Positions 1 through 64,000 of a stretch of DNA of 64,000 nt are shown piece by piece. The stretch is from Saprospiraceae bacterium (GTDB taxonomy: Bacteria > Bacteroidota > Bacteroidia > Chitinophagales > Saprospiraceae): NCBI GenBank assembly GCA_027488135.1, contig JAIYCH010000056.1:1-64000 (forward strand), given 5' to 3'. How positions within the stretch are numbered: the stretch's first letter is position 1; each line of letters begins with the position of its first letter. Made by a program: the position numbers and the translations under genes. The notes below the pieces were generated by a model, which had not been told where the DNA came from, ran no database searches, and worked only from the letters and a program-made list of their open reading frames with translations.

Positions 1-57
1 CAAAAATAGTTATTTTGTAGCTATTTAATGGTTTATTGGGAATGGTATTTTTAAAAT

Positions 58-744
58 ATGGATGTTTTAATTATTGAGGACGATTTACTTTTTGCCACCC
101 GATTGGAGGCAATTATATCTGATACTGCCCACCTTTTTGTTGGGCATTGTAATTCAGCAGCAGAGGTGCCACATTGGTTAACCAATAATTATTGTGACGT
201 TGCGCTCATCGATATTCACCTGGGTAAAGGTTTAAATGGCATCGAAATTTCAAAATATTTCAAAAAATTAAACATTCCAGTTATATTTATTACCGCTTTT
301 CCAAGTGATGAAATTTATAATGAATCTCTTCATAACGATGAAAGTTATTTTTTAGTAAAACCTTTTGATAAGTTCACCCTGAGTAGTGTATTAGATAAAA
401 TTGACAGAAACAGAGTAAGTCCAACTTTTATCTTAAAAGATAATAATCAATTGATTAAAATGGAATGGATTCATTTATTATATATAGAGGTTGATGGTAA
501 TTATTGTGTGTATCATTTTAATAATAAAAGAATTGCCATTAAAAACTCACTGATTAAAATAATAAATGAATATAAAACGACTAGTCCCTTAATTCAAATA
601 CATAGAAACTTTGCTGTTAATAAACACAAGATTAGTAAAGTTAATACAAAGGAATCCTGGCTTGAATTAGATGAGATAAAGATTCCAATTGGTGCTAAAT
701 ATTTAAATGAGGTAGCGTTCCAATACAAATTTTTATCAAAATGA
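58..744 (+). CDS. LytTR-family response regulator transcription factor
   Basis: A 228-residue two-domain response regulator. Residues 1-110 form a receiver domain with the acidic pair D8/D9, the phospho-acceptor D52 in ALIDIHLG, a T at the ITAF motif and the K of VKPF. Residues 120-228 form a LytTR DNA-binding domain, with FILKDNN, IEVDGNYC and the IQIHRNFAVN segment typical of this family. Such proteins bind pairs of 9-bp direct repeats about 21 bp apart; pairs with this geometry lie downstream at 3874-3903 and 4192-4221. The stop codon overlaps the start of the histidine kinase gene (ATGA), so the two are translationally coupled and almost certainly cognate. The first ATG was chosen because it places the beta-1 strand of the receiver at the N-terminus. 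Confidence 0.93.
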   Translation: MDVLIIEDDLLFATRLEAIISDTAHLFVGHCNSAAEVPHWLTNNYCDVALIDIHLGKGLNGIEISKYFKKLNIPVIFITAFPSDEIYNESLHNDESYFLVKPFDKFTLSSVLDKIDRNRVSPTFILKDNNQLIKMEWIHLLYIEVDGNYCVYHFNNKRIAIKNSLIKIINEYKTTSPLIQIHRNFAVNKHKISKVNTKESWLELDEIKIPIGAKYLNEVAFQYKFLSK

Positions 745-3700
745 ATAAATTTTTATTTTCCTTCTTTCTAAGTATTGTCTCTTTTTTTTCCTCCTTTGCA
801 CAAAATAATAACTCTAAACATCTGTATTCTACTCAATTTATAAAAGATGAAATATCTCTTCGTCTTAATAATATGGTAGATTTTGAATTTGATGAATACG
901 GCAGAGCCTGGATTTTATTGACAAATAGTCTTGTTTTATATGATGGAAATAAATATGAATCTATTCCATATTCACAACTAGGTATTCCAGATTATTCATT
1001 TAAAAAAATCTATAAAAATTCAACAGGGGGTTTATATTTAGTTGGATATAGGAATTTCAGCTTTCAGCAAGGTTTAAAGATAAATTTAAATGTTATTATC
1101 CTTAATCCGTTGCTGAGAACCTGGGCTCCGATAAAAGGTGAGTTGTTAAATAATGATAATTTAATTAATTTTTATGGTTTTGAGAATCATACCGCACTAA
1201 TAAACAAAAAAGGTTTTTTTTATATTAAAAATAAAGATAAATGGATTCAAAAATTTAAGATACCTAATGCTGCAATAACCACTATTTTTCCTGCAAATAA
1301 AGGTGAATGGCATGCTTATTCTGAAGATACTTATTTTAATTTAGGTGAAAATGGAAATATTATCGATTCAGCAAGAATTAAGGCATCGAAAATCAGGGAT
1401 TTCATTGAATTCAAAGGACAAAATGAAAAATGTTTTTTACAACTTGAAAATGATTCTATTAGACTTTTAGATAAAGACTATAAGTTTAAAAATAAATTAT
1501 CTTTTCCAAATAAAACTATTAATCTGAATAAGGTAAATCATCTTTTTATCGATAAAAACTTAAGGATATGGATGAAATATCAAAATAGTGTTTCAGTTTA
1601 TAATGAAAGGGGAGAGATTTTTCAAGACTTTCCTGAAATTAAAAGTCAAAATATATTTTGGCGAGGTCGGTTTCCTATAAAAGAAGATGTTTTAGGAAAG
1701 GTTTGGATTCATTTAGGATTTGGATTTTTTTATAATTCATTGATTGATAATGATATAAAATTTTATTTTAAGAATGAAGGGTATAGTTTTAGAGGCTTGC
1801 AACAAATCAATGACTCCATTATTTATTTTAATTCCTATAAGGGAAATGGATTACTGAACCTTAATACGGGTTTAAACACCTATTTTTCATCTAAAAATAA
1901 TTATTTTCTAGGTGCTTTTCTTAACGAAAAAAAACACCGCATTTATATTGGAACAAATAATTCAAAATATGAAATTTTTAACCTTGATAACTTTCAAGTT
2001 TATGAAAGGACCTACATTGATAAGATTTTTTATCATTTTGTTTATTTAGAAAAGGGATTGAACAATAAATATTTTTGGTTGGGTGATTTTGGCTTTCAAT
2101 CTTTTGATATGGATAATGATACTTTAGGAACTTTTTTTCCTTTACCTCCCGGGCATTCATCCATTTCATCGTTTTTAGATATGGGTTCCTTTTATTTGGT
2201 TGGAACTGATAGAGGATTGCTAAAGTATTCATTAAAAAATAAAGGATGGATGAATTTGGCGGTTATTCCTAAAGTAAGAGTTACAGGCATTAAATCTTTT
2301 AAAAACAGGTTTTTAATTTCAACAGCTGCGAATGGCTTATTCGTTTTAAACAATAAATTCGAGATGTTGGGGGATATTCGAAATAGATTAGAGCCTATTA
2401 ATAAGGTTATTTTCTCCATGCTAATAGGTTCCGATGAAATGATTTGGCTTGGTACCGAAAAAGGGCTTTATAAAGTTAATCCTTTGAATTGGAAATATAA
2501 TATGTATGCTATTTCTGACGGTATTTTTGAAGAGGAATTTAACTGGCTTTCCATGCTAAATTTAAAAAATGGGGAGATCCTGATGGGAACCATTAATGGT
2601 CTGGTCAAATTTAATCCTCGGAAAATGACTGATTCTTTCAATGATTTTGAAAAGGGAAATTTTTATTTTTCATCCATAGAAATAAATAATAATAGCAATA
2701 CCAGGAATAGGAATGGACTGTTTGAATATTTAAGTAAAGGTAAAATAACCTTAAATCCTAATGAATATAGCTTGACCCTTTATCCAGGTTTTTCAAATAA
2801 TTACATGGGGAAATCATTACTTTTCTTTATAAAAACGCCCTATTTGGATGATTGGCAAGTAGTTGAAAATTTTAATTCGATTACCTTAAGCCCTACCGCT
2901 GGTAAATCGAATATTCAAATTAGAATATCCCAGGATTCACCTGAGCATTTTTTAAAAGAAATTAATATTCCCATTTATAAGCTTCAACATATTTTAGAAA
3001 ATAAAACCTTTTTGTGGTTTGCATCCATCTTATTTTTGCTTTTGATTGGTATTATATTCTTTTTAAGATACAGATTACTTACAGGCAAAAATAGAGCACT
3101 TGAGAAAGATCTCGCAATAAGAGTAAAAGATTTAGAATTAAATGAACAGAATTTAATCGATAAGAACAATAAATTAGCCATTTTAAATGAAGAAAGAAGG
3201 CGCTTTTTTGATATTCTGGGTCATGAAGTGAATACTCCTCTTGCTGGTATGAAGCAACTAAGCCATACGTTTAATTACTTGTTAAAGAAAGGGGAATATG
3301 AGAAGTCATTGAAAATTGCTCAATCTTTGGAACATAGTGGTACGGAAATCTCTCACCTGGTTGATAATTTACTTACGTGGTCTAATCTTGAAAAAAAGAC
3401 ACAATTCTCTAAAAATATTACTTTCAATATCTTAGATTCCTTTAAGGCTACCTCTAATTTATTTATGTTTCAGATAGACAGAAAAAATATTCAGTATAGC
3501 TTATCGGTGGATGAAGAATTTGATGGGGAAATTGAAAGTGATCCCAATATTATTGGATTTATTTTTAGAAATATTTTGAGTAATGCCATAAAGTATTGTC
3601 CTGAAAATGGGGAAATAAATTGTTCTATTGACAAAGATAATGATTCATTAATATTAAGGGTTTTCAATACTTCTGATGTTATTTCTAAGGATGATTTTTT

Positions 3701-3872
3701 ATTAGATATCGGTGTTGCTCCTAAAATTAGCATACCTGGTACCCTTCAGGAAAAGGGTTTAGGTATTGGGTTGTTTATGATTTTTCAACTCATACATAAA
3801 ATAAAGGGTAAAATTGAATTTAAGATTCATGAGGAAGGGGGTTTTACTGCATTTATTTCCTTGAAAATTTAA
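741..3872 (+). CDS. Propeller-type sensor histidine kinase
   Basis: A 1043-residue sensor kinase. Residues 1-21 are a signal peptide ending in SFAQ. A periplasmic region of about 700 residues follows, with degenerate beta-propeller repeats (for example W-LGTEKGLYK near residue 570) like those of Bacteroidota two-component regulator propellers. A membrane segment lies at about 756-778, then a charged coiled coil, then a HisKA domain with the phospho-acceptor H828 in GHEVNTPL, the N-box NILSNAIKY near 942 and the G2 box GLGIGL near 1005. It is not a hybrid: the receiver is the separate upstream gene, with ATGA overlap. A HisKA kinase paired with a LytTR regulator is less usual than the LytS-type pairing. 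The ligand is unknown. The last 41 codons are duplicated downstream as a remnant at 4066-4191. Confidence 0.92.
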   Translation: MNKFLFSFFLSIVSFFSSFAQNNNSKHLYSTQFIKDEISLRLNNMVDFEFDEYGRAWILLTNSLVLYDGNKYESIPYSQLGIPDYSFKKIYKNSTGGLYLVGYRNFSFQQGLKINLNVIILNPLLRTWAPIKGELLNNDNLINFYGFENHTALINKKGFFYIKNKDKWIQKFKIPNAAITTIFPANKGEWHAYSEDTYFNLGENGNIIDSARIKASKIRDFIEFKGQNEKCFLQLENDSIRLLDKDYKFKNKLSFPNKTINLNKVNHLFIDKNLRIWMKYQNSVSVYNERGEIFQDFPEIKSQNIFWRGRFPIKEDVLGKVWIHLGFGFFYNSLIDNDIKFYFKNEGYSFRGLQQINDSIIYFNSYKGNGLLNLNTGLNTYFSSKNNYFLGAFLNEKKHRIYIGTNNSKYEIFNLDNFQVYERTYIDKIFYHFVYLEKGLNNKYFWLGDFGFQSFDMDNDTLGTFFPLPPGHSSISSFLDMGSFYLVGTDRGLLKYSLKNKGWMNLAVIPKVRVTGIKSFKNRFLISTAANGLFVLNNKFEMLGDIRNRLEPINKVIFSMLIGSDEMIWLGTEKGLYKVNPLNWKYNMYAISDGIFEEEFNWLSMLNLKNGEILMGTINGLVKFNPRKMTDSFNDFEKGNFYFSSIEINNNSNTRNRNGLFEYLSKGKITLNPNEYSLTLYPGFSNNYMGKSLLFFIKTPYLDDWQVVENFNSITLSPTAGKSNIQIRISQDSPEHFLKEINIPIYKLQHILENKTFLWFASILFLLLIGIIFFLRYRLLTGKNRALEKDLAIRVKDLELNEQNLIDKNNKLAILNEERRRFFDILGHEVNTPLAGMKQLSHTFNYLLKKGEYEKSLKIAQSLEHSGTEISHLVDNLLTWSNLEKKTQFSKNITFNILDSFKATSNLFMFQIDRKNIQYSLSVDEEFDGEIESDPNIIGFIFRNILSNAIKYCPENGEINCSIDKDNDSLILRVFNTSDVISKDDFLLDIGVAPKISIPGTLQEKGLGIGLFMIFQLIHKIKGKIEFKIHEEGGFTAFISLKI

Positions 3873-3873
3873 C

Positions 3874-3903
3874 TTTATCACCCAAAAGAATGCTTTTATC
3901 ACC
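3874..3903. promoter_or_regulatory. Direct-repeat pair, candidate LytTR regulator site 1
   Basis: Two perfect copies of TTTATCACC at 3874-3882 and 3895-3903, start to start 21 bp (9 bp repeat, 12 bp spacer). That is the geometry known for LytTR-domain regulators. The pair starts two bases after the histidine kinase stop codon. It is retained in the second tandem copy at 4192-4221 although flanking sequence has drifted. Binding by the regulator encoded at 58-744 is inference. Confidence 0.5.
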
Positions 3904-3953
3904 TTATGAATCGTCTTAGGATAATTAAAATGGAAGATTATATCAGTTTGCGT

Positions 3954-3961
3954 TATATTTG
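3954..3961 (+). promoter_or_regulatory. Candidate -7 promoter element TATATTTG
   Basis: An exact match to the Bacteroidota -7 consensus TAnnTTTG, 51 bp after the direct repeats. No good -33 element sits 19-20 bp upstream, which would fit an activator-dependent promoter. The predicted transcription start is about 3967, ahead of the conserved 16-mer and hairpin. Confidence 0.4.
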
Positions 3962-3966
3962 AAATT

Positions 3967-4042
3967 AATAATAATAATTGAATTATAACTGGGAGTAATA
4001 TTTCATGTTCTGTTTGCATTTTGCATTCAGGACATTTTTTTT
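3967..4042 (+). ncRNA. Candidate small RNA 1 (or attenuated leader)
   Basis: A predicted transcript from the -7 element at 3954-3961 to the T-run ending at 4042. It holds an unpaired 16-mer AACTGGGAGTAATATT (3987-4002), identical in copy 2 at 4305-4320. This is followed by a hairpin with arms at 4005-4012 and 4028-4035, a 15-nt loop and seven T. The two copies differ in the hairpin arms by changes that keep pairing through G-U wobbles. No open reading frame of note lies within it. It could be a stand-alone small RNA or a relic of the leader of a lost gene. The assignment is inference from internal duplication only. Confidence 0.35.
4005..4042 (+). terminator. Intrinsic terminator, copy 1
   Basis: An 8-bp stem (ATGTTCTG with CAGGACAT, one G-U pair) is followed directly by a T-run. 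It also terminates read-through from the histidine kinase gene. Confidence 0.6.
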
Positions 4043-4065
4043 ATGTTTTTTTTGCGTATATTTTT

Positions 4066-4191
4066 CTGACAGAAAAGGTTTTAAGAATTGGTCTTTTTAT
4101 AATTTTTAAATACAGCTATAAAAAGGGTGAAATTGAATTTAAAATTCATGAGGAGGTTGGAGTTTTAGCAATTATCACCTTTAAAATTTAA
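4066..4191 (+). pseudogene. Remnant of a duplicated histidine kinase C-terminus
   Basis: Read in frame from 4066, this gives 41 codons ending in TAA at 4189-4191. The product aligns with the last 42 residues of the upstream kinase from its codon 1002: LTEKVLRIGLFIIF against LQEKGLGIGLFMIF, and KIHEEVGVLAIITFKI against KIHEEGGFTAFISLKI, with one 3-nt deletion. There is no start codon and no preceding kinase body, so it cannot make a kinase. It is the first part of a tandem duplication of about 320 bp (3744-4062 copied to 4066-4385). The absence of internal stops suggests either a recent loss of the rest or chance. Confidence 0.7.
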
Positions 4192-4221
4192 TTTATCACC
4201 CATTTAATGACTTTTATCACC
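4192..4221. promoter_or_regulatory. Direct-repeat pair, candidate LytTR regulator site 2
   Basis: TTTATCACC at 4192-4200 and 4213-4221, with the same 21-bp phase as site 1. A third, imperfect copy (ATTATCACC) at 4171-4179 is in phase, another 21 bp upstream, inside the kinase-tail remnant. The distance from the second repeat to the conserved 16-mer is 84 bp in both copies. Confidence 0.5.
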
Positions 4222-4297
4222 TAAGTATGTTAATGATGACCTACGATGGCGGATAACTACTTAAATTTACAACAATATAATTACTAAACTTGAAATA

Positions 4298-4361
4298 AAA
4301 ATTTAACTGGGAGTAATATTCAATGTCCTGCTTGTACTTTACTGGCAGGGCATTTTTTTTT
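4298..4361 (+). ncRNA. Candidate small RNA 2 (or leader of the permease gene)
   Basis: The second copy of the unit at 3967-4042. A weaker -7-like element (TAAACTTG, 4285-4292) would start a transcript near 4298. The 16-mer at 4305-4320 is identical to copy 1. The hairpin arms are 4322-4331 and 4345-4354 (10 bp, one wobble), followed by nine T. The permease start codon lies 45 bp beyond the T-run. The element could therefore be a stand-alone small RNA, or a terminator in the leader of that gene which must be bypassed. Sequence alone cannot decide. Confidence 0.35.
4322..4361 (+). terminator. Intrinsic terminator, copy 2
   Basis: A 10-bp stem (AATGTCCTGC with GCAGGGCATT), a 13-nt loop and a T-run to 4361. 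Confidence 0.6.
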
Positions 4362-4405
4362 GTCTGTATTCCTGCCTATATTGTCGGATTATACAATCAA
4401 TCAGA

Positions 4406-5632
4406 ATGAGGTGGGAGTTTAAATTAGCCATGCGTATTTCAAACGGTAAGGAAAAGTCGTTTGCCAGTATTATTATTCGTATCGCCTCGCTTGCCGTGGC
4501 TTTGAGTATTGCCGTAATGATTGTCACTACGGCGCTTATAACTGGGTTTAAGACGGAAATAAGCAGTAAAATATTTGGCTTTTGGGGACATTTACACATC
4601 AACGCTGCCAATGTATATCAAAATTTATTGGAAATAGACCCCATTGAGGATAATCAGGATTTTTATCCTGTGCTTAAAAACAGGCAAGGTATTAAGGCGG
4701 TTCAGGTGTATGCTATACAACCAGGTATCGTTAAAGGTAAAAATGACTTAGATGGTATTTTTTTAAAGGGCATCGGTTCTGATTTTAATTGGCAGTTTTT
4801 TAAAACGTACCTTCAAGAAGGAGATATTATTACTTTCCCAACAGAGGAGGCATCTAACCAAATTATCATTTCTAAACAAACAGCCAGCAGACTTTCATTA
4901 AAAACAGGGGATAACTTTAGGTTGTTTTTTGTGAAAAATGGTACCATGCTGAAAAGGAATTTTAAAATTTCTGGTATTTATAAAACAGGCCTTGAAGAAT
5001 ACGATAGTAAATTTGCTTTAGTCGATATAAGAAAAGTGCAACAATTACAAGGTTGGGCGGAGAATCAAATTGGTGGTTATGAAGTGTTTATTGATGATAT
5101 CAGCATGATTGATCATTGGGCGGAAGAGATTTATAGTAATGTCTTACCACCTGATTTAAATGTGCAGTCCATACGGGACAAACTTCCTGAAATCTTTGAA
5201 TGGCTATCTTTACAAGATATTAATGAGGTGGTCATTTTATCCCTTATGATTGTTGTCGCTATTATTAATATGGTAACAGCTCTTTTGATTTTGATGCTGG
5301 AGAGGACTAGAATGATAGGGATTTTAAAAAGTTTGGGTAGCTCTAATTGGAGTATTCGCAGAATCTTTATGTTTTATGCAGGTATTATTGCAAGTAAAGG
5401 TATGTTTTGGGGGAATATTATTGGGATTAGCATTTGTTTACTTCAAAAATATGGGCACTTCATAAAGCTTTCCGAAGAGAATTATTATTTAAACGAGGCC
5501 CCCATTCTTATAAATTTTACTCATATCTTATTCCTTAACCTGGGAACTATTTTGGTTATCGTCTTATTCCTTATTCTTCCAACCTGGTTGATTACCCGCA
5601 TTTCTCCTGTTAGAACCTTAAGGATGGATTAA
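4406..5632 (+). CDS. ABC transporter permease, FtsX/LolE-like
   Basis: A 408-residue inner-membrane permease of the FtsX/MacB/LolCE superfamily. One membrane helix lies near residues 20-45 (SLAVALSIAVMIVTTALITGF). A periplasmic MacB-type domain of about 220 residues follows, then three helices in the last 140 residues, with the conserved ALLILMLERTRMIGILKSLG segment that contacts the ATPase, and SPVRTLRMD at the C-terminus. Members extract lipoproteins or drive cell-wall or efflux processes with a partner ATPase. No ATPase gene is adjacent, so the partner must be elsewhere. The gene lies just downstream of the duplicated regulatory elements at 4192-4361 and may be a target of the two-component system at 58-3872 (inference). 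Confidence 0.87.
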   Translation: MRWEFKLAMRISNGKEKSFASIIIRIASLAVALSIAVMIVTTALITGFKTEISSKIFGFWGHLHINAANVYQNLLEIDPIEDNQDFYPVLKNRQGIKAVQVYAIQPGIVKGKNDLDGIFLKGIGSDFNWQFFKTYLQEGDIITFPTEEASNQIIISKQTASRLSLKTGDNFRLFFVKNGTMLKRNFKISGIYKTGLEEYDSKFALVDIRKVQQLQGWAENQIGGYEVFIDDISMIDHWAEEIYSNVLPPDLNVQSIRDKLPEIFEWLSLQDINEVVILSLMIVVAIINMVTALLILMLERTRMIGILKSLGSSNWSIRRIFMFYAGIIASKGMFWGNIIGISICLLQKYGHFIKLSEENYYLNEAPILINFTHILFLNLGTILVIVLFLILPTWLITRISPVRTLRMD

Positions 5633-5665
5633 AGTTATTCTTTCCTTTATTTGATCTAAAATGGG

Positions 5666-5673
5666 TAAGTTTG
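5666..5673 (+). promoter_or_regulatory. Candidate -7 element TAAGTTTG for the CorA gene
   Basis: An exact TAnnTTTG match 47 bp upstream of the CorA start codon. No clear -33 element is seen at the usual distance. Confidence 0.35.
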
Positions 5674-5719
5674 CACATTATTTCTCGTATCGTTAAATAA
5701 GAATTATCAATTTGTTGCC

Positions 5720-6667
5720 ATGGTTCATTTTTACGTAAAGGTTGATGGTCTCCTTACTGAAATTCAGCACCCGGAACCAGGTTGTTGGGTAAACATTAAA
5801 CCCCCTTTTTCTACCGATGAAATGGAAAAGACTTCTGTACAGTTTGAGATTCCATTAGATTTTTTGTTAGATTCTCTTGACGTAGATGAAAGATCCAGGT
5901 TTGAAGTAGAAGATGATTGCCGGCTTATTTTAATTAATGCACCTATTCTTAATACTTCAGAGGAAGAAAATGACGCTATTTATATCACCGTTCCAATAGG
6001 CATAATTATTTCTCCTGAACACGTTTTTACCATTACCACGACGGATAATCCTGTGTTAGATAAATTTATTGAAAACAAAGTAAGAAACTTTGATCCTTCT
6101 GATGCCATGTTTTTTCTTATTCTGCTCTTGGAGCAAAACGTGTATAGATTCCTAACTTGTTTGAAAAAATTAGATCTTAGAAGAAATTTAATTGAGAGGG
6201 AGCTCTATCACGCCAGTAGAAATAAGGAGTTAAAGCAACTCCTGAGTATTGAAAAATCTTTAGTTTATATTCTCAATTCATTGAGCGCTAATGATTTGCT
6301 TATGATGAAAATGAAACGGGTAGATTTTTTATCCATCCGAAGCGAAGAGGAAAAAATGGATTTGTTCGAAGATATTATTATTGATAATGGTCAGGCCCTG
6401 GAAATGGCCAATGTGTATTCCAACATCCTCTCTGGAACCATGGATACTTATGCTTCCATTATTTCAAATAATATGAATGTCACTATTCACAGACTTACCT
6501 TAGTTACTATTTTTCTCGCCGTTCCTACCTTAATTGCTTCTTTTTTTGGAATGAATGTACCCCTTCCATTATCGAAAAGTCCTTTTGCTCTGCCTGTTAT
6601 CATCGTATTTGCTACGTCTGTATCTTTTCTTCTTAGCTGGATTATCCAACGAAAAAGATTCTTTTAA
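5720..6667 (+). CDS. corA: CorA-family divalent cation transporter
   Basis: A 315-residue protein with the CorA layout: a soluble N-terminal alpha/beta domain, a long helical stalk (about residues 130-250), and two C-terminal membrane helices. The signature GMN is at 277-279, directly after the first helix (ASFFGMNVPLPL). The family forms pentameric channels for Mg2+ or Co2+/Ni2+. The C-terminus is short and basic (IQRKRFF), as usual. The start at 5720 is the first ATG after the -7 element at 5666. It converges with the SDR gene with one base between stop codons, so no terminator separates them. Some CorA relatives transport Zn2+; the ion is not decided by sequence. Confidence 0.9.
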   Translation: MVHFYVKVDGLLTEIQHPEPGCWVNIKPPFSTDEMEKTSVQFEIPLDFLLDSLDVDERSRFEVEDDCRLILINAPILNTSEEENDAIYITVPIGIIISPEHVFTITTTDNPVLDKFIENKVRNFDPSDAMFFLILLLEQNVYRFLTCLKKLDLRRNLIERELYHASRNKELKQLLSIEKSLVYILNSLSANDLLMMKMKRVDFLSIRSEEEKMDLFEDIIIDNGQALEMANVYSNILSGTMDTYASIISNNMNVTIHRLTLVTIFLAVPTLIASFFGMNVPLPLSKSPFALPVIIVFATSVSFLLSWIIQRKRFF

Positions 6668-6668
6668 C

Positions 6669-7469
6669 CTATTTGGAATAAGACGCAATGATTTTTTCAA
6701 ATACGCTCTCAGAAACTATTCTTTTTACCCAGAGGGATAATTTTTGGAGGGGTTTGCCCACTACATAAGTAATAGGTAATTTGTCATGGCTTAATAAACG
6801 GTAAATTTCTAAGGCTACCGCGTTGGCGCTCATGCCTTTATTGACTTCCTCGTCAATGTGATGGTTCGTCCTTTTTACAATATCAGCATAAAATGGATCT
6901 TCTAAATCCTTAACTTTTAACCTGTTTTCATTGATAGATGTTTTTATGTCGCCGGCTTGAATGGAACAACAGCTTATATTTGTTTGGGTTAATTCCATCC
7001 TTAAAGATTGAATAATCTTATCGCCAGCTGATTTACTGGCACAATAAACACCTCTGAAAGGTAGCGCAATAACGGATGCAATAGAACTTATGCTTATTAT
7101 TTTACCTGCATTATGTTTTCTCATGGAAGGAAGAACCGCTTGTAAAACATGCAATAATCCATTTACATTGGTATGCCAGACTTTATTAACGTCAGCAACA
7201 TCCAGATATTCTACGGGACCAATGATGCCTAACCCAGCATTATTAATAACTACATCTATTCTGCCTTCTTTCCCTAAAATATGTTTTACGGCGTTTTGAA
7301 CACTCTGCTGATCAGTAACATCCACTTTGAGTTCCTTAAAAGTAGGATTTTCCGCAGGTGGATTTCTTGAACTTCCATAAACAATATGTCCATTTTCATA
7401 ACATAATTCAGCGATGGCCTTGCCTAATCCTGAGGAAGTTCCAGTAATAAAAATGACCTGTTTTTTCAT
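6669..7469 (-). CDS. Short-chain dehydrogenase/reductase
   Basis: A 266-residue classical SDR. The nucleotide-binding motif is TGTSSGLG (residues 9-16). NNAG is at 76-79. The catalytic S129, Y142 and K146 lie in the expected YxxxK arrangement (VYCASK). It is expected to be an NAD(P)H-dependent oxidoreductase, soluble, substrate unknown. The gene is monocistronic and divergent from the M16 protease gene across a 172-bp gap. I see no clear promoter for it in that gap. Confidence 0.9.
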   Translation of the reverse strand: MKKQVIFITGTSSGLGKAIAELCYENGHIVYGSSRNPPAENPTFKELKVDVTDQQSVQNAVKHILGKEGRIDVVINNAGLGIIGPVEYLDVADVNKVWHTNVNGLLHVLQAVLPSMRKHNAGKIISISSIASVIALPFRGVYCASKSAGDKIIQSLRMELTQTNISCCSIQAGDIKTSINENRLKVKDLEDPFYADIVKRTNHHIDEEVNKGMSANAVALEIYRLLSHDKLPITYVVGKPLQKLSLWVKRIVSESVFEKIIASYSK

Positions 7470-7641
7470 AATATAGGGCTTATTTTATTTGAATATGGAT
7501 GTAAAATTAGGTAAAATACTTGTTCTGTCATACTCGTATTTTCTACCATCGCCAAACCATCAATATTAGTCGAAAAAATGAAACTTATTTGAACTTTAAT
7601 TTGTATTTATGCGAAATAATATAAAATTTTAAAACGATATC

Positions 7642-8952
7642 ATGGAAAAATTTCTAAGCGCTTTGCTTCTACTTGTTTCTTCTACTGTTTTCGGACAAAC
7701 ACAAATTAAGTTTGACCGATTTACTTTAGATAATGGTTTGAAAGTTATTTTACACGAAGACCACACTACACCTAATGTTGTGATTTCAGTTCTTTATCAT
7801 GTAGGTTCAAAAAATGAAAAGCCTGAAAGAACGGGATTTGCTCACTTTTTTGAACATTTGATGTTCGAAGGTTCTGAGAATATAGCGAGAGGGGAGTACG
7901 ATAAATATGTTTCCCGTGCTGGTGGAGCCTTAAATGCCTATACAAGTCAGGATAGAACGTATTATTATGAGTTTTTACCCTCTAATTATCTTGAATTAGG
8001 ATTATGGCTTGAATCTGAAAGAATGAAACATGCTGTGGTTGATTCAAAGGGTATTGAAACGCAAAGGGCGGTAGTAAAAGAAGAAAGAAAACAAAGAATG
8101 GATAACCAGCCTTACGGTACTTTAATGGAGCAGGTATTTGTGAGACTTTTTGATAATCATCCTTATCGTTGGATGCCCATTGGTTCAATGGAACACCTTG
8201 ATGCTGCCTCAGATGAGGATTATCAGCAGTTTTATAAAGACTTTTATCTTCCAGATAACGCTGTGCTAACCATTGCGGGTGACATAAATAAAAGTACCGC
8301 TAAAGCATTGGTTGAAAAATATTTTTCAACGATTCCAAAATCTTCAAAACCTATTTATCGTCCAGATATCACCGAAGCGCCATTAAATGGACCAAAAAGA
8401 GATACAGTGTATGATCGAGTTCAGCTGCCTGCTTTAATCATTGGTCATAGAACGCCAGCCCAGGGAAGTAAAGATTATTATGCTATGGAAATGCTAAATA
8501 CTTTGTTGTCAAATGGTAACAGCTCACGTATTTATCGTTCTCTTGTCGATGAAAAACAGTTGGCCATTCAGGCAGGTTCTTTTCAATTTCCACTCGAAGA
8601 CCCAGGTTTGGGTATTTCATACGGTATTGCAAATATGGGTGTTGAATTAATGGACATTGAAAAGGCGATTTTAGGGGAAATTGAAAAGGTGCAAAATCAA
8701 CCCATTTCTGATCAGGAGTTAAAAAAACTACAGAATCAAATTGAAAATCAGTTTGTGGACAAACTTTCATCCGTCGAAGGCATTGCTGAAAATCTGGCGG
8801 TGTATGAAACGCATTATGGAGACGCTTCCTTAATTAATACAGAGATCAATCGTTATTTGGCTGTTACTAAAGAAGATATCCAAAGGGTAGCTAATTTATA
8901 TTTTGATGAAAAGAATCGTCTTGTCTTATTTTGGTTGCCAAAATCAAATTAA
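7642..8952 (+). CDS. M16-family zinc metalloprotease, catalytic subunit
   Basis: A 436-residue secreted peptidase. The signal peptide is residues 1-19 (VFGQ end). The inverted zinc motif HFFEH is at 68-72, with H68 and H72 as ligands and E71 as the general base. The downstream ligand glutamate is expected in the region of residues 140-150 (VVKEERKQRM). Its single M16B length means it needs a partner of the same fold. That is supplied by the next gene, 41 bp downstream, which lacks the zinc motif. Family members degrade peptides in the periplasm. The gap upstream (7470-7641) shows no convincing consensus promoter. Confidence 0.93.
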   Translation: MEKFLSALLLLVSSTVFGQTQIKFDRFTLDNGLKVILHEDHTTPNVVISVLYHVGSKNEKPERTGFAHFFEHLMFEGSENIARGEYDKYVSRAGGALNAYTSQDRTYYYEFLPSNYLELGLWLESERMKHAVVDSKGIETQRAVVKEERKQRMDNQPYGTLMEQVFVRLFDNHPYRWMPIGSMEHLDAASDEDYQQFYKDFYLPDNAVLTIAGDINKSTAKALVEKYFSTIPKSSKPIYRPDITEAPLNGPKRDTVYDRVQLPALIIGHRTPAQGSKDYYAMEMLNTLLSNGNSSRIYRSLVDEKQLAIQAGSFQFPLEDPGLGISYGIANMGVELMDIEKAILGEIEKVQNQPISDQELKKLQNQIENQFVDKLSSVEGIAENLAVYETHYGDASLINTEINRYLAVTKEDIQRVANLYFDEKNRLVLFWLPKSN

Positions 8953-8993
8953 GATCGTTTTTAACCTTTTACACACTCAAATAATACATCACC

Positions 8994-11099
8994 ATGCAGC
9001 AGCATAAATTTTTAATTCTTTCTCTTTTCACATTTCTTTCTATCTTCTCTGTGCAAGGACAAGAGGATTTTAGGAAGTTAGCCCCGGTAGCTGGTCCAGC
9101 ACCAAAAATTGAAATTGGAAATTATACCTTATCTAAACTAAGTAATGGTCTTCAAATTATAGTGGTTGAAAATCACAAACTTCCCAGGGTTTCTTTTCAG
9201 CTTTTTGTTGATGTCCCTCTACATTTAGAAAATGAAAAGGCGGGTATTTCGTCTTTAGCAGGCCCATTATTGAGCGCTGGTACAAGCTCTAAGACAAAAG
9301 CACAAATTGATGAATCTGTTGATTTTATTGGTGCTTCCCTTAATACATCGGGAAATGGTATTTCTGCCTCATCCTTGACAAAACATACCGACGTTGTTTT
9401 AGAATTAATGTCTGATATTCTTTTTAATGCTTCTTTTCCTAAAGAAGAATTTGATAAGCTAATCAAGCAAACGCTTTCTGGTTTATCCAGTCAAAAAGAT
9501 GACCCGGGGGCAATTAGTTCAGAAATTTCAAGCAGATTGAGATATGGAACAAAACACCCTTACGGTGAAACAACTACCGAGCAATCTATTCAAAATATAA
9601 CGGTCACGGATTGTATTAAATATAAGGATGATTTTTTCAAACCAGGTAATTCTTACCTTATTGTGGTAGGTGATATTACCAATGCGGACGCTATTGCCAA
9701 GGCTGAAAAGTATTTTGGGGCATGGAAAAAAGGTAAGGTTAAAGCGCAAAAATTTGTTGACCCAACGCCGCCAGCGGCAAATCAAATGTATGTTTTCGAT
9801 AAAAATGATGCAGTTCAAACGGTTTTATCCCTCACCTATCCTCTAAATTTAGAGCCAGGTGCTGCAGACATTACCGCAGTATCAGTGATGAATCAAATAT
9901 TCGGTGGAGGAAGCTCCAGCCGTTTATTTAAAAATATTAGGGAGGATAAAGGTTATACTTACGGAGCCTATTCAAGTATTTCTCCCAATGAAAATATTGG
10001 TTTCTTTACGGCAGGCGCCAATGTAAGAAATGCAGTAACCGATTCTGCTTTGGCCGAGTTTATCGTTGAAATGAAATCAATCAGAGAGGGTACTGTTACC
10101 GACGAAGAACTAAATGCCGCAAAAGCGGAACTTCTTGGCCGTTTTGGACGTAGTTTGGAGCAACCCTCTACCATTGCAGGTTTTGCCCTGAATATTGTTC
10201 GTTATAAATTACCCGCTGATTATTATAATACTTATTTGCAACGGTTAAGTGCAGTTGATGCCGCTCAAGTTAAAGCCATGGCTTTGAAATATGTGAGTCC
10301 TGATAAGATTTTTATCTCAGCAGTAGGTAAAGGGTCAGAAATTGCTTCAAAATTAGCTCGATTCGATGCTGAAAACAAAGTGAGATACGTAGATAATTAT
10401 GGAAATCCTTTGGTTCCAAAATTAAAAATGGAAACTAAATCTGAGGCCAAAATAGCTCCTGCTACGATTATTGAAAACTATATTAAGGCTATTGGTGGTA
10501 AGGAGGTTCTTTCCAATGTTAAAGATGTGACCATAGAAATGTCTGCATCTATTCAAGGAATGCAGCTTTCAATGAAAAACATTCAAAAAGATAATATTAA
10601 GCTTATTTCCTCGGTTACAATGAATAGTATGACCTTAAGTGAGCAGATATTTGACGGTACTAAGGGTAAAATTACTGCCATGGGTCAGCCAGAAAAAATA
10701 GTGGAAGGCGAAGAGGCTAATGAATTACGTGATGAAGCCAGTATTTTTCCTGAATTGTTCTACACAGAAAAAGGTACTACTTTGGAATTAGCTGAAAATG
10801 AGGTGATTAATGGTATTGATTGCTATAAATTGTTGATTAAAGATGCTAAAGGAAAGATTAAATCTGATTATTTTGCTGTAGATTCCGGACTAAAAATGAG
10901 AACGTCTATGGTAGAGAAATCAGGTGAACAGGAAGTAACTATCATCCGCGATTACGGTGATTATAAGCCAGTAGCTAATATATTGTTTCCTCACAAATTG
11001 GTTATAAAAGGAGCTATGCCAGCACCTTTAGATGCTAATGTGAAATCAATTAATGTAAATAGTCAGGTATCTGATGATTTATTTAAAGTAGGTAAATAA
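8994..11099 (+). CDS. M16-family non-catalytic partner with LolA-like C-terminal domain
   Basis: A 701-residue secreted protein with signal peptide 1-22 (VQGQ). Residues about 40-460 form two M16 half-domains, but the HxxEH position reads AGISSLAGPLLSAG, so zinc ligands are absent. The second half keeps the R-Y pair (SSRLFKNIREDKGYTYGA) that non-catalytic subunits contribute to substrate binding. Residues about 480-701 form a separate beta-rich domain (IENYIKAIGG to LFKVGK) resembling periplasmic lipoprotein-carrier (LolA) folds. It is placed right behind the catalytic subunit, so the two probably form an M16B heterodimer. The gene ends two bases before the convergent ATP-grasp gene. Confidence 0.9.
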   Translation: MQQHKFLILSLFTFLSIFSVQGQEDFRKLAPVAGPAPKIEIGNYTLSKLSNGLQIIVVENHKLPRVSFQLFVDVPLHLENEKAGISSLAGPLLSAGTSSKTKAQIDESVDFIGASLNTSGNGISASSLTKHTDVVLELMSDILFNASFPKEEFDKLIKQTLSGLSSQKDDPGAISSEISSRLRYGTKHPYGETTTEQSIQNITVTDCIKYKDDFFKPGNSYLIVVGDITNADAIAKAEKYFGAWKKGKVKAQKFVDPTPPAANQMYVFDKNDAVQTVLSLTYPLNLEPGAADITAVSVMNQIFGGGSSSRLFKNIREDKGYTYGAYSSISPNENIGFFTAGANVRNAVTDSALAEFIVEMKSIREGTVTDEELNAAKAELLGRFGRSLEQPSTIAGFALNIVRYKLPADYYNTYLQRLSAVDAAQVKAMALKYVSPDKIFISAVGKGSEIASKLARFDAENKVRYVDNYGNPLVPKLKMETKSEAKIAPATIIENYIKAIGGKEVLSNVKDVTIEMSASIQGMQLSMKNIQKDNIKLISSVTMNSMTLSEQIFDGTKGKITAMGQPEKIVEGEEANELRDEASIFPELFYTEKGTTLELAENEVINGIDCYKLLIKDAKGKIKSDYFAVDSGLKMRTSMVEKSGEQEVTIIRDYGDYKPVANILFPHKLVIKGAMPAPLDANVKSINVNSQVSDDLFKVGK

Positions 11100-11101
11100 A
11101 G

Positions 11102-12304
11102 TTAATCTATAGGTTTATCAGGAGTGGGTGCTGAAGCATGAAATTTTTCTTGTATGATGGGTGTAATACTTTCCATCATTGAAATAATGTCTTCGAAATG
11201 CTCACTCCTGAAAACCATACCTACATGGTAATCCTTTTTTAATGTCCAGACGATCTTTTCGTCACTAAAAATGGATATATCCGGCTCCTTCATTTTTGCC
11301 AGAGAAACTATGAGTCCTGCGAAGAAGTTTTTCTTATCAGGGATCGTATAAGGCACATTTTCAAAAACACAATGTTCCAGATTGGCCCATTCTTTCCACA
11401 TGTTTATTCCTGTGGCGGCTTCTAATAATTCTGCAATATGTGCCCCTCCAACCCGGGCGGAAGTTTCAAGAAAGTAGATTTTTCCATCTTTTTCTGCCTT
11501 AATAAATTCAGTATGACTTGCTCCGTTCTGTAGATTGAAGGATCGAAGGAGTTGCCTGTTTAGACTTAGAATCTCTTTATTGTCAAGGGTATAATCGGGG
11601 AGTGTAATAGTTTTAAATATACCTCCTTCATGAGCTACTTTTAATGGTGTTTCTAAATATCTAGAGGTTTTTTCAAAAACAATGTCGCCATTATATGATA
11701 AGGAATCACAGTGAAAAACACTTCCCGGGATAAATTTTTCTAAGAGATAATCAGTTCTGTTTTCACCTATATCTTGAAGAAACTGAGCTACTTCATTGAA
11801 TGATGCTACTTTTTTTATACCTGTCGTTGATGCCTGACTTCTCGGCTTAATTATCCAGGGACCCTCTACTTCCTTCATAAATTGATGAACGGCCATATCA
11901 TTAAACAGAGGACAAAATGGTGGAATGGATATTTCAAATTCCTTGGCAGCTATTCTCATGGCTAATTTATCTCTGAAAAGTTGAGCCGTATGAACATTCA
12001 TGCCCTTTATTTGAAAGGCAGACCTAAGAAAAGCTGCTTTCTCAACATCAAAGTCGTCCAAAGCTACCAAAACGTCTATTTTTTCCGTTTGTAATAACCA
12101 GCCAAACCCTTTTTTTAGTAGTGCCATATTTTCTATGGAATTATCCTCGGTCGGCAAATAATAGGTTTCGGTAATATGAGACCATGGCCAATTTTCCTGC
12201 TTTCTGCTTTCACAGGTTATTAGAAATACGCGATGGCCTAAAATAGATTGCTGGATTAAAAATTCTGTCCCCTTAAAATAGCTGCAAATGCATAATATAT
12301 TCAT
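11102..12304 (-). CDS. ATP-grasp domain protein
   Basis: A 400-residue cytoplasmic protein with the biotin-carboxylase-like ATP-grasp fold. A Rossmann-like N-domain runs over about 1-115. The ATP-binding lysine segment is PWIIKPRSQASTTG near residue 155. The metal-binding end is FLETSARVGGAHIAELLEAATG near residue 290. Relatives ligate a carboxylate to an amine or thiol through an acyl-phosphate, for example in peptide-like ligations. The substrate is not predictable here. It follows the esterase gene by 10 bp in the same direction, suggesting one transcript. ETSAR replaces the more common EINAR at the metal site, which is tolerated in this family. Confidence 0.82.
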   Translation of the reverse strand: MNILCICSYFKGTEFLIQQSILGHRVFLITCESRKQENWPWSHITETYYLPTEDNSIENMALLKKGFGWLLQTEKIDVLVALDDFDVEKAAFLRSAFQIKGMNVHTAQLFRDKLAMRIAAKEFEISIPPFCPLFNDMAVHQFMKEVEGPWIIKPRSQASTTGIKKVASFNEVAQFLQDIGENRTDYLLEKFIPGSVFHCDSLSYNGDIVFEKTSRYLETPLKVAHEGGIFKTITLPDYTLDNKEILSLNRQLLRSFNLQNGASHTEFIKAEKDGKIYFLETSARVGGAHIAELLEAATGINMWKEWANLEHCVFENVPYTIPDKKNFFAGLIVSLAKMKEPDISIFSDEKIVWTLKKDYHVGMVFRSEHFEDIISMMESITPIIQEKFHASAPTPDKPID

Positions 12305-12314
12305 ATTTAATTAT

Positions 12315-13391
12315 TTATAAGATAAATTCCATGGATTGAAAAAATTCCTCTCCCCAGTAAGATTCATGATGTTCACCTTGAGAATTAATTTTCAAAGTGA
12401 TTTCATTTTCTGTGTTTAACGCTCTCAACCCATGGTACAAAGCCACCACCTGATTTACCATTTCCTTGCTCTCCCTTCCCCCACAATAAATATAAGTTTT
12501 TGTTTTTATTGTTTCAGAAGAATTAGATTGTAACCAATCGAAAAGATTTGGAAGGAGCCATAAGGAAGGCGAAAAAATAAGGCCCTTTCCAAATACGGAG
12601 GGAAACGCCAAATGAGCATATAAACTTATGAGTCCGCCCATTGAACTACCCCCAATGATGGTATTCTGCGGATTGCCTATCGTCCTGTAATTTTCATCCA
12701 CATAAGGAATAATATCATTTTTTAAAAAATCTATATAATCTTTACCATAAGCTTCCGCCCGATCGGGCACATGAGGAGGGGTATATTCTGCCAATCTATT
12801 CTCATGGGTATGATCAACGGCCAATATGATAACCCTTTTATCTTTCTGAGCGGATAATCTGGCTACTTTTCTATCGATGTGCCAATTTCCATAAGGGGAT
12901 TTGTCTTGAAAAAGATTTTGCCCATCCTGTAAATAAACAATGGGGTATCTTTCCGTCGATGAATAATAATCCCACGGTAAAAGTATAGATATTCTCCTCG
13001 TTTTAATCGGGTCAGGGACTTTGAATTTGGAAGATAAGTCGTGGATAATAGGGTAATATTTAGTGTAGTTCAAATCTTCATCTTTCAACCACTGATTGAC
13101 GGTATCTTTGGGTTCAGACATTCCCTTTGCCCATTTTCTGTTGGGCGTATGTTTTCCTGAGCCGTTAAGTTCAACAGAATGCCAATCTCCACGGGTGTAT
13201 TTATAATCCAGGGTTTCATTGGGAATTAAAGCTAAAGGAAGATGAATAAAATAGTTGTTTTGACTTTCATTTATCATCTGATATCTTACATCGGCGGGTT
13301 TCCAACCGTTGAAGTTACCCGTTAAATAAATATTGCCCTTTTCATTAGAATCATCCAACAGGGAAATTTTCAAAAAATTTATTTTTGTCAT
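12315..13391 (-). CDS. Esterase with N-terminal glycogen-binding-like domain
   Basis: A 358-residue alpha/beta hydrolase of the esterase D/Fes type. Residues 1-110 form an early-set beta domain (IYLTGNFNGW) as in CBM48-type modules. Residues 130-358 form the hydrolase, with the nucleophile elbow GGSSMGG (S250) and a likely catalytic histidine in GEHHESYW near 340. There is no signal peptide, so it is probably cytoplasmic. The same two-domain layout occurs in enterochelin esterases and in uncharacterised acyl esterases; no siderophore genes are present here. It is the first gene of the pair with the ATP-grasp enzyme. Confidence 0.85.
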   Translation of the reverse strand: MTKINFLKISLLDDSNEKGNIYLTGNFNGWKPADVRYQMINESQNNYFIHLPLALIPNETLDYKYTRGDWHSVELNGSGKHTPNRKWAKGMSEPKDTVNQWLKDEDLNYTKYYPIIHDLSSKFKVPDPIKTRRISILLPWDYYSSTERYPIVYLQDGQNLFQDKSPYGNWHIDRKVARLSAQKDKRVIILAVDHTHENRLAEYTPPHVPDRAEAYGKDYIDFLKNDIIPYVDENYRTIGNPQNTIIGGSSMGGLISLYAHLAFPSVFGKGLIFSPSLWLLPNLFDWLQSNSSETIKTKTYIYCGGRESKEMVNQVVALYHGLRALNTENEITLKINSQGEHHESYWGEEFFQSMEFIL

Positions 13392-13489
13392 ATTTTCAGA
13401 AGAACGTTTTTAATCTTTTAATTATGGAGGTTTATCGAAAAATAAATAAAGCAATTTACTAAATTCCCTTAAATTGCAGTGTTTTTCGA

Positions 13490-14065
13490 ATGGCTTTAAT
13501 AATATATGAAATGATGGATAAATCATCGACCAACTTATTTGGTAATTTAGATGGCTTGGATGATAAAAGTTGTAAATCGCTGACCGATGCATTGCTTCGA
13601 AACAATTTGAAGGGCTTTGATTATCTTGAGTTTAGAGCTTCTCTACGCGCATTGGCGAGTTTAAAGATGGAGCCTTCCCAGGTTTTTCAATCTGCCTTTG
13701 CCACAGCTTCCGTTATTGGTTTAACGAAGGAACATTTGGTTAGCTCTGCCGAACATTATAAATCTGTTTTGCAAAAGGAGAAAAATTCATTTGATGTTGC
13801 GCTGCAAAATCAGGTGAACCAACATGTTGTGGTAAGAAACAATGAAATTCTGGCGCTTGAACAACAAATATCAACTTTTAAACAGCAAATAGAAGAGCTT
13901 GAATCTAAAATTATCAAGAATGAAGCCCTGATAAAATCTAAAAACGAACAGATTATTGAATCTGATTCGAAAATTAATGCCACAAAACAAAATTTTGAAG
14001 TTACCTTGCACGCTATCAATAGTGAAATTGATCGTGATATCGATGCAATCAACCTTTATCTGTAA
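13490..14065 (+). CDS. Coiled-coil protein, partner of the PspA-like protein
   Basis: A 191-residue soluble protein that I do not recognise as a named family. Residues 15-95 look like a compact helical domain (LDDKSCKSLTDALL, then LKMEPSQVFQSAFATASV). Residues 100-185 are a continuous coiled coil rich in Q, E, K and I, with a heptad-like pattern. No signal peptide or membrane helix is visible. It lies 11 bp upstream of the membrane-anchored PspA/IM30-like gene, so co-expression and binding through the coiled coils are plausible. An alternative start at 13514 (second M of YEMMDKSS) would lose eight residues. Confidence 0.75.
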   Translation: MALIIYEMMDKSSTNLFGNLDGLDDKSCKSLTDALLRNNLKGFDYLEFRASLRALASLKMEPSQVFQSAFATASVIGLTKEHLVSSAEHYKSVLQKEKNSFDVALQNQVNQHVVVRNNEILALEQQISTFKQQIEELESKIIKNEALIKSKNEQIIESDSKINATKQNFEVTLHAINSEIDRDIDAINLYL

Positions 14066-14076
14066 ATTCTTAAACT

Positions 14077-15114
14077 ATGGCTGATATATCTCAATTTAAT
14101 AGTGGAAATATGAAACCCAAATCCTTTTGGTCAAGACCGGAAGGGATTGCTGGTCTTGTTTTTCTGATGACTATCGTCGGGGGCGTTGGTTTCTTGATAT
14201 TTTCTAATATTGCCTTCCTTTTAGCTTTGGCTCAGAATGTGTTTTATCTGACTTTAATGATTATTGCCATTGGAGCATTAGTTTATATGGTGGCTGATCC
14301 TCGCATGAGAACGCTTGTATGGTATATGTATAAAAGTTTAATGCGTACCATTACCGGCGCTTTTGTTACCATAGATCCAGTAGGCATTTTAAAAAATTAT
14401 GTGGAAGATCTGGAGAAAAATTTAGGTAAAATGCGCACGCAAATTGGCTTGTTACGCGGTCAAATAAGGAAACTTCACACTGTTTATGAGGAAAATGAAA
14501 AAGAGGTGAATGCCAGTATGAAACTCGCGCAAGCTGCCAGAGATGCTGGAAATGAAAATCAAATGTTGCTCAGTTCAAGAAAAGCAGCAAGATTGAAGGA
14601 AAGTAATGAAAAATATACCGTTCTCCTCCAGAAAATGGAGATTCTTTATCGTATTTTAACAAAAATGCATGACAATTCTGAGGTGCTTTTGGAGGATACA
14701 AGAGATCAGGTTAAATTAAAAGAGCAGGAGAGAAAGGCTATTCGTACCTCTCACTCTGCTATGAAATCAGCCATGAGCATTATTAGCGGAGATCCCGATA
14801 AAAGAGCTATGTTCGATATGGCGATGGAAACCATTGCCGATGATGTCGCCAATAAGGTAGGTGAAATGGAGCGTTTTATGGAAATGTCTTCTAATTTTAT
14901 GGATTCAGTGGATCTGCAAAATGGTGTTTTTGAAGAACAAGGATTGAAAATGTTGGAAGAATGGGAGAAAAAATCGTCTCTAATGTTGCTCGATGGCTCT
15001 TCCTCCTCTTTATCCTCTCCATCCATGCTTGACCTAAATCAGAAGGGTTTTTCAAAAGGTGAAACACCAAAAATTTCTGGTTCTTCCTCTTATGATAATC
15101 TCTTTAATAGCTGA
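14077..15114 (+). CDS. Membrane-anchored PspA/IM30-like protein
   Basis: A 345-residue protein. Two hydrophobic helices are at about residues 25-50 and 55-78. A third region, about 105-250, is a long alpha-helical hairpin. Its DPVGILKNYVEDLEKNLGKMRTQI, LLSSRKAARLKESNEKYTVLLQKMEILYRILTKM and EERKA-type segments follow the helix order of PspA/Vipp1 (DPQKL-like start, R-K-L stretch, cross-hairpin). PspA/IM30 proteins are bacterial ESCRT-III relatives that polymerise on membranes, but they normally have an amphipathic helix at the N-terminus rather than true membrane helices. The C-terminal 60 residues are low complexity and serine-rich. It is in one operon with the coiled-coil protein. The homology call rests on pattern, not on a search. 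Confidence 0.68.
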   Translation: MADISQFNSGNMKPKSFWSRPEGIAGLVFLMTIVGGVGFLIFSNIAFLLALAQNVFYLTLMIIAIGALVYMVADPRMRTLVWYMYKSLMRTITGAFVTIDPVGILKNYVEDLEKNLGKMRTQIGLLRGQIRKLHTVYEENEKEVNASMKLAQAARDAGNENQMLLSSRKAARLKESNEKYTVLLQKMEILYRILTKMHDNSEVLLEDTRDQVKLKEQERKAIRTSHSAMKSAMSIISGDPDKRAMFDMAMETIADDVANKVGEMERFMEMSSNFMDSVDLQNGVFEEQGLKMLEEWEKKSSLMLLDGSSSSLSSPSMLDLNQKGFSKGETPKISGSSSYDNLFNS

Positions 15115-15118
15115 TTTT

Positions 15119-15826
15119 ATGAAAAACACGGTTGTAACGGCTATATTCCTGACCTCATTGTCCATTTTCAATTTGTCAGGACAAGATAATAAAAAGGTTA
15201 TGGATTGGGCAAATCTATCAAGATATAAGGAGGCAAACATCGCTTTATTAAAAGAGAAACCTTCATCTTCTGCTATCGTTCTGATGGGTAATTCCATTAC
15301 CGAAGGTTGGGTGAGGGAGCGTCCCGATTTTTTTAAAGCGAATACCAATTTAGTAGGTAGGGGAATCAGTGGACAAACAACGCCTCAGATGTTGTTGAGA
15401 TTTAAGCAAGACGTTGTTCATCTAAAACCCAAATTAGTGGTGCTGCTCTGTGGTATTAATGATATTGCTCAAAATACTGGCCCAATTTCTCAATCTGAAA
15501 TAATGGATAACATTATTTCTATGTGTGAATTGGCTGTTGCCAATAAAATCGGCGTGATTTTAAGTTCGGTTCTACCCGCCAGTGATTTTCCTTGGCGTCC
15601 TGGTATGAACCCTGGTCCAAAGGTGGTTAGTTTAAATGAGGACATTAAAAAGTACGCTAAATTAAAGGGACATGTTTATCTGGATTATTATTCTTCCATG
15701 GAAGACGGTAATCTGGGACTTAAACCGGGGTTGAGTACCGATAAAGTTCATCCTACGCCGGCTGGTTATGCTATCATGGAACCTTTATTATTGGCAGCCA
15801 TTCAAAAAGGGCTGAAAAAACTATAA
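15119..15826 (+). CDS. Secreted SGNH/GDSL-family hydrolase
   Basis: A 235-residue protein when started at 15119, which gives a signal peptide (MKNTVVTAIFLTSLSIFNLSGQ) and sits 4 bp after the PspA-like stop codon. A longer frame from 15059 would overlap that gene and is less likely. The SGNH blocks are GNSIT (nucleophile S59), a conserved glycine in VGRGISGQTT, GINDI (block III, N) and DKVHPT (block V, D and H). Relatives are acyl-hydrolases or sialate/acetyl-xylan esterases; this one resembles GDSL-type lipases of unknown substrate. Its stop overlaps the convergent purE stop region by 6 bp. Confidence 0.88.
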   Translation: MKNTVVTAIFLTSLSIFNLSGQDNKKVMDWANLSRYKEANIALLKEKPSSSAIVLMGNSITEGWVRERPDFFKANTNLVGRGISGQTTPQMLLRFKQDVVHLKPKLVVLLCGINDIAQNTGPISQSEIMDNIISMCELAVANKIGVILSSVLPASDFPWRPGMNPGPKVVSLNEDIKKYAKLKGHVYLDYYSSMEDGNLGLKPGLSTDKVHPTPAGYAIMEPLLLAAIQKGLKKL

Positions 15827-16321
15827 AATCTGTATTTTTTTGGCCTTTTCCTGGACCTCTTTATTTAGTTGTTTTTTGTAGTCAATGAGCATGTTCTGAA
15901 GTTCGACATTGCTGGTGCTCAATATCTGAACAGCTAAAAGGCCAGCATTTTTTGCTCCATTGAGTGCTACTGTAGCCACGGGAACGCCACCCGGCATTTG
16001 TAAAATAGACAAGATTGAGTCCCAACCGTCAATGGAATTAGTTGATTTAATGGGTACGCCAATGACAGGTAAAGGGGAAATAGCAGCTACCATGCCGGGT
16101 AAATGTGCTGCTCCTCCTGCTCCGGCAATAATCACTTTTATGCCTCGAGAATGAGCATTATTAGCAAAAGAATATAATTTTTCAGGTGTTCTGTGTGCAG
16201 AAACAATATCAACCTCATAAGAAATGTTAAATGATTTGATGATGTGAACCGCTTCTTCCATTATCTTCATATCGGAATCGGATCCCATGATTATGCTCAC
16301 TAAAATGGCTTCTTGTTTCAT
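15821..16321 (-). CDS. purE: N5-carboxyaminoimidazole ribonucleotide mutase
   Basis: A 166-residue class I PurE, which moves the carboxylate of N5-CAIR to C4 in de novo purine synthesis. The signatures are IMGSDSD (residues 11-17), SAHRTPE with the catalytic histidine, AGAGGAAHLPGMVA, and PVIGVP. It is the usual size for the octameric enzyme. purK is not adjacent. It is divergent from the secreted protein at 16350, with only 28 bp between start codons. Its promoter must therefore lie partly in the neighbouring gene. Confidence 0.96.
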   Translation of the reverse strand: MKQEAILVSIIMGSDSDMKIMEEAVHIIKSFNISYEVDIVSAHRTPEKLYSFANNAHSRGIKVIIAGAGGAAHLPGMVAAISPLPVIGVPIKSTNSIDGWDSILSILQMPGGVPVATVALNGAKNAGLLAVQILSTSNVELQNMLIDYKKQLNKEVQEKAKKIQIL

Positions 16322-16349
16322 TTGTTTTTTTTCGTAAAACTACTATTTT

Positions 16350-16913
16350 ATGTATCGATTCATACTTCTTTTTGGTCTGTCGCTTATTTTTTTTTCGATG
16401 AATGCACAGCAAAATCCTGAAATAAAGCTAGAATGGTTCAAGTTTAAGTCAGATAAAGGCAAATTTGTAGTTTCCGTGCCAGGAGAACTCCGCGAAAAAA
16501 TAGATAGCTCCAATACGCCTTTAGGCCCTCTCGTTATGCATACTTTTTATTTTCAGCCTTCCCCAAATAGTGGCCATTCAAATTTCATGTATATGGTTCA
16601 ATATTGCGATTATCCAGAGGGGGCGCTCGATCCCAAGGATGAATCTTTTGTCAGTGATTTTTTTGAGTCAACAAGGAATGAAGCCGCTTTTAGCATCAAC
16701 GGAAAGGTTATTTATTTCTCTCCTATAAAATTAAATACTTTACCAGGTCAGTTTTGGCGAATACATTACAAAAATGATACTGCTGTTATTAAGACAAAAG
16801 CTTACTTAATGAAAAATAGGTATTTTGCCATTCAAACAATCACCTTCAAATCACTTGCTTCAAACATGGATACAGATAAATTTTTCGATTCCTTTCAAAT
16901 GCTTGAAAATTAG
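16350..16913 (+). CDS. Secreted protein of unknown function
   Basis: A 187-residue protein with a clear signal peptide (residues 1-19, MNAQ end). The mature part holds a beta-rich domain with the phrases GKFVVSVPGEL, MHTFYFQPSP and YLMKNRYFAIQTI. I do not recognise a named family; the pattern is common in small Bacteroidota periplasmic proteins. No catalytic motif is evident. It precedes coaD by 36 bp, but coaD has its own promoter in the tail of this gene (16903-16932). Confidence 0.75.
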   Translation: MYRFILLFGLSLIFFSMNAQQNPEIKLEWFKFKSDKGKFVVSVPGELREKIDSSNTPLGPLVMHTFYFQPSPNSGHSNFMYMVQYCDYPEGALDPKDESFVSDFFESTRNEAAFSINGKVIYFSPIKLNTLPGQFWRIHYKNDTAVIKTKAYLMKNRYFAIQTITFKSLASNMDTDKFFDSFQMLEN

Positions 16914-16932
16914 ATACCTTGAATTATCTTTG
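16903..16932 (+). promoter_or_regulatory. Promoter of coaD
   Basis: TTG at 16903-16905, a 19-bp spacer and TATCTTTG at 16925-16932, a full match to the Bacteroidota -33/-7 pattern. The predicted start is near 16938, leaving a leader of about 12 nt. Confidence 0.65.
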
Positions 16933-16949
16933 GTATTCATAAATCTGTT

Positions 16950-17423
16950 ATGGAAAAAATTGCCGTATTTCCAGGATCATTTGATCCTATAACTGTTGGT
17001 CATGTTGATATTGTCATGAGAGCGTTGCCATTTTTCGATAAAATTATCGTTGCGGTGGGTGTGAATGATCAAAAGAAAGCGTTGTTTCCCCTTCCTGACC
17101 GATTGAAATGGTTGGATCAGGTTTTTAGGGATGAACCTAAAATTGAAATTGGGAGTTTTGAAAATCTTACAGCCCATTATTGTTCCAGAATTGGAGCTAA
17201 ATATCTAATCAGAGGTTTAAGGAATGCTTCCGATTTCGATTATGAAAAAACCATTTCACAACTTAATCATATCGTTGGAAATGGCCTTGAAACTATTTTT
17301 TTGATCAGCCAACCCGCATTCAGTCATATCAGCTCAACCATTGTCCGCGAAATTATAAAGGGTGGGGGAGATCCTATTTCTTTTTTACCTGAAAAAATAG
17401 TTATTCAACCTTTTTTAAGATAA
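16950..17423 (+). CDS. coaD: Phosphopantetheine adenylyltransferase
   Basis: A 157-residue enzyme of the fourth step in coenzyme A synthesis (4-phosphopantetheine plus ATP). It has the nucleotidyltransferase signature FPGSFDPITVGHVDI with the T/HxGH-type motif, the RGLRNASDFDYE segment, and ISSTIVRE (the SSTxxR-type motif) near the C-terminus. Length matches bacterial CoaD. The preceding gap carries a good consensus promoter. It is followed 26 bp later by the P5C dehydrogenase gene. Confidence 0.97.
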   Translation: MEKIAVFPGSFDPITVGHVDIVMRALPFFDKIIVAVGVNDQKKALFPLPDRLKWLDQVFRDEPKIEIGSFENLTAHYCSRIGAKYLIRGLRNASDFDYEKTISQLNHIVGNGLETIFLISQPAFSHISSTIVREIIKGGGDPISFLPEKIVIQPFLR

Positions 17424-17449
17424 AACCTTATACTTTAAAACCAAATATT

Positions 17450-19075
17450 ATGGCCAATGCCCTTTTTACCCTTCCAGAAATAAAAAATGAACCGGTTCTA
17501 AATTATGCTGCTGGTTCATCTGAAAGGAAAGCGTTAGATTCGGCGCTTACAGCGTTACTTTCGAAAAAAATAGAGATTCCTCAGTTTATCGGTGGTGAGG
17601 AGGTTTTTGATGGGGATAAAAGAGCTATTTGTCCTCCTCATGATCATAAACTTACTATCGGTTATTACTATAAAGGAAATAAAAGCCATGTTGAAAAGGC
17701 AATAAACTCAGCTTTGAAGGCCAAAAATCCTTGGGAATCTACACCTTGGGAACAAAGAGCGGCTATCTTTTTAAAAGCTGCAGATTTGTTGAGCGGCCCT
17801 TTTAGAGCAAAAATGAATGCGGCGACCATGCTCTGTCAATCAAAAAATATTTATCAGGCCGAAATTGATGCCGTGGCTGAATTGGCAGATTTTTTCCGTT
17901 TTAATGTGAAATTTATGACTCAAATTTATGCGGAACAACCCATTTCTGCTCCGTTGGTCTGGAATAAATTGGAATTCAGAGCTTTAGAAGGATTTATCTT
18001 CGCCCTCACACCTTTTAATTTTACCTCAATCGCAGGAAATTTACCCGCCGCCCCAGCCCTTATGGGAAATGTGGTGGTTTGGAAACCCGCAGAAAATCAG
18101 GTGTATTCTGCCGCAGTCATTATGGAAGTGCTAAAAATGGCAGGTCTTCCCGACGGCGTTATTAATATGGTGGTTGTTTCAGGACCTGTCGCTGGTGAAG
18201 TTATTTTTGAACATAAGGATTTTGCTGGATTACATTTTACGGGCAGTACCTCTGTTTTTAATAATTTATGGCAAAAAATAGCAGGAAATCTTCAAAAATA
18301 TAAGTCTTACCCAAGAATTGTCGGTGAAACAGGAGGAAAGGATTTTGTGATAGCGCATTCCAGTGCTTCCGTTCAGGCATTAGCAGTTGCCCTGGCCAGA
18401 GGTGCTTTTGAGTTTCAAGGTCAAAAATGCTCCGCTGCTTCCAGAGCCTATATACCCCAATCGCTTTGGAATGAACTGAAAGATATTCTTGTTCCTATGG
18501 TGCAATCCTTTAAAATGGGTTCTCCGCTCGATTTTAGTCATTTTATTAATGCGGTGATTGACGAAAAGTCATTTGATAAGATTGCAGGATATATAGATAA
18601 AGGTAAAAATGACGAAACAGTCAGTTTAATCACAGGTGGAAATTATGATAAATCAATAGGCTATTTTATTGAACCTACTATTTTCTTGGTGGAAAATCCA
18701 CACCATTTTTTAATGGAGGAAGAAATCTTTGGTCCTGTACTTACGATGTACGTATATCCCGACGGAGAATATGAAGAAACACTGAAATTAGTCGATGAAA
18801 CATCTCCTTATGCTTTGACAGGAGCCGTTTTTGCATCAGATCAGGATGCTTTGACGCTGGCAAATAACTTACTTAGAAATGCAGCGGGAAATTTCTATAT
18901 CAATGATAAACCCACTGGTGCCGTAGTTGGACAACAGCCATTTGGCGGCGCCCGTTCTTCTGGAACGAACGATAAAGCAGGTTCGATTATTAATCTTTGG
19001 CGTTGGGTTTCTCCAAGAACCATAAAAGAGAACTTTAATCCGCCAACAGATTATAAATATCCTTTTATGGGGTAA
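17450..19075 (+). CDS. pruA: L-glutamate gamma-semialdehyde (P5C) dehydrogenase
   Basis: A 541-residue aldehyde dehydrogenase of the bacterial/eukaryotic P5C dehydrogenase type, oxidising glutamate semialdehyde to glutamate with NAD+ in proline breakdown. Evidence includes the N-terminal NEPVLNYAAGS, the general base E293 (GETGGKDF), the nucleophile C327 (FQGQKCSAASRAY), and the C-terminal PFGGARSSGTNDKAG. It is the stand-alone form, without the proline dehydrogenase domain found in PutA, and no PRODH gene is nearby. A short hairpin lies 17 bp downstream of the stop codon. Confidence 0.95.
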   Translation: MANALFTLPEIKNEPVLNYAAGSSERKALDSALTALLSKKIEIPQFIGGEEVFDGDKRAICPPHDHKLTIGYYYKGNKSHVEKAINSALKAKNPWESTPWEQRAAIFLKAADLLSGPFRAKMNAATMLCQSKNIYQAEIDAVAELADFFRFNVKFMTQIYAEQPISAPLVWNKLEFRALEGFIFALTPFNFTSIAGNLPAAPALMGNVVVWKPAENQVYSAAVIMEVLKMAGLPDGVINMVVVSGPVAGEVIFEHKDFAGLHFTGSTSVFNNLWQKIAGNLQKYKSYPRIVGETGGKDFVIAHSSASVQALAVALARGAFEFQGQKCSAASRAYIPQSLWNELKDILVPMVQSFKMGSPLDFSHFINAVIDEKSFDKIAGYIDKGKNDETVSLITGGNYDKSIGYFIEPTIFLVENPHHFLMEEEIFGPVLTMYVYPDGEYEETLKLVDETSPYALTGAVFASDQDALTLANNLLRNAAGNFYINDKPTGAVVGQQPFGGARSSGTNDKAGSIINLWRWVSPRTIKENFNPPTDYKYPFMG

Positions 19076-19082
19076 ATTAAAA

Positions 19083-19113
19083 TTTGAATTCTAGCGAAAA
19101 TTCGCTATTTTTA
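19083..19113 (+). promoter_or_regulatory. Promoter of the acyl-CoA dehydrogenase gene
   Basis: TTTG at 19083-19086, a 19-bp spacer and TATTTTTA at 19106-19113 (last base deviates from TAnnTTTG). The predicted leader is about 10 nt. Confidence 0.5.
19092..19112 (+). terminator. Short hairpin with T-run after pruA
   Basis: TAGCGAA pairs with TTCGCTA (19092-19098 and 19101-19107) with a very tight loop, followed by five T. It overlaps the promoter of the next gene, so terminator and promoter are interleaved. The stem is short. Confidence 0.4.
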
Positions 19114-19127
19114 CAAATAAAAACACT

Positions 19128-20933
19128 ATGGCGGCTTATTTTAATATGGAAACGCTTAAGTTTCTGATGTTCAATGTTCATAAATTGGAGGAACTGCTTT
19201 TAAATGAGCGGTATAATGCTTTCGATAAAGAATCTATCCTCCTTTTTTTACAATCCGTGGCTGATTTTTCAGATCAGGATTTATATCCAATCTTTAAAGA
19301 GATGGATGAAAAACCTGCTAAATTTTCAGATGGTAAAATCCATGTTCATCCAAAAATCAAAGATATTTTAGTAAAACAAGGGGAACTGGGTATTATTGGT
19401 GCTTCCTTTGATGAATCTTTGGGTGGTCTTCAATTACCTGCAACGGTAATGCATGCTGCTTATTTTATTATGGAAGCAGCAAATAATCATATTCCTGGGT
19501 ATGCAGGTTTGACCGCAGGTGCTGCTCATCTGATTTCCTCGTTTGCTGAGACAAAATATCATGAACAATATGTACCTAACATGTTATCCGGTCAATGGAG
19601 TGGCACCATGTGTCTGTCTGAACCTCAAGCCGGTAGTGGTCTTTCAGATATTAAGTGTTCCGCTAAACTTACCGATGATGGTACTTATCGTATAAAGGGG
19701 CATAAAATTTTTATTTCCGGAGGAGATCATGAATATGCGGGTAATATTATTCATCTTTTATTGGCAAGAATTGAAGGTGCACCCGCTGGAACTAAAGGAA
19801 TTTCGCTTTTTATTGTACCAAAGTATAGAATTTTATCAGACCAGACCCTGGAAAATAATGATGTTATTACCGCAGGTGACTTTCAGAAAATGGGTCAACG
19901 TGGATATTGCACTGCTCATCTTGTTTTTGGTGACAATGAGGATTGTACAGGTTACCTTGTAGGTGAACCCAATAAAGGACTTTCCTACATGTTTCAGATG
20001 ATGAATGATGCCAGAATAGCTGTTGGAAGGGGTGGGGCAGCCATTGCTTCTGCTGCCTATTATGCCTCTCTGCAATATGCTCAGGAAAGACAGCAAGGTA
20101 GAAGAATGCTAAGTGGTGGAAGGAAAGATGATGCCGCTGGACCCACTCTGATCATAAATCATCCTGATGTTAGAAGAATGCTCTTTTTGCAAAAAGCTAT
20201 TTATGAAGGTTCCCTTTCTCTTATCCTGCAATCTTCTGTTTATCATGACCGGGAGATTTCAGAAAAAGATAATAAGAAACATTGGAATCTTTTGTTGGAA
20301 TTCCTTACTCCAATCACAAAAACATATCCTTCAGAAAAGGGAAAACTTGCCGTAGATAACGGTCTTCAGATTTTAGGAGGTTATGGGTTCTGTGCCGATT
20401 TTATCCTCCAGCAATATTATAGAGACATCCGTATCATGTCTATTTATGAAGGAACGACAGGTATTCAATCCTTAGATCTTTTGGGTAGAAAAGTACTGAT
20501 GGAAAATGGCCTCGTGCTGAAAACTATGATGGCAGAAATGCTAAGTACTATTTCAGAGGGTAAAAAGGATGAGCGTTTGATGGCGACAGCAAAAGAATTG
20601 GAGGATCAATTACCTATGGTAGAAGCTACCCTCGCTCACCTCATTCCGATAGCCATGAATGGCGAACCAGAGAAATTTGTTTCCGATGCCACCTTGTTTA
20701 TGGAAGCTATTGGTACTATTGTAGTTGCCTGGCAATGGTTGAAAATAGGTATAACAGCATCGAATGCATTAAATTCGTCCGATGTGTCCTTTTCTGCATC
20801 TATGTTGAAAAATAAACTTCATACCATGCGTTTTTTCTATAAATATGAACTAGGCAGAAACAGAAGTATTTTTAAAATTATCCAGTCTGATGAGGTTTTA
20901 ACCCTCGCGGAAGATGAGGCTTTCCCAGACTAA
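19128..20933 (+). CDS. Acyl-CoA dehydrogenase
   Basis: A 601-residue flavoprotein dehydrogenase. It has the N-terminal helical domain, the FAD/substrate segments MCLSEPQAGSGLSDI and KIFISGGDHEYAGNIIHLLLAR, the C-terminal helical domain with YYRDIRIMSIYEGTTGIQSLDLLGRK (catalytic glutamate in IYEGT), and an extra C-terminal domain of about 130 residues, as in the long acyl-CoA dehydrogenases of beta-oxidation. It starts after a consensus promoter. The esterase gene follows 11 bp downstream in the same direction. Confidence 0.93.
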   Translation: MAAYFNMETLKFLMFNVHKLEELLLNERYNAFDKESILLFLQSVADFSDQDLYPIFKEMDEKPAKFSDGKIHVHPKIKDILVKQGELGIIGASFDESLGGLQLPATVMHAAYFIMEAANNHIPGYAGLTAGAAHLISSFAETKYHEQYVPNMLSGQWSGTMCLSEPQAGSGLSDIKCSAKLTDDGTYRIKGHKIFISGGDHEYAGNIIHLLLARIEGAPAGTKGISLFIVPKYRILSDQTLENNDVITAGDFQKMGQRGYCTAHLVFGDNEDCTGYLVGEPNKGLSYMFQMMNDARIAVGRGGAAIASAAYYASLQYAQERQQGRRMLSGGRKDDAAGPTLIINHPDVRRMLFLQKAIYEGSLSLILQSSVYHDREISEKDNKKHWNLLLEFLTPITKTYPSEKGKLAVDNGLQILGGYGFCADFILQQYYRDIRIMSIYEGTTGIQSLDLLGRKVLMENGLVLKTMMAEMLSTISEGKKDERLMATAKELEDQLPMVEATLAHLIPIAMNGEPEKFVSDATLFMEAIGTIVVAWQWLKIGITASNALNSSDVSFSASMLKNKLHTMRFFYKYELGRNRSIFKIIQSDEVLTLAEDEAFPD

Positions 20934-20944
20934 ATAAGGGTTTT

Positions 20945-21676
20945 ATGCAAAAGTTTATAGATAGTTGGTATAGCCCTTCTCTTCACAAACAGATGAATAT
21001 TGCGGTTTATGGTCATTACGGATTTTCTTTGTTAATGCTTCCAACCGCTGCGGCTGATTTTCTTGAATATGAACGATTTAGTCTAATTCATGCTATCGCC
21101 CCACTTATCAATGTCGGAAAAGTAAAGGTTTTTTCTATAAACAGCATTAATAATGAAAGTTGGCTGAATCATTCTATGCATCCCAGAGATAAATCTATTA
21201 GGCATAATCAATTTAATGATTATGTTTTTAACGAGGTTCTTCCCTATATAAAAAATAAAACATCTCCTGAAACACCGATTATTGTTTCAGGAGCCTCTTT
21301 TGGTGCGCTCCATGCAGTAAATTTATTTTTGAAAAGACCTGATCTGATAAACGGAGTTATTGGTATGTCTGGCGATTATAATCTTCAATCTTATACAAAA
21401 GGTTATTATGATCAGGATGTTTATTTTAATAATCCAATGGCCTATTTACCAAATTTAAACGATGAACCTGCTTTATCTCTTTTGAGGCATAGGAAAAATA
21501 TACATATTATTTCAGGCTCAGGTAGTTATGAAATGCCTGAGGCGAGCCGCCGCTTATCAGAGGTATTTAATGCAAAAGGAATTAACCATGAATTAGCTAT
21601 CTGGGGTAATGATATGCCTCATGACTGGCCAACATGGCATAAGGTTTTACCCTTTTATCTCGAAAATAGGTTTTGA
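20945..21676 (+). CDS. Alpha/beta-hydrolase, esterase family
   Basis: A 243-residue soluble protein with the nucleophile elbow GASFGA in IIVSGASFGALHAV, an oxyanion-type HYGFSLLMLPT strand near residue 28, and a C-terminal MPHDWPTW that probably supplies the catalytic histidine. It resembles the esterase family found near polyhydroxyalkanoate depolymerases and uncharacterised acyl esterases. No signal peptide is present. It is probably cotranscribed with the acyl-CoA dehydrogenase. The substrate is unknown. Confidence 0.85.
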   Translation: MQKFIDSWYSPSLHKQMNIAVYGHYGFSLLMLPTAAADFLEYERFSLIHAIAPLINVGKVKVFSINSINNESWLNHSMHPRDKSIRHNQFNDYVFNEVLPYIKNKTSPETPIIVSGASFGALHAVNLFLKRPDLINGVIGMSGDYNLQSYTKGYYDQDVYFNNPMAYLPNLNDEPALSLLRHRKNIHIISGSGSYEMPEASRRLSEVFNAKGINHELAIWGNDMPHDWPTWHKVLPFYLENRF

Positions 21677-21714
21677 TTGCGTTGAATTGTCTATTTTTGA
21701 ATTTTTATTCGTAA

Positions 21715-21722
21715 TAACTTTG
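21715..21722 (+). promoter_or_regulatory. -7 element TAACTTTG next to the RluA-family start codon
   Basis: An exact TAnnTTTG match ending 6 bp before the TTG start codon at 21728. A transcript from here would be leaderless or nearly so. Confidence 0.4.
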
Positions 21723-21727
21723 CTACT

Positions 21728-22768
21728 TTGATTGAAACCGAAAACGAGGACGATTTTTTCCAACGCCTCTCTCTGCATATTGATCCCAAACAGGAGGCTG
21801 TTAGAATAGATAAATATCTTTCAGATAGACTCGGAAAAATTTCGAGAAATAGAATTCAACAAGCTATCAAAGCTGAATCAGTACTGGTTAATGATTTGCC
21901 CGTTAAGTCAAATTATAAAATTAGACCCGGTAATTTAATTACTGCCGTTTTTCCCAGACACTTTTCTGAGGAAGATGCAGGTAAAATTCAGCCACAATAT
22001 ATTCCTCTTCAAATAATTTATGAAGATGAGGATATTCTCATTATAAATAAACAGCCTGGTTTGGTTGTTCATCCAGGAGTTGGAAATTGGGATGGGACTT
22101 TAGTGAACGGTCTGGCTTTCTATTTGGGCGTGGATCATTTAACAGAAGATGCTGAATCATTTCAAAATAGAGTAGGGTTAGTGCATCGCATTGATAAAAA
22201 CACCTCGGGCTTGTTGGTCATTGCTAAAAATGATTATGCCTTAACTTTTTTAGCTAAACAATTTTCCGACCATACCATTGAAAGAACTTATTATGCTTTA
22301 GTATGGGGTGCGCCCGAACCCGCAAAAGGTAAAATAGAAGGGAATATTGGCCGTCATCCCAGAGATAGAAAAAGTTATCAGGTTTATCCTGAAGGAGATG
22401 AAGGTAAATGGGCATTGACTCATTATGAAACACTGGAAGATTATTACTACGTTTCATTGGTGAAATGTAATCTGGAAACGGGAAGAACCCACCAAATTAG
22501 AGTCCATTTTAATTATATAGGTCATCCTCTTTTTAATGATGAAAAATATGGTGGTTCCCGAATTGTAAAAGGAACACCCTTTTCTAAGTATAAAGATTTT
22601 GTAAACAATACCTTTAATGTCTTACCCAGACAGGCTCTGCATGCTAAAACTTTAGGTTTTATTCACCCCACAACGAAAGAATTCGTTCGTTTTGAAAGTG
22701 ATTTACCCATAGATTTTGAAGAATGCTTGCAGCGTTGGAGAAAATATTATTTGTCAAGAAGGGATTAA
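21728..22768 (+). CDS. RluA-family pseudouridine synthase
   Basis: A 346-residue rRNA/tRNA pseudouridine synthase of the RluD-like branch. An S4 RNA-binding domain covers residues about 15-75 (VRIDKYLSDRLGKISRNRIQQAI). The catalytic HRIDKNTSGLLVIAK motif carries the essential aspartate. RTHQIRVHFNYIGHPLFNDEKYGG follows near the C-terminus. No ATG exists in frame near the N-terminus; the first usable start is TTG at 21728. It is followed by DUF1415 after 12 bp. Confidence 0.94.
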   Translation: MIETENEDDFFQRLSLHIDPKQEAVRIDKYLSDRLGKISRNRIQQAIKAESVLVNDLPVKSNYKIRPGNLITAVFPRHFSEEDAGKIQPQYIPLQIIYEDEDILIINKQPGLVVHPGVGNWDGTLVNGLAFYLGVDHLTEDAESFQNRVGLVHRIDKNTSGLLVIAKNDYALTFLAKQFSDHTIERTYYALVWGAPEPAKGKIEGNIGRHPRDRKSYQVYPEGDEGKWALTHYETLEDYYYVSLVKCNLETGRTHQIRVHFNYIGHPLFNDEKYGGSRIVKGTPFSKYKDFVNNTFNVLPRQALHAKTLGFIHPTTKEFVRFESDLPIDFEECLQRWRKYYLSRRD

Positions 22769-22780
22769 TCTATTCAAATA

Positions 22781-23341
22781 ATGGAAAATGAAAAGGAGAT
22801 AGTAAAAGATTGGATCAAAAAAGTAGTGATAGGTTTGAACTTTTGTCCCTTCGCTGCTAAACCATTTCAGCTTGATAAAATTATTTATCTTGTTCATAAT
22901 GAACAGGATATTTTACTGTACATTAAACAATTTTATGCAGTTTTGAGAGAACTTCAAGAGGAGCCTGCTGAAGTTATTGAAACCGCTTTCATTATTTATC
23001 CTCATTCTTTTGCGGACTTTGATGATTATCTTTCCTTTGTAGCTTTACTTCAGGCTTTTTTGGAAAAAAATCAATTTGAGGAAGAGTTTCAATTAGCTTC
23101 CTTTCATCCTGCCTACCAATTTGCAGGAAGTCAACCCAATGATTTGTCAAATGTTACGAATAGATCTCCGTTTCCATTAATTCATATTATCAGGTCAGAG
23201 AGTATTCAGCAAGCCAGGCTGTTTTACGGTGATACCTTAAATATTCCGGAAAAAAATATAGCTAATCTTAATGCATTAGGTGTCGATGGTTGGAACTCCT
23301 TTTGTGAAGATAACCGGCTTCCTTATCTTGCAAAAAAATAA
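22781..23341 (+). CDS. DUF1415 family protein
   Basis: A 186-residue cytoplasmic protein of the DUF1415 family, recognised by GLNFCPFA near residue 18, the FHPAYQFAG segment near 105, and NVTNRSPFPLIHIIR near 120-135. The invariant cysteine and the histidine/aspartate residues suggest an enzyme or metal site, but no function is established. It lies between the pseudouridine synthase and a LuxC-like reductase, all in the same direction with short gaps. Confidence 0.9.
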   Translation: MENEKEIVKDWIKKVVIGLNFCPFAAKPFQLDKIIYLVHNEQDILLYIKQFYAVLRELQEEPAEVIETAFIIYPHSFADFDDYLSFVALLQAFLEKNQFEEEFQLASFHPAYQFAGSQPNDLSNVTNRSPFPLIHIIRSESIQQARLFYGDTLNIPEKNIANLNALGVDGWNSFCEDNRLPYLAKK

Positions 23342-23354
23342 ATCCAGTCCTTTT

Positions 23355-24398
23355 ATGAACTTAGCATATCGAATACAAGCTTTTGTTTCTTTAGGTAAAA
23401 TCTTACACGATAATCCTGGACGATATGAAAGTATTCTGACCAAAGTCTATCAACATAATCCTTGGTTTACTATTGAAAATCAAAAACTTGCCATTGATAG
23501 CGTTATCGAATTTTTTTTAAATGAGCAAAAATTAAATGAGTGGGTGGCTTTGTATCCACATTTACAGGCGTCTGATGAACCAAAGGAGATTGGATTAATT
23601 CTTGCTGGTAATATACCTTTGGTGGGCTTTCATGATTTTCTATGTGTACTTATTTCCGGTAATATTGCTTTGATAAAATGTTCCGATAAAGATCCTTTTT
23701 TGCTTCCTTTATTAGCAGAGTTTTTGATCGAATTAGCTCCTGATTTTAAAAATTATATTCATTTTATAGATAGGCTCGTTACTTATGATGCCGTAATCGC
23801 CACTGGTAGTAATAATTCGGCCAGGTATTTTGAACATTATTTTTCATCAAAACCCCATATCATCCGGAAAAACAGGCAAGCGGTGGCTATTTTGAACGGA
23901 AATGAATCTCCAGACGATTTAATGAATCTTGGAAAGGATATTTTCACCTATTTCGGATTGGGATGTAGAAATGTATCTAAAATTTATGTTCCCCAAAACT
24001 ATGATTTTACCTTGCTTTTGGACCAATTGCATTCATTTAATGAAATCATCCTACATAATAGCTATAAAAATAACTTCGATTATCAATCTGCCATTTGGTT
24101 ATTAAATAAAGTCCCTCATTTTATGACGGGCAGTGTTTTAGTTACAGAAGAAAAATCTATTTCTTCTAAAATTGCTACCCTTCACTATGAATACTATCCT
24201 TCTTTAACGCAGTTGAAGGAAGATTTAATGGAGTCTTTAGATGAAATTCAATGCGTTGTAGGTATAGAAAATCTTCCTGGTATGGAATTCATTCCTTTTG
24301 GTCAAGCACAAACGCCTGCATTATCAGCGTATGCTGATGGGGTTGATACGATGGCTTTCTTGGTCGAATTGTCTTTTAATAGTAATACCCAAATATAA
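23355..24398 (+). CDS. LuxC-like acyl-CoA reductase
   Basis: A 347-residue protein when started at 23355, the first ATG after the DUF1415 stop; a frame beginning at 23280 would overlap that gene. It matches the acyl-CoA reductase (LuxC) family: IGLILAGNIPLVGFHDFLCVLISGN near residue 75, IATGSNNSARYFEHYF, and FTYFGLGCRNVSKIYVP with the candidate nucleophilic cysteine. The family reduces acyl-CoA or acyl-protein to aldehyde with NADPH. No other luminescence genes are present, so it is probably a general fatty aldehyde enzyme. Its 3' end overlaps the convergent gene by 23 bp. Confidence 0.9.
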   Translation: MNLAYRIQAFVSLGKILHDNPGRYESILTKVYQHNPWFTIENQKLAIDSVIEFFLNEQKLNEWVALYPHLQASDEPKEIGLILAGNIPLVGFHDFLCVLISGNIALIKCSDKDPFLLPLLAEFLIELAPDFKNYIHFIDRLVTYDAVIATGSNNSARYFEHYFSSKPHIIRKNRQAVAILNGNESPDDLMNLGKDIFTYFGLGCRNVSKIYVPQNYDFTLLLDQLHSFNEIILHNSYKNNFDYQSAIWLLNKVPHFMTGSVLVTEEKSISSKIATLHYEYYPSLTQLKEDLMESLDEIQCVVGIENLPGMEFIPFGQAQTPALSAYADGVDTMAFLVELSFNSNTQI

Positions 24399-25710
24399 TA
24401 TTCATTTCGTCCTCGCTGGTGAAACCAAAGGTTATGGTTCTATTGGTTGTGTTCATGTAGGTTACCTCTGAAGTCAACCCTTCTCCCGGGTTAAGGATTA
24501 TAGGATTTGAAAATAACTTAGTAAGAGGATGTTCCCAGTCGGTATTTTCATAAACTACCTCACCATTGCGGGGTCCGCCGAATATTTTTATGACAAACTT
24601 TTCACCTAATTTATGATTGTGAGAGGTTAAAAGTAAAACATGTGTTTTTTCTTGGAAGGTAAAGTTTTTAGTGATTGTTTTCCGTTGATTGGGCGGTAGA
24701 TTAATGCTTGTATTATTTAAATCCAGCATTTTAACTTCATTTTTAACTGATGAAGCAGGTACTGTATGGAAATTCACATAGTTTTCACCCTGTAGCGTTA
24801 ACTTTGTTTTATTGAAATAATGTGCGTTTAAATCTACTGGCATATTTGCTCCTATCTTAATGGCAGCGCCTTCCGGAAGGGTAACTGTAGCATTCACATC
24901 GGAACCTCCACCAATAAAATAGTGATTTTGCATTTCGGCGAAAGTGGTCAAATTTAGCGAACCATCAAGGTTTCTCAGCTCTCTTATTTTATTTTCTGCG
25001 GGTACAAATGAAGGATTATTAAAACCGTAAACAATGAAATGATGACTATTGGAACGTCCTTTCAACTCAATTTTATTGACATAAACGGCGGAAGTGTTTG
25101 GCGTTACTTTCCTTATAAATATTTCCCGTTCAAAATTTGAAGGAATATCAAATTTGTCAATTTTTAGTTGAAACCCATTAACAGGGGGAGCCAAAGGGTC
25201 AATATCCGATTGGCAGGGAGCATTGTCTGATAAAACAGATAAACTTAAACTACGATCATCCTTTAAGGCTCCGGTATTTATCCATCTTTTTACCAATTCA
25301 ACTTGACCCTTTGTAAGGATATTACCACCTAAAGGCATCTGATCACCAAAATTTTCATTACTTTTATGGATATAAGAATCACAAAATATTTTGTGAAATA
25401 AAAAGCTTTTTTCCGCGTCATTGGGTTTAACCAAGAGCATATTTGCCTTCGCCGCAGCAATATTTACAGGTATCTTATTTATAAGATTCTGATAAGAATT
25501 ACCCTCAGATAAAATGAGTTTATGTTGCTGGAAACTTCTGTCAGTAGCAGATTGGTGGCAGCCAGAAAGTGCGCAACTTGGCGTAAGGATTTGGTCCTGA
25601 ATAACTTTAAAGGTTACTTCGTTTTTAGGTTCTCCTAAATTTTCTTGTTTACAAGAAGGTAAAAAATAAACAAGGACAAATAAGAGGGCTAAAAGGGAAT
25701 ATTTTAACAT
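24376..25710 (-). CDS. Lipoprotein with c-type haem motif and PHM-like copper monooxygenase domain
   Basis: A 444-residue lipoprotein (lipobox cysteine C20 in YFLPSC). Residues 35-150 form a small cytochrome-like domain with an unusual CX4CH haem site (C46, C51, H52) and a possible axial M125 (DQMPLGG). Residues 180-444 match the two-domain copper type II ascorbate-dependent monooxygenase fold. All six expected copper ligands appear in order: H223/H224, H297, H364-x-H366 and M436. The known family (PHM, DBM) hydroxylates C-H bonds using two coppers. The haem domain may deliver electrons. The substrate is unknown. A good promoter lies just upstream. Confidence 0.82.
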   Translation of the reverse strand: MLKYSLLALLFVLVYFLPSCKQENLGEPKNEVTFKVIQDQILTPSCALSGCHQSATDRSFQQHKLILSEGNSYQNLINKIPVNIAAAKANMLLVKPNDAEKSFLFHKIFCDSYIHKSNENFGDQMPLGGNILTKGQVELVKRWINTGALKDDRSLSLSVLSDNAPCQSDIDPLAPPVNGFQLKIDKFDIPSNFEREIFIRKVTPNTSAVYVNKIELKGRSNSHHFIVYGFNNPSFVPAENKIRELRNLDGSLNLTTFAEMQNHYFIGGGSDVNATVTLPEGAAIKIGANMPVDLNAHYFNKTKLTLQGENYVNFHTVPASSVKNEVKMLDLNNTSINLPPNQRKTITKNFTFQEKTHVLLLTSHNHKLGEKFVIKIFGGPRNGEVVYENTDWEHPLTKLFSNPIILNPGEGLTSEVTYMNTTNRTITFGFTSEDEMNIIFGYYY

Positions 25711-25730
25711 TAAATTGATTTTTTCTAAGA

Positions 25731-25761
25731 CAAAAATACGATAAAAAGTTTAATCCATAAA
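25731..25761 (-). promoter_or_regulatory. Promoter of the haem/copper lipoprotein gene
   Basis: On the minus strand, TATTTTTG at 25738-25731 with TTTA at 25761-25758, spacer 19 bp. The leader is about 14 nt. The element overlaps the 3' end of the PspC remnant. Confidence 0.55.
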
Positions 25762-25938
25762 CATCCAGAAAAGGACATAGATTAAAGCCATGACCCCACT
25801 TGATATTCCCAGGGTCAGACCACCAATGCCAAAAAAGAAAACGACGAATTAAACCCTTAATAGTACTACCGAAATTCCTGTACTATTTGCAATACCGGCC
25901 AGAACTCCGCCAAACAAACCACTTCTACTTCTTTTCAT
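25750..25938 (-). pseudogene. PspC-domain protein gene interrupted by an in-frame TAA
   Basis: Reading from 25938, the frame encodes MKRSRSGLFGGVLAGIANST, then GISVVLLRV, then TAA (25851-25849), then continues in the same frame as FVVFFFGIGGLTLGISSGVM and ALIYVLFWMFMD, ending in TAA at 25752-25750. Without the internal stop this is a 62-codon PspC protein with the usual order: basic start, GVLAGIA, R-V-FVV, hydrophobic helix, YVLFW. The start codon overlaps the stop of the isomerase gene (ATGA), so it was translated as part of that operon. Only one codon is wrong, so the lesion is recent, a sequencing error, or a tolerated readthrough. Confidence 0.75.
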
Positions 25939-26855
25939 GAGGATAAATATTGATTTAAATAATTTCTTGCCGTTTTAATCGCTGTTAAAACATCTTTTTC
26001 ATTTGCTTCGAAAGCTTTGTCTTCTACTTCAATACACACTGGACCCCGGTATCCAATATCAGTCAATGCGGAGAAAAATTTTCCCCAGTTTACATCGCCA
26101 TAACCGGGGATTTTTGGAGAACTATAAAAATTAGGTGGAGACATAATGCCTACCTTATCCAGTTTATTTTTATATAATTTAACATCTTTCAGGTGGATAT
26201 GATGCAATCTATCCTTAAAATCATATAAAGGTTGAATATAATCCATTTGTTGCCATATAAAATGCGATGGATCGAAATTTAACCCAAATAACGGTGTAGG
26301 AAAACAATCGAACATTTTCTCCCAGATTTGAGGATTTATAGCCATATTTTTTCCCCCTGGCCATTCATCGTAGGTAAAAATCATTGGACAATTTTCAATG
26401 CCAATTTTTATGCCATTTGCCTGGGCAACGTCTATAATAGGTGCCCATTCGGTGGCGAATAATTTAAAATTTTCTTCTAAGTTTACATATTGATTTCTTC
26501 CAATAAAGGTATTCACTACGGGTATGTCAAGTGCAGCAGCAGCTTTAATAATCTTTTTTATATGTTCCTGGAAATACTTGCGTTTTTCTTCATCCTCATC
26601 CAATGGATTTGGATAATAACCCAAACCTGATATGCTTACGTTATGGTCATTTAACAAGGCCTTAATCTCTTTTATTTTTGACGCATTCAGATTATCAATA
26701 TCGATATGTGTTACACCTGCATATCTTCTCTCCGATTTACCCAAGGGCCAGCACATGACCTCTATACAGGAAAATTTTTCTTCGGCAGCAAAATGGACTA
26801 ATTTTTCCAATGAGTAATCAGGTAAAATAGCGGAAACAAATCCTAAATCTAACAT
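25935..26855 (-). CDS. Sugar phosphate isomerase/epimerase-type TIM barrel protein
   Basis: A 306-residue protein of the xylose isomerase-like (AP endonuclease 2) superfamily. Metal-binding residues are expected in IGIENCPMIFTYDEW, NFDPSHFIWQ, HIHLKDVK and VCIEVEDKAFE, in the family's order (E, D/H, H, E). It is cytoplasmic. Relatives interconvert sugars or inositols (IolE/IolI-like); the substrate is not predictable. The gene follows the MFS transporter by 29 bp in the same direction, a common Bacteroidota pairing for uptake and isomerisation of one sugar. It overlaps the PspC start by ATGA. Confidence 0.9.
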   Translation of the reverse strand: MLDLGFVSAILPDYSLEKLVHFAAEEKFSCIEVMCWPLGKSERRYAGVTHIDIDNLNASKIKEIKALLNDHNVSISGLGYYPNPLDEDEEKRKYFQEHIKKIIKAAAALDIPVVNTFIGRNQYVNLEENFKLFATEWAPIIDVAQANGIKIGIENCPMIFTYDEWPGGKNMAINPQIWEKMFDCFPTPLFGLNFDPSHFIWQQMDYIQPLYDFKDRLHHIHLKDVKLYKNKLDKVGIMSPPNFYSSPKIPGYGDVNWGKFFSALTDIGYRGPVCIEVEDKAFEANEKDVLTAIKTARNYLNQYLSS

Positions 26856-26884
26856 AAGGTAAAAGACGTTTTAAGGATAAAAAA

Positions 26885-28099
26885 TCAAATTTTTTCCTGT
26901 TTGAAAAAAAACATAAATAATAAAAGGACAAGGGAAGCGATGCCAGCGGGAACTAACCAAACATTTGTCCAATTTGTTACATTGGATAAAGTATTCATGT
27001 CCTTTACATACCCCGCAATTAAATTGCCTAATAACATACCAATACCATAAGTGGCCAGAGTAATCAAACCCTGTGCCTGTGCTTTTATAGCTGTTCCAGC
27101 TTTTTTATCGATATAAATTTGTCCGCTGACAAAGAAAAAATCGTAACAAACGCCATGTAATAAAATAGCTAGGTATAGCATCCAAGGGGTGTTATCAGCT
27201 GTACCGTAACCAAAAAACAGGAATCGAATAACCCAGGCTAATAAACCGATGATAAATATATTTTTTAATCCCCATTTGCGATAGGCAAATGGTAACATCA
27301 GTAGAAAGACAATTTCTGAAACCTGCCCGAGGGACATTTTATTTTCAATGGCAAAGCTATCGGCATTAATACTTGGAAATGCTAATATATAAGCATCTGT
27401 TAAAGATGGGTTTGCCCAGGTATAGTAAAAAGCTAACGGAATACAAATGAGTACGGAGGATATAAAAAACAGGGTAAATGATTTTGATTTAAACAAAACA
27501 AAAGCATCTTTTCCTATTAATTGGGAGTAGGAAAAAGGCTCTTTAGATTTGCCGGGAGGAGTATGGGGCAGGAAAAATGAGAAAACGCCCAATATTAAAG
27601 ATAATAATAAGGCCAATTGGAAAATGGTAGCTTTATCTCCCCATCCATACCAGCCTACAACGTTTACTATGACAATCCAGGCGATGGTTCCAAATACACG
27701 GATTGGGGGAAACTCAATTTCTGGATTTGCCATCTGCCTCATCGCTATGGAGGTGGTTAATGATATCGCTGGCGTGAAGGTTAGACAATAGAGTAGTAGC
27801 ACCCAAATAAAAGTACTCGGGTCTTCTATATTAATTAGCCAGAATAAAATGGCCGCACCCATCAAACTTAAAATGCCCAGCAACCGTTGCGCCGCAATAT
27901 ATCTATCAGCTAACATACCTACTAAAAAAGGAGAGGCAATCATGGCAATGGAAAACATGGCATAGGCATTTCCTACTTGAACTCCACTTGCTGCTAATTG
28001 ATTGCTGAGATATTTACTCATTTGCCCATACCAGGATCCCCAAATACAGTACAGTAAAAACATCATGATGGAGAGGGCTATTTTTGTTTTCCAAGACAT
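26885..28099 (-). CDS. MFS transporter, nucleoside/sugar permease type
   Basis: A 404-residue protein with about 12 membrane helices. The N-terminal MMFLLYCIWGSWYGQMSKYLS, the FLVGMLADRYIAAQRLLG loop (A-type motif) and the GLITLATYGIGMLLGNLIAGYVK helix resemble the NupG-like nucleoside:H+ symporter branch common in Bacteroidota sugar operons. It is the first gene of the minus-strand operon with the isomerase-like protein and PspC. Upstream to 28250 I find only a weak -7-like TATATTG (28143-28137). Confidence 0.88.
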   Translation of the reverse strand: MSWKTKIALSIMMFLLYCIWGSWYGQMSKYLSNQLAASGVQVGNAYAMFSIAMIASPFLVGMLADRYIAAQRLLGILSLMGAAILFWLINIEDPSTFIWVLLLYCLTFTPAISLTTSIAMRQMANPEIEFPPIRVFGTIAWIVIVNVVGWYGWGDKATIFQLALLLSLILGVFSFFLPHTPPGKSKEPFSYSQLIGKDAFVLFKSKSFTLFFISSVLICIPLAFYYTWANPSLTDAYILAFPSINADSFAIENKMSLGQVSEIVFLLMLPFAYRKWGLKNIFIIGLLAWVIRFLFFGYGTADNTPWMLYLAILLHGVCYDFFFVSGQIYIDKKAGTAIKAQAQGLITLATYGIGMLLGNLIAGYVKDMNTLSNVTNWTNVWLVPAGIASLVLLLFMFFFKQEKI

Positions 28100-28249
28100 T
28101 TTTTTTACTTTAAGGTGTTTTTTATTAAATACCTTTCAATATAGGTAATTTTTAAAAATTTAATTTAAACTTTTTAAAGTTATCTCGAATTTAAGTACAC
28201 ATTTGTTAAACAAAAAAGCTAAATCTTTCATTTATAATAAAAAAAACAC

Positions 28250-28801
28250 ATGAAATTAACCTCATTTTTTCATCTCTTCCTCTTTCTTTGTATAGGAACA
28301 GTGGGAACAGCTCAAACTAGCATGTCCAATTCAATTCATTCTTTTACCGTAAACTCATTGGAAGGTGAACCCATTCCGTTGTCCAATTATAAGGGTAAAA
28401 TGATTCTTGTCGTAAATACAGCATCTAAGTGTGGATATACTCCTCAGTTTGCCGGATTGCAGGAACTATACAGTAAATATCAGGATAAACTGGTTATCAT
28501 TGGTTTTCCTTGTAACCAGTTTATGAGTCAAGATCCAGGATCAGCGACAGAAATCAAAGAATTTTGTGAGAAAAATTACGGTGTGAGTTTTCCAATGGCT
28601 GAAAAAATTGACGTTAAAGGAGATAATATGGCGCCAATCTATGCCTGGCTTACACAGAAAGAGAAAAATGGAGTATTGGATGCTAAAATTGCCTGGAATT
28701 TTAATAAATTCTTAATAGATGGTGATGGAAAATTAGTAGCTTATTTTCCAAGTAGTGTGAAACCTCTTAGCGAAGATATTCTGAAATATATCAATAAGTA
28801 A
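28250..28801 (+). CDS. Glutathione peroxidase family protein (thiol type), exported
   Basis: A 183-residue exported peroxidase. A signal peptide ends in GTAQ (residues 1-22). The active-site cysteine C61 is in NTASKCGYTPQ, where animal enzymes have selenocysteine. The second signature FPCNQF and the W of IAWNFNKFL complete the catalytic set. The cysteine form usually takes electrons from thioredoxin rather than glutathione. It is monocistronic and followed by a strong bidirectional terminator. Confidence 0.94.
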   Translation: MKLTSFFHLFLFLCIGTVGTAQTSMSNSIHSFTVNSLEGEPIPLSNYKGKMILVVNTASKCGYTPQFAGLQELYSKYQDKLVIIGFPCNQFMSQDPGSATEIKEFCEKNYGVSFPMAEKIDVKGDNMAPIYAWLTQKEKNGVLDAKIAWNFNKFLIDGDGKLVAYFPSSVKPLSEDILKYINK

Positions 28802-28804
28802 TGA

Positions 28805-28836
28805 ATAAAAGGGGGCAGCAAGCCCCCTTTTATTTT
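28805..28836. terminator. Bidirectional intrinsic terminator
   Basis: A perfect 12-bp stem (28805-28816 with 28822-28833), loop AGCAA, with T-rich sequence on both sides. It serves the glutathione peroxidase gene (+) and the convergent membrane protein operon (-). Confidence 0.85.
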
Positions 28837-29311
28837 AGAACGGCAATGTAGGGTAGGGTACAAAATGAGAGGCTAAACGAGTTATCGCGGGAGCCAATAC
28901 AAAACTTAGCACCAATATAATAATAGCATGTACTAAAGCAATTTCTATATTATTTTTCCTTAATTCATTTAATTCTGACTCTGGTGTTAGAAATCCTGTA
29001 ATAAAAAAGGTAATTCTAAAGAGAACATAAGAAAAAATCCACATTCCGGCAAAGAAAAGCAGGGCAAAACCTATGGCTTTAGTCCATTCGTTTTGACTAA
29101 TTAAAAATCGCATGGCATCAGAACTTGTGTCTGATATGTGATTTAGATTAATACCCGCGGCAAGCAATGAAGAGCCAAAAACAATCAGTATGGCAGCATT
29201 TTTTTCTTCCAAATATTTATCGAAGAAATTTGATTGTACCCTGGCAAAGGTGAAAAGGTAAAAAATTGATAGTATGGTTAAGGTGCCTAAATCCATCCAT
29301 TCGTTTAGCAT
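28835..29311 (-). CDS. Four-helix membrane protein of unknown function
   Basis: A 158-residue inner-membrane protein with about four hydrophobic helices (near 10-25, 40-57, 80-105 and 128-145). The layout and the -SSLLAAGINLN- and -AIIILVLSFVLAPAI- helices recall DUF350-type proteins, but I would not assign it with confidence. It is the last gene of the minus-strand run, 11 bp after the transglutaminase-like gene, and may work with it. Confidence 0.65.
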   Translation of the reverse strand: MLNEWMDLGTLTILSIFYLFTFARVQSNFFDKYLEEKNAAILIVFGSSLLAAGINLNHISDTSSDAMRFLISQNEWTKAIGFALLFFAGMWIFSYVLFRITFFITGFLTPESELNELRKNNIEIALVHAIIILVLSFVLAPAITRLASHFVPYPTLPF

Positions 29312-29322
29312 GATTCTTTATT

Positions 29323-30159
29323 TTAAGGTAATACAATATCCCATTTACTCAAATTTACGTCTGGATTTACGCCAAGACCCCAGTCTTTACCCGTAAGTTC
29401 CCATACATAATATTTTTTCCCCCTTTGGTCTTTAATATGAGCTGACCCAGCCTCTGGGTTTTTTGGCAAATGAACAGCGAGCATAGAATGTTCTTCTCCA
29501 TTTATTACTACCGCGTCAAAGCCTAAATTTTTTAATACAGCATAAGCAAAAACGGTTCTTGTATCGCAATCACCTGCTTCATGATAAAGAAATTCCATGG
29601 GGGAATACACGCCAAAGGGTTGAATATTTCCACAGCATCCCTGTCCGCTTTCCAATGGGGCACAGTTGTTTATGTATTTGACGCCATTTAAGACATAAGG
29701 ACAATTTTCATTGATAATCAGAGTATAGGGGATAGCCTGAATACTTGATATAATTAAATTTAAGGCGCCCATATAATCCAGATTAGCCTCATCAATTATA
29801 TTTTTATAACCTGATGCCAGTTCACTGGTTGGAAATTCAACGGCGCTTAACAGTTGTTCGTAAATAAATTTACAATAGTCAATATCTGAAAGTTCATATT
29901 CCGGATAGCCAATATTTTCGCGCGTGGAAACACTTTCAATGTACAATTCCTGACAAACGGGAAAAGTAATTTCATAATTATTTCCATCTAAAGAATTCCA
30001 TGCCCATTGTTTATCCAATGATTTACAACCTGTTGTCTCATTATAAGGAATATCCTCAGGAATGGGTGGTCTCACAACCGTTTCATCCACGGCCTCTTCC
30101 CCACTCAAAAGGAGGTAGATGAGGTAACCTAAGAAAATCCAAAAAAGTAACTTTTTCAT
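29323..30159 (-). CDS. Transglutaminase-like cysteine protein
   Basis: A 278-residue membrane-anchored protein. Residues 1-20 form an N-terminal anchor. An unrecognised region of about 160 residues follows, with paired cysteines (C45, C69, CAPLE, GQGCC). The C-terminal core is transglutaminase-like, with C198 in AGDCDTR, H224 in EEHSML and E254/W253 in VWELTG in triad order. Transglutaminase-like bacterial proteins are often proteases or peptide-modifying enzymes. It is predicted to face the periplasm. It lies in the minus-strand run between AlkB and a small membrane protein. Confidence 0.7.
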   Translation of the reverse strand: MKKLLFWIFLGYLIYLLLSGEEAVDETVVRPPIPEDIPYNETTGCKSLDKQWAWNSLDGNNYEITFPVCQELYIESVSTRENIGYPEYELSDIDYCKFIYEQLLSAVEFPTSELASGYKNIIDEANLDYMGALNLIISSIQAIPYTLIINENCPYVLNGVKYINNCAPLESGQGCCGNIQPFGVYSPMEFLYHEAGDCDTRTVFAYAVLKNLGFDAVVINGEEHSMLAVHLPKNPEAGSAHIKDQRGKKYYVWELTGKDWGLGVNPDVNLSKWDIVLP

Positions 30160-30177
30160 CTATTTTTTTTAACATTC

Positions 30178-30762
30178 TTAAACAACCAATCTAAAGGTCA
30201 AATTGATTCTAGGCTCCTTAATTTTAGCTGATTTTGGTAATTCATGCGACCAACTGCTTTGCGTACTTCCTTTCATCAATAAAATGTGTCCACTTTCAAG
30301 CAGTAAAGAAATAATTTCTTTTGTTTTTTTGTGCCGGAATTTGAATATTCTGTCTGCTCCAAAACTTAAGGACGCAATAGTTGGCTGTAATCCAAATTCC
30401 TTATCGTCATCGCTGTGCCATGACATTCCCTCGTTTCCATGATGATATAAATTACATAAACACGAATTATATCTGGCTTGGGTTACTTTTTCAGTAATAT
30501 CCTTGATTGGAAGTAATAATGGATGCCATGGTAATGCGGTCTTCAAAGTTTGGGAATAGGTATATTGAAATGCCTCATCACCGAACCACACCACCTTCCT
30601 GTTTGTCACTATTTTTTTACCAAACATGATCAATTCATCGTGTCTCCAGGGAAAATCAATCAAAAAAGATTTGAAAATAACCTGGCTTTCGTCAAAATTC
30701 CAAAGTCGTTTACTGTAATAAACTTCTCCATCGTAAGGTAAAATATTCGGACTATCAAGCAT
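30178..30762 (-). CDS. alkB: AlkB-type 2-oxoglutarate/Fe(II) dioxygenase
   Basis: A 194-residue nucleic acid demethylase family member, likely removing 1-methyladenine and 3-methylcytosine lesions. It has the iron ligands H116, D118 and H173, the 2-oxoglutarate-binding R185/R191 pair (EPRINLTFR), and the NLYHHGNEGMSWHSDD signature of bacterial and human ALKBH2/3-like enzymes. Its start codon abuts the stop codon of the BNR-repeat gene, so the two are probably cotranscribed although they are functionally unrelated. Confidence 0.92.
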   Translation of the reverse strand: MLDSPNILPYDGEVYYSKRLWNFDESQVIFKSFLIDFPWRHDELIMFGKKIVTNRKVVWFGDEAFQYTYSQTLKTALPWHPLLLPIKDITEKVTQARYNSCLCNLYHHGNEGMSWHSDDDKEFGLQPTIASLSFGADRIFKFRHKKTKEIISLLLESGHILLMKGSTQSSWSHELPKSAKIKEPRINLTFRLVV

Positions 30763-33700
30763 TTAATTCTTTTTGTTGTAAAGATTTATGATACCAATAC
30801 CATTTTCCAATAACAATTTATTAAAAGTAGGTATTTCTATGCCAATGATATTTAATGCATCCTTGTAAGCCGCAGACCATAGCGCATCAAGCCTCTTTTG
30901 TTCTTCCAGGACAGCTTTGGTAACCGCTGGAATATCACTTTCTGCCTGATTCACCAAAAACAAATAATTCCCCGTCATTTTATTTTCAAAATTATCCACG
31001 TCATCATAGGCTTTTGATTTTCGCTGCACCATGTTTTTATCCCATTGGTCGATAGCTTCGATTAATGTATTAGAGGCGGCGAATGTTGGCGAACCACCAA
31101 GTTCTTTTTTTAATAACCAAAGTTGGGTTTGTACTAATTGCTCCTTATATTCATTCATTTGATTTACCGTATTTACCATGGTGGTATAGGTGCTGGATAA
31201 TTGAGTCAACAAAGTATTATAATCCTGGTAAACCTCTGGCGAAACATTAATATGAGGATTTGATAAGATATTCACCTCTTTTGTCCATTTTTCCTTGTTA
31301 AATGCCAATTCGACAATGTATTTCCCGGGCATCACTTTATGACCACGATAACTACCTTCAATATAAACATTTGGAACACCGGGTCTTGAAAAGGTCCTCA
31401 TATCCCAAACAAAACGGTTCAATCCTTTGGATACACCTAATTCCGGTTCTTTTGAAGGACCTCCATCATACCTTAGGAATTGTGACATTTTATCACTGGT
31501 AAATGACCTTACCAATGTATTATTTGAATCATAAATATTCAGTTTTACTTTTTCCAATGGATTAGTACTTTCATCTTGTGGCAGATGATAGTAAATCACC
31601 ACCCCGGTAGAAGGATTGACGCCCTCCTTAAGGTCGGTTCCACTGGCATCATTTCCAGGCTCATTTAATTTACTTCCACCATTCACCTGATAAGTATCTT
31701 CTATAGGATATAGATTCATTTTAGTTGAATCACTGACATTGTAATTTCTGATTACCTCCAAATCATCTAAAATCCAGAAAGAGCGTCCAGAAGTTGCTGC
31801 GATTAAATCACCATGTTTTATCATAAGATCAGTGACAGGCACAACGGGGAAATTCAAGGTAAAAGGCTTCCAACTTGTCCCTCCATTTCTTGAAATATAA
31901 AGGCCTGTTTCTGTTCCTGCGAATAATAATCCCGGTAATTTATCATCTTCACGGACTACCCGGGTATAGGCACCATCTGGAATACCACTGGAAATATTTG
32001 TCCAGGTTTTTCCATAGTTTGTGGTCTTAAACAGATAGGGTTTAAAATCATTAAATTTGTAACGGGTTGCTGCTATGTAAGCAATGGCCTTGTTGTGGGG
32101 TGAAACCTCTATTGCGTTTATTAAACATTCCGTAAGCGTAGGTGGGGTAACATTTTTCCATGTTTTTCCCCCGTCCATGGTCAGATGAACCAATCCGTCA
32201 TCACTACCTGTCCAAATCACTCCTTTTTCATGCTGGGATTCTAGCACATAACTTAAGGTGCCATAATTTTCTGCGCCCACAATCTCATTGGTGTAAGGAC
32301 CACCTCCTTTACCTTGCTTATCTTTATCATTTCTGGTTAAATCGGGAGATACTTCCTCCCAAGATAGGCCCATATCCTTTGTTTTAAGTAAAACCTGAGC
32401 TCCATGGTAGAAGGTTTTAGGTTCATGTTTTGACCATATAATTGGAGCGTTCCAATTATACCTATATTTCATGTATTTTGGTTCGAGAGCCAAATATTGT
32501 ATAGGTGAAGGCATAATATTGGAGCTGGCACCTGCTTTTGTGTCTAATATTTCAATCGTACCTAAGTAACTTCCTCCCATTACAAAACGAGGATTATCAG
32601 GATCAAAGGCTAAAAATGCACTTTCACCTCCTGCTGAACTGGACCAATCTTTTGTGCTAATTCCATAATTTCCTAATGATCGAGAGGCAATGGAAACGGA
32701 AGTATTGTCTTGTTGTCCACCATAAACTCTATATGGGAACTGATTATCAACGTTTATCCTATACATTTGGGCCGTAGGCATATTTTGCTGTTCCGTCCAG
32801 TTTTCACCTCTGTCGAAGGTAATAGATGCACCGCCATCGTCGGCGATAACCATGTTCTTTGAATTTTTGGGATTAATCCAAAGATCATGATGATCACCAT
32901 GAGAGGTGTTTAAAATTTCCCATGTTTTGCCGCCATCGATAGACCTTAAGGCAGGGGGCCCCAAAACGTACACGGTGTGTTCATCATTTGGATCTGCGAA
33001 AACCTCTATATAGTACCAGGCACGTTGAACGAGTCGGTGGTCACTGCTAATCTTAGACCAGTTTGCCCCTGCATTTTTTGATACAAAAAGTCCTCCTTCC
33101 TCTTTTTCAGTATCGCCTTCGATGAGTGCATAAACAACATCAGAATTTGCACCACTGACAGAAATACCCATTTTACCTTTTCCATCAGGCAGACCTGCAT
33201 GTATCTTAAACCAGGATTCACCACCATCGACCGATTTATACAGACCACTTCCTGGTCCGCCACTGGTAACTTTCCAAGGTGAACGGTTGTGTTCCCACAT
33301 GGAAGCATACATAATCAATGCATTATTTGGATCTATGGAAAGGTCATTGCAACCTGTCCCATTATCTACAAAAAGGGTGTTTTTCCAGGTTTTACCGCCG
33401 TCGGTGCTTTTATAAATACCTCTTTCTGGTGTTGGACCATTTAAAGCGCCTTGAGCAGCCACATATACAATATCAGGATTTGTTGGATGAATGATTATTC
33501 TGGCTATTTGTCTGGTTTTATCTAATCCAATTTTTGTCCAGGTTCTACCTGCGTCAGTTGATTTGTAAACGCCATCACCATAGGAAGTCATAACACCTCT
33601 TGGCGCATGTTCGCCCATTCCACAATATACAATGTTTGGGTCAGATGCAGCAACAGCCACAGCGCCGACGGACCCAGTTTTAAAAAATCCATCGGAAATA

Positions 33701-33960
33701 TTAAACCAATTATGACCTGCATCATTGGTTTTCCATAAGCCACCGCCCGTTGTACCCATATAATAGGTAAGTGGGTCATTTGAAACGCCTGTTGCTGTAA
33801 CAGATCGGCCTCCTCTGAATGGGCCTATGTTTCTCCATTTGACGGGATGGAAATAGTCTTTTTCAACAGTAATAGAAGCTTGCTTACTTTGCTCCTGCGC
33901 GGTAAGAGATAACCCACAAAATGTAATGATTAGGAAAAAAAAGTTAATTTTAAATGACAT
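30763..33960 (-). CDS. Large secreted BNR/sialidase-type beta-propeller protein
   Basis: A 1065-residue exported protein, with its start taken at 33960 because the signal peptide [22 protein letters not shown] begins there. A longer frame to 34011 would add 17 residues without sense. The N-terminal 750 residues hold many Asp-box/BNR-like repeats (for example [16 protein letters not shown] and [14 protein letters not shown]), a sortilin/VPS10-like double propeller. A coiled segment follows near the C-terminus. Such proteins are frequent in Bacteroidota; no enzymatic site is evident, though the propeller fold could bind glycans. It is the first gene of the minus-strand run to 28835. Confidence 0.85.
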
Positions 33961-34066
33961 GAATATAAATTTTGGTTTGGTGCATTCAAAAAAAATCAAA
34001 TTAATGAACAATTTAGCGAAAATAAAAATGTAAGTTATCCTTTCAGATGAAAATAATATTTAATAA

Positions 34067-34097
34067 TTAGGATAAGTTAATTTAAATACTATATTTG
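34067..34097 (+). promoter_or_regulatory. Promoter of the secreted protein / SulP-Dab region
   Basis: TATATTTG at 34090-34097 with TTAG at 34067-34070, spacer 19 bp (one mismatch to TTTG). The predicted leader is about 12 nt to the start at 34115. Confidence 0.55.
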
Positions 34098-34114
34098 CAT
34101 AATTAAGCTTTTCT

Positions 34115-34465
34115 ATGTTTGTAATAAGGCGTTTTATTTTTCTTCTTGCTTGCTTCTTGCTCCTTGGCAAAGATGTAACCTACGCCTATTCGTTATCTGA
34201 CAAACTAGAAATTCAATTAAAACAAAAGCAACTCAAAAATGGAGGGGATTTTATACATCCAGTTTCCATTAATGATTCAATTAAACTTTTAATAGTTGAA
34301 AATGAAGAAATTGAAGATGATTTAATATATGATATTTCTGGATCACGTTCATTTTTCCTTCCTCCAACCCAACCAAATAGTAATTTAAAAGCAAATTCCA
34401 GTTTGCTTTTTCCACTTATCATCAATAGGGTAATACTTTTTTGTTCCTTAAAGATTAATTGTTAA
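34115..34465 (+). CDS. Small exported protein of unknown function
   Basis: A 116-residue protein with a signal sequence (RRFIFLLACFLLLGKDVTYA). The mature part (QLKQKQLKNGG, VENEEIEDDLIYDIS) is acidic, followed by FFLPPTQ and a C-terminal hydrophobic stretch (LLFPLIINRVILFCSL) that could be a second membrane segment. I do not recognise a family. It directly precedes the SulP-DabA-DabB genes and has its own promoter, so it may be part of that inorganic-carbon operon. The 88-bp gap to SulP contains two hairpins. Confidence 0.6.
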   Translation: MFVIRRFIFLLACFLLLGKDVTYAYSLSDKLEIQLKQKQLKNGGDFIHPVSINDSIKLLIVENEEIEDDLIYDISGSRSFFLPPTQPNSNLKANSSLLFPLIINRVILFCSLKINC

Positions 34466-34478
34466 ATAAACAACGCGC

Positions 34479-34537
34479 AAGTTTCTCATTGAAACTTCAC
34501 ATAGTGGTTTGTTTTTTAACAACTCTTAAAAAAGAGT
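34479..34537 (+). other. Two consecutive hairpins in the sulP leader
   Basis: Hairpin A is AAGTTTC-TCATT-GAAACTT (34479-34497), a 7-bp perfect stem. Hairpin B is ACTCTT-AAAA-AAGAGT (34522-34537), a 6-bp perfect stem, followed by CTTAATCTTT. Neither has a clean U-run. They may be regulatory leader structures or an inefficient terminator of the 34115 gene. Confidence 0.35.
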
Positions 34538-34553
34538 CTTAATCTTTATTATA

Positions 34554-36143
34554 ATGGATTCCAATAAAAAATCATCCGTATTTAATTATTTCAAAGGAAA
34601 AGAATCTATTCAAAGTACAGATATCGTTTCTGGACTGATTGTTTCCTTATTAGCTCTTCCCCTAAGTTTAGGTATAGCCAAAGCATCAGATTTTCCGCCA
34701 CTTATGGGTTTGATTTCAGCTATTATTGGGGGTATGGTCGTTTCCTTTTTTGCTGGTTCCAAATTAACCATAAAAGGACCTGCTGCAGGTCTGATTGTCA
34801 TCGCTGCCAGTGCAGTGGCCGATTTTGGTGGAGGGGAGAAAGGTTGGCACCTTGCAATGGGCACCATCATAGTAGCTGGTTTCATTCAAATTCTCTTTGG
34901 CGTATTTAAACTTGGAAAATTGGCAAACTTTTTTCCTTTATCTGCTATTCATGGTATGCTTGCTGCCATAGGATTGATAATCATAGCAAAACAAATTCCC
35001 GTTTTATTAAATGTAGATCCACTATTTACAAAAGGTAAAGATCCATTGGAGTTATTGGCATCCATCCCAGAATTTATCTTTTATATGAATCCGAAAGTAG
35101 CCGTGATTGGTGTAATTTCTCTCATCATTTTATTTGTTTGGCCAACTTTAAAAAATCCAATCTTAAGGAAAATTCCTGCCCCCCTTATCATTTTAGCCTT
35201 TTCTATTCCTGCTGGAATCTTTCTGGATTTTAAAAATTCAGCTCCTTCTTACACCTTAGTTCATATAGGTAATTTTATAGATAGCTTACAGATGAATGCC
35301 GATTTTTCAGGATTAAGCCAAACAGGTATTTTTATTAAATACGTTATTATGTTTGCGTTAGTAGGAACCTTAGAATCTTTGTTAACTGTTAAAGCCATTG
35401 ATATTCTTGATCCCGCAAAACAAAAATCAAATACAAATAAGGATTTGATAGCCATTGGTATAGGAAATATAATTAGTGGAATTTTGGGTGGTCTTCCGAT
35501 GATTTCTGAGGTGGCAAGAAGTTCTAATAATCTATACAATGGGGGAAAAACAAGATGGGCTAATTTTTTTCATGGCTTTTTTATTTTGATTTTCCTTTTA
35601 CTTGCCGTTCCACTCCTTGAGATGATCCCTAATACAGCCTTAGCGGCCATGTTGATTACCGTTGGGTTTAAACTGGCTCATCCCATGGAATTTGTTCACA
35701 TATTTAAAATTGGTAAAGAACAATTAGCTATTTTCCTGGTAACTATATTTTTTACTTTATTCGAAGATTTATTGGTGGGCATCGCCGCTGGTATAGCCTT
35801 AAAATTGGTTATACATTTATTTAATGGTGCCAAATTTAAAAGTTTGTTTAAGGCGACTATCAGAGTAGTAGATGAAGAATTCGGCCCCAGATTAATTATT
35901 GAACAATGCGCTGTTTTTTCAAATTGGCTTGGATTAAAAAAGATTCTGGATGAACTACCTCAAAAGGAAGTTATTTCTATTGATTTTTCAGAACTGAGTT
36001 TAGTCGATCATTCCGTGTTGGAAAACCTCCATCATTTTAAGGACGATTATGAAAGTTCAGGCGGTAAGGTTCAATTTCAGGGATTAGAGCAGTTAAATCA
36101 AATGTCTAATCATCCGTTGGCCGCGAGAAGACTAAAATCCTAA
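34554..36143 (+). CDS. SulP-family inorganic anion transporter
   Basis: A 529-residue protein. About 12 membrane helices run from residue 25 to 420, with the SulP hallmarks DIVSGLIVSLLALPLSLGIAKASD (segment 1) and NTALAAMLITVGFKLAHP, followed by a C-terminal STAS domain (about 430-529, VISIDFSELSLVDHSVLENL). SulP proteins move bicarbonate, sulfate, chloride or organic anions. Placement 15 bp upstream of dabA argues that this one carries bicarbonate, or exchanges it, in the inorganic-carbon system. That assignment is inference from context. Confidence 0.9.
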   Translation: MDSNKKSSVFNYFKGKESIQSTDIVSGLIVSLLALPLSLGIAKASDFPPLMGLISAIIGGMVVSFFAGSKLTIKGPAAGLIVIAASAVADFGGGEKGWHLAMGTIIVAGFIQILFGVFKLGKLANFFPLSAIHGMLAAIGLIIIAKQIPVLLNVDPLFTKGKDPLELLASIPEFIFYMNPKVAVIGVISLIILFVWPTLKNPILRKIPAPLIILAFSIPAGIFLDFKNSAPSYTLVHIGNFIDSLQMNADFSGLSQTGIFIKYVIMFALVGTLESLLTVKAIDILDPAKQKSNTNKDLIAIGIGNIISGILGGLPMISEVARSSNNLYNGGKTRWANFFHGFFILIFLLLAVPLLEMIPNTALAAMLITVGFKLAHPMEFVHIFKIGKEQLAIFLVTIFFTLFEDLLVGIAAGIALKLVIHLFNGAKFKSLFKATIRVVDEEFGPRLIIEQCAVFSNWLGLKKILDELPQKEVISIDFSELSLVDHSVLENLHHFKDDYESSGGKVQFQGLEQLNQMSNHPLAARRLKS

Positions 36144-36158
36144 TTTAAACTGGAGAAA

Positions 36159-38714
36159 ATGACAAAACATATCGCTTTTGATGAAGATCATGTTTTACAT
36201 GAGTTAAAACATTATTTGCCATCACAAACACCTCTTAAGGATTTTATCCATCATAATTCCTTACACGCCTTTCAACATCAGGAATTTTTCGAGGGTATCT
36301 TTAAAGCTTCATCTTTATTTGGATATAAGGTTACCCTGTCCTTAAACGAATTCAGAAAACTGCATACGTTAGGGCGAATCCGAACAGAAATTTTGACTAA
36401 AACCATTGTAGATAAATTTGGGGAGGCAGATTTTTCAGGTTGGTTAGATAAGGTATTAAATAAATCGTATGATTTTACTATAGTACCTGAAGTTGGCTTG
36501 TTTAGGAAAAATTGGCAGCTATTTTATCATATTGATTTGGATAACGCAGTACAGCCTTTGTTATTTAGAATCATTGGAAGTTATTTGGATCAGGGAATTG
36601 CTCTTTGGCACTTCCCATTTGAGGATAAAGGCCTAATTGCCGCCGTTAAATTATTGGAAGAGAAAAGTTTTTCCAGTTTTTTTAAAACCCAGAGAGCTAA
36701 AAACTTACTTTTCGAACAGAATTTAAGTATTGCTGGATTGTTAAAAATATTGGTTGGAAAAGAACACCTTTTCCAGGAATATATTTTCGACCAGCAATTT
36801 ACTCATCGTGGCTGGAGTGGTATTGTTGGAGCTATTGAGGATAATCCTAATTCGGTCCTTTATCCTAAATCCATTACTTTAAAGGATTTTATTATCCTGG
36901 AATTGTTACTTGAAATAGATGCCTTAACGTTAGAGTTTGGTGAAAACTGGCAGCCTTTGGGTGAACTTATACCTAAGGAGCCCGCTGATTTATTTGCGCC
37001 AATTACCAGAACAGAATTACAAGAGGTACTCATTTTGTGGCAAATGGCTTTTGAATGGAGTTATTATGATGAAGTTTTTGCAGGTTTAATTTCTTTACAA
37101 AAACAAAAAAAATCCTTACCAGCAAAGGACAGTTCTCAAATTAATTCACAGACGGAGTTTATAGGTATTTTCTGTATTGATGAAAGGGAATGTTCCATTA
37201 GGAGACATCTTGAATATGTTCAACCACAATGCGAAACAATGGGTTGTCCTGGTTTTTTTGGGGTTGAATTCTTCTTTCATCCTGCCAATGGGAAATTTCA
37301 TGAAAAATTATGTCCCGCGCCTGTTACGCCTAAATATTTAATCAGGGAAATTGAATCAAAAGGGGTTCGTGGTCATGAAATTCTTTTTAGTAAAAAAGCA
37401 AATACCATTTTTAGAGGTTTTTTGATTACCCTTTCTCTTGGCTTTTGGGCTGCCATTCAAATGGTTCTTGATATTTTTAGACCTAAAATGAGTGCAGCTA
37501 TATCTGATGCTTTCGCTCACATGAATTTAACCTCAACGCTTCAAATTGAGGTGTCATCACCTATTGTGGTTGAAAATGGTTTACAGGTCGGTTTTACAGT
37601 TACTGAAATGGCAGATAGGGCGGAAAATCTGCTTCGCGGAATTGGTTTAAGCCAAAACTTCCCGCCCATTGTCTATGCTGTTGCTCATGGAAGCAGTAGT
37701 GCAAATAATCCCCATCACGGAGCACATGATTGTGGTGCCTGCAGTGGTCGTCCAGGGTCTGTAAATTCCAGAGTTCTTGCCTTTATGGCAAATCATTATG
37801 AAGTCCGCAATATACTTAAAAGTAGGGGATTGATTATTCCAGAGAAAACACAGTTTATTGGCGCTTTACATGATACGGCTAGTGATGAAATGGCTTTTTA
37901 TGATCTTGATATTCTCTCCAAAGAAAATAAATTAAAGCATAACTCAAATGTCCTTATTTTTGAAAAAGCCTTAGATTTAAATGCGAAGGAACGATCCAGA
38001 AGGTTTGCTTCCATTAAGACGAATAAGCACATAAAACACGTTCGTAAATCAATTCAGAAGAGATCGGTCTCCTATTTTGAGCCTCGTCCTGAATTGGGGC
38101 ATGGAACAAATGCCCTTTGTTTCGTTGGTCATCGTCAGCTCACTAAAGGTCTTTTCCTGGACCGTCGGGCTTTCATGAATTCTTATGATTACAGAACTGA
38201 TCCGAAGGGTGAACGTTTATTAGGTGTTATGAAGCCGCTTCCCATTGTTTGTGGGGGAATTAATCTCGAATATTATTTTTCCAGAGTTGATAATTATAAA
38301 ATGGGGGCGGGAACAAAATTACCTCACAATGTAATGGGGTTAATTGGCGTGGCAAATAGTTCCGACGGTGATTTAAGACCTGGTTTACCTTTACAAATGA
38401 TAGAGGTACACGATCCAGTAAGATTAATGTTAATTGTAGAGCATTTTCCTGAGGTTGTTTTGAAAACAATTCAATCCAGTCCGGATTATTATGAATGGTT
38501 TAAAAATGGGTGGGTTTTAATTACTGCTATTCATCCGGAATCTAATCAATTGTACTTTTTCAAAAATGATCATTTTTACCCTTATATCCCTTTACTAAAG
38601 AAAGTGAATGAAAGTAATGATGTTCATAAGTTAATTGATTTGGCAACTGAGATGAAAACAAATGAAATTTACCATGCGACGCAAGAACACATTCCAGTTC
38701 ATATTTTAAATTAA
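36159..38714 (+). CDS. dabA: Inorganic carbon uptake protein DabA (DUF2309)
   Basis: An 851-residue large subunit of the DAB (DUF2309/DUF5 family) inorganic-carbon accumulation complex, a peripheral membrane protein related to beta-carbonic anhydrase. The zinc/active-site set is complete: C339 and D341 (CID in FCIDERECS), H510 (AHGSS) and C525 (DCGACSGRPG). The H-to-C spacing of 15 and the CxD pattern are those of characterised DabA proteins. It is followed 6 bp later by dabB. The complex uses ion-motive force to hydrate CO2 unidirectionally. In a heterotroph it probably feeds bicarbonate to anaplerotic carboxylases. Confidence 0.96.
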   Translation: MTKHIAFDEDHVLHELKHYLPSQTPLKDFIHHNSLHAFQHQEFFEGIFKASSLFGYKVTLSLNEFRKLHTLGRIRTEILTKTIVDKFGEADFSGWLDKVLNKSYDFTIVPEVGLFRKNWQLFYHIDLDNAVQPLLFRIIGSYLDQGIALWHFPFEDKGLIAAVKLLEEKSFSSFFKTQRAKNLLFEQNLSIAGLLKILVGKEHLFQEYIFDQQFTHRGWSGIVGAIEDNPNSVLYPKSITLKDFIILELLLEIDALTLEFGENWQPLGELIPKEPADLFAPITRTELQEVLILWQMAFEWSYYDEVFAGLISLQKQKKSLPAKDSSQINSQTEFIGIFCIDERECSIRRHLEYVQPQCETMGCPGFFGVEFFFHPANGKFHEKLCPAPVTPKYLIREIESKGVRGHEILFSKKANTIFRGFLITLSLGFWAAIQMVLDIFRPKMSAAISDAFAHMNLTSTLQIEVSSPIVVENGLQVGFTVTEMADRAENLLRGIGLSQNFPPIVYAVAHGSSSANNPHHGAHDCGACSGRPGSVNSRVLAFMANHYEVRNILKSRGLIIPEKTQFIGALHDTASDEMAFYDLDILSKENKLKHNSNVLIFEKALDLNAKERSRRFASIKTNKHIKHVRKSIQKRSVSYFEPRPELGHGTNALCFVGHRQLTKGLFLDRRAFMNSYDYRTDPKGERLLGVMKPLPIVCGGINLEYYFSRVDNYKMGAGTKLPHNVMGLIGVANSSDGDLRPGLPLQMIEVHDPVRLMLIVEHFPEVVLKTIQSSPDYYEWFKNGWVLITAIHPESNQLYFFKNDHFYPYIPLLKKVNESNDVHKLIDLATEMKTNEIYHATQEHIPVHILN

Positions 38715-38720
38715 AAAAGA

Positions 38721-40586
38721 ATGAATCTATATATTCCTTTGTTTGTCATAATTCCATTTGTTGGTTTTCTTATTTCACTATTACCGGCTAATCATCAAGA
38801 GAAAATAATTTACAGAACCGTTTTTATTACTCTTTTATCTCATTTTTTATTACTTATCGGGGTAAGTATCCAAATGTATTTTAATCATAACGGACCTGTT
38901 TTTTTTGAAGGTCCTGCATTGTACAAAGCCAATAATGAAAATTTCTCTTTCCATTTATACATGGATAATCAGTCTTTTATTTTTGCAGTTATCACAGATT
39001 TTATTTTAATACTTGTTTCAACATTCAGTAAAACCTATCTGCATAGGGAAAAAGGTTTTAAACGATTTTTTAACAATATGCTTTTTTTCTTTCTGGGATT
39101 AACTATCATTGAGTTTTCAGGCAATTTTGAAACGCTTTTTGCTGGTTGGGAAATCATTGGTATAGCCTCTTTTTTATTGGTAGCTTTTTATAAGGACAGG
39201 TATCTCCCGGCAAAAAATGCGATGAAATTGTTTTCAGTATATCGAGTGGCTGATATTTCATTGCTATTAGGCATTTGGCTAAGTCATCATTATTTTAAAA
39301 AATCAATTAATTTTCAAGAATTAAAATCTTTGGATATTATCTATTTAGGGAATGATCACGATATCTATATTCAGGCTATTCCCTTTTTATTCCTCTTAGC
39401 AGCTTTGGTCAAATCAGCTCAATTTCCATTTTCGTCTATGTTACCAAGGGCGATGGAAGGTCCAACAACCTCCTCTGCCATCTTCTATGGCTCCTTGAGT
39501 GTTCACATGGGTGTATTCTTGCTTTTAAGAACCTTTCCATTATGGGATAATTTGCTTGTTTTTAAAGTGGTGGTGATTATTTTTGGTGTTATTACAAGTT
39601 TATTTGCAACGCTTATTGCCAGAGTTCAATCTTCTGTAAAGACCCAAATTGCTTATTCGTCCATCGCTCAAATCGGAATTATTTTTATTGAAGTAGCATT
39701 GGGTTTTCATACGCTGGCCATTTTTCATTTTGCTGGAAATGCGTTTTTAAGAACTTACCAGCTATTAGTGTCTCCTGCCGTATTGAGTTATTTGATTCAT
39801 GATCAGTTTTTTCATTTTGTTAAACCCAATAATCAGATAACTGATAATTTTTGGGGAAGATTAAAAATTTCCATGTATCAATTAAGTATCAAAGAATTTA
39901 ATATGGATACGAATATGTATCGGTATTTATGGAAACCATTAAAATGGTTAGGCAGAAAACTAAGGTTTTTTCAAACTCGAAAGGCCCTTGTTTTATGTGC
40001 TTTATATTTAACGGCAGGGTTCTATTTCATTTTTATAAAAAAATATTACGATGAGCCCTGGTTACATACCTTTTCTTTTTTTAGTGGTCTTTTAAGTTTA
40101 GGGTTTATATTTTCAGCTTTTGAGTCCAGAATTAATGCCAAAAATGCGTGGTTGCAAATTGTTTTTAGCCAATTTTTACTTGGTCAATGCATTGCTTTGA
40201 ATGAGCAATTTGAAATTGTTCAACTTTATCTTTTTTTAAGTGGAATTGTTTTCGCAGCTGTTTTAGGTCTTGTAGTCCTTAATCGCCTGGAACATTTCGG
40301 TCAATCTGTTTTTCTAAATAAATTTCATGGCTATTCTTATATTCGTCCGAGATTAAGTGTAGCATTTTTAATAGCCTGCCTTGGCTTATCAGGCTTTCCT
40401 ATTACCCCAACCTTTATTGGTGAGGACTTGATTCTTGGACATTTACATGAAAATCAAATTGGATTAACCCTTTTGATTTCTCTAATTTTAATCCTTGATG
40501 GATTAGCTATATACAGAATATACGCCAGACTATTTTTGGGACCTTTTGAAAAAAGTTATAACCCAACAGCTTATAGGTCATCTTAG
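38721..40586 (+). CDS. dabB: Inorganic carbon uptake membrane subunit DabB (NuoL/MrpA-like)
   Basis: A 621-residue membrane protein of the complex I antiporter-like superfamily (PF00361). It has about 14 or more helices, including FAGWEIIGIASFLLVAFY, AALVKSAQFPFSSMLPRAMEGPTTSSA (lysine helix and the broken-helix motif) and GSLSVHMGVFLLLRTFP. In known DAB complexes DabB anchors DabA and couples ion flux to CO2 hydration. The gene pair dabA-dabB, spaced 6 bp, is the standard arrangement. A strong terminator follows at 40596-40629. Confidence 0.94.
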   Translation: MNLYIPLFVIIPFVGFLISLLPANHQEKIIYRTVFITLLSHFLLLIGVSIQMYFNHNGPVFFEGPALYKANNENFSFHLYMDNQSFIFAVITDFILILVSTFSKTYLHREKGFKRFFNNMLFFFLGLTIIEFSGNFETLFAGWEIIGIASFLLVAFYKDRYLPAKNAMKLFSVYRVADISLLLGIWLSHHYFKKSINFQELKSLDIIYLGNDHDIYIQAIPFLFLLAALVKSAQFPFSSMLPRAMEGPTTSSAIFYGSLSVHMGVFLLLRTFPLWDNLLVFKVVVIIFGVITSLFATLIARVQSSVKTQIAYSSIAQIGIIFIEVALGFHTLAIFHFAGNAFLRTYQLLVSPAVLSYLIHDQFFHFVKPNNQITDNFWGRLKISMYQLSIKEFNMDTNMYRYLWKPLKWLGRKLRFFQTRKALVLCALYLTAGFYFIFIKKYYDEPWLHTFSFFSGLLSLGFIFSAFESRINAKNAWLQIVFSQFLLGQCIALNEQFEIVQLYLFLSGIVFAAVLGLVVLNRLEHFGQSVFLNKFHGYSYIRPRLSVAFLIACLGLSGFPITPTFIGEDLILGHLHENQIGLTLLISLILILDGLAIYRIYARLFLGPFEKSYNPTAYRSS

Positions 40587-40595
40587 TGTAAATAA

Positions 40596-40629
40596 AAAAA
40601 GAGCCATTTTAATAAAAATGGCTCTTTTT
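40596..40629. terminator. Bidirectional intrinsic terminator between dabB and rpsU
   Basis: A 15-bp perfect stem (40596-40610 with 40615-40629, loop AATA) with A and T tails. It ends the SulP-dabAB transcript (+) and the tRNA-rpsU transcript (-). Confidence 0.85.
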
Positions 40630-40653
40630 CCTATGTAAGTTTGAAACAGAGGA

Positions 40654-40848
40654 TTAATCCTCTACCTCTCTTTTTTTATCTTCCATGTAAACAGCCTTTA
40701 AAACCTCAGCTCTACGAGTGATAGAGGGTTTAACGAACTCTTGTCTTCTACGCAATTCTTTCATCACTTGGGAATCTCTATATTTCCTTTTGTACCTTTT
40801 TAAAGCACGGTCGATACTTTCGTTATCTTTTACATCAATAATCAGCAT
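40654..40848 (-). CDS. rpsU: 30S ribosomal protein bS21
   Basis: A 64-residue basic protein, the usual Bacteroidota length for bS21: MLIIDVKDNESIDRALKRYK start, REV/RRRQEFVKPS middle, acidic end. It is transcribed leftward, probably from the same promoter as tRNA-Gly 36 bp upstream. In several Bacteroidota bS21 sits near the 16S anti-Shine-Dalgarno sequence and helps to occlude it, consistent with the SD-poor starts in this window. Confidence 0.95.
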   Translation of the reverse strand: MLIIDVKDNESIDRALKRYKRKYRDSQVMKELRRRQEFVKPSITRRAEVLKAVYMEDKKREVED

Positions 40849-40883
40849 AAGGTTTTGAAGATTTAATCGTTTAAGTTAAAAAA

Positions 40884-40959
40884 TGGAGCGGATGACAAGA
40901 TTCGAACCTGCGACCTCAACCTTGGCAAGGTTGCGCTCTACCAACTGAGCTACATCCGC
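40884..40959 (-). tRNA. tRNA-Gly (anticodon GCC)
   Basis: The minus strand folds as a cloverleaf: acceptor GCGGATG/CATCCGC, D-arm TAGCTCAGTTGGTAGAGC, anticodon loop CTTGCCAA with GCC, and T-arm GGTTCGAATCC. CCA is encoded at the 3' end (40886-40884), preceded by discriminator U. Length is 76 nt. Confidence 0.97.
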
Positions 40960-40998
40960 GAAATGTAATTTGTTCAGGTCTTTTCCTCAACGCGTGCG

Positions 40999-41028
40999 CA
41001 AATATAGTAGTTTATTTACTTTTTACAA
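40999..41028 (-). promoter_or_regulatory. Promoter of tRNA-Gly and rpsU
   Basis: On the minus strand, TTG at 41028-41026, spacer 19 bp, TATATTTG at 41006-40999. The predicted start is about 40993, 34 bp before the mature tRNA. It reads through to rpsU. Confidence 0.65.
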
Positions 41029-41086
41029 TATTTTCTTTAAAAAAAATGTTTTTTATCTAATAAATAGCATTTCATTGGTTTCTCCT

Positions 41087-41094
41087 TATTTTTG
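41087..41094 (+). promoter_or_regulatory. -7 element TATTTTTG of the 4-alpha-glucanotransferase gene
   Basis: A TAnnTTTG match with predicted start near 41100. It fixes the coding start at 41105 or 41111, because longer upstream in-frame extension would precede transcription. Confidence 0.45.
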
Positions 41095-41104
41095 TGGAAA
41101 TCTT

Positions 41105-43807
41105 ATGTCAATGTCATGTAAACTGCAATTCCAAATTCACTATTACACCAAAACGGGAGAAAATTTATATCTTAAAATATATGGAAGCATTAATGAAGAA
41201 ATAAAATATCTGCCACTAAACCATTTAGGAAACGGCTTTTGGGGAAATTCGTTTGATTTTTCAGAGGAGGATCTTGATTTTGAGTATAGTTATGTGGTGA
41301 AAAATAATCTTCTTCAAATTAAAAAAGATGAAGGTGTTTTGCAACGATCTTTTTTAAGAAGCGATCTATCTTCTGACTATTTCTTTATCAGAGATTTTTG
41401 GATGGATAAAGGACGTGCGGAAAATGCTTTTTTTACCGATGCCTTCGCAGGTTTGGTTTTACCTCAAACCAGTCAATTTCCTGAAGCGTTACATGATAAT
41501 GGTTTTATCCAGTTGACATTTCATCTAAAAGTTCCTTTTTGCTACGAGGGCGCCCAACTTATCGTTTTAGGAAATCATGAAAAACTTGGACATTGGCAAC
41601 CTGTAAATGGCCTTAAATTATCCAATAAGTCGAATAATGAGTGGGTGGGAACGGTTTCTTTGAGCATTTTTCCAGGGAATCTTGAATATAAATATGCTTG
41701 GTTACATCCTGATAGTAATGTCACTTTCGAGGGTGGCGAAAACAGGCATTTGAGAGATATAAAACCCATGCTCACAAGGGTTAATATTTTATTAAATGAT
41801 ATACATTTTAATTATATAACACCTTATTGGAAGGGAGCCGGCGTGGCCATTCCTGTCTTTTCACTTAGAAGTAATAAAAGTCTCGGCGTAGGGGAATTCA
41901 ATGATTTAATGCTGTTTTCAGATTGGGCCGCTCAATCCGGTCTCAAAATGATTCAAATCCTTCCCATCAATGATACCCAGTCTTCTCAAACATGGACTGA
42001 TTCTTATCCTTATGCTGCCATCTCCGTTTTTGCTCTCCATCCACTTTATTTGCATATTGAAAGCATTTCCGGTTGGGCAAATATCGTTACGCCTGAGGAA
42101 TTAGAGAATATAAGGAAAGATTTAAATGAATTGGATGCCGTTGATTACGAACGGGTGCTTACTTGTAAACTTGATTTGGCAAAGAAAATATTTGTTAATC
42201 AATGGCATCAATTAAAGGATGACAATGAGTTTATCCGTTTTTATAATGAAAATGAAAACTGGTTGACGTCTTATGCTCTTTTTTCCTTTTTCAGAGACAA
42301 GTATAAGACCGTTGATTTTACAAAATGGGAAGATTATTCCGTTTTTAATCCTACTTTTCTTACAGATTTTATTAATCCGGCCAATGACCATTTTTTAGAT
42401 ATTGCCTTTTATTTTTTCTTGCAATTTAACTTAGATAATCAATTATTAAATGCTTCTCAATATGCTAAAAGCAAGGGGGTAATATTAAAAGGTGATTTAC
42501 CTATCGGGATTTTTAAACATAGTACAGATGCCTGGATTTCCCCGCATCTATTTAACATGGATGGTCAGGCAGGCGCTCCGCCGGATCCTTTTTCAGCTAC
42601 GGGACAAAATTGGGGTTTTCCAACCTATAACTGGTCCGAAATGGCGAAAGATGATTATGCCTGGTGGAAAAATAGGATGATTATTTTAGCAAAATATTTT
42701 AGTGCTTATAGAATAGATCACATTTTAGGTTTCTTCAGGATTTGGGAAATTCCTGCTCATCAGGTGGATGGTTTATTGGGTGTTTTTAATCCAGCTATTC
42801 CTTTGGTCAGTCAGGATTTTAATAACTATGGTATAACTTTCGACGAAAATAGGTTTTGTAAACCATACCTGACTTTAGCATTGTTAACCTCTATATTTTC
42901 TGAAGATGTAGTTGAAATAAAGTCAGTTTTCTTTGACTTAAATCAAAATGGTTTGTATTCTTTTAAGTCACATTTAGCCTGTCAAAAAGATTTAGAAGAA
43001 TTTTTCAATTCAACGGCTGGAAAAAAATATGTATCACATAAAAATATACTTTTTAGCCTCGTTTGTGATGTTTTGTTTATAAAAGATAAACATCAGCCTA
43101 ATGCGTTTCATCCCAGGATAAATTTAATGGATACTTATTCCTTTTCATTTTTAAATGATCACACGCAATACAATATCAGGCGTCTCCATGATTTTTATTT
43201 TTATCAAATGCAAGATGAATTTTGGAGAGAAAAGGCTATGGAAAAATTGCCGGCCATAAAGGAAGCCACTAATATGTTAATCTGTGGTGAAGATTTGGGC
43301 ATGGTGCCAGCATGTGTTTCAGGGGTAATGAAAGAATTGGGTTTACTCACCCTTGAAATACAAAGAATGAGTAAAAATCCTTCTACACCCTATTTACAAG
43401 AAAGTGATATTCCCTTTTTATCTGTAGTAAGTCCTTCAACGCACGATATGTCTCCGATAAGATGTTGGTGGGACGAATCAGAAAGAGATCAAATTCAATA
43501 CTTTTATCAGTCTCAACTCGGTGGTGAGAATGATGCTCCAGCAACCTGTACAACAGAATTAGTTGAGAAGGTGATCGATTTGCATTTAAGCTGGCCATCC
43601 CTATGGGCTGTATTTCCTCTGCAAGATTTATTGGGAATGGACGAATTCCTAAGAAATCCTAATCCTGCTATGGAAAGAATTAACGTTCCTGCGAATCCTA
43701 AAAATTACTGGCATTATAGAATGCATTTAAAAATGGAGGATTTGCTAAAGAGAACTGATTTTTCCGATAAACTGAAAAGGAAAATTAGCTTTTTTAGAGA
43801 TTTATAG
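41105..43807 (+). CDS. malQ: 4-alpha-glucanotransferase with two starch-binding domains
   Basis: A 900-residue enzyme when started at 41105 (41111 also possible). Two N-terminal carbohydrate-binding modules of the CBM20 type (about residues 1-105 and 125-235, the second with VPFCYEGAQLIVLGNHEKLGHW) precede a GH77 domain. The nucleophile region is YRIDHILGF, the acid/base is in CGEDLGMVP, and the third carboxylate is near PSTHDM. This is the plant DPE2-like layout, acting on maltose or glycogen-derived glucans in the cytoplasm; no signal peptide is seen. It is monocistronic. Confidence 0.93.
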   Translation: MSMSCKLQFQIHYYTKTGENLYLKIYGSINEEIKYLPLNHLGNGFWGNSFDFSEEDLDFEYSYVVKNNLLQIKKDEGVLQRSFLRSDLSSDYFFIRDFWMDKGRAENAFFTDAFAGLVLPQTSQFPEALHDNGFIQLTFHLKVPFCYEGAQLIVLGNHEKLGHWQPVNGLKLSNKSNNEWVGTVSLSIFPGNLEYKYAWLHPDSNVTFEGGENRHLRDIKPMLTRVNILLNDIHFNYITPYWKGAGVAIPVFSLRSNKSLGVGEFNDLMLFSDWAAQSGLKMIQILPINDTQSSQTWTDSYPYAAISVFALHPLYLHIESISGWANIVTPEELENIRKDLNELDAVDYERVLTCKLDLAKKIFVNQWHQLKDDNEFIRFYNENENWLTSYALFSFFRDKYKTVDFTKWEDYSVFNPTFLTDFINPANDHFLDIAFYFFLQFNLDNQLLNASQYAKSKGVILKGDLPIGIFKHSTDAWISPHLFNMDGQAGAPPDPFSATGQNWGFPTYNWSEMAKDDYAWWKNRMIILAKYFSAYRIDHILGFFRIWEIPAHQVDGLLGVFNPAIPLVSQDFNNYGITFDENRFCKPYLTLALLTSIFSEDVVEIKSVFFDLNQNGLYSFKSHLACQKDLEEFFNSTAGKKYVSHKNILFSLVCDVLFIKDKHQPNAFHPRINLMDTYSFSFLNDHTQYNIRRLHDFYFYQMQDEFWREKAMEKLPAIKEATNMLICGEDLGMVPACVSGVMKELGLLTLEIQRMSKNPSTPYLQESDIPFLSVVSPSTHDMSPIRCWWDESERDQIQYFYQSQLGGENDAPATCTTELVEKVIDLHLSWPSLWAVFPLQDLLGMDEFLRNPNPAMERINVPANPKNYWHYRMHLKMEDLLKRTDFSDKLKRKISFFRDL

Positions 43808-43838
43808 GTATATTCATTTTATTATTATCGTTATACCA

Positions 43839-44573
43839 ATGAAGATTAAGATTTATTGCTTGTTTATGATGCTTGGATATTTTAATGATCTTGTAGGTCA
43901 GGTCAATCCATGTAATCAAGTAATTATTCCCGCTGATTCCACAGGCATTTTTGCATTTTCAGGGTATAATGTTAAAAAGGGAATAGTTGACAGTCTTTGT
44001 TTACATATTCCTATGGAGTACTCCTTTGCTATTAAAATGCCAAAAGGAATGCCTGCCTTGCCAATTGGTAAATCGTTGCAACATTTGCCTGTAACACTTA
44101 AATATTCTTGTTATCCTGTTGACTGCCATTTTAAACAAAATGAAACAGGCTGCATAACATTGAAAGGTAAATTAGATGAATCTTATGGATATGATGTGCT
44201 AAAAATGAGGTTAGATGTTCCAGATAGTATGAATTTTGGCTTAAATGAATTTGGCTTTTTTGTAAGATCTATTTCAAGCACAGCCTGTAAGACATCTTCC
44301 ATTCATAGTTTAGGCGCCACAAGACTGAAGATAAATGCGTTCCCAAATCCATTTACGGATTATCTTCAAATTCATATTTTAACAGAGTTAAGTGGCATTT
44401 TTGACCTTCAACTATATGATATAAATGGCAGATTAGTAGAAAGGAGAAGGATCAACTTAAATCCAGGCAATAATCGATTTGAGTTTCCTACAAAAGATAT
44501 CCCTTCTGGTGTTTATGCATGTAGTTTGACAGACGGTTTTTCAACGGTTTCTATGCGGTTAAGCAAGCAATAA
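43839..44573 (+). CDS. Secreted protein with type IX secretion sorting domain
   Basis: A 244-residue exported protein with signal peptide 1-21. A mid region of about 140 residues is unrecognised, with paired cysteines (CYPVDCHF, ETGC) that may form disulfides. The last 80 residues form a type A C-terminal T9SS domain: NAFPNPFTDYLQI, FDLQLYDINGRLVE, NRFEFPTKDIPSGVYACSLTDG. It is secreted and anchored to, or released from, the cell surface by the T9SS. Function is unknown; it is short for a cargo protein. Confidence 0.87.
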   Translation: MKIKIYCLFMMLGYFNDLVGQVNPCNQVIIPADSTGIFAFSGYNVKKGIVDSLCLHIPMEYSFAIKMPKGMPALPIGKSLQHLPVTLKYSCYPVDCHFKQNETGCITLKGKLDESYGYDVLKMRLDVPDSMNFGLNEFGFFVRSISSTACKTSSIHSLGATRLKINAFPNPFTDYLQIHILTELSGIFDLQLYDINGRLVERRRINLNPGNNRFEFPTKDIPSGVYACSLTDGFSTVSMRLSKQ

Positions 44574-44576
44574 TCC

Positions 44577-45236
44577 TCACCAGGTTCCTTGAAGTTCCCA
44601 TTTTAAATGAGGTAACAGAAAGGTAGGGTCAACTTGATCCGTTCTAAGTGATAAGGCATTGGCAAGGAATATGGTTAATTTCCCGTCCCATTTTGATTTT
44701 GGAAATTGAATAGTAATTTCGCAATTCAAATCAAATGATTGTTTTATTATAGTAAGTTCATATTTCTTTGCCGCGTCCATAATTAGCGGCATTTTACTGT
44801 AATCACAATAAAACACAAAGTAATCTGATAACTCTTTTTCAATGACAACAGCATGGTCAATGGCAGCAGCTGCAGCTAGTCGATAGGCGTTGATGAGACC
44901 GGAAGTGCCAAGAAGGGTACCTCCGAAATATCGGGTAACCACAATGAGCACATTGGTTAATCCATTACTATCTATTTGCCCGAGAATAGGTTTACCCGCT
45001 GTACCTGAAGGCTCTCCATCGTCATTCGCTCTGTATTTTAGGCCATCGAGACCTATTCGCCAGGCAAAACAATGGTGATTTGCTTTCCCGTGTAATTTGC
45101 GGATTTCTTCTAAGGCGTTACCAGCATCGTCACTGCTTACAATGGGAAAAATATGCGCTAAAAATTTACTTCCGCGATCACGAAATTCGCCATACCCCGG
45201 TGATTTTATGGTTTTATATTGAAAATTATTTTTCAT
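44577..45236 (-). CDS. YigZ/IMPACT family protein
   Basis: A 219-residue protein taken from 45236 (MKNNFQYKTI), which starts 4 bp after the DMT gene stop; a frame from 45254 would overlap that gene. The N-terminal UPF0029/IMPACT domain has EFRDRGSKFLA and the DDGEPSGTAGKPIL and RYFGGTLLGTSGLINAYRLAA segments. The C-terminal half is the smaller ferredoxin-like domain (DUF1949). It is a widespread cytoplasmic regulatory protein with possible ribosome or ubiquitin-like links; function is unresolved. The pair with the DMT transporter is cotranscribed. Confidence 0.93.
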   Translation of the reverse strand: MKNNFQYKTIKSPGYGEFRDRGSKFLAHIFPIVSSDDAGNALEEIRKLHGKANHHCFAWRIGLDGLKYRANDDGEPSGTAGKPILGQIDSNGLTNVLIVVTRYFGGTLLGTSGLINAYRLAAAAAIDHAVVIEKELSDYFVFYCDYSKMPLIMDAAKKYELTIIKQSFDLNCEITIQFPKSKWDGKLTIFLANALSLRTDQVDPTFLLPHLKWELQGTW

Positions 45237-45240
45237 TGAT

Positions 45241-46107
45241 TTAAGAAAGTGCAATAAGCAGTACCGCTGAAATGGCTAATGTTATGCCCATTAATTTATA
45301 TTTATTTGCCTTTTCTTTAAAGATAAGTAGTGCACCTAACATAGAAATGGCAATAATACCTACATTATTTATTGGAAACATCAAACTGGCATCCCATCCT
45401 TGTCCAATAGCTTTCATTAAATAATGAATGGACATGAAATTAGGAATGCCCAATAAAATACCATAGGGTATAATATGCCAAGGTATTCTAACTGCATTTT
45501 TTATTTTTTGTATAACCATAAACAAAATGCCCAGCGTAGCAGCGGTGCCGAATAGGGTAGCCAAAAATAGAGCAGATTGTTTAGATTCTGTGGATTTACC
45601 CAGCAGATAAAAAGCAGCATCAATGATGGAACTTAAAAGCCAGGTTAAAAGCGGGTAAAGCCAAAAAATCCATTTTCTTTTTTGTTCCGGGTCTTTTTGG
45701 AATGGCATATTAATAACTACGATGGCACTCATAGCAGCAATAATTCCTATAATGCGAAAAATAGTAAGATTTTCAGCATAAAATAGCACACCTATCATTA
45801 TGGGTGCAATAAGAGACATTTTTTGCGTAACTGAACTGATCATAATGCCAAAATAAGTAACTGTTTTGGACATGATGTTAAAAGTTAGAATAAATAAGCC
45901 ACCTAAAAGCAAAGCGTATATATTTATAGGCTCATATTTTATAAATTGAAAATTCAATGCATTGGCATTCACTACTAAAGTTGAAATAAGACAGGTGATA
46001 TAATTTACGGTGATTATTCCTTGTATATTCAAACCTTTATCAGAAAAATAGCGAAACATCCAAAGTAAGGTGCACGAACTCAATATGGACAATATAAGAT
46101 AAAGCAT
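45241..46107 (-). CDS. EamA/DMT-family transporter
   Basis: A 288-residue protein with about ten membrane helices in two EamA repeats (about 5-130 and 148-285), carrying typical turn sequences (IIGIIAAMSAIVVIN and LMGITLAISAVLLIAL at the repeat ends). The family exports amino acids, sugars or other metabolites; the substrate is unknown. Its promoter has a good -7 at 46131-46124. The YigZ-like gene follows. Confidence 0.87.
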   Translation of the reverse strand: MLYLILSILSSCTLLWMFRYFSDKGLNIQGIITVNYITCLISTLVVNANALNFQFIKYEPINIYALLLGGLFILTFNIMSKTVTYFGIMISSVTQKMSLIAPIMIGVLFYAENLTIFRIIGIIAAMSAIVVINMPFQKDPEQKRKWIFWLYPLLTWLLSSIIDAAFYLLGKSTESKQSALFLATLFGTAATLGILFMVIQKIKNAVRIPWHIIPYGILLGIPNFMSIHYLMKAIGQGWDASLMFPINNVGIIAISMLGALLIFKEKANKYKLMGITLAISAVLLIALS

Positions 46108-46123
46108 TTATTTATTTTAAATT

Positions 46124-46152
46124 CAAAGATAAGCGCAAAAGTCAGAAAACAA
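46124..46152 (-). promoter_or_regulatory. Promoter of the DMT transporter gene
   Basis: On the minus strand, TTG at 46152-46150, spacer 18 bp, TATCTTTG at 46131-46124. Confidence 0.5.
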
Positions 46153-46178
46153 TGTCCTACCATTATCAACTAATTAGC

Positions 46179-46186
46179 TATATTTG
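46179..46186 (+). promoter_or_regulatory. -7 element TATATTTG of the DUF1599 gene
   Basis: An exact TAnnTTTG match 23 bp upstream of the GTG start at 46210. No clear -33 element is visible. Confidence 0.45.
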
Positions 46187-46209
46187 CAAAAAATTTTAAA
46201 ATCGCTTGC

Positions 46210-46758
46210 GTGGAAAGAACGCTTAGTCAGTATGACGCTGAAATTTTTGCCTGTAGGGAACTTTTTATCCAGAAAACGTTAGATTACGGAACGTCTTGGC
46301 GTGTTTTAAGGCCAACTTCCCTGACTGACCAACTTCTGATAAAGGTAAAGAGGATACGTACCGTTCAAATGCTGGGTGCTCAAAAAATTATTGATCCCAT
46401 TAAACAGGAATATCAGGCCGTTGTCAATTATAGCATTATGGCCTTAATTCAACTTGAATTGCCAGACGATTACCCATTCGATATTTCAAAAGATGAAGCG
46501 GTTACTTTATATAACAAGCAGGTCGGCATTGCCAAACATTTAATGAGCAATAAAAACCATGATTATGGTGAAGTCTGGAGAGAAATGAGGTTAAGTTCTT
46601 TAGTCGATATCATGTTAACTAAATTATTGCGAATCAAACAAATTGAAGATAATTTTGGTAAAACAAATGTTTCAGAAGGGGTTGATGCTAACTATCAGGA
46701 TATTCTGAATTACGCTGTCTTCTCCCTTATCAAAATAACAGAACAATCATTAGTTTAA
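46210..46758 (+). CDS. DUF1599 (nucleotide modification associated) protein
   Basis: A 182-residue cytoplasmic protein starting at GTG. It contains two copies of one motif: LDYGTSWRVLRPTSLTDQ with LLIKVKRIR near residues 24-50, and HDYGEVWREMRLSSLVDI with MLTKLLRIK near 115-140. This is the tandem layout of DUF1599 proteins. The DYG..W.....SL.D pattern is probably a nucleotide or metal-binding helix pair. Function is unknown. It is followed 24 bp later by the BT_3928-type gene, a conserved pair in Bacteroidota. Confidence 0.87.
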   Translation: MERTLSQYDAEIFACRELFIQKTLDYGTSWRVLRPTSLTDQLLIKVKRIRTVQMLGAQKIIDPIKQEYQAVVNYSIMALIQLELPDDYPFDISKDEAVTLYNKQVGIAKHLMSNKNHDYGEVWREMRLSSLVDIMLTKLLRIKQIEDNFGKTNVSEGVDANYQDILNYAVFSLIKITEQSLV

Positions 46759-46782
46759 TTTTTTAAAAGTAAAAACTTATAT

Positions 46783-48267
46783 ATGACACTTACAGATATA
46801 ATAATGTATATGGCCATTGCAGGGGGTATATGGACAGCAATGGTCTTTTTTTTATGGCAAAAATCAAAAAATATTTTAATAACCTTTCTACAAAGTTTTT
46901 GTGGTGCGTTATTTATTTTTTCTGGTTGGGTAAAAGCGATAGATCCACTGGGAACTGCCTATAAAATGGAACAATATTTTGCAGAGTTTAAAGTGACTTT
47001 TTCACAAACCTCCTTGAGTTCTTTGGCTGATATTTTTCCGGTTATGGCAGAATATGCCATTGTTTTTGCTGTAACTATGATTGTATTTGAAATTGTATTG
47101 GGTATTATGCTGCTTTTTGGCATTTATCAAAAAATTACAGCATGGTCTTTTTTCTTGCTTATTTTGTTTTTTACCTTTTTAACAGGTTTTACATATCTTA
47201 CTGGTTATGTTCCGGAAGGTGTCAATTTTTTCTCGTTTTCTCAATGGGGAGATTATGTTGAAACCAATATGAAGGTTACGGATTGTGGTTGTTTTGGTGA
47301 TTTTATTAAGTTGAAACCTAAAGTTTCTTTTTTGAAGGATATATTTTTACTCGTTCCAGCGATTCTTTTTATTGTATTTAATAAAAATTTATTTTCTCTT
47401 TTTACTCCGGTAACACGAAATAGTATTCTTGCTATTAGTTTGGCAGGCTTCACTTTTTATTCTTTCTCCAATTTTGTATGGGATTTGCCACACACAGATT
47501 TCAGGCCGTTTAAAATTGGAAATAATATAAGAGAAATGAAAAAAAGCGAGAAGGAAGCTGCCGCCGCTGTGAAAATTGTAGCTTACAAAATGACTAATTT
47601 AAAGTCTGGAGAGATTGTTGAAGTGCCTTTTGATACCTATATGCTCGAATATAGTAAATATCCTACCTCTGAATGGAAGCTTGAACAGATGAAGTCCGAA
47701 CCAGCCATAGAAAAAACTAAAGTGAGTGATTTTGAAGTAGCCGATATAGATGGAAATGATAAAACAGAGGATATTTTAAATTATCCTGGCTTTTCATTTA
47801 TGATTATCGCTTATAAATTAAATGAATCAGTGGTGAATACTACCAGAATTCAAAAAGATTCTGTATTTGTATTGGATAGTTTGTTAGTAGGAAAAACCTA
47901 TCAGTACAATAATGTTTTTGACAGAATAGTAGAAAAAACGATTCCCGTTAAGACCTATTCATGGAAAGAGAATTATGCAGCATCCTGGAAAAATGATCTT
48001 CTCCCTGTTTTAAATCCTTTGTTGAAGGAAAATATAAAAGTTTTCGCTATTACTAAATATACTGATAAACAAATGATTACTGATTTTAAAAAATCAGTGA
48101 AAGTTGATTTTCCTATTTATATGGCTGATGATATTTTGTTGAAAACGATTGTGCGTTCCAATCCTGGTGTGGTTTTATTAAAAGACGGAAAAGTGATTTC
48201 TAATTGGCATATAAATCAGTTGCCTGATGCCAAAGAACTTATTACTTTGTTTGATTTAAATAAATAA
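46783..48267 (+). CDS. BT_3928-type membrane protein: DoxX-like domain plus thioredoxin-like domain
   Basis: A 494-residue protein. Five or so membrane helices lie in residues 1-240, including a DoxX-like first half (SGWVKAIDPLGTAYKMEQYF) and the DCGCFGDFIKLKP cysteine motif. A C-terminal periplasmic thioredoxin-like part lies at about 330-490, without the CxxC pair. It is the family annotated BT_3928 in Bacteroidota, usually in a cluster with DUF1599. It is expected in the inner membrane; a redox or quinone role is likely but not shown. Confidence 0.87.
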   Translation: MTLTDIIMYMAIAGGIWTAMVFFLWQKSKNILITFLQSFCGALFIFSGWVKAIDPLGTAYKMEQYFAEFKVTFSQTSLSSLADIFPVMAEYAIVFAVTMIVFEIVLGIMLLFGIYQKITAWSFFLLILFFTFLTGFTYLTGYVPEGVNFFSFSQWGDYVETNMKVTDCGCFGDFIKLKPKVSFLKDIFLLVPAILFIVFNKNLFSLFTPVTRNSILAISLAGFTFYSFSNFVWDLPHTDFRPFKIGNNIREMKKSEKEAAAAVKIVAYKMTNLKSGEIVEVPFDTYMLEYSKYPTSEWKLEQMKSEPAIEKTKVSDFEVADIDGNDKTEDILNYPGFSFMIIAYKLNESVVNTTRIQKDSVFVLDSLLVGKTYQYNNVFDRIVEKTIPVKTYSWKENYAASWKNDLLPVLNPLLKENIKVFAITKYTDKQMITDFKKSVKVDFPIYMADDILLKTIVRSNPGVVLLKDGKVISNWHINQLPDAKELITLFDLNK

Positions 48268-48293
48268 GATTTTTTAAAATATTAAGTACTGTT

Positions 48294-49232
48294 ATGCTGA
48301 GTCGAAGAAATGTTAGGGTAAAGGTGATGCAAATTTTGTATGCCTTGGGCAGAGATGTTACTCAGGATTATACCAAGGGGCTTTTAGGTTATAGAAGACA
48401 AATTAATCAATCTTTTGACCTTTATCTTTTAGTACTATTTTATGTGATTAAAATAGCAGGTTATGCTTCTATTGACTTGAAAAATAGAAAATTAAGACAT
48501 AGACCTACGGAAGAAGATAAATTTTTTAAACCCATTTTAGCAACTAATCCGCACATTAAATCGCTTTCCGATAATATCGGGTTGTTCAATCTTATTGATA
48601 CCCACGATATCAGAGAAAAATTAGATGAAGACTTAGTTAGATTGATGTATAATGAGTTTTTAAAATCAGAAGAATATAAGGAATTTTTAATTGCTGAGTC
48701 ATTATCACCTGATGATTATGTTAATATTTATTTGAGTTTACTAAAGACCTGTCTTCAATCTAATCATTTTCAAGAAGTGCTGGAAGATAATTATTCCCAA
48801 TGGATTGATGATGAATCTTTAGTGGTTGGAGCCATTAAAAAAACTTTAAAGCAACTTCCTGTAGCTTCTGATTTTTATAAAGAATACATTCCTTCAGATG
48901 AGGCTACGGTGGAATTTGGTGAGTTTTTATTGGAAACGGTATATTTTAAGGATAAGGAATTACTGGATATAATTTCTCCTAATTTACAAAATTGGGATGC
49001 GGAAAGAGTGGCTGTCATTGATATGATTTTAATAAAAATGGCTATTGCAGAACTGATGAATTTTAATTCAATCCCCGGAAAGGTCACTTTAAATGAATAT
49101 GTGGAAATTTCTAAAACCTACTCTACAGATAAAAGCAAAGATTTTATTAATGGTATCTTAGATAGGTTATTTAAACAACTTACGGAAGATCAAAAAATTT
49201 TAAAAGAGGGTAGAGGTCTGCTGGACAGCTAG
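48294..49232 (+). CDS. nusB: Transcription antitermination factor NusB
   Basis: A 312-residue protein. The first 30 residues (RRNVRVKVMQILYAL) and the last 110 (RVAVIDMILIKMAIAELMNFNSIPGKVTLNEYVEISKTYSTDKSKDFINGILDR) align with the all-helical NusB fold, which binds boxA of rRNA leader RNA with NusE. Length is about twice that of E. coli NusB because of a central insertion that is normal in Bacteroidota. The gap to guaA is 24 bp. Confidence 0.94.
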   Translation: MLSRRNVRVKVMQILYALGRDVTQDYTKGLLGYRRQINQSFDLYLLVLFYVIKIAGYASIDLKNRKLRHRPTEEDKFFKPILATNPHIKSLSDNIGLFNLIDTHDIREKLDEDLVRLMYNEFLKSEEYKEFLIAESLSPDDYVNIYLSLLKTCLQSNHFQEVLEDNYSQWIDDESLVVGAIKKTLKQLPVASDFYKEYIPSDEATVEFGEFLLETVYFKDKELLDIISPNLQNWDAERVAVIDMILIKMAIAELMNFNSIPGKVTLNEYVEISKTYSTDKSKDFINGILDRLFKQLTEDQKILKEGRGLLDS

Positions 49233-49256
49233 TAACCCACATAATGTCAAAAGATT

Positions 49257-50810
49257 ATGCAGGATTCGATATTGATTTTAGATTTTGGTTCTCAATATAC
49301 CCAACTTATTGCTCGGCGAGTCAGGGAAATGGAGGTTTACAGTGAAATAAAGCCGTTTAACCAGGTTCCTGAAGATCTCTCTGATTTCAAGGGAGTAATT
49401 TTATCAGGCAGTCCATTTTCTGTTCAAGATGAAAATGCACTTCAAGTTGATTTATCTAAAATTTTAGGGCATTTGCCAGTATTGGGTATCTGTTATGGGG
49501 CGCAATATATAGCTCAGTCGCTTGGTGGTAAAGTGGAAAAATCTGATAAAAGAGAATATGGTAAAGCATCTCTTGAGATCGTTTCTGATCATAGCAAATT
49601 ATTTGATGGCGTCGAAATGAATAGTCAGGTTTGGATGTCACACGCTGATACCATTACTAAAATTCCAGAGGGTTTTGAAATTTTAGCTAAAACCAATGAC
49701 ATTCCCATTGCTGCTTTTGGAAGTAATAACAAGTCGTTCGATGCGGCAGTAGTTTGTTTACAATTTCATCCAGAGGTTACACATAGTGTTGAAGGATTTA
49801 AAATATTAGAAAATTTCGTAAGAAATATGGCTGGCTGTGAGGGAAATTGGACGCCGGCAGCCTTTGTGAAATCTACCGTGGCCGATGTTAGAAATAAAAT
49901 AGGCAATGACCATGTCATATTAGGATTAAGTGGCGGTGTTGATTCATCGGTTGCTGCTGCTTTACTTCATAAAGCCATTGGAAATCAGCTGGTTTGTGTT
50001 TTTATTGATAATGGTTTACTTAGGAAAAATGAATATGAGGAAGTGCTGCACAGCTATAAAGATATGGGTTTAAGGGTCATTGGTGTGGACGCTAAAGCTC
50101 ATTTTTATTCAGCTTTAAAAGGTGTTTCTGATCCCGAAGCAAAAAGAAAAGCTATTGGAAAAGCTTTTATTGATATTTTTGAACAACAGGCTAAGTTACT
50201 TGAAAGTGCCGATAATAAGATAGCCTATTTAGCGCAGGGAACCATCTATCCCGATGTCATTGAATCTGTTTCTGTTCACGGTCCTTCTGTAACTATAAAA
50301 TCACACCATAACGTTGGTGGTTTACCTGAGAAGTTGAATTTAAAAATTGTTGAACCTCTTCGAATGTTATTCAAGGATGAAGTGAGAAGGGTTGGAAAAG
50401 AAATGGGCGTAGCTCCGGATATATTAAACAGACACCCTTTTCCAGGTCCAGGTCTGGGTATTCGTATTTTAGGAGATATCACCGCAGAAAAAGTTAGATT
50501 GCTACAAGAGGCAGATGCCATTTTTATAAACGGTTTAAAAGAAGAGGGGCTTTATAATGAAGTCTGGCAGGCTGCTACCATTTTATTACCCATTTTTGCC
50601 GTCGGTGTAATGGGTGATGAACGTACTTATGAGCAGGTGGTTGCGCTGAGAGCCGTAACTTCACTGGACGGTATGACCGCTGAATGGTGTCATTTACCTT
50701 ATTCGTTCTTGGGTAAAATAAGTACAGACATAATTAATCAAGTTAAGGGAATAAATAGAGTTGTTTATGATATCAGTACCAAACCCCCGGCAACGATTGA
50801 GTGGGAATAA
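49257..50810 (+). CDS. guaA: GMP synthase (glutamine-hydrolysing)
   Basis: A 517-residue enzyme converting XMP to GMP. It has a class I glutamine amidotransferase domain, with C79 in GICYGAQ and a His/Glu in QFHPEVTHS. The ATP pyrophosphatase P-loop LSGGVDSSV follows near residue 225. The C-terminal dimerisation domain ends in KPPATIEWE. It is full length. The 3' 44 bp overlap the start of the following lipoprotein gene in another frame. Confidence 0.97.
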
Positions 50811-52176
50811 TTTTTTCTTGAATATTTTAATTTTTGCCTTTTTGCTGCTGTCCACCGCTTGTAGTTCAAGCAGATCCGTAGCCTCAGTTACGTCTATACC
50901 TCCTTCTGATTTTACTAATCAATCGCGTATTTTGGTTGGAAAATTAGATACGCTCAAAGTATTTTTTTACCCAACAGATCAGTTGCTACCTATTAAGTCA
51001 GATAAGTTAGCAAAGGAATTTCCAAATGATCAAATACACATTGCAAAAGGTAAGTTAACTAAAGATGATACCTTGAAAATTGGGTTTGTACTTCCCTTTC
51101 TTAATGATAATATTTCCTTAGGTGGTCGGGGTGATATTAATAATTCTGTAAGCAGGTGGGCTATTCATTATTATACCGGGGCAAAATTAGCTTTGGAAAA
51201 GTGGAAAAATAAGGGGGTCTCGTTTGAATCTGTTGTTTGGGATTCTGGTCCGGATACTGTATCTCTTCAAAAACGAGTTTTAGATGATCCCCGATTTTTA
51301 GAAGTACCCCTGGTCATTGGGCCTTATCATAGAGATAATATCAAGTATCTGGCTAATTATGCTAAAAATTCAGGGGTATTATTGTTTTCTCCTTTCAGTG
51401 CAGCTCAGAATTTAACAGAAGATAATCCTTTTTTCTATCAGGTTAATCCTACTATAGAAACGCAGATTTCAGCTATTGTCGATCATGTAAATCAATACGC
51501 ACGTACTGAAGATATTTTGATAATACAGAAAGATTCGGATGTAAAACTGAACGAATTATTTTTATCGTCTTTTATATCTAAAGGAAAGCAAGAGGATGAG
51601 GGGCTTCCTAAAACCCTTTTGTTATCTGCTAACGTAAATTCCTGGGTAAAAAATTTATTACCTGAATTGCAAAAAAGAGAAAAATTGGTCATTATTATGT
51701 CCTCTTACTCAGATGAAGTTTTTTTAAATAACCTGCTGCAAGAATTGAATAGAGAATCATTTGATAAAAAGGAAATCATTGTATATGGATTATCACCATG
51801 GTTGAATTTAGAAAAAATTGATTTTCAACTACTTGATATGCTAAATTTCCATGTTTCTTCTCCTTATTACATAAATACTGGAAACAGTGAGGTAAGAGAA
51901 TTTCAACAAAAATTTTACGAGGAACTTGGTGTTTTTCCGCAACCGGAAGCATTCCAAGCATTTGATTTAGTAAATCTGCTGTTTGAAAATTGGATAAAAA
52001 CCGGAGATGTTTTTCAGGAGGATTTGGATCATTTTGAAGCTGCTCAATTTTTGTCAGCTCCTTATCAGTTCAAAAAAGTGAAAACATCGGTAGATGATAT
52101 AGAAAAATGGCAATCAAATAGAAATCAAAACGTAATGATTTTAAAATTTTCAGGTTTTGGTTGGCAAAAAGACTAA
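50767..52176 (+). CDS. Periplasmic-binding-protein (PBP1)-type lipoprotein
   Basis: A 469-residue lipoprotein with lipobox cysteine C32 (LLSTAC) and a type 1 periplasmic-binding-protein fold from about residue 95 ([39 protein letters not shown]). Related Bacteroidota proteins next to guaA are annotated as amino-acid ABC substrate-binding or PBP1/LysM proteins; I see no LysM repeat here. The n-region of the signal peptide is long if 50767 is the start; TTG at 50797 would give a more typical one. No transporter genes are adjacent, so a non-transport sensor role is possible. Confidence 0.8.
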
Positions 52177-54584
52177 AAAGGTAGTCCAAGTCCAAAATTA
52201 AGATTGACATTTTTCCATTGTAGATCTTCTTTCTTTGCCCAGTAACTACCATCTTTGCCGCTATATGGATATCTAAGAGGTATTCCCAAATCAAGGCGGA
52301 ACATAAAATAGGTAAAATCTATTCTTATTCCCGCCCCGGGACTTAAGGCTATTTGTCTGTAAAATGCATCACTTTGACCTTTTGGATTGAATGGTTCGGT
52401 ATTCAGGTTCTTTTTCCATTGAAAGTTAGACCCAGGTCTTGATTCATCTTTTTTCAACGTCCAAACATTACCGCCATCAAGGAATAGTGCGCCTTGAACT
52501 CGCCAAAAAGCTTTGAATCGCCATTCTAAGTTAAATTCTATTTTTAAGTCACCTGTCTGAAAAAACACCAAACGGTTGCTCTCAGTGAGTGAAAAAGAAT
52601 CTATGTACCCTCCAGGACCTAAACCTCTGGCTGCCCAGCCTCTTATGCTATTAGGGCCTCCTACATAAAATTGCTTTATATAAGGAACTGTTGCGGTGTA
52701 TCCAAAGGGTAAAGCTAGTCCCGTATTTATTCTGGCTGCAAAAGTATTATTATTTGGAAAATTATAATATAATCTGAAATCTACCTCTGATTTTACAAAT
52801 TGAGAAAAAAGCGTGGAGAAAATTTTAAAAGGATTTTTAGTTCCTGAAATTTCATCGACGGCTTTGTTAAGTAGCCAAAGTTCTCCCCCTGCTGTTTCAA
52901 AATTAAAGTTAAATTGATTTGAAATCCCTCTTATGTTTTGAACCTTTTGGTTCGCAAAATTTATATCTCTGAATAAAATACTGGCAAATAGTTGTTTAGA
53001 AAAACTATTTGCTAAAAAGGGATTGGTTTCAATTATTTTTTGACCTTGAGTAAAAAAATATGGTCGAATATAGTCAAATGCAGCATGATTTACAGATATT
53101 CGTTTGTTTTGTCCCAGGTTTAACTCCACCCCGTAGGCAAGATTGGCTAATTGATAGCGGTAAAAATCTAATAACAATACATAACCTGCACTGGCGGTTA
53201 ATTTTGCGGTGGAATATTCTTCAAAATTTCTCCAGAATTCAGTATTTCCGGAAGTAAAATATTTCATTAAACGCCAGGTTCCTAAATAATCACTAAATCG
53301 GGGAATTGATATGGTATTTTGAGCTCTCAGGTCTATGGTATTCCAAAATTTACTTCTTGGCTCTGGATTAAATTCGACACCAGCAGATAAATTAAACAAA
53401 CTATTTTCTGCACCGCGAAATAGATTTCTGTGCCTTATGGACGGGCTCATTGACAATCCAATGAGATTACCAGCACCTGCTGCATTACTTCTATTGGTAT
53501 AATTTAACTCTACATCAAATCCAATTTCAATCTTAGGCGCAATGGATAGTTCAATATCAATGTCAACCATTGCTTCTCCTTGATTGATAACTGGTTTAAT
53601 TCGAATAAATTTGAATACACCTAAACTGGATAATAAGCGTAAACTTTCAGTGTAATCTTCTTCTTTATATTTTGTGCCAGGTCTGAATCTTATAGACTTT
53701 ATTAATTGATTGGGTTTTACCTGCCATTCTGCGTCATAACTATTTAATTGAATACCGAACAAAGTGGTATCAATTAAGATTTTTAATGAGTCATTTATTT
53801 CTGCATTTATATTAACCTTGCAATATCGAATGGTATATGAAACATGGTTACTGTCATTTATTGGAAATGATATGTTCTGATAAAGTTTTGTTTTGTAGGG
53901 TATGGCCGATGTATCAACTTCCAATTCTTCAAAAACATTTTGCGAAAAATTTAGATACCCCTCATTCCTTAAATGCTTAATAATTCTTTCTTTTTCAAGG
54001 TTATACAGACCGTACTCAAAAGGTTTGTTTTTTCCTAACAAGGTTTTACCACTGATATTAATTAGTTCTTGTTCTATTTTTTTGTCAGGGCTTGTAAAAA
54101 TAATTGTATCAATAGTATATTTATTTCCAGGTTGAAGGATATAGGTAATATCACCTTTTAAGTCTTTTAAAGTATCCATTTTAAAAGTAACTTTCGCATC
54201 TAAGTACCCTTTTGACTGGAGATAATTTTTAGCGTTGATCGAATTAGTCTCTAGTTGATTATACTTAATAATCGCTGGTTCTTCACCAATAGTCTCACGT
54301 AGCCATTTATCTAATTTTGTAGTATCATTAACCTGACTGGCTTTGTAGTAGAACCAAATCCTGGGTATGAATAAAAATTTTTTATTCATCGCAGGTTTTA
54401 AATTAGTTTTTAATACGTAAGTTAAATTACTTTTATCTTCTATGATCTGGTTTTTCGGCCATTCAATATTATTATTTCTAAGTAAATAGGTGTTATTATT
54501 TCTATATTTTGTAGTAGAGCATCCCATTAACCATAATAAAGGAATAACATATATAACTTTAAATAATCCTTTTAACTTTGTCAT
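52173..54584 (-). CDS. tamL: TamL-type Omp85 outer membrane lipoprotein
   Basis: An 803-residue protein with lipobox cysteine C22 (LLWLMGC). Several POTRA domains lie in the first 360 residues (SKGYLDAKVTFKMD; LRNEGYLNFSQNVFEEL; RFRPGTKYKEEDY; SSLGVFKFIRI). A 16-strand Omp85 barrel follows in the second half, with FYVGGPNSIRGWAARGLGPG (lid lock VRGY/F-type motif) and the C-terminal residue F (GLGLPF). This is the lipidated TamA-like protein of Bacteroidota that works with TamB. Start codons of this gene and the divergent SpoU gene abut directly. Confidence 0.93.
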   Translation of the reverse strand: MTKLKGLFKVIYVIPLLWLMGCSTTKYRNNNTYLLRNNNIEWPKNQIIEDKSNLTYVLKTNLKPAMNKKFLFIPRIWFYYKASQVNDTTKLDKWLRETIGEEPAIIKYNQLETNSINAKNYLQSKGYLDAKVTFKMDTLKDLKGDITYILQPGNKYTIDTIIFTSPDKKIEQELINISGKTLLGKNKPFEYGLYNLEKERIIKHLRNEGYLNFSQNVFEELEVDTSAIPYKTKLYQNISFPINDSNHVSYTIRYCKVNINAEINDSLKILIDTTLFGIQLNSYDAEWQVKPNQLIKSIRFRPGTKYKEEDYTESLRLLSSLGVFKFIRIKPVINQGEAMVDIDIELSIAPKIEIGFDVELNYTNRSNAAGAGNLIGLSMSPSIRHRNLFRGAENSLFNLSAGVEFNPEPRSKFWNTIDLRAQNTISIPRFSDYLGTWRLMKYFTSGNTEFWRNFEEYSTAKLTASAGYVLLLDFYRYQLANLAYGVELNLGQNKRISVNHAAFDYIRPYFFTQGQKIIETNPFLANSFSKQLFASILFRDINFANQKVQNIRGISNQFNFNFETAGGELWLLNKAVDEISGTKNPFKIFSTLFSQFVKSEVDFRLYYNFPNNNTFAARINTGLALPFGYTATVPYIKQFYVGGPNSIRGWAARGLGPGGYIDSFSLTESNRLVFFQTGDLKIEFNLEWRFKAFWRVQGALFLDGGNVWTLKKDESRPGSNFQWKKNLNTEPFNPKGQSDAFYRQIALSPGAGIRIDFTYFMFRLDLGIPLRYPYSGKDGSYWAKKEDLQWKNVNLNFGLGLPF
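54573..54580 (+). promoter_or_regulatory. -7 element TAACTTTG at the SpoU-family gene start
   Basis: An exact TAnnTTTG match ending 4 bp before the ATG at 54585. A transcript from here would be leaderless. The element lies inside the coding region of tamL (the opposite strand). Confidence 0.4.
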
Positions 54585-55343
54585 ATGCTTTCAAAAAATA
54601 AAATTCATCACCTAACGAGTCTGCAAAATAAAAAGTTCCGGGAACAATTTTGCGAATTCCTCCTTGAAGGAGATAAGATAGTTAAGGAGTCTTTGGTTCA
54701 AAAAAATTTCAGACTGTTAGAAATTCTTGCCGTTGAGCGCTGGGTCGAAGAAAATACCATCCTTTTAGGAAAAAATAAACAAGTTGATGTAACTATTATT
54801 TCTGAAAAAGAACTGGGCAGAATCTCCTCTCTAAAATCACCCAATCAGGTCATGGCTAGACTTGCTTTTAGTGAGCAGGTCTTTAATTTACCATTAGCCG
54901 CTGCTGGACTAACCATTTATCTGGACGGTGTTCAGGACCCTGGAAACGCTGGCACTATCATTAGGACAGCAGAGTGGTTTGGTGTTAAACAAATCGTTTT
55001 TTCTCCTGATTCAGTGGACAGATTTAATACAAAATTTCTTCAGTCGGCCATGGGGTCAATTTTTCGGGTAACCTTTCTTCATATTGATTATGAGATTTTT
55101 AAAAAATTAACACTCGATTTACCTTGGTGGGGGGCAAGTCTTTCAGGAAAAAGTATAGATGAATACATTCCTTCTACACCTGGCGTCCTGGTTATGGGTA
55201 ACGAAGGTTCTGGTATCCGACCAGAAGTAGAAAAATTATTAGACGAAAAATTGAAAATACCTAAGAACAATAATGCAGAGACAGAAAGCCTTAATGTATC
55301 TGTTGCTACAGGAATCCTTTTAAATAAATTAACCAGTCGTTAA
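54585..55343 (+). CDS. SpoU/TrmH-family RNA 2'-O-ribose methyltransferase
   Basis: A 252-residue RNA methyltransferase. The N-terminal substrate-binding domain (KNKIHHLTSLQNKKFREQF...LLEGDKIV) precedes a SPOUT domain: LDGVQDPGNAGTIIRTAEWFG, MGNEGSGIRPEVEKL, VSVATGILLNKL (knot motifs 1-3). It probably methylates 23S rRNA or tRNA with S-adenosylmethionine. The start codon abuts that of tamL in CATATG. It converges with the thioredoxin-fold gene 8 bp downstream. Confidence 0.92.
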   Translation: MLSKNKIHHLTSLQNKKFREQFCEFLLEGDKIVKESLVQKNFRLLEILAVERWVEENTILLGKNKQVDVTIISEKELGRISSLKSPNQVMARLAFSEQVFNLPLAAAGLTIYLDGVQDPGNAGTIIRTAEWFGVKQIVFSPDSVDRFNTKFLQSAMGSIFRVTFLHIDYEIFKKLTLDLPWWGASLSGKSIDEYIPSTPGVLVMGNEGSGIRPEVEKLLDEKLKIPKNNNAETESLNVSVATGILLNKLTSR

Positions 55344-55350
55344 GATAAAA

Positions 55351-55893
55351 CTATTGTTCTTTTGCCAGAAACTCATTGTACTTTAACGTTTCATAAAATC
55401 CACCACCAACATATTTTAATTCCGGCATTATCTGTGCTGGTTGTTTGTAACCAGGAGAGATAGATATCCGTTCAAGTTTTTCATTTAAATAAACAAAAGA
55501 GGGATAACCTAATTTACCATCGAGTAATATAGCAGCTAATTCATGATAACCTCTTGAACCTGAGGCAACAAAGTTAAAGGTTTTTCCCTGAAATGTGACC
55601 GGATTCTTTTGTTCAGCATCAAACTTAACACAATAAAAATTTTCATTCAGGTAGGTTGCAACTGCGGGATCTGTGAACGTTGTTGCATCCATCCTTTTAC
55701 ACCATCCACACCAATCAGTGTACATGTCAATAAAAATTTTCTTTGGTTTCTTTTTTTGTAAGGCAACAGCCTCTTCTAAACTGTACCATTTTACTGGCGT
55801 TTCAGCTTTAGTTTCAGCAGCAGAAAAATTGAAAGCAAAACTTACGGTAATAAAGGTAAGTAGCGTCGCTATAGCAATCCAACTTTTATTCAT
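55351..55893 (-). CDS. Exported thioredoxin-fold protein
   Basis: A 180-residue exported protein with an N-terminal signal/anchor (residues 1-25) and a thioredoxin fold (KIFIDMYTDWCGWCKRM) carrying the WCxxC pair C62/C65. The W-C-G-W-C-K motif is that of DUF255-like and ThiF/thiol-disulfide exchange proteins. It is expected to act in the periplasm on disulfides or heme proteins. It has a very good promoter on the minus strand. Confidence 0.88.
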   Translation of the reverse strand: MNKSWIAIATLLTFITVSFAFNFSAAETKAETPVKWYSLEEAVALQKKKPKKIFIDMYTDWCGWCKRMDATTFTDPAVATYLNENFYCVKFDAEQKNPVTFQGKTFNFVASGSRGYHELAAILLDGKLGYPSFVYLNEKLERISISPGYKQPAQIMPELKYVGGGFYETLKYNEFLAKEQ

Positions 55894-55906
55894 CTCTTTT
55901 TTTTTT

Positions 55907-55938
55907 CAAAAATAATCTATTTATAATATACTTACAAA
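55907..55938 (-). promoter_or_regulatory. Promoter of the thioredoxin-fold gene
   Basis: On the minus strand, TTTG at 55938-55935, spacer 20 bp, TATTTTTG at 55914-55907. The leader is about 9 nt. Confidence 0.65.
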
Positions 55939-55999
55939 TGTACCTTCTTATTTTAACTTAATTCAAATTATCTTGTTGGGTTAAAAATATCATTATTTT

Positions 56000-56554
56000 A
56001 TGAAAATTATTGTAGCCATTGGAGGATCTAGCGGTTCAATTTATGCTAAAATTTTATTGGACCGTTTAAAAATAATTGTCAATCAAACGCAGGCTGTTGG
56101 TGTCGTAATGAGTGACAATGCCATTTACAATTGGGAATTAGAGATTGGTCCCTGGTCTAAAGATGCATATCCTTTTACCTTTTATAATAAAATGGATTTT
56201 ATGGCACCTTTTGCGTCAGGTTCTGCAAAATATGAGGTTATGCTTGTTTGTCCTTGTTCTATGGGTCTTCTTGGTCGCATTGCTGCTGGAATATCAACAG
56301 ATTTGACCACCAGAGCAGCAGATGTAATTCTTAAAGAAAGAAGAAAGTTAATATTAGTTACCAGAGAAATGCCACTAAGTTTAATTCATATACGAAATAT
56401 GGAAACGGTTACTTTAGCTGGTGGAATTATTTGTCCTGCCACACCCTCTTTTTATGGACAACCAATGACCATTGAGGAAGTTGCGGGAACCGTAATAGAT
56501 AGAGTGTTAGATTTGTCAGGGCTTGAATGGCATAGTTTTAGGTGGGGCGAATAA
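56000..56554 (+). CDS. ubiX: Flavin prenyltransferase UbiX
   Basis: A 184-residue UbiX, which builds prenylated FMN for UbiD-type decarboxylases. It has the IAVAIGGSSGS-type glycine/serine-rich N-terminal (VAIGGSSGSIYAKILLDRL), the CSMGLLGRIAAGISTDLTTRAADV segment and the RKLILVTREMPLSLIH motif. No ubiD partner is seen in the window. It precedes the FKBP gene by 82 bp. Confidence 0.94.
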   Translation: MKIIVAIGGSSGSIYAKILLDRLKIIVNQTQAVGVVMSDNAIYNWELEIGPWSKDAYPFTFYNKMDFMAPFASGSAKYEVMLVCPCSMGLLGRIAAGISTDLTTRAADVILKERRKLILVTREMPLSLIHIRNMETVTLAGGIICPATPSFYGQPMTIEEVAGTVIDRVLDLSGLEWHSFRWGE

Positions 56555-56636
56555 TATTTTTATTTAAAAAAAGTGGATTTTCTCATTAATCCATTTAATT
56601 TTACCGTCAATTTATTCACCGCTAAATTTTTCCTAC

Positions 56637-57308
56637 ATGTATAAAAATATTTTAAGGACTGCAATTATGTCCACTATCATTTTAATAACTGCCTCATGTA
56701 AGGCGCAAAATTCTGATGCAAAAATGGATTCAGTAAGTTACAGTGTTGGTGTGCTTATGGCACAAAGCCTAAAACAACAAAATTTTGAAGATTTAAATCC
56801 AGAAATTATCGCTCAAGCAATTAGCGATGTACTGAAAGGTAAAGAACCTAAATATTCAGTGGAAGAATGTAATAAAATGGTTCAGGATTATATGCAGAAA
56901 AGTCAATCAAGCAAATATCAGGCTAACGTGTCAGAAGGTGAAAAATTCCTTGCTGAAAACGGAAAAAAACCAGGTATAATTACCACGGTAAGTGGCCTAC
57001 AATACGAAATTTTGAAACCAGGAGATGGTGCAAAACCTACTCCTTCTAATCAGGTTACCGTTCATTACGTCGGTACTTTATTAAATGGTAAGGAATTTGA
57101 TAGTTCAGTAAGAAGAGGAGAACCAGCTACTTTTGGTGTCACGCAAGTGATTCAAGGTTGGGTAGAAGGCTTACAGCTTATGCCTTTGGGGTCAAAATAC
57201 AAATTCTATATTCCAGCTAATTTAGCTTATGGTGAAAGAGGTGCAGGAGGTGATATTCCGCCTTTCGCTACCTTGATTTTTGAAGTAGAACTTATTAAAA
57301 TATTGTAA
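56637..57308 (+). CDS. FKBP-type peptidyl-prolyl isomerase lipoprotein
   Basis: A 223-residue lipoprotein (lipobox C21 in LITASC). An N-terminal dimerisation domain (YSVGVLMAQSLKQQ) of the FkpA/Mip kind precedes a C-terminal FKBP domain (VHYVGTLLNGKEFDSS, FGVTQVIQGWVEGLQLMPLGSKYKFYIPANLAYGERG). It catalyses proline isomerisation and acts as a periplasmic chaperone. trmD follows after 15 bp. Confidence 0.94.
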   Translation: MYKNILRTAIMSTIILITASCKAQNSDAKMDSVSYSVGVLMAQSLKQQNFEDLNPEIIAQAISDVLKGKEPKYSVEECNKMVQDYMQKSQSSKYQANVSEGEKFLAENGKKPGIITTVSGLQYEILKPGDGAKPTPSNQVTVHYVGTLLNGKEFDSSVRRGEPATFGVTQVIQGWVEGLQLMPLGSKYKFYIPANLAYGERGAGGDIPPFATLIFEVELIKIL

Positions 57309-57323
57309 ATATTATCGTATGCC

Positions 57324-58013
57324 ATGAATATTGATATCATAACCTTGTTGCCTGGCTTGTTAGAAAGTCCTTTCAATCATTCTATCTTAAAAAGAGCCAA
57401 AGACAAAGGGTTGCTTCATATCGAAATTCATGATTTACGAAATTATGGTATTGGTAATAGTCTTCAATTAGATGATTATCAGTTTGGTGGGGGTGCTGGC
57501 ATGGTTTTAATGCCAGAACCCCTTTTCAATTGTATCTCTAAATTAAAAGAAATTAAACATTTTGATGAAATCATCTTTTTGACACCGGACGGAAATAGAT
57601 TATCACAAAAAATAGTAAATACTTTGTCTCTTAAAGATAATCTACTACTCATTTGTGGTCATTATAAAGGAATTGATGAAAGAATTCGCGAAATGTTTGT
57701 TACTCGTGAAATTTCAATTGGTGATTATGTTCTTTCAGGTGGAGAATTAGCAGCAGCTGTTTTAGTCGATGCCATCGGACGATTAATTCCCGGTGTTTTA
57801 AACGATGAAACGTCTGCTTTGACCGATTCTTTTCAAGATGATTTGCTTGCCCCCCCGGTGTACACCAGACCTGCTGATTTTATGGGAATGAAAGTGCCAG
57901 ACGTTCTTTTATCTGGCCATTTTAAGAATATTGAGGACTGGAGGCAAGAACAGGCCTACCAAAGAACAAAATCCCGACGACCTGATCTTCTTTTTGATGA
58001 TGATGAACTTTAA
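57324..58013 (+). CDS. trmD: tRNA (guanine-37-N1)-methyltransferase
   Basis: A 229-residue TrmD, a SPOUT-fold SAM-dependent enzyme methylating G37 of tRNA. It has the N-terminal [17 protein letters not shown], the [16 protein letters not shown] loop, the trefoil-knot motif [29 protein letters not shown], and the catalytic D in the AxRDDLL..VYTRP region. Full length. It is in one run with the FKBP gene. Confidence 0.96.
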
Positions 58014-58061
58014 ACCTGTTTTTTAGGTTATTTTTAATAAATTTCTAAACAAAGACATTAA

Positions 58062-58901
58062 ATGATACTTCTCGCCTCCTTCATATTACCCGATTTTTCT
58101 AATCCAGCCGTTTGGATTAGTTTGTTGACGCTTACCTTTCTGGAAATTGTTCTTGGTATTGACAATATTATCTTCATCACTATTGCCTCCAATAGATTGT
58201 CTATTGAAGAACAGCCTAAAGCAAGATTAATAGGAATGTTACTTGCTATGGTTTTTAGAATTATTCTTTTGTTTGGTATATCGACTATCATTGCCATGCA
58301 GGAACCACTATTTTCTGTTGATTTTTGGTGGTTTAATGGCGGCTTTAGTGGGCAAGCACTTATCCTGGCATTGGGTGGTGTCTTCTTATTGTATAAGGCA
58401 ACAAATGAAATTCACCACAAATTAGATGGTGATAATAGTCATGAAAATCCTGAAAAAAAACCAAAAGTAAGTACCTTGCAGCAGGTTATTACGCAGATTG
58501 CTTTGATTAACGTGGTTTTTTCATTTGACTCTATTTTAACTGCCGTAGGACTTACTGACAATTTGTTTATCATGATTTTTTCTGTAATAACCTCCGTGGG
58601 CATCATGCTTGTCTTTGCTGGTCCAGTCAGTAAATTTGTAAATGAACATCCTTCTATTCAAATTCTCGGATTATCTTTCCTAATATTAATAGGGTTCATG
58701 TTAATGACAGAGGCTGCCCATTTAGCCCATCTTAAAGTCTTTGATGCTGAAATAGGTACTATTCCTAAAGGCTATTTATATTTTGCCATTTTCTTCTCTT
58801 TAGTGGTGGAATTTCTGAACATGAGAGTCAAAAAGAAACAAAAACCTATTCAGTTACATGGCTTAGGTGAAGATGCTAAAAAGGAAGGCTTGCTTGATTA
58901 A
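58062..58901 (+). CDS. TerC-family membrane protein
   Basis: A 279-residue integral membrane protein with seven or more helices and acidic transmembrane residues typical of TerC/Alx: LTFLEIVLGIDNIIFITIAS and NVVFSFDSILTAVGLTD, plus the TerC domain end LLMTEAAHLAHLKVF. It is linked to tellurite resistance and manganese homeostasis in other bacteria. It is followed by a DoxX gene after 18 bp. The substrate is not proven. Confidence 0.92.
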   Translation: MILLASFILPDFSNPAVWISLLTLTFLEIVLGIDNIIFITIASNRLSIEEQPKARLIGMLLAMVFRIILLFGISTIIAMQEPLFSVDFWWFNGGFSGQALILALGGVFLLYKATNEIHHKLDGDNSHENPEKKPKVSTLQQVITQIALINVVFSFDSILTAVGLTDNLFIMIFSVITSVGIMLVFAGPVSKFVNEHPSIQILGLSFLILIGFMLMTEAAHLAHLKVFDAEIGTIPKGYLYFAIFFSLVVEFLNMRVKKKQKPIQLHGLGEDAKKEGLLD

Positions 58902-58919
58902 TTTTTAAATTTATTATTT

Positions 58920-59318
58920 ATGACACAGGAAAAAAAGACTGATTTGGCATTGCTTTTATTAAGGCTTTATGTTGGTTTTGCGATGTTTTATGGCCACGGA
59001 TTAAGGAAATTTAACAAATTATTCGGGGATGAAGAAATTACTTTCGCTGACCCGTTTGGTTTAGGTCCTGTGCCATCCTTAGCTTTAGCTGTTTTTGCAG
59101 AGGTGTTTTGTTCTATCTTGTTAATGTTAGGGTTATTTACCCGATTATCTACCATCCCGTTAATAATAACCATGTTGGTTGCCTGGTTAATGGTCCATAT
59201 TTCGGATCCATTTGGTGACCAGGAATTGCCTGTTTTTTATCTGGTTAGTTATATAGTTCTGTTATTACAAGGTGCAGGTTGGTATTCAATAGATTCATTA
59301 ATGAACAGAAAGCAGTAA
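58920..59318 (+). CDS. DoxX-family membrane protein
   Basis: A 132-residue four-helix DoxX protein: LLRLYVGFAMFYGHGLRKF start, LAVFAEVFCSILLMLGLFTRLSTIPLIITMLVAWLM middle, acidic loop and short C-terminal tail. The family is often redox-related. It has the length of the stand-alone form. It is in one run with TerC and ApbE. Confidence 0.87.
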   Translation: MTQEKKTDLALLLLRLYVGFAMFYGHGLRKFNKLFGDEEITFADPFGLGPVPSLALAVFAEVFCSILLMLGLFTRLSTIPLIITMLVAWLMVHISDPFGDQELPVFYLVSYIVLLLQGAGWYSIDSLMNRKQ

Positions 59319-59320
59319 AA

Positions 59321-60391
59321 ATGTACTCATTTACAAGTAAGTATAGCATTATTTTATATTTATCGATTTTACTTGCGTTGACTTTCTCCTGTTCAAAGGA
59401 AAAAGATACCATCGATAAATATTTGGTAGTTGAGGGTAAAACGATGGGTACTTATTATAGAGTTACCTATAAGGATTCATTGAACAGGGACTTTTTCAAG
59501 GAGATGGATTCTATTTTAATTGCCATTAACAATGACGTCTCAACGTATATTCCGTCCTCTACCATCTCCCGTTTTAATCATTCAGAAATTACTTTCTCCG
59601 TTCCCGTTTCCGCGACTCACTTTATTGAGAATTTTAAATATGCTCAATTGGTAGCAAATTTATCTACGCAGATGTTTGATCCGACCGTTGGTCCATTAGT
59701 TAATTATTGGGGTTTTGGCTATACAGGCAGAAAACCGGTAACCAAAGTAGATAGCGCTAAAGTTGATTCCTTGCTGAAGTTTGTTGGTTTAAAAAATATT
59801 GATCAGGTCGAAATAAATGATTCTATTCTTTTTAGCAAGAAATTTCCGGGAGTAGAGCTTGATTTCGGTGGTATTGCTCAGGGATATGCCATAGATGTGC
59901 TTGCTGCGTTCCTTGATAAAAAAGGGGTTGAAAATTATTTAGTAGATTTAGGTGGAGAGTTCTCAGCAAAAAATAAAAATGCAAAGGGGGCTTTTTGGCA
60001 GGTCGGAATTAATATTCCTAAAGAAGATGCCGAGGTAAATGCCATTCAAACGATCTTTTCTTTAGTAAATGAAACTATTTCAACATCAGGTAATTATCGA
60101 AATTTCCACGAGGTAAAAGGGGTAAAATATAGCCATACTTTAAACCCTTATACAGGTTTTCCTGAAAAAAATACGCTGTTAAGTGTTTCTGTCTTTGGAC
60201 CACAATGTACTATGGCGGATGGACTGGCTACCGCTTGTATGGCCATGGGTTTTGATAAAGCACAACTTTTATTGGAATATTTACCAGATTATGATGGATA
60301 TTTTATATTCAGCAAATCAGATGGACAAATAGGCACACATTATACCAGTACCTTAAAGGCTAGAATAGACAAACTAAAAACAGTTAAATGA
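59321..60391 (+). CDS. apbE: FAD:protein FMN transferase ApbE (lipoprotein)
   Basis: A 356-residue lipoprotein when started at 59321, which lies 2 bp after the DoxX stop codon and gives a clean lipobox (LTFSC, C24); a longer frame from 59279 would overlap DoxX. It has the ApbE motifs TMGTYYRVTY near residue 40, DFGGIAQGYAIDVL, LVDLGGEF, SGNYRNFH and MADGLATACMAMG (metal/flavin contacts). It transfers FMN to threonine in NQR/RNF-type flavoproteins. The stop overlaps the DnaQ-type gene (ATGA). Confidence 0.94.
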   Translation: MYSFTSKYSIILYLSILLALTFSCSKEKDTIDKYLVVEGKTMGTYYRVTYKDSLNRDFFKEMDSILIAINNDVSTYIPSSTISRFNHSEITFSVPVSATHFIENFKYAQLVANLSTQMFDPTVGPLVNYWGFGYTGRKPVTKVDSAKVDSLLKFVGLKNIDQVEINDSILFSKKFPGVELDFGGIAQGYAIDVLAAFLDKKGVENYLVDLGGEFSAKNKNAKGAFWQVGINIPKEDAEVNAIQTIFSLVNETISTSGNYRNFHEVKGVKYSHTLNPYTGFPEKNTLLSVSVFGPQCTMADGLATACMAMGFDKAQLLLEYLPDYDGYFIFSKSDGQIGTHYTSTLKARIDKLKTVK

Positions 60392-61218
60392 CGGTTACAT
60401 TAGATAAGGATTTATGTTTTTTTGATATCGAAAGTACTGGACTAAATGTATTAAGAGACAGAATTTTACAACTTGCCATTATAAAGTATCCGAAAAATAA
60501 TAAGCCTGTCGAGGAATTATCTTTATTAATAAATCCTGGTGTACCAATTTCGGAAGAAGCCTTTCAAGTACATGGAATCTCTGCTAAAGACCTGGCAAAC
60601 AAACCTGTTTTTTCTCAGGTTGCTGACAAAATAAATAAATTTATCGGGGAGGCTGACTTAGCTGGGTATAATTCCAATAGATTTGATATTCCTATGTTAA
60701 TTGAGGAATTTGCCAGAGTAGGTATTGATTTTGATATGTCAAAAAGAAGGACCATTGATGTTCAGCGGATTTTTTATAAAATGGAACCAAGAACATTGAA
60801 GGCTGCCTTGCGTTTTTATTGCCAAAAGGATCTTGTTGATGCTCACGATGCATTATCTGATGTTCGCGCCACTATCTCTGTATTTGAAGGCCAATTGGCA
60901 AAGTATGTTGGTAAAGAGGTTGAAAATGAAGACGGTGTGGTCATTCCTTCGCCCATTACAGCGGATATTCAACAGTTACACGATTTTACGAACGACTTAC
61001 GCTTCGTTGATGCTACTCAAAAACTTAGAGTCGAAAAAGACGGTACTGTAGTTTTTAACTTTGGTAAATATGAGGGGAAACCAGCCGGTGAAGTATTATA
61101 TAATGATAGAAATTATTATAATTGGATTATCACTAAGGAGTTTTCTTCCCAGGTAAAACAAGCTGTAAAAAGTTTATTAAAAGATTATGCTAATAAAATG
61201 GACAAGGATAATCGCTAA
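60388..61218 (+). CDS. DnaQ-family 3'-5' exonuclease
   Basis: A 276-residue DEDDh exonuclease. The Exo motifs are FFDIESTG (D13, E15), a central GYNSNRFDIPML, and HDALSDVRAT (H and final D). A C-terminal extension of about 80 residues (FNFGKYEGKPAGEVLYNDRNYYNWI) is like that in exonuclease X/DNA polymerase III epsilon-type proteins. It is either a proofreading subunit or a stand-alone repair nuclease. It overlaps apbE by ATGA and the MbnP-like gene by 32 bp. Confidence 0.92.
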   Translation: MTVTLDKDLCFFDIESTGLNVLRDRILQLAIIKYPKNNKPVEELSLLINPGVPISEEAFQVHGISAKDLANKPVFSQVADKINKFIGEADLAGYNSNRFDIPMLIEEFARVGIDFDMSKRRTIDVQRIFYKMEPRTLKAALRFYCQKDLVDAHDALSDVRATISVFEGQLAKYVGKEVENEDGVVIPSPITADIQQLHDFTNDLRFVDATQKLRVEKDGTVVFNFGKYEGKPAGEVLYNDRNYYNWIITKEFSSQVKQAVKSLLKDYANKMDKDNR

Positions 61219-62086
61219 AGTTCAGTGGAATGTCTATCTTTTCTTCTATGTTTGCTTACTTTATCTTTCCGCTTGTAACGAAGATCAAAAAGAGGGTTGT
61301 TTAGATTATAGGTATGCTAATTTTTCTGTAAATGCAGATATAAACTGCCTTGATTGTTGTAAGTTTCCGGAGCTAAGGGTAACATTGAGACATCGTATTT
61401 CTCAGGGTGATTCTCTTTATCCAGTAACCTATAGAAATCAATATTATGCTATTGCTTCGGGTGATTCCTTTAGTATTGAAAATTTATCTTTTATTCTTTC
61501 TGATTTTCATTTAGTTGATTTAGAGGGTAAAGAGGTTCCTGTTTTTGATTCTTTATATATAAGGACAGTAAATCCCCAGAGAGATTCTGTTTTTTATGCC
61601 TTCTCAAATAGTTTTATAATAGGAAATCCTAATCTTTTTCAAAAGAAAAAAGTTGCTGCGGTTTTTCATAATGGATTAGGTGTTAAAGCCCTAAGATTTA
61701 CCCTGGGTGTCAAGCCGCCAGCTAACGTGCTCACTCCGCCCGAATTTCCCGCAAATCATCCTCTCGTTGTTAATCAAAGTTATTTGTATCAAAAGGAAAA
61801 AGGATATATATTTGCTAATATGCAATTGAAACGAAGAGAATTTCCTTTAGATTCAATGACAAACATAAGCTTAAGTGGTAGTGATTTCTTGAAAACAATT
61901 GAAGTTCCTGTTTTTACCAAAGTTAAAGCAGGATACCATCAGGAAATGACGCTTGAAGTTGATTACGCCTTATGGCTCAAAGGATTAGATTTTTCAAAAG
62001 ATTCCCCTGAAATTATTCGAAAAAAATGGATTGACAATCTGGTAAATTCTTTTAAAATAGTTACTGTTTTAGAGGTCATTGATTAA
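61187..62086 (+). CDS. MbnP-like lipoprotein 1
   Basis: A 299-residue lipoprotein with lipobox cysteine C30 (LLYLSAC) and a CLDCCKF cysteine cluster shortly after. The body carries MbnP-family features: a central beta-rich region (FSIENLSFILSDFHLVDLEGKEVPVF), PPEFPANHPL, and a C-terminal LEVDYALWLKGLDF-type helix. It is divergent from the next gene but of the same type. It overlaps the DnaQ-type gene by 32 bp in another frame, so the start is slightly uncertain. In the MbnP/MbnH system the partner haem enzyme modifies a tryptophan in MbnP to bind copper. Confidence 0.7.
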   Translation: MLIKWTRIIAKVQWNVYLFFYVCLLYLSACNEDQKEGCLDYRYANFSVNADINCLDCCKFPELRVTLRHRISQGDSLYPVTYRNQYYAIASGDSFSIENLSFILSDFHLVDLEGKEVPVFDSLYIRTVNPQRDSVFYAFSNSFIIGNPNLFQKKKVAAVFHNGLGVKALRFTLGVKPPANVLTPPEFPANHPLVVNQSYLYQKEKGYIFANMQLKRREFPLDSMTNISLSGSDFLKTIEVPVFTKVKAGYHQEMTLEVDYALWLKGLDFSKDSPEIIRKKWIDNLVNSFKIVTVLEVID

Positions 62087-62102
62087 TCAATAAATTTTTA
62101 TT

Positions 62103-62858
62103 ATGAATAAATTGCTTTTAATACTGTTATCATTTAGTCTCCTTACCTGTAAAAATGAAACGCCAATAGTTCCTACGGTGGATGTTAAATTAAGGGTAAT
62201 TGGTACTTTCAACGGTTTACCATTGCAAATGTATAACCAAAATTACGAATACACAGATGGAGTTAACATTAAATTTCAGTTGTTCAATTTTTACCTGTCA
62301 GATTTATATTTGACAAAAGGCGTTGGGTCAGAACAAGAAAAAGTGTTGCTATCTGAGGTTGTTTTAATAAATTTTAAGGACATACAATCTTTATCTGCAG
62401 CGGAAAGAGGCGTTGAGATAGTTTTTAAAAATATTCCTATTGGAAATTACACCGGTTTTCAAACTGGTGTCGGTGTCGCTCCAAGATTAAATGCAACAGG
62501 TCCAGCTTCTTATCCGCCTCCGCATCCTTTAGATGATAATTACTGGTCATGGGCTGCAGGTTATGTGTTTTCAAAAATAGAAGGAAATGCAGATATAGAT
62601 AAATCAGGAAAATTCGCTACCAAATTAACCTTTCATTCAGGTGGAGATGCATTTTATAAGCCAGTTTCCTGGGCTAAGCCAATATCTATAAGTAAAGAAT
62701 CTTCTGAAATAGTGCTAACTATCGATGTTAAAGACATCATTTGGAAGGACCAGAATAATTTTCTTGATTTTAGAAAAATATCAACGGATCATAGCGTAAA
62801 TAAAGACTTAGTTTCTTTTTTAATGACCAATTTGCAGCAAGGATTGAAATATCGATAA
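62103..62858 (+). CDS. mbnP: MbnP-like lipoprotein 2
   Basis: A 251-residue lipoprotein (lipobox C16 in SLLTC). It is a closer MbnP match: VKLRVIGTFNGLPLQMYNQNYEY, IKFQLFNFYLSDLYLTKG, and the tryptophan-rich NYWSWAAGYVFSKIEG that in characterised MbnP carries the modified tryptophan, then FHSGG. It sits 1 bp upstream of the MbnH-type dihaem gene. Periplasmic or outer-membrane localisation and copper binding are predicted. The specific tryptophan that would be modified is not decided here. Confidence 0.75.
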   Translation: MNKLLLILLSFSLLTCKNETPIVPTVDVKLRVIGTFNGLPLQMYNQNYEYTDGVNIKFQLFNFYLSDLYLTKGVGSEQEKVLLSEVVLINFKDIQSLSAAERGVEIVFKNIPIGNYTGFQTGVGVAPRLNATGPASYPPPHPLDDNYWSWAAGYVFSKIEGNADIDKSGKFATKLTFHSGGDAFYKPVSWAKPISISKESSEIVLTIDVKDIIWKDQNNFLDFRKISTDHSVNKDLVSFLMTNLQQGLKYR

Positions 62859-62859
62859 G

Positions 62860-63849
62860 ATGTTAAAATGGCCTCTTCTCATTGCATTGGCAATTTTTAG
62901 TTCTTGTAAAAGGAATACTTCCGCAGTCAGCGACTTTCCACCAATGTTGTGGCCAAAAGATAATCTTCAACATAAAGAAAAAGTAGCCCTTGGTGAAAAA
63001 TTGTTTTTTGACCCTATTCTTTCAATAAACAATAAGATAAGCTGCAGTACCTGCCATTTACCATCTTTAGCTTTTACCGACGGAAAGAAGGTTTCTAAAG
63101 GGTTATTTCCTTTGTCTAGAAGTGCCCCATCTTTGCTAAATATAGGTTTTCATTCTAAAGGGTTATTTTGGGATGGTAGTGCTTCATCTTTGGAGAAGCA
63201 GGCGCTTATACCAGTAAGGAGCTCTCTGGAAATGGGGCTTCCCTGGACTATAGCTGAAAAAAGAATCAATGAATCTGATGTTTATGCTAAAGCATTTAAA
63301 AAAATATACGGTGATATTTTTATTGATTCTTTAAAAATTGCTTCTGTTTTAGCACAGTATCAAAGAACTTTACTATCAAATAATTCAAAATTTGATGCTG
63401 TAATGAGGGGAGAAATGAACTTCACACCCAATGAAAAGCGTGGTTGGACTATATTTTTTGACGCTGACCCCTTGTTGCCGAGAGCTGAATGCAGCCACTG
63501 TCATGTTGATCCGTTATTTACCGATTTATCCTTTCAAAATAATGGTATTCATACAGAAAGTGAGTTAAACGGAAGTTCATCGGAAAAGGGTAGAGCGTCA
63601 GTAACCTTGAATCCAAATGATCTTTTTAAATTCAAAGTTCCCACCCTAAGAAATATTGCCATAACGGCTCCTTACATGCATGACGGCAGATTAAAATCAT
63701 TAGAGGAGGTTTTGAATCATTATAATATGGGTGGAAATCCCGGATTTAATGTAAATCCTAACGTCAGAAATCTTAATCTGACTAAACAAGATATTTCTGA
63801 TGTCATAGCTTTTTTACACACTTTAACAGATATGAAAACGGTGGAATAG
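62860..63849 (+). CDS. mbnH: MbnH/MauG-type dihaem cytochrome c peroxidase-like lipoprotein
   Basis: A 329-residue lipoprotein (lipobox C16 in FSSC). It has two CxxCH haem sites, C62-C65-H66 (CSTCH) and C211-C214-H215 (CSHCH), the arrangement of MauG and bacterial cytochrome c peroxidases. LKSLEEVLNHYNMGG and PYMHDGRL near the C-terminus match the MbnH family. MbnH oxidises a tryptophan of its partner MbnP to kynurenine using hydrogen peroxide. Gene order MbnP-MbnH is as in known pairs. Confidence 0.85.
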   Translation: MLKWPLLIALAIFSSCKRNTSAVSDFPPMLWPKDNLQHKEKVALGEKLFFDPILSINNKISCSTCHLPSLAFTDGKKVSKGLFPLSRSAPSLLNIGFHSKGLFWDGSASSLEKQALIPVRSSLEMGLPWTIAEKRINESDVYAKAFKKIYGDIFIDSLKIASVLAQYQRTLLSNNSKFDAVMRGEMNFTPNEKRGWTIFFDADPLLPRAECSHCHVDPLFTDLSFQNNGIHTESELNGSSSEKGRASVTLNPNDLFKFKVPTLRNIAITAPYMHDGRLKSLEEVLNHYNMGGNPGFNVNPNVRNLNLTKQDISDVIAFLHTLTDMKTVE

Positions 63850-63908
63850 GCGTCAAATGGAGAAACTTTTAATCCACTTATTCGTTTAAATATTAAATAT
63901 AGGTGATT

Positions 63909-64000
63909 ATGCATAGAATATTGATCTTTTGCTGTTTCCTTACGTGGGCGCTTTCTTTAGTTTCTTGTAAAAAAGACCCCGAAATATGTGTTGATTGTTT
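63909..64000 (+). CDS. Lipoprotein, 5' part only (window end)
   Basis: The frame opens at 63909 with MHRILIFCCFLTWALSLVSC, a lipoprotein signal sequence (lipobox LVSC), continuing KKDPEICVDC before the window ends. Cysteines follow as in the first MbnP-like protein. It is probably a further member of the cluster, but too little is visible to name it. Confidence 0.55.
   Translation, partial: MHRILIFCCFLTWALSLVSCKKDPEICVDC

Follow-up and report, generated by a model that had tools for sequence, protein, structure and literature searches.

What are the two similar units that follow one another behind a LytTR two-component system in this Saprospiraceae bacterium, and does that system control them? 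The window, that is, the whole 64,000-nt stretch of contig JAIYCH010000056.1 analysed here, encodes on its plus strand a response regulator with a receiver and a LytTR DNA-binding domain (58–744; Pfam Response_reg 1.1e-14, LytTR 1.4e-11) and its partner, a propeller-type hybrid sensor histidine kinase of the HisKA-HATPase type (741–3872; HATPase_c 9.4e-8), whose HisKA and Reg_prop scores fell slightly under the Pfam cut-offs. The original prediction of a ~320-bp unit occurring twice in tandem was borne out, with a spacing of 318–319 bp and blocks of 73, 67, and 40 nt at 75–79% identity; repeat D1 at 4122–4194 is 79% identical to 3803–3875. Likewise present were the identical TTTATCACC-N12-TTTATCACC direct repeat pairs (3874–3903 and 4192–4221, plus strand) and the identical 16-mer at 3987–4002 and 4305–4320. 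The unit is not purely regulatory, as had been supposed: its first part belongs to the 3′ end of the kinase gene, of which it takes in the last ~70–110 bp. Indeed, the plus-strand ORF between the two sRNA copies (4021–4191) closes with a second, decayed version of the kinase C-terminus (..KKGEIEFKIHEE..). Only the window's own genome carries this duplication; relatives have a single locus, hereafter class A, and the sequence 3′ of copy 2, the copy retaining the ancestral downstream sequence, is the same as that 3′ of the relatives' locus. The class A duplication is therefore recent and specific to this genome.

Both 16-mers lead into a hairpin and a T8 or T9 run. The core of copy 1 (3987–4042, plus strand) consists of a seed (3987–3999), a terminator hairpin (4005–4035), and a T-run (4035–4042), and that of copy 2 (4305–4361, plus strand) of the corresponding elements at 4305–4317, 4322–4354, and 4353–4361. 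Folding z-scores of these terminators were −4.25 and −3.81, and none of 200 shuffles folded equally well. The hairpin arms had been expected to differ only by pairing-compatible changes, which is mostly so, but copy 1 breaks 3 of the 14 pairs of copy 2. Upstream, copy 1 has the predicted exact TAnnTTTG element, the Bacteroidota −7 element (PMC7366714), as TATATTTG at 3954–3961, from which we infer a promoter with a transcription start site (TSS) at ~3968. A −7-like box in copy 2, TAAATTTA at 4262–4269, aligns with TACATTTG of two related genomes (G001 and G003) and places the inferred TSS at ~4276; both boxes lie on the plus strand. A LytTR promoter calls for a pair of 9-bp direct repeats on its upstream side whose starts are separated by 21 bp. 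Class A has this arrangement upstream of its inferred promoter, with the repeat pair centred at about −70 to −79 relative to the inferred TSS.

Class A loci keep the order LytTR regulator, propeller kinase, sRNA, and FtsX gene. The kinase gene and the FtsX/MacB-type permease gene (4406–5632, plus strand, in the window; Pfam FtsX, MacB_PCD), which looks as if it has its own promoter 3′ of the terminator, flank the sRNA in all seven genomes of the genus. A regulator orthologue lies 5′ of the sRNA in G001, G002, G004, and G006; in G003 and G005 the contig or the retrieved stretch stops before the position of the regulator. The G004 kinase (L079, G004:C219:949-2055) aligns over its first ~370 residues only, with the C-terminus still similar, and may be either a shorter kinase or an assembly fault. 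An alignment of the eight class A sequences revealed conservation of both repeats (those of copy 1 are kept across the seven genomes), the box, TGGGAGTAATAT, and the hairpin, with a spacer that varies in sequence and length. The repeats read TTTATCACC / TTT[A/G]TCACC or TTTGGTCACC, 95.5% of hairpin cells were paired as against 40–52% in slid controls, and three pairs are compensatory, with both sides changed. In the G002 locus (L073, G002:C54, ~66990-67003) the seed lacks AAC (TTTTGGGAGTAAT), with repeats and hairpin kept. Apart from the pairs described here, the window's own genome has the repeat pair, at up to one mismatch, just once more (C137), and the LytTR regulon may therefore be very small. 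On the strength of the repeats and the conserved regulator–kinase–RNA synteny, we consider LytTR control of the class A sRNAs quite probable, in the absence of binding or transcription data. This support does not extend to the other locus classes described below: these carry other elements, and the regulator would thus drive one branch of a family.

AACTGGGAGTAAT followed directly by a terminator hairpin and a T-run defines a family (family 1) of at least five locus classes that extends throughout a genus of Saprospirales. We counted 33 members in the seven genomes (8 in class A, 9 in B, 3 in C, 7 in D, and 6 in E), taking as members the distinct contexts with a terminator and leaving out five other 13-mer contexts without one. 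A terminator thus starts within 8 nt in 33 of 38 13-mer contexts, and such a terminator follows only 71 of 14,982 random positions (0.5%) in DNA of the same genus. In the window's own genome, the 16-mer (up to one mismatch) and a terminator co-occur at six places (twice each on C2 and C38, and once each on C118 and C144). The 16-mer is present in all seven genus genomes, where its reversed control gave no match (it gave one in another genome), and 142 other genomes yielded two isolated matches, both without a terminator. A sequence model built from 12 members returned 27 matches at E ≤ 2e-8, all within the genus, the next ones having E ≥ 0.0046; five strong matches lack the exact 16-mer and occupy the same syntenic positions, and a class found later carries [A/T]ACTGGGAGTAATTAT. 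A scan of 84,980 named species genomes with WTWTAACTGGGAGTAATWTT retrieved 21 stretches, 13 of them from metagenome-assembled genomes (MAGs) matching the genus genomes and labelled Saprospiraceae, Haliscomenobacteraceae, Haliscomenobacter hydrossis or Bacteroidetes; some record names can be read as pointing to a freshwater habitat. Every site in these 13 stretches has a terminator, and none in the other eight does. The matches outside the genus (L027, L028, and these eight) were accordingly taken as chance.

Between classes, the hairpin sequences differ and the unpaired seed is constant. RNAalifold found no consensus structure over all classes together, and model R1 was kept sequence-only because the hairpins are unrelated between classes. 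No Rfam covariance model, those of FopS, Yfr1, and Yfr2 included, reached its gathering score in the window or the related loci except for one tRNA; a weak match to ctRNA_pGA1 (E = 0.015; score 24.1 bits, cut-off 45) was rejected. Nor did we find a report of the family in the open-access literature. Related loci in one genome (six in the window's own, 33 in the genus) with an intrinsic terminator at the 3′ side are two of the features expected of sibling, or multicopy, sRNAs, and the predicted sibling RNAs with a shared seed are strongly supported by 33 members from seven genomes in five unrelated classes, with promoter-like boxes at near class-fixed distances and conservation confined to the LytTR repeats, box, seed, and hairpin. 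The genomes are all MAGs of one genus, so members within one class are not independent, and transcript data are lacking. We are nevertheless highly confident that an RNA-type family with terminators exists; as far as sequence can establish them, the family, its terminators, its conservation, and its synteny are in place. The paired elements are two copies from a real, previously undescribed family of sibling sRNAs, whose transcription is inferred.

Searching for complements of the family 1 seed located a second family, in which a terminator directly follows ATTACTCCAAGTT / TAATTACTCCAAGTTAGA; six of the seven genomes carry this element at two loci unrelated to each other. The family comprises 12 loci; the distinct contexts number 11, each of which satisfies the terminator test. 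It is restricted to the genus bar one match with one mismatch in another genus. Locus ii lies between an AraC-type and an XRE/ScfRs-like regulator, in the leader of the XRE/ScfRs-like gene; locus iii stands alone near a DUF2461 gene, with TATATTTG 39 nt upstream. Alignments of locus ii and of class B of family 1 were left out for mixed strands or frames. Between the second-family seed AUUACUCCAAGUU and family 1, 15 of 16 positions pair, a value reached with class D/E variants, with one fixed G-A mismatch. The median duplex energy over all pairs is −16.6 kcal/mol; within the window's own genome, locus iii reaches −15.3 to −17.6 kcal/mol and locus ii a weak −11.7 to −13.3 kcal/mol. In its complementarity, read from the DNA alone, the pair of families conforms to an anti-sRNA arrangement, namely a counter-RNA with a stretch complementary to an sRNA seed. 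We tentatively take the second family as a decoy or counter-regulator of family 1, pairing in the cell being inferred. A possibility that deserves comparable weight is that its members are independent siblings and that the near-complementarity is fortuitous or stems from a shared partner. The fixed mismatch speaks for independence, as does the route of discovery: because a search for complements is what turned the family up, selection applies to it. Chance, however, would supply about 12 control-level matches per genome, which at a terminator frequency of 0.5% amounts to ~0.06 expected loci per genome, against two non-homologous loci with the same 13-mer in six genomes; moreover, only 1 of 5000 dinucleotide shuffles paired equally well (not corrected for the search), and the 15-position pairing counts the same way. 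Other complements were noted. Directly 3′ of the stop codon of an azurin-like gene at L143 and L177 (G003:C104 and G004:C241) lies ATTACTCCCAGTA, which is perfectly complementary to the class E seed; with a terminator-like hairpin further downstream, it is possibly a 3′ UTR decoy. The exact complement ATTACTCCCAGTT precedes, in one genome only, a gene whose N-terminus resembles glycoside hydrolase family 9 (L178, G001:C2:78565-78577), and GTTACTCCCAGTTATTTT occurs in three genomes (L150, L170, and L188) in partly different surroundings.

Target prediction for the 16-mer, proposed at the outset and made here by pattern only, gave one leading candidate. This best mRNA site, ATTACTTCCAGTT, follows a TATATTCG box at a distance of ~6 nt; 63 nt downstream of the site lies the ATG that opens a gene for a 600-aa TPR protein with a LuxR-type HTH (GerE 9e-4, under the Pfam cut-off). 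The site is found in six genomes, with duplexes of −19 to −23 kcal/mol that rank in the top 0.02–0.04% of random windows; in one genome the site is altered at one base and an adjacent bulge is lost, which keeps the pairing strength. G000:C21 (AACTGGAAGTAATACT), at first a candidate divergent family member, was treated as a target, the other strand being the 5′ end of this TPR-LuxR mRNA behind TATATTCG. Genome-wide, complementary sites showed no excess over reversed controls, and a scan for wobble-pattern targets revealed no enrichment, which suggests either few mRNA targets or a pairing rule that we did not model and leaves mRNA pairing a candidate mechanism. On balance we lean towards the seed acting by base pairing. 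Hfq was detected in none of the seven genomes, and each of them has one strong match to an RRM protein (with a further partial match in two), which in the window's own genome ends in a Gly/Arg-rich tail. In Bacteroides, the FopS sRNAs have an RRM protein as binding partner (PMC11697453), which makes the RRM protein of these genomes a natural partner candidate. The presence of this protein without Hfq would also suit a seed that is a protein-binding site, as would the unpaired 13-mer, which hardly varies across almost the whole family. The RNAs would then resemble CsrB/RsmZ in titrating a protein that binds RNA, for example the RRM protein, instead of pairing with RNA. We judge this unlikely, since a second conserved sRNA-like family bears the near-complement, and CsrB titrators are unlike a design with one motif per RNA.

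The surroundings of the classes bear on whether the RNAs are free transcripts. The upstream elements differ from class to class, and classes A, B, and C, three of the five, adjoin regulator or regulator-like genes. The TAnnTTTG-like box precedes the seed by 35–38 nt in class A (25 in copy 1), mostly 38–45 in B, 50–52 in C, 48–49 in D, and ~34 in E, a distance that is near-constant in classes A–D and less regular in E, without TSS data. Class B loci hold one to three copies and are flanked by an AraC-family regulator (HTH_18 5.9e-17), which is divergent, and a PAP2 gene, which is convergent; upstream of every copy is a TGTCC..GGACA inverted repeat (L003 and homologues), likely the operator (TGTCC-N..-GGACA) of the adjacent regulator. 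Class C lies 3′ of a gene for a propeller-type protein without Pfam match, to which we read a regulator role, and 5′ of an SRPBCC-like gene; repeated TTCCGAAAAA motifs occur upstream. Class D sits between an ABC-F gene and a xylose-isomerase-like gene in all seven genomes, with an inverted repeat TTGATATATATATATCAA upstream, and class E is 5′ of a von Willebrand A gene and divergent from another gene. In G002, class E is represented twice, in both cases close to a contig end, and the sequence upstream differs between the two (L155, G002:C37; L163, G002:C177). The original prediction had also allowed for two attenuated leaders, and attenuators or terminators in mRNA leaders or 3′ UTRs, ending the upstream operon or gating the downstream gene without a free sRNA, would accord with classes A, C, and D between co-directional genes and with second-family locus ii inside the XRE/ScfRs-like leader. 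As a general reading this finds no support and strikes us as quite improbable: a leader attenuator must precede a co-directional gene, as classes A, C, D, and E do, but class B has none on either side, is neither leader nor 3′ UTR, and any transcript of it must therefore be free; the genes flanking class E are divergent, and the hairpins vary between classes around a constant unpaired seed. That the units are small peptide genes, the class A hairpin ATG opening an ORF of ~28 codons behind GGGAG as ribosome-binding site, can be set aside almost entirely, for although copy 2 and the relatives have an open frame from this ATG towards the FtsX gene, classes B–E lack an ATG at the corresponding place, variable class A positions alter amino acids yet keep hairpin pairs, and Bacteroidota seldom depend on Shine-Dalgarno sites.

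We thus return to free sibling sRNAs, and our best explanation, which we hold to be probable, is that the two units are class A members of a multi-locus family working as follows. Each sRNA, inferred to be ~75–100 nt long, would consist of an AT-rich leader, the unpaired 13-nt seed AACUGGGAGUAAU, and an intrinsic terminator, and the upstream elements proper to each class would let different signals feed one common seed. In class A, the LytTR regulator, activated by the propeller kinase, is presumed to bind the 9-12-9 repeats and switch the sRNA on. The seed may then base-pair with RNAs bearing AUUACUYCCAGUU-like sites, the best candidate being the extreme 5′ end of the TPR-LuxR-type regulator mRNA, and the second sRNA-like family would, probably, pair with family 1 as decoy or counter-regulator. 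LytTR binding and the direction of regulation are inferred throughout.

Parts of this scheme have precedents. The scattered siblings SisA-D of Caulobacter crescentus share a short common core behind unrelated promoters, and CrfA, an RNA distinct from them, pairs through a complementary stretch with every sibling, much as we propose for our second family (PMC12559287); SisA-D/CrfA, however, have other sequences, belong to another phylum, and depend on Hfq, which was not detected here, and unlike CrfA the counter-RNA is here a two-locus family. Yfr1/Yfr10 and Yfr2 form an arrangement that works alike (PMC6778093) but are cyanobacterial, with other structures, and had no Rfam match here. FopS/GibS of Bacteroides, in the same phylum, are a multicopy sRNA family with a single-stranded seed (PMC11697453); their members share extended similarity and promoters and have the seed in the 5′ region, whereas our classes share only the 13-mer and the architecture, and FopS is stated to be in Rfam, with no match to the families here. 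As inferred for class A, a two-component regulator on two direct repeats activates a regulatory RNA in RgaR-SpoZ and VirR-VR-RNA (PMC10602386) and in AgrA-RNAIII, where the AgrA site is centred near −60 (PMC4227749). These Firmicutes RNAs are not branches of a shared-seed family, unlike the class A RNA, which belongs to such a family, its further branches carrying different elements. The CiaR csRNAs of Streptococcus are also siblings under a two-component response regulator (PMC4507080, PMC4211561), but obey one common regulator, whereas here the upstream elements differ per class.

Bacteroides aside, only a handful of small RNA families are known from the Bacteroidota, and the present one shows that an sRNA family overlooked by structure-based RNA libraries can be defined by a 13-nt seed and a terminator that is free to change. 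It also bears on the open question of how bacteria without Hfq handle base-pairing RNAs. We tentatively envisage that this Hfq-less genus runs a two-sided network in which at least five signal-specific loci, one of them LytTR-controlled, would stand against two counter-RNA loci, the ratio of the opposing families setting the output at the 5′ ends of regulator mRNAs. Such a network would be a compact case in which to test how opposing RNAs integrate signals, its targets and partner proteins being already named.
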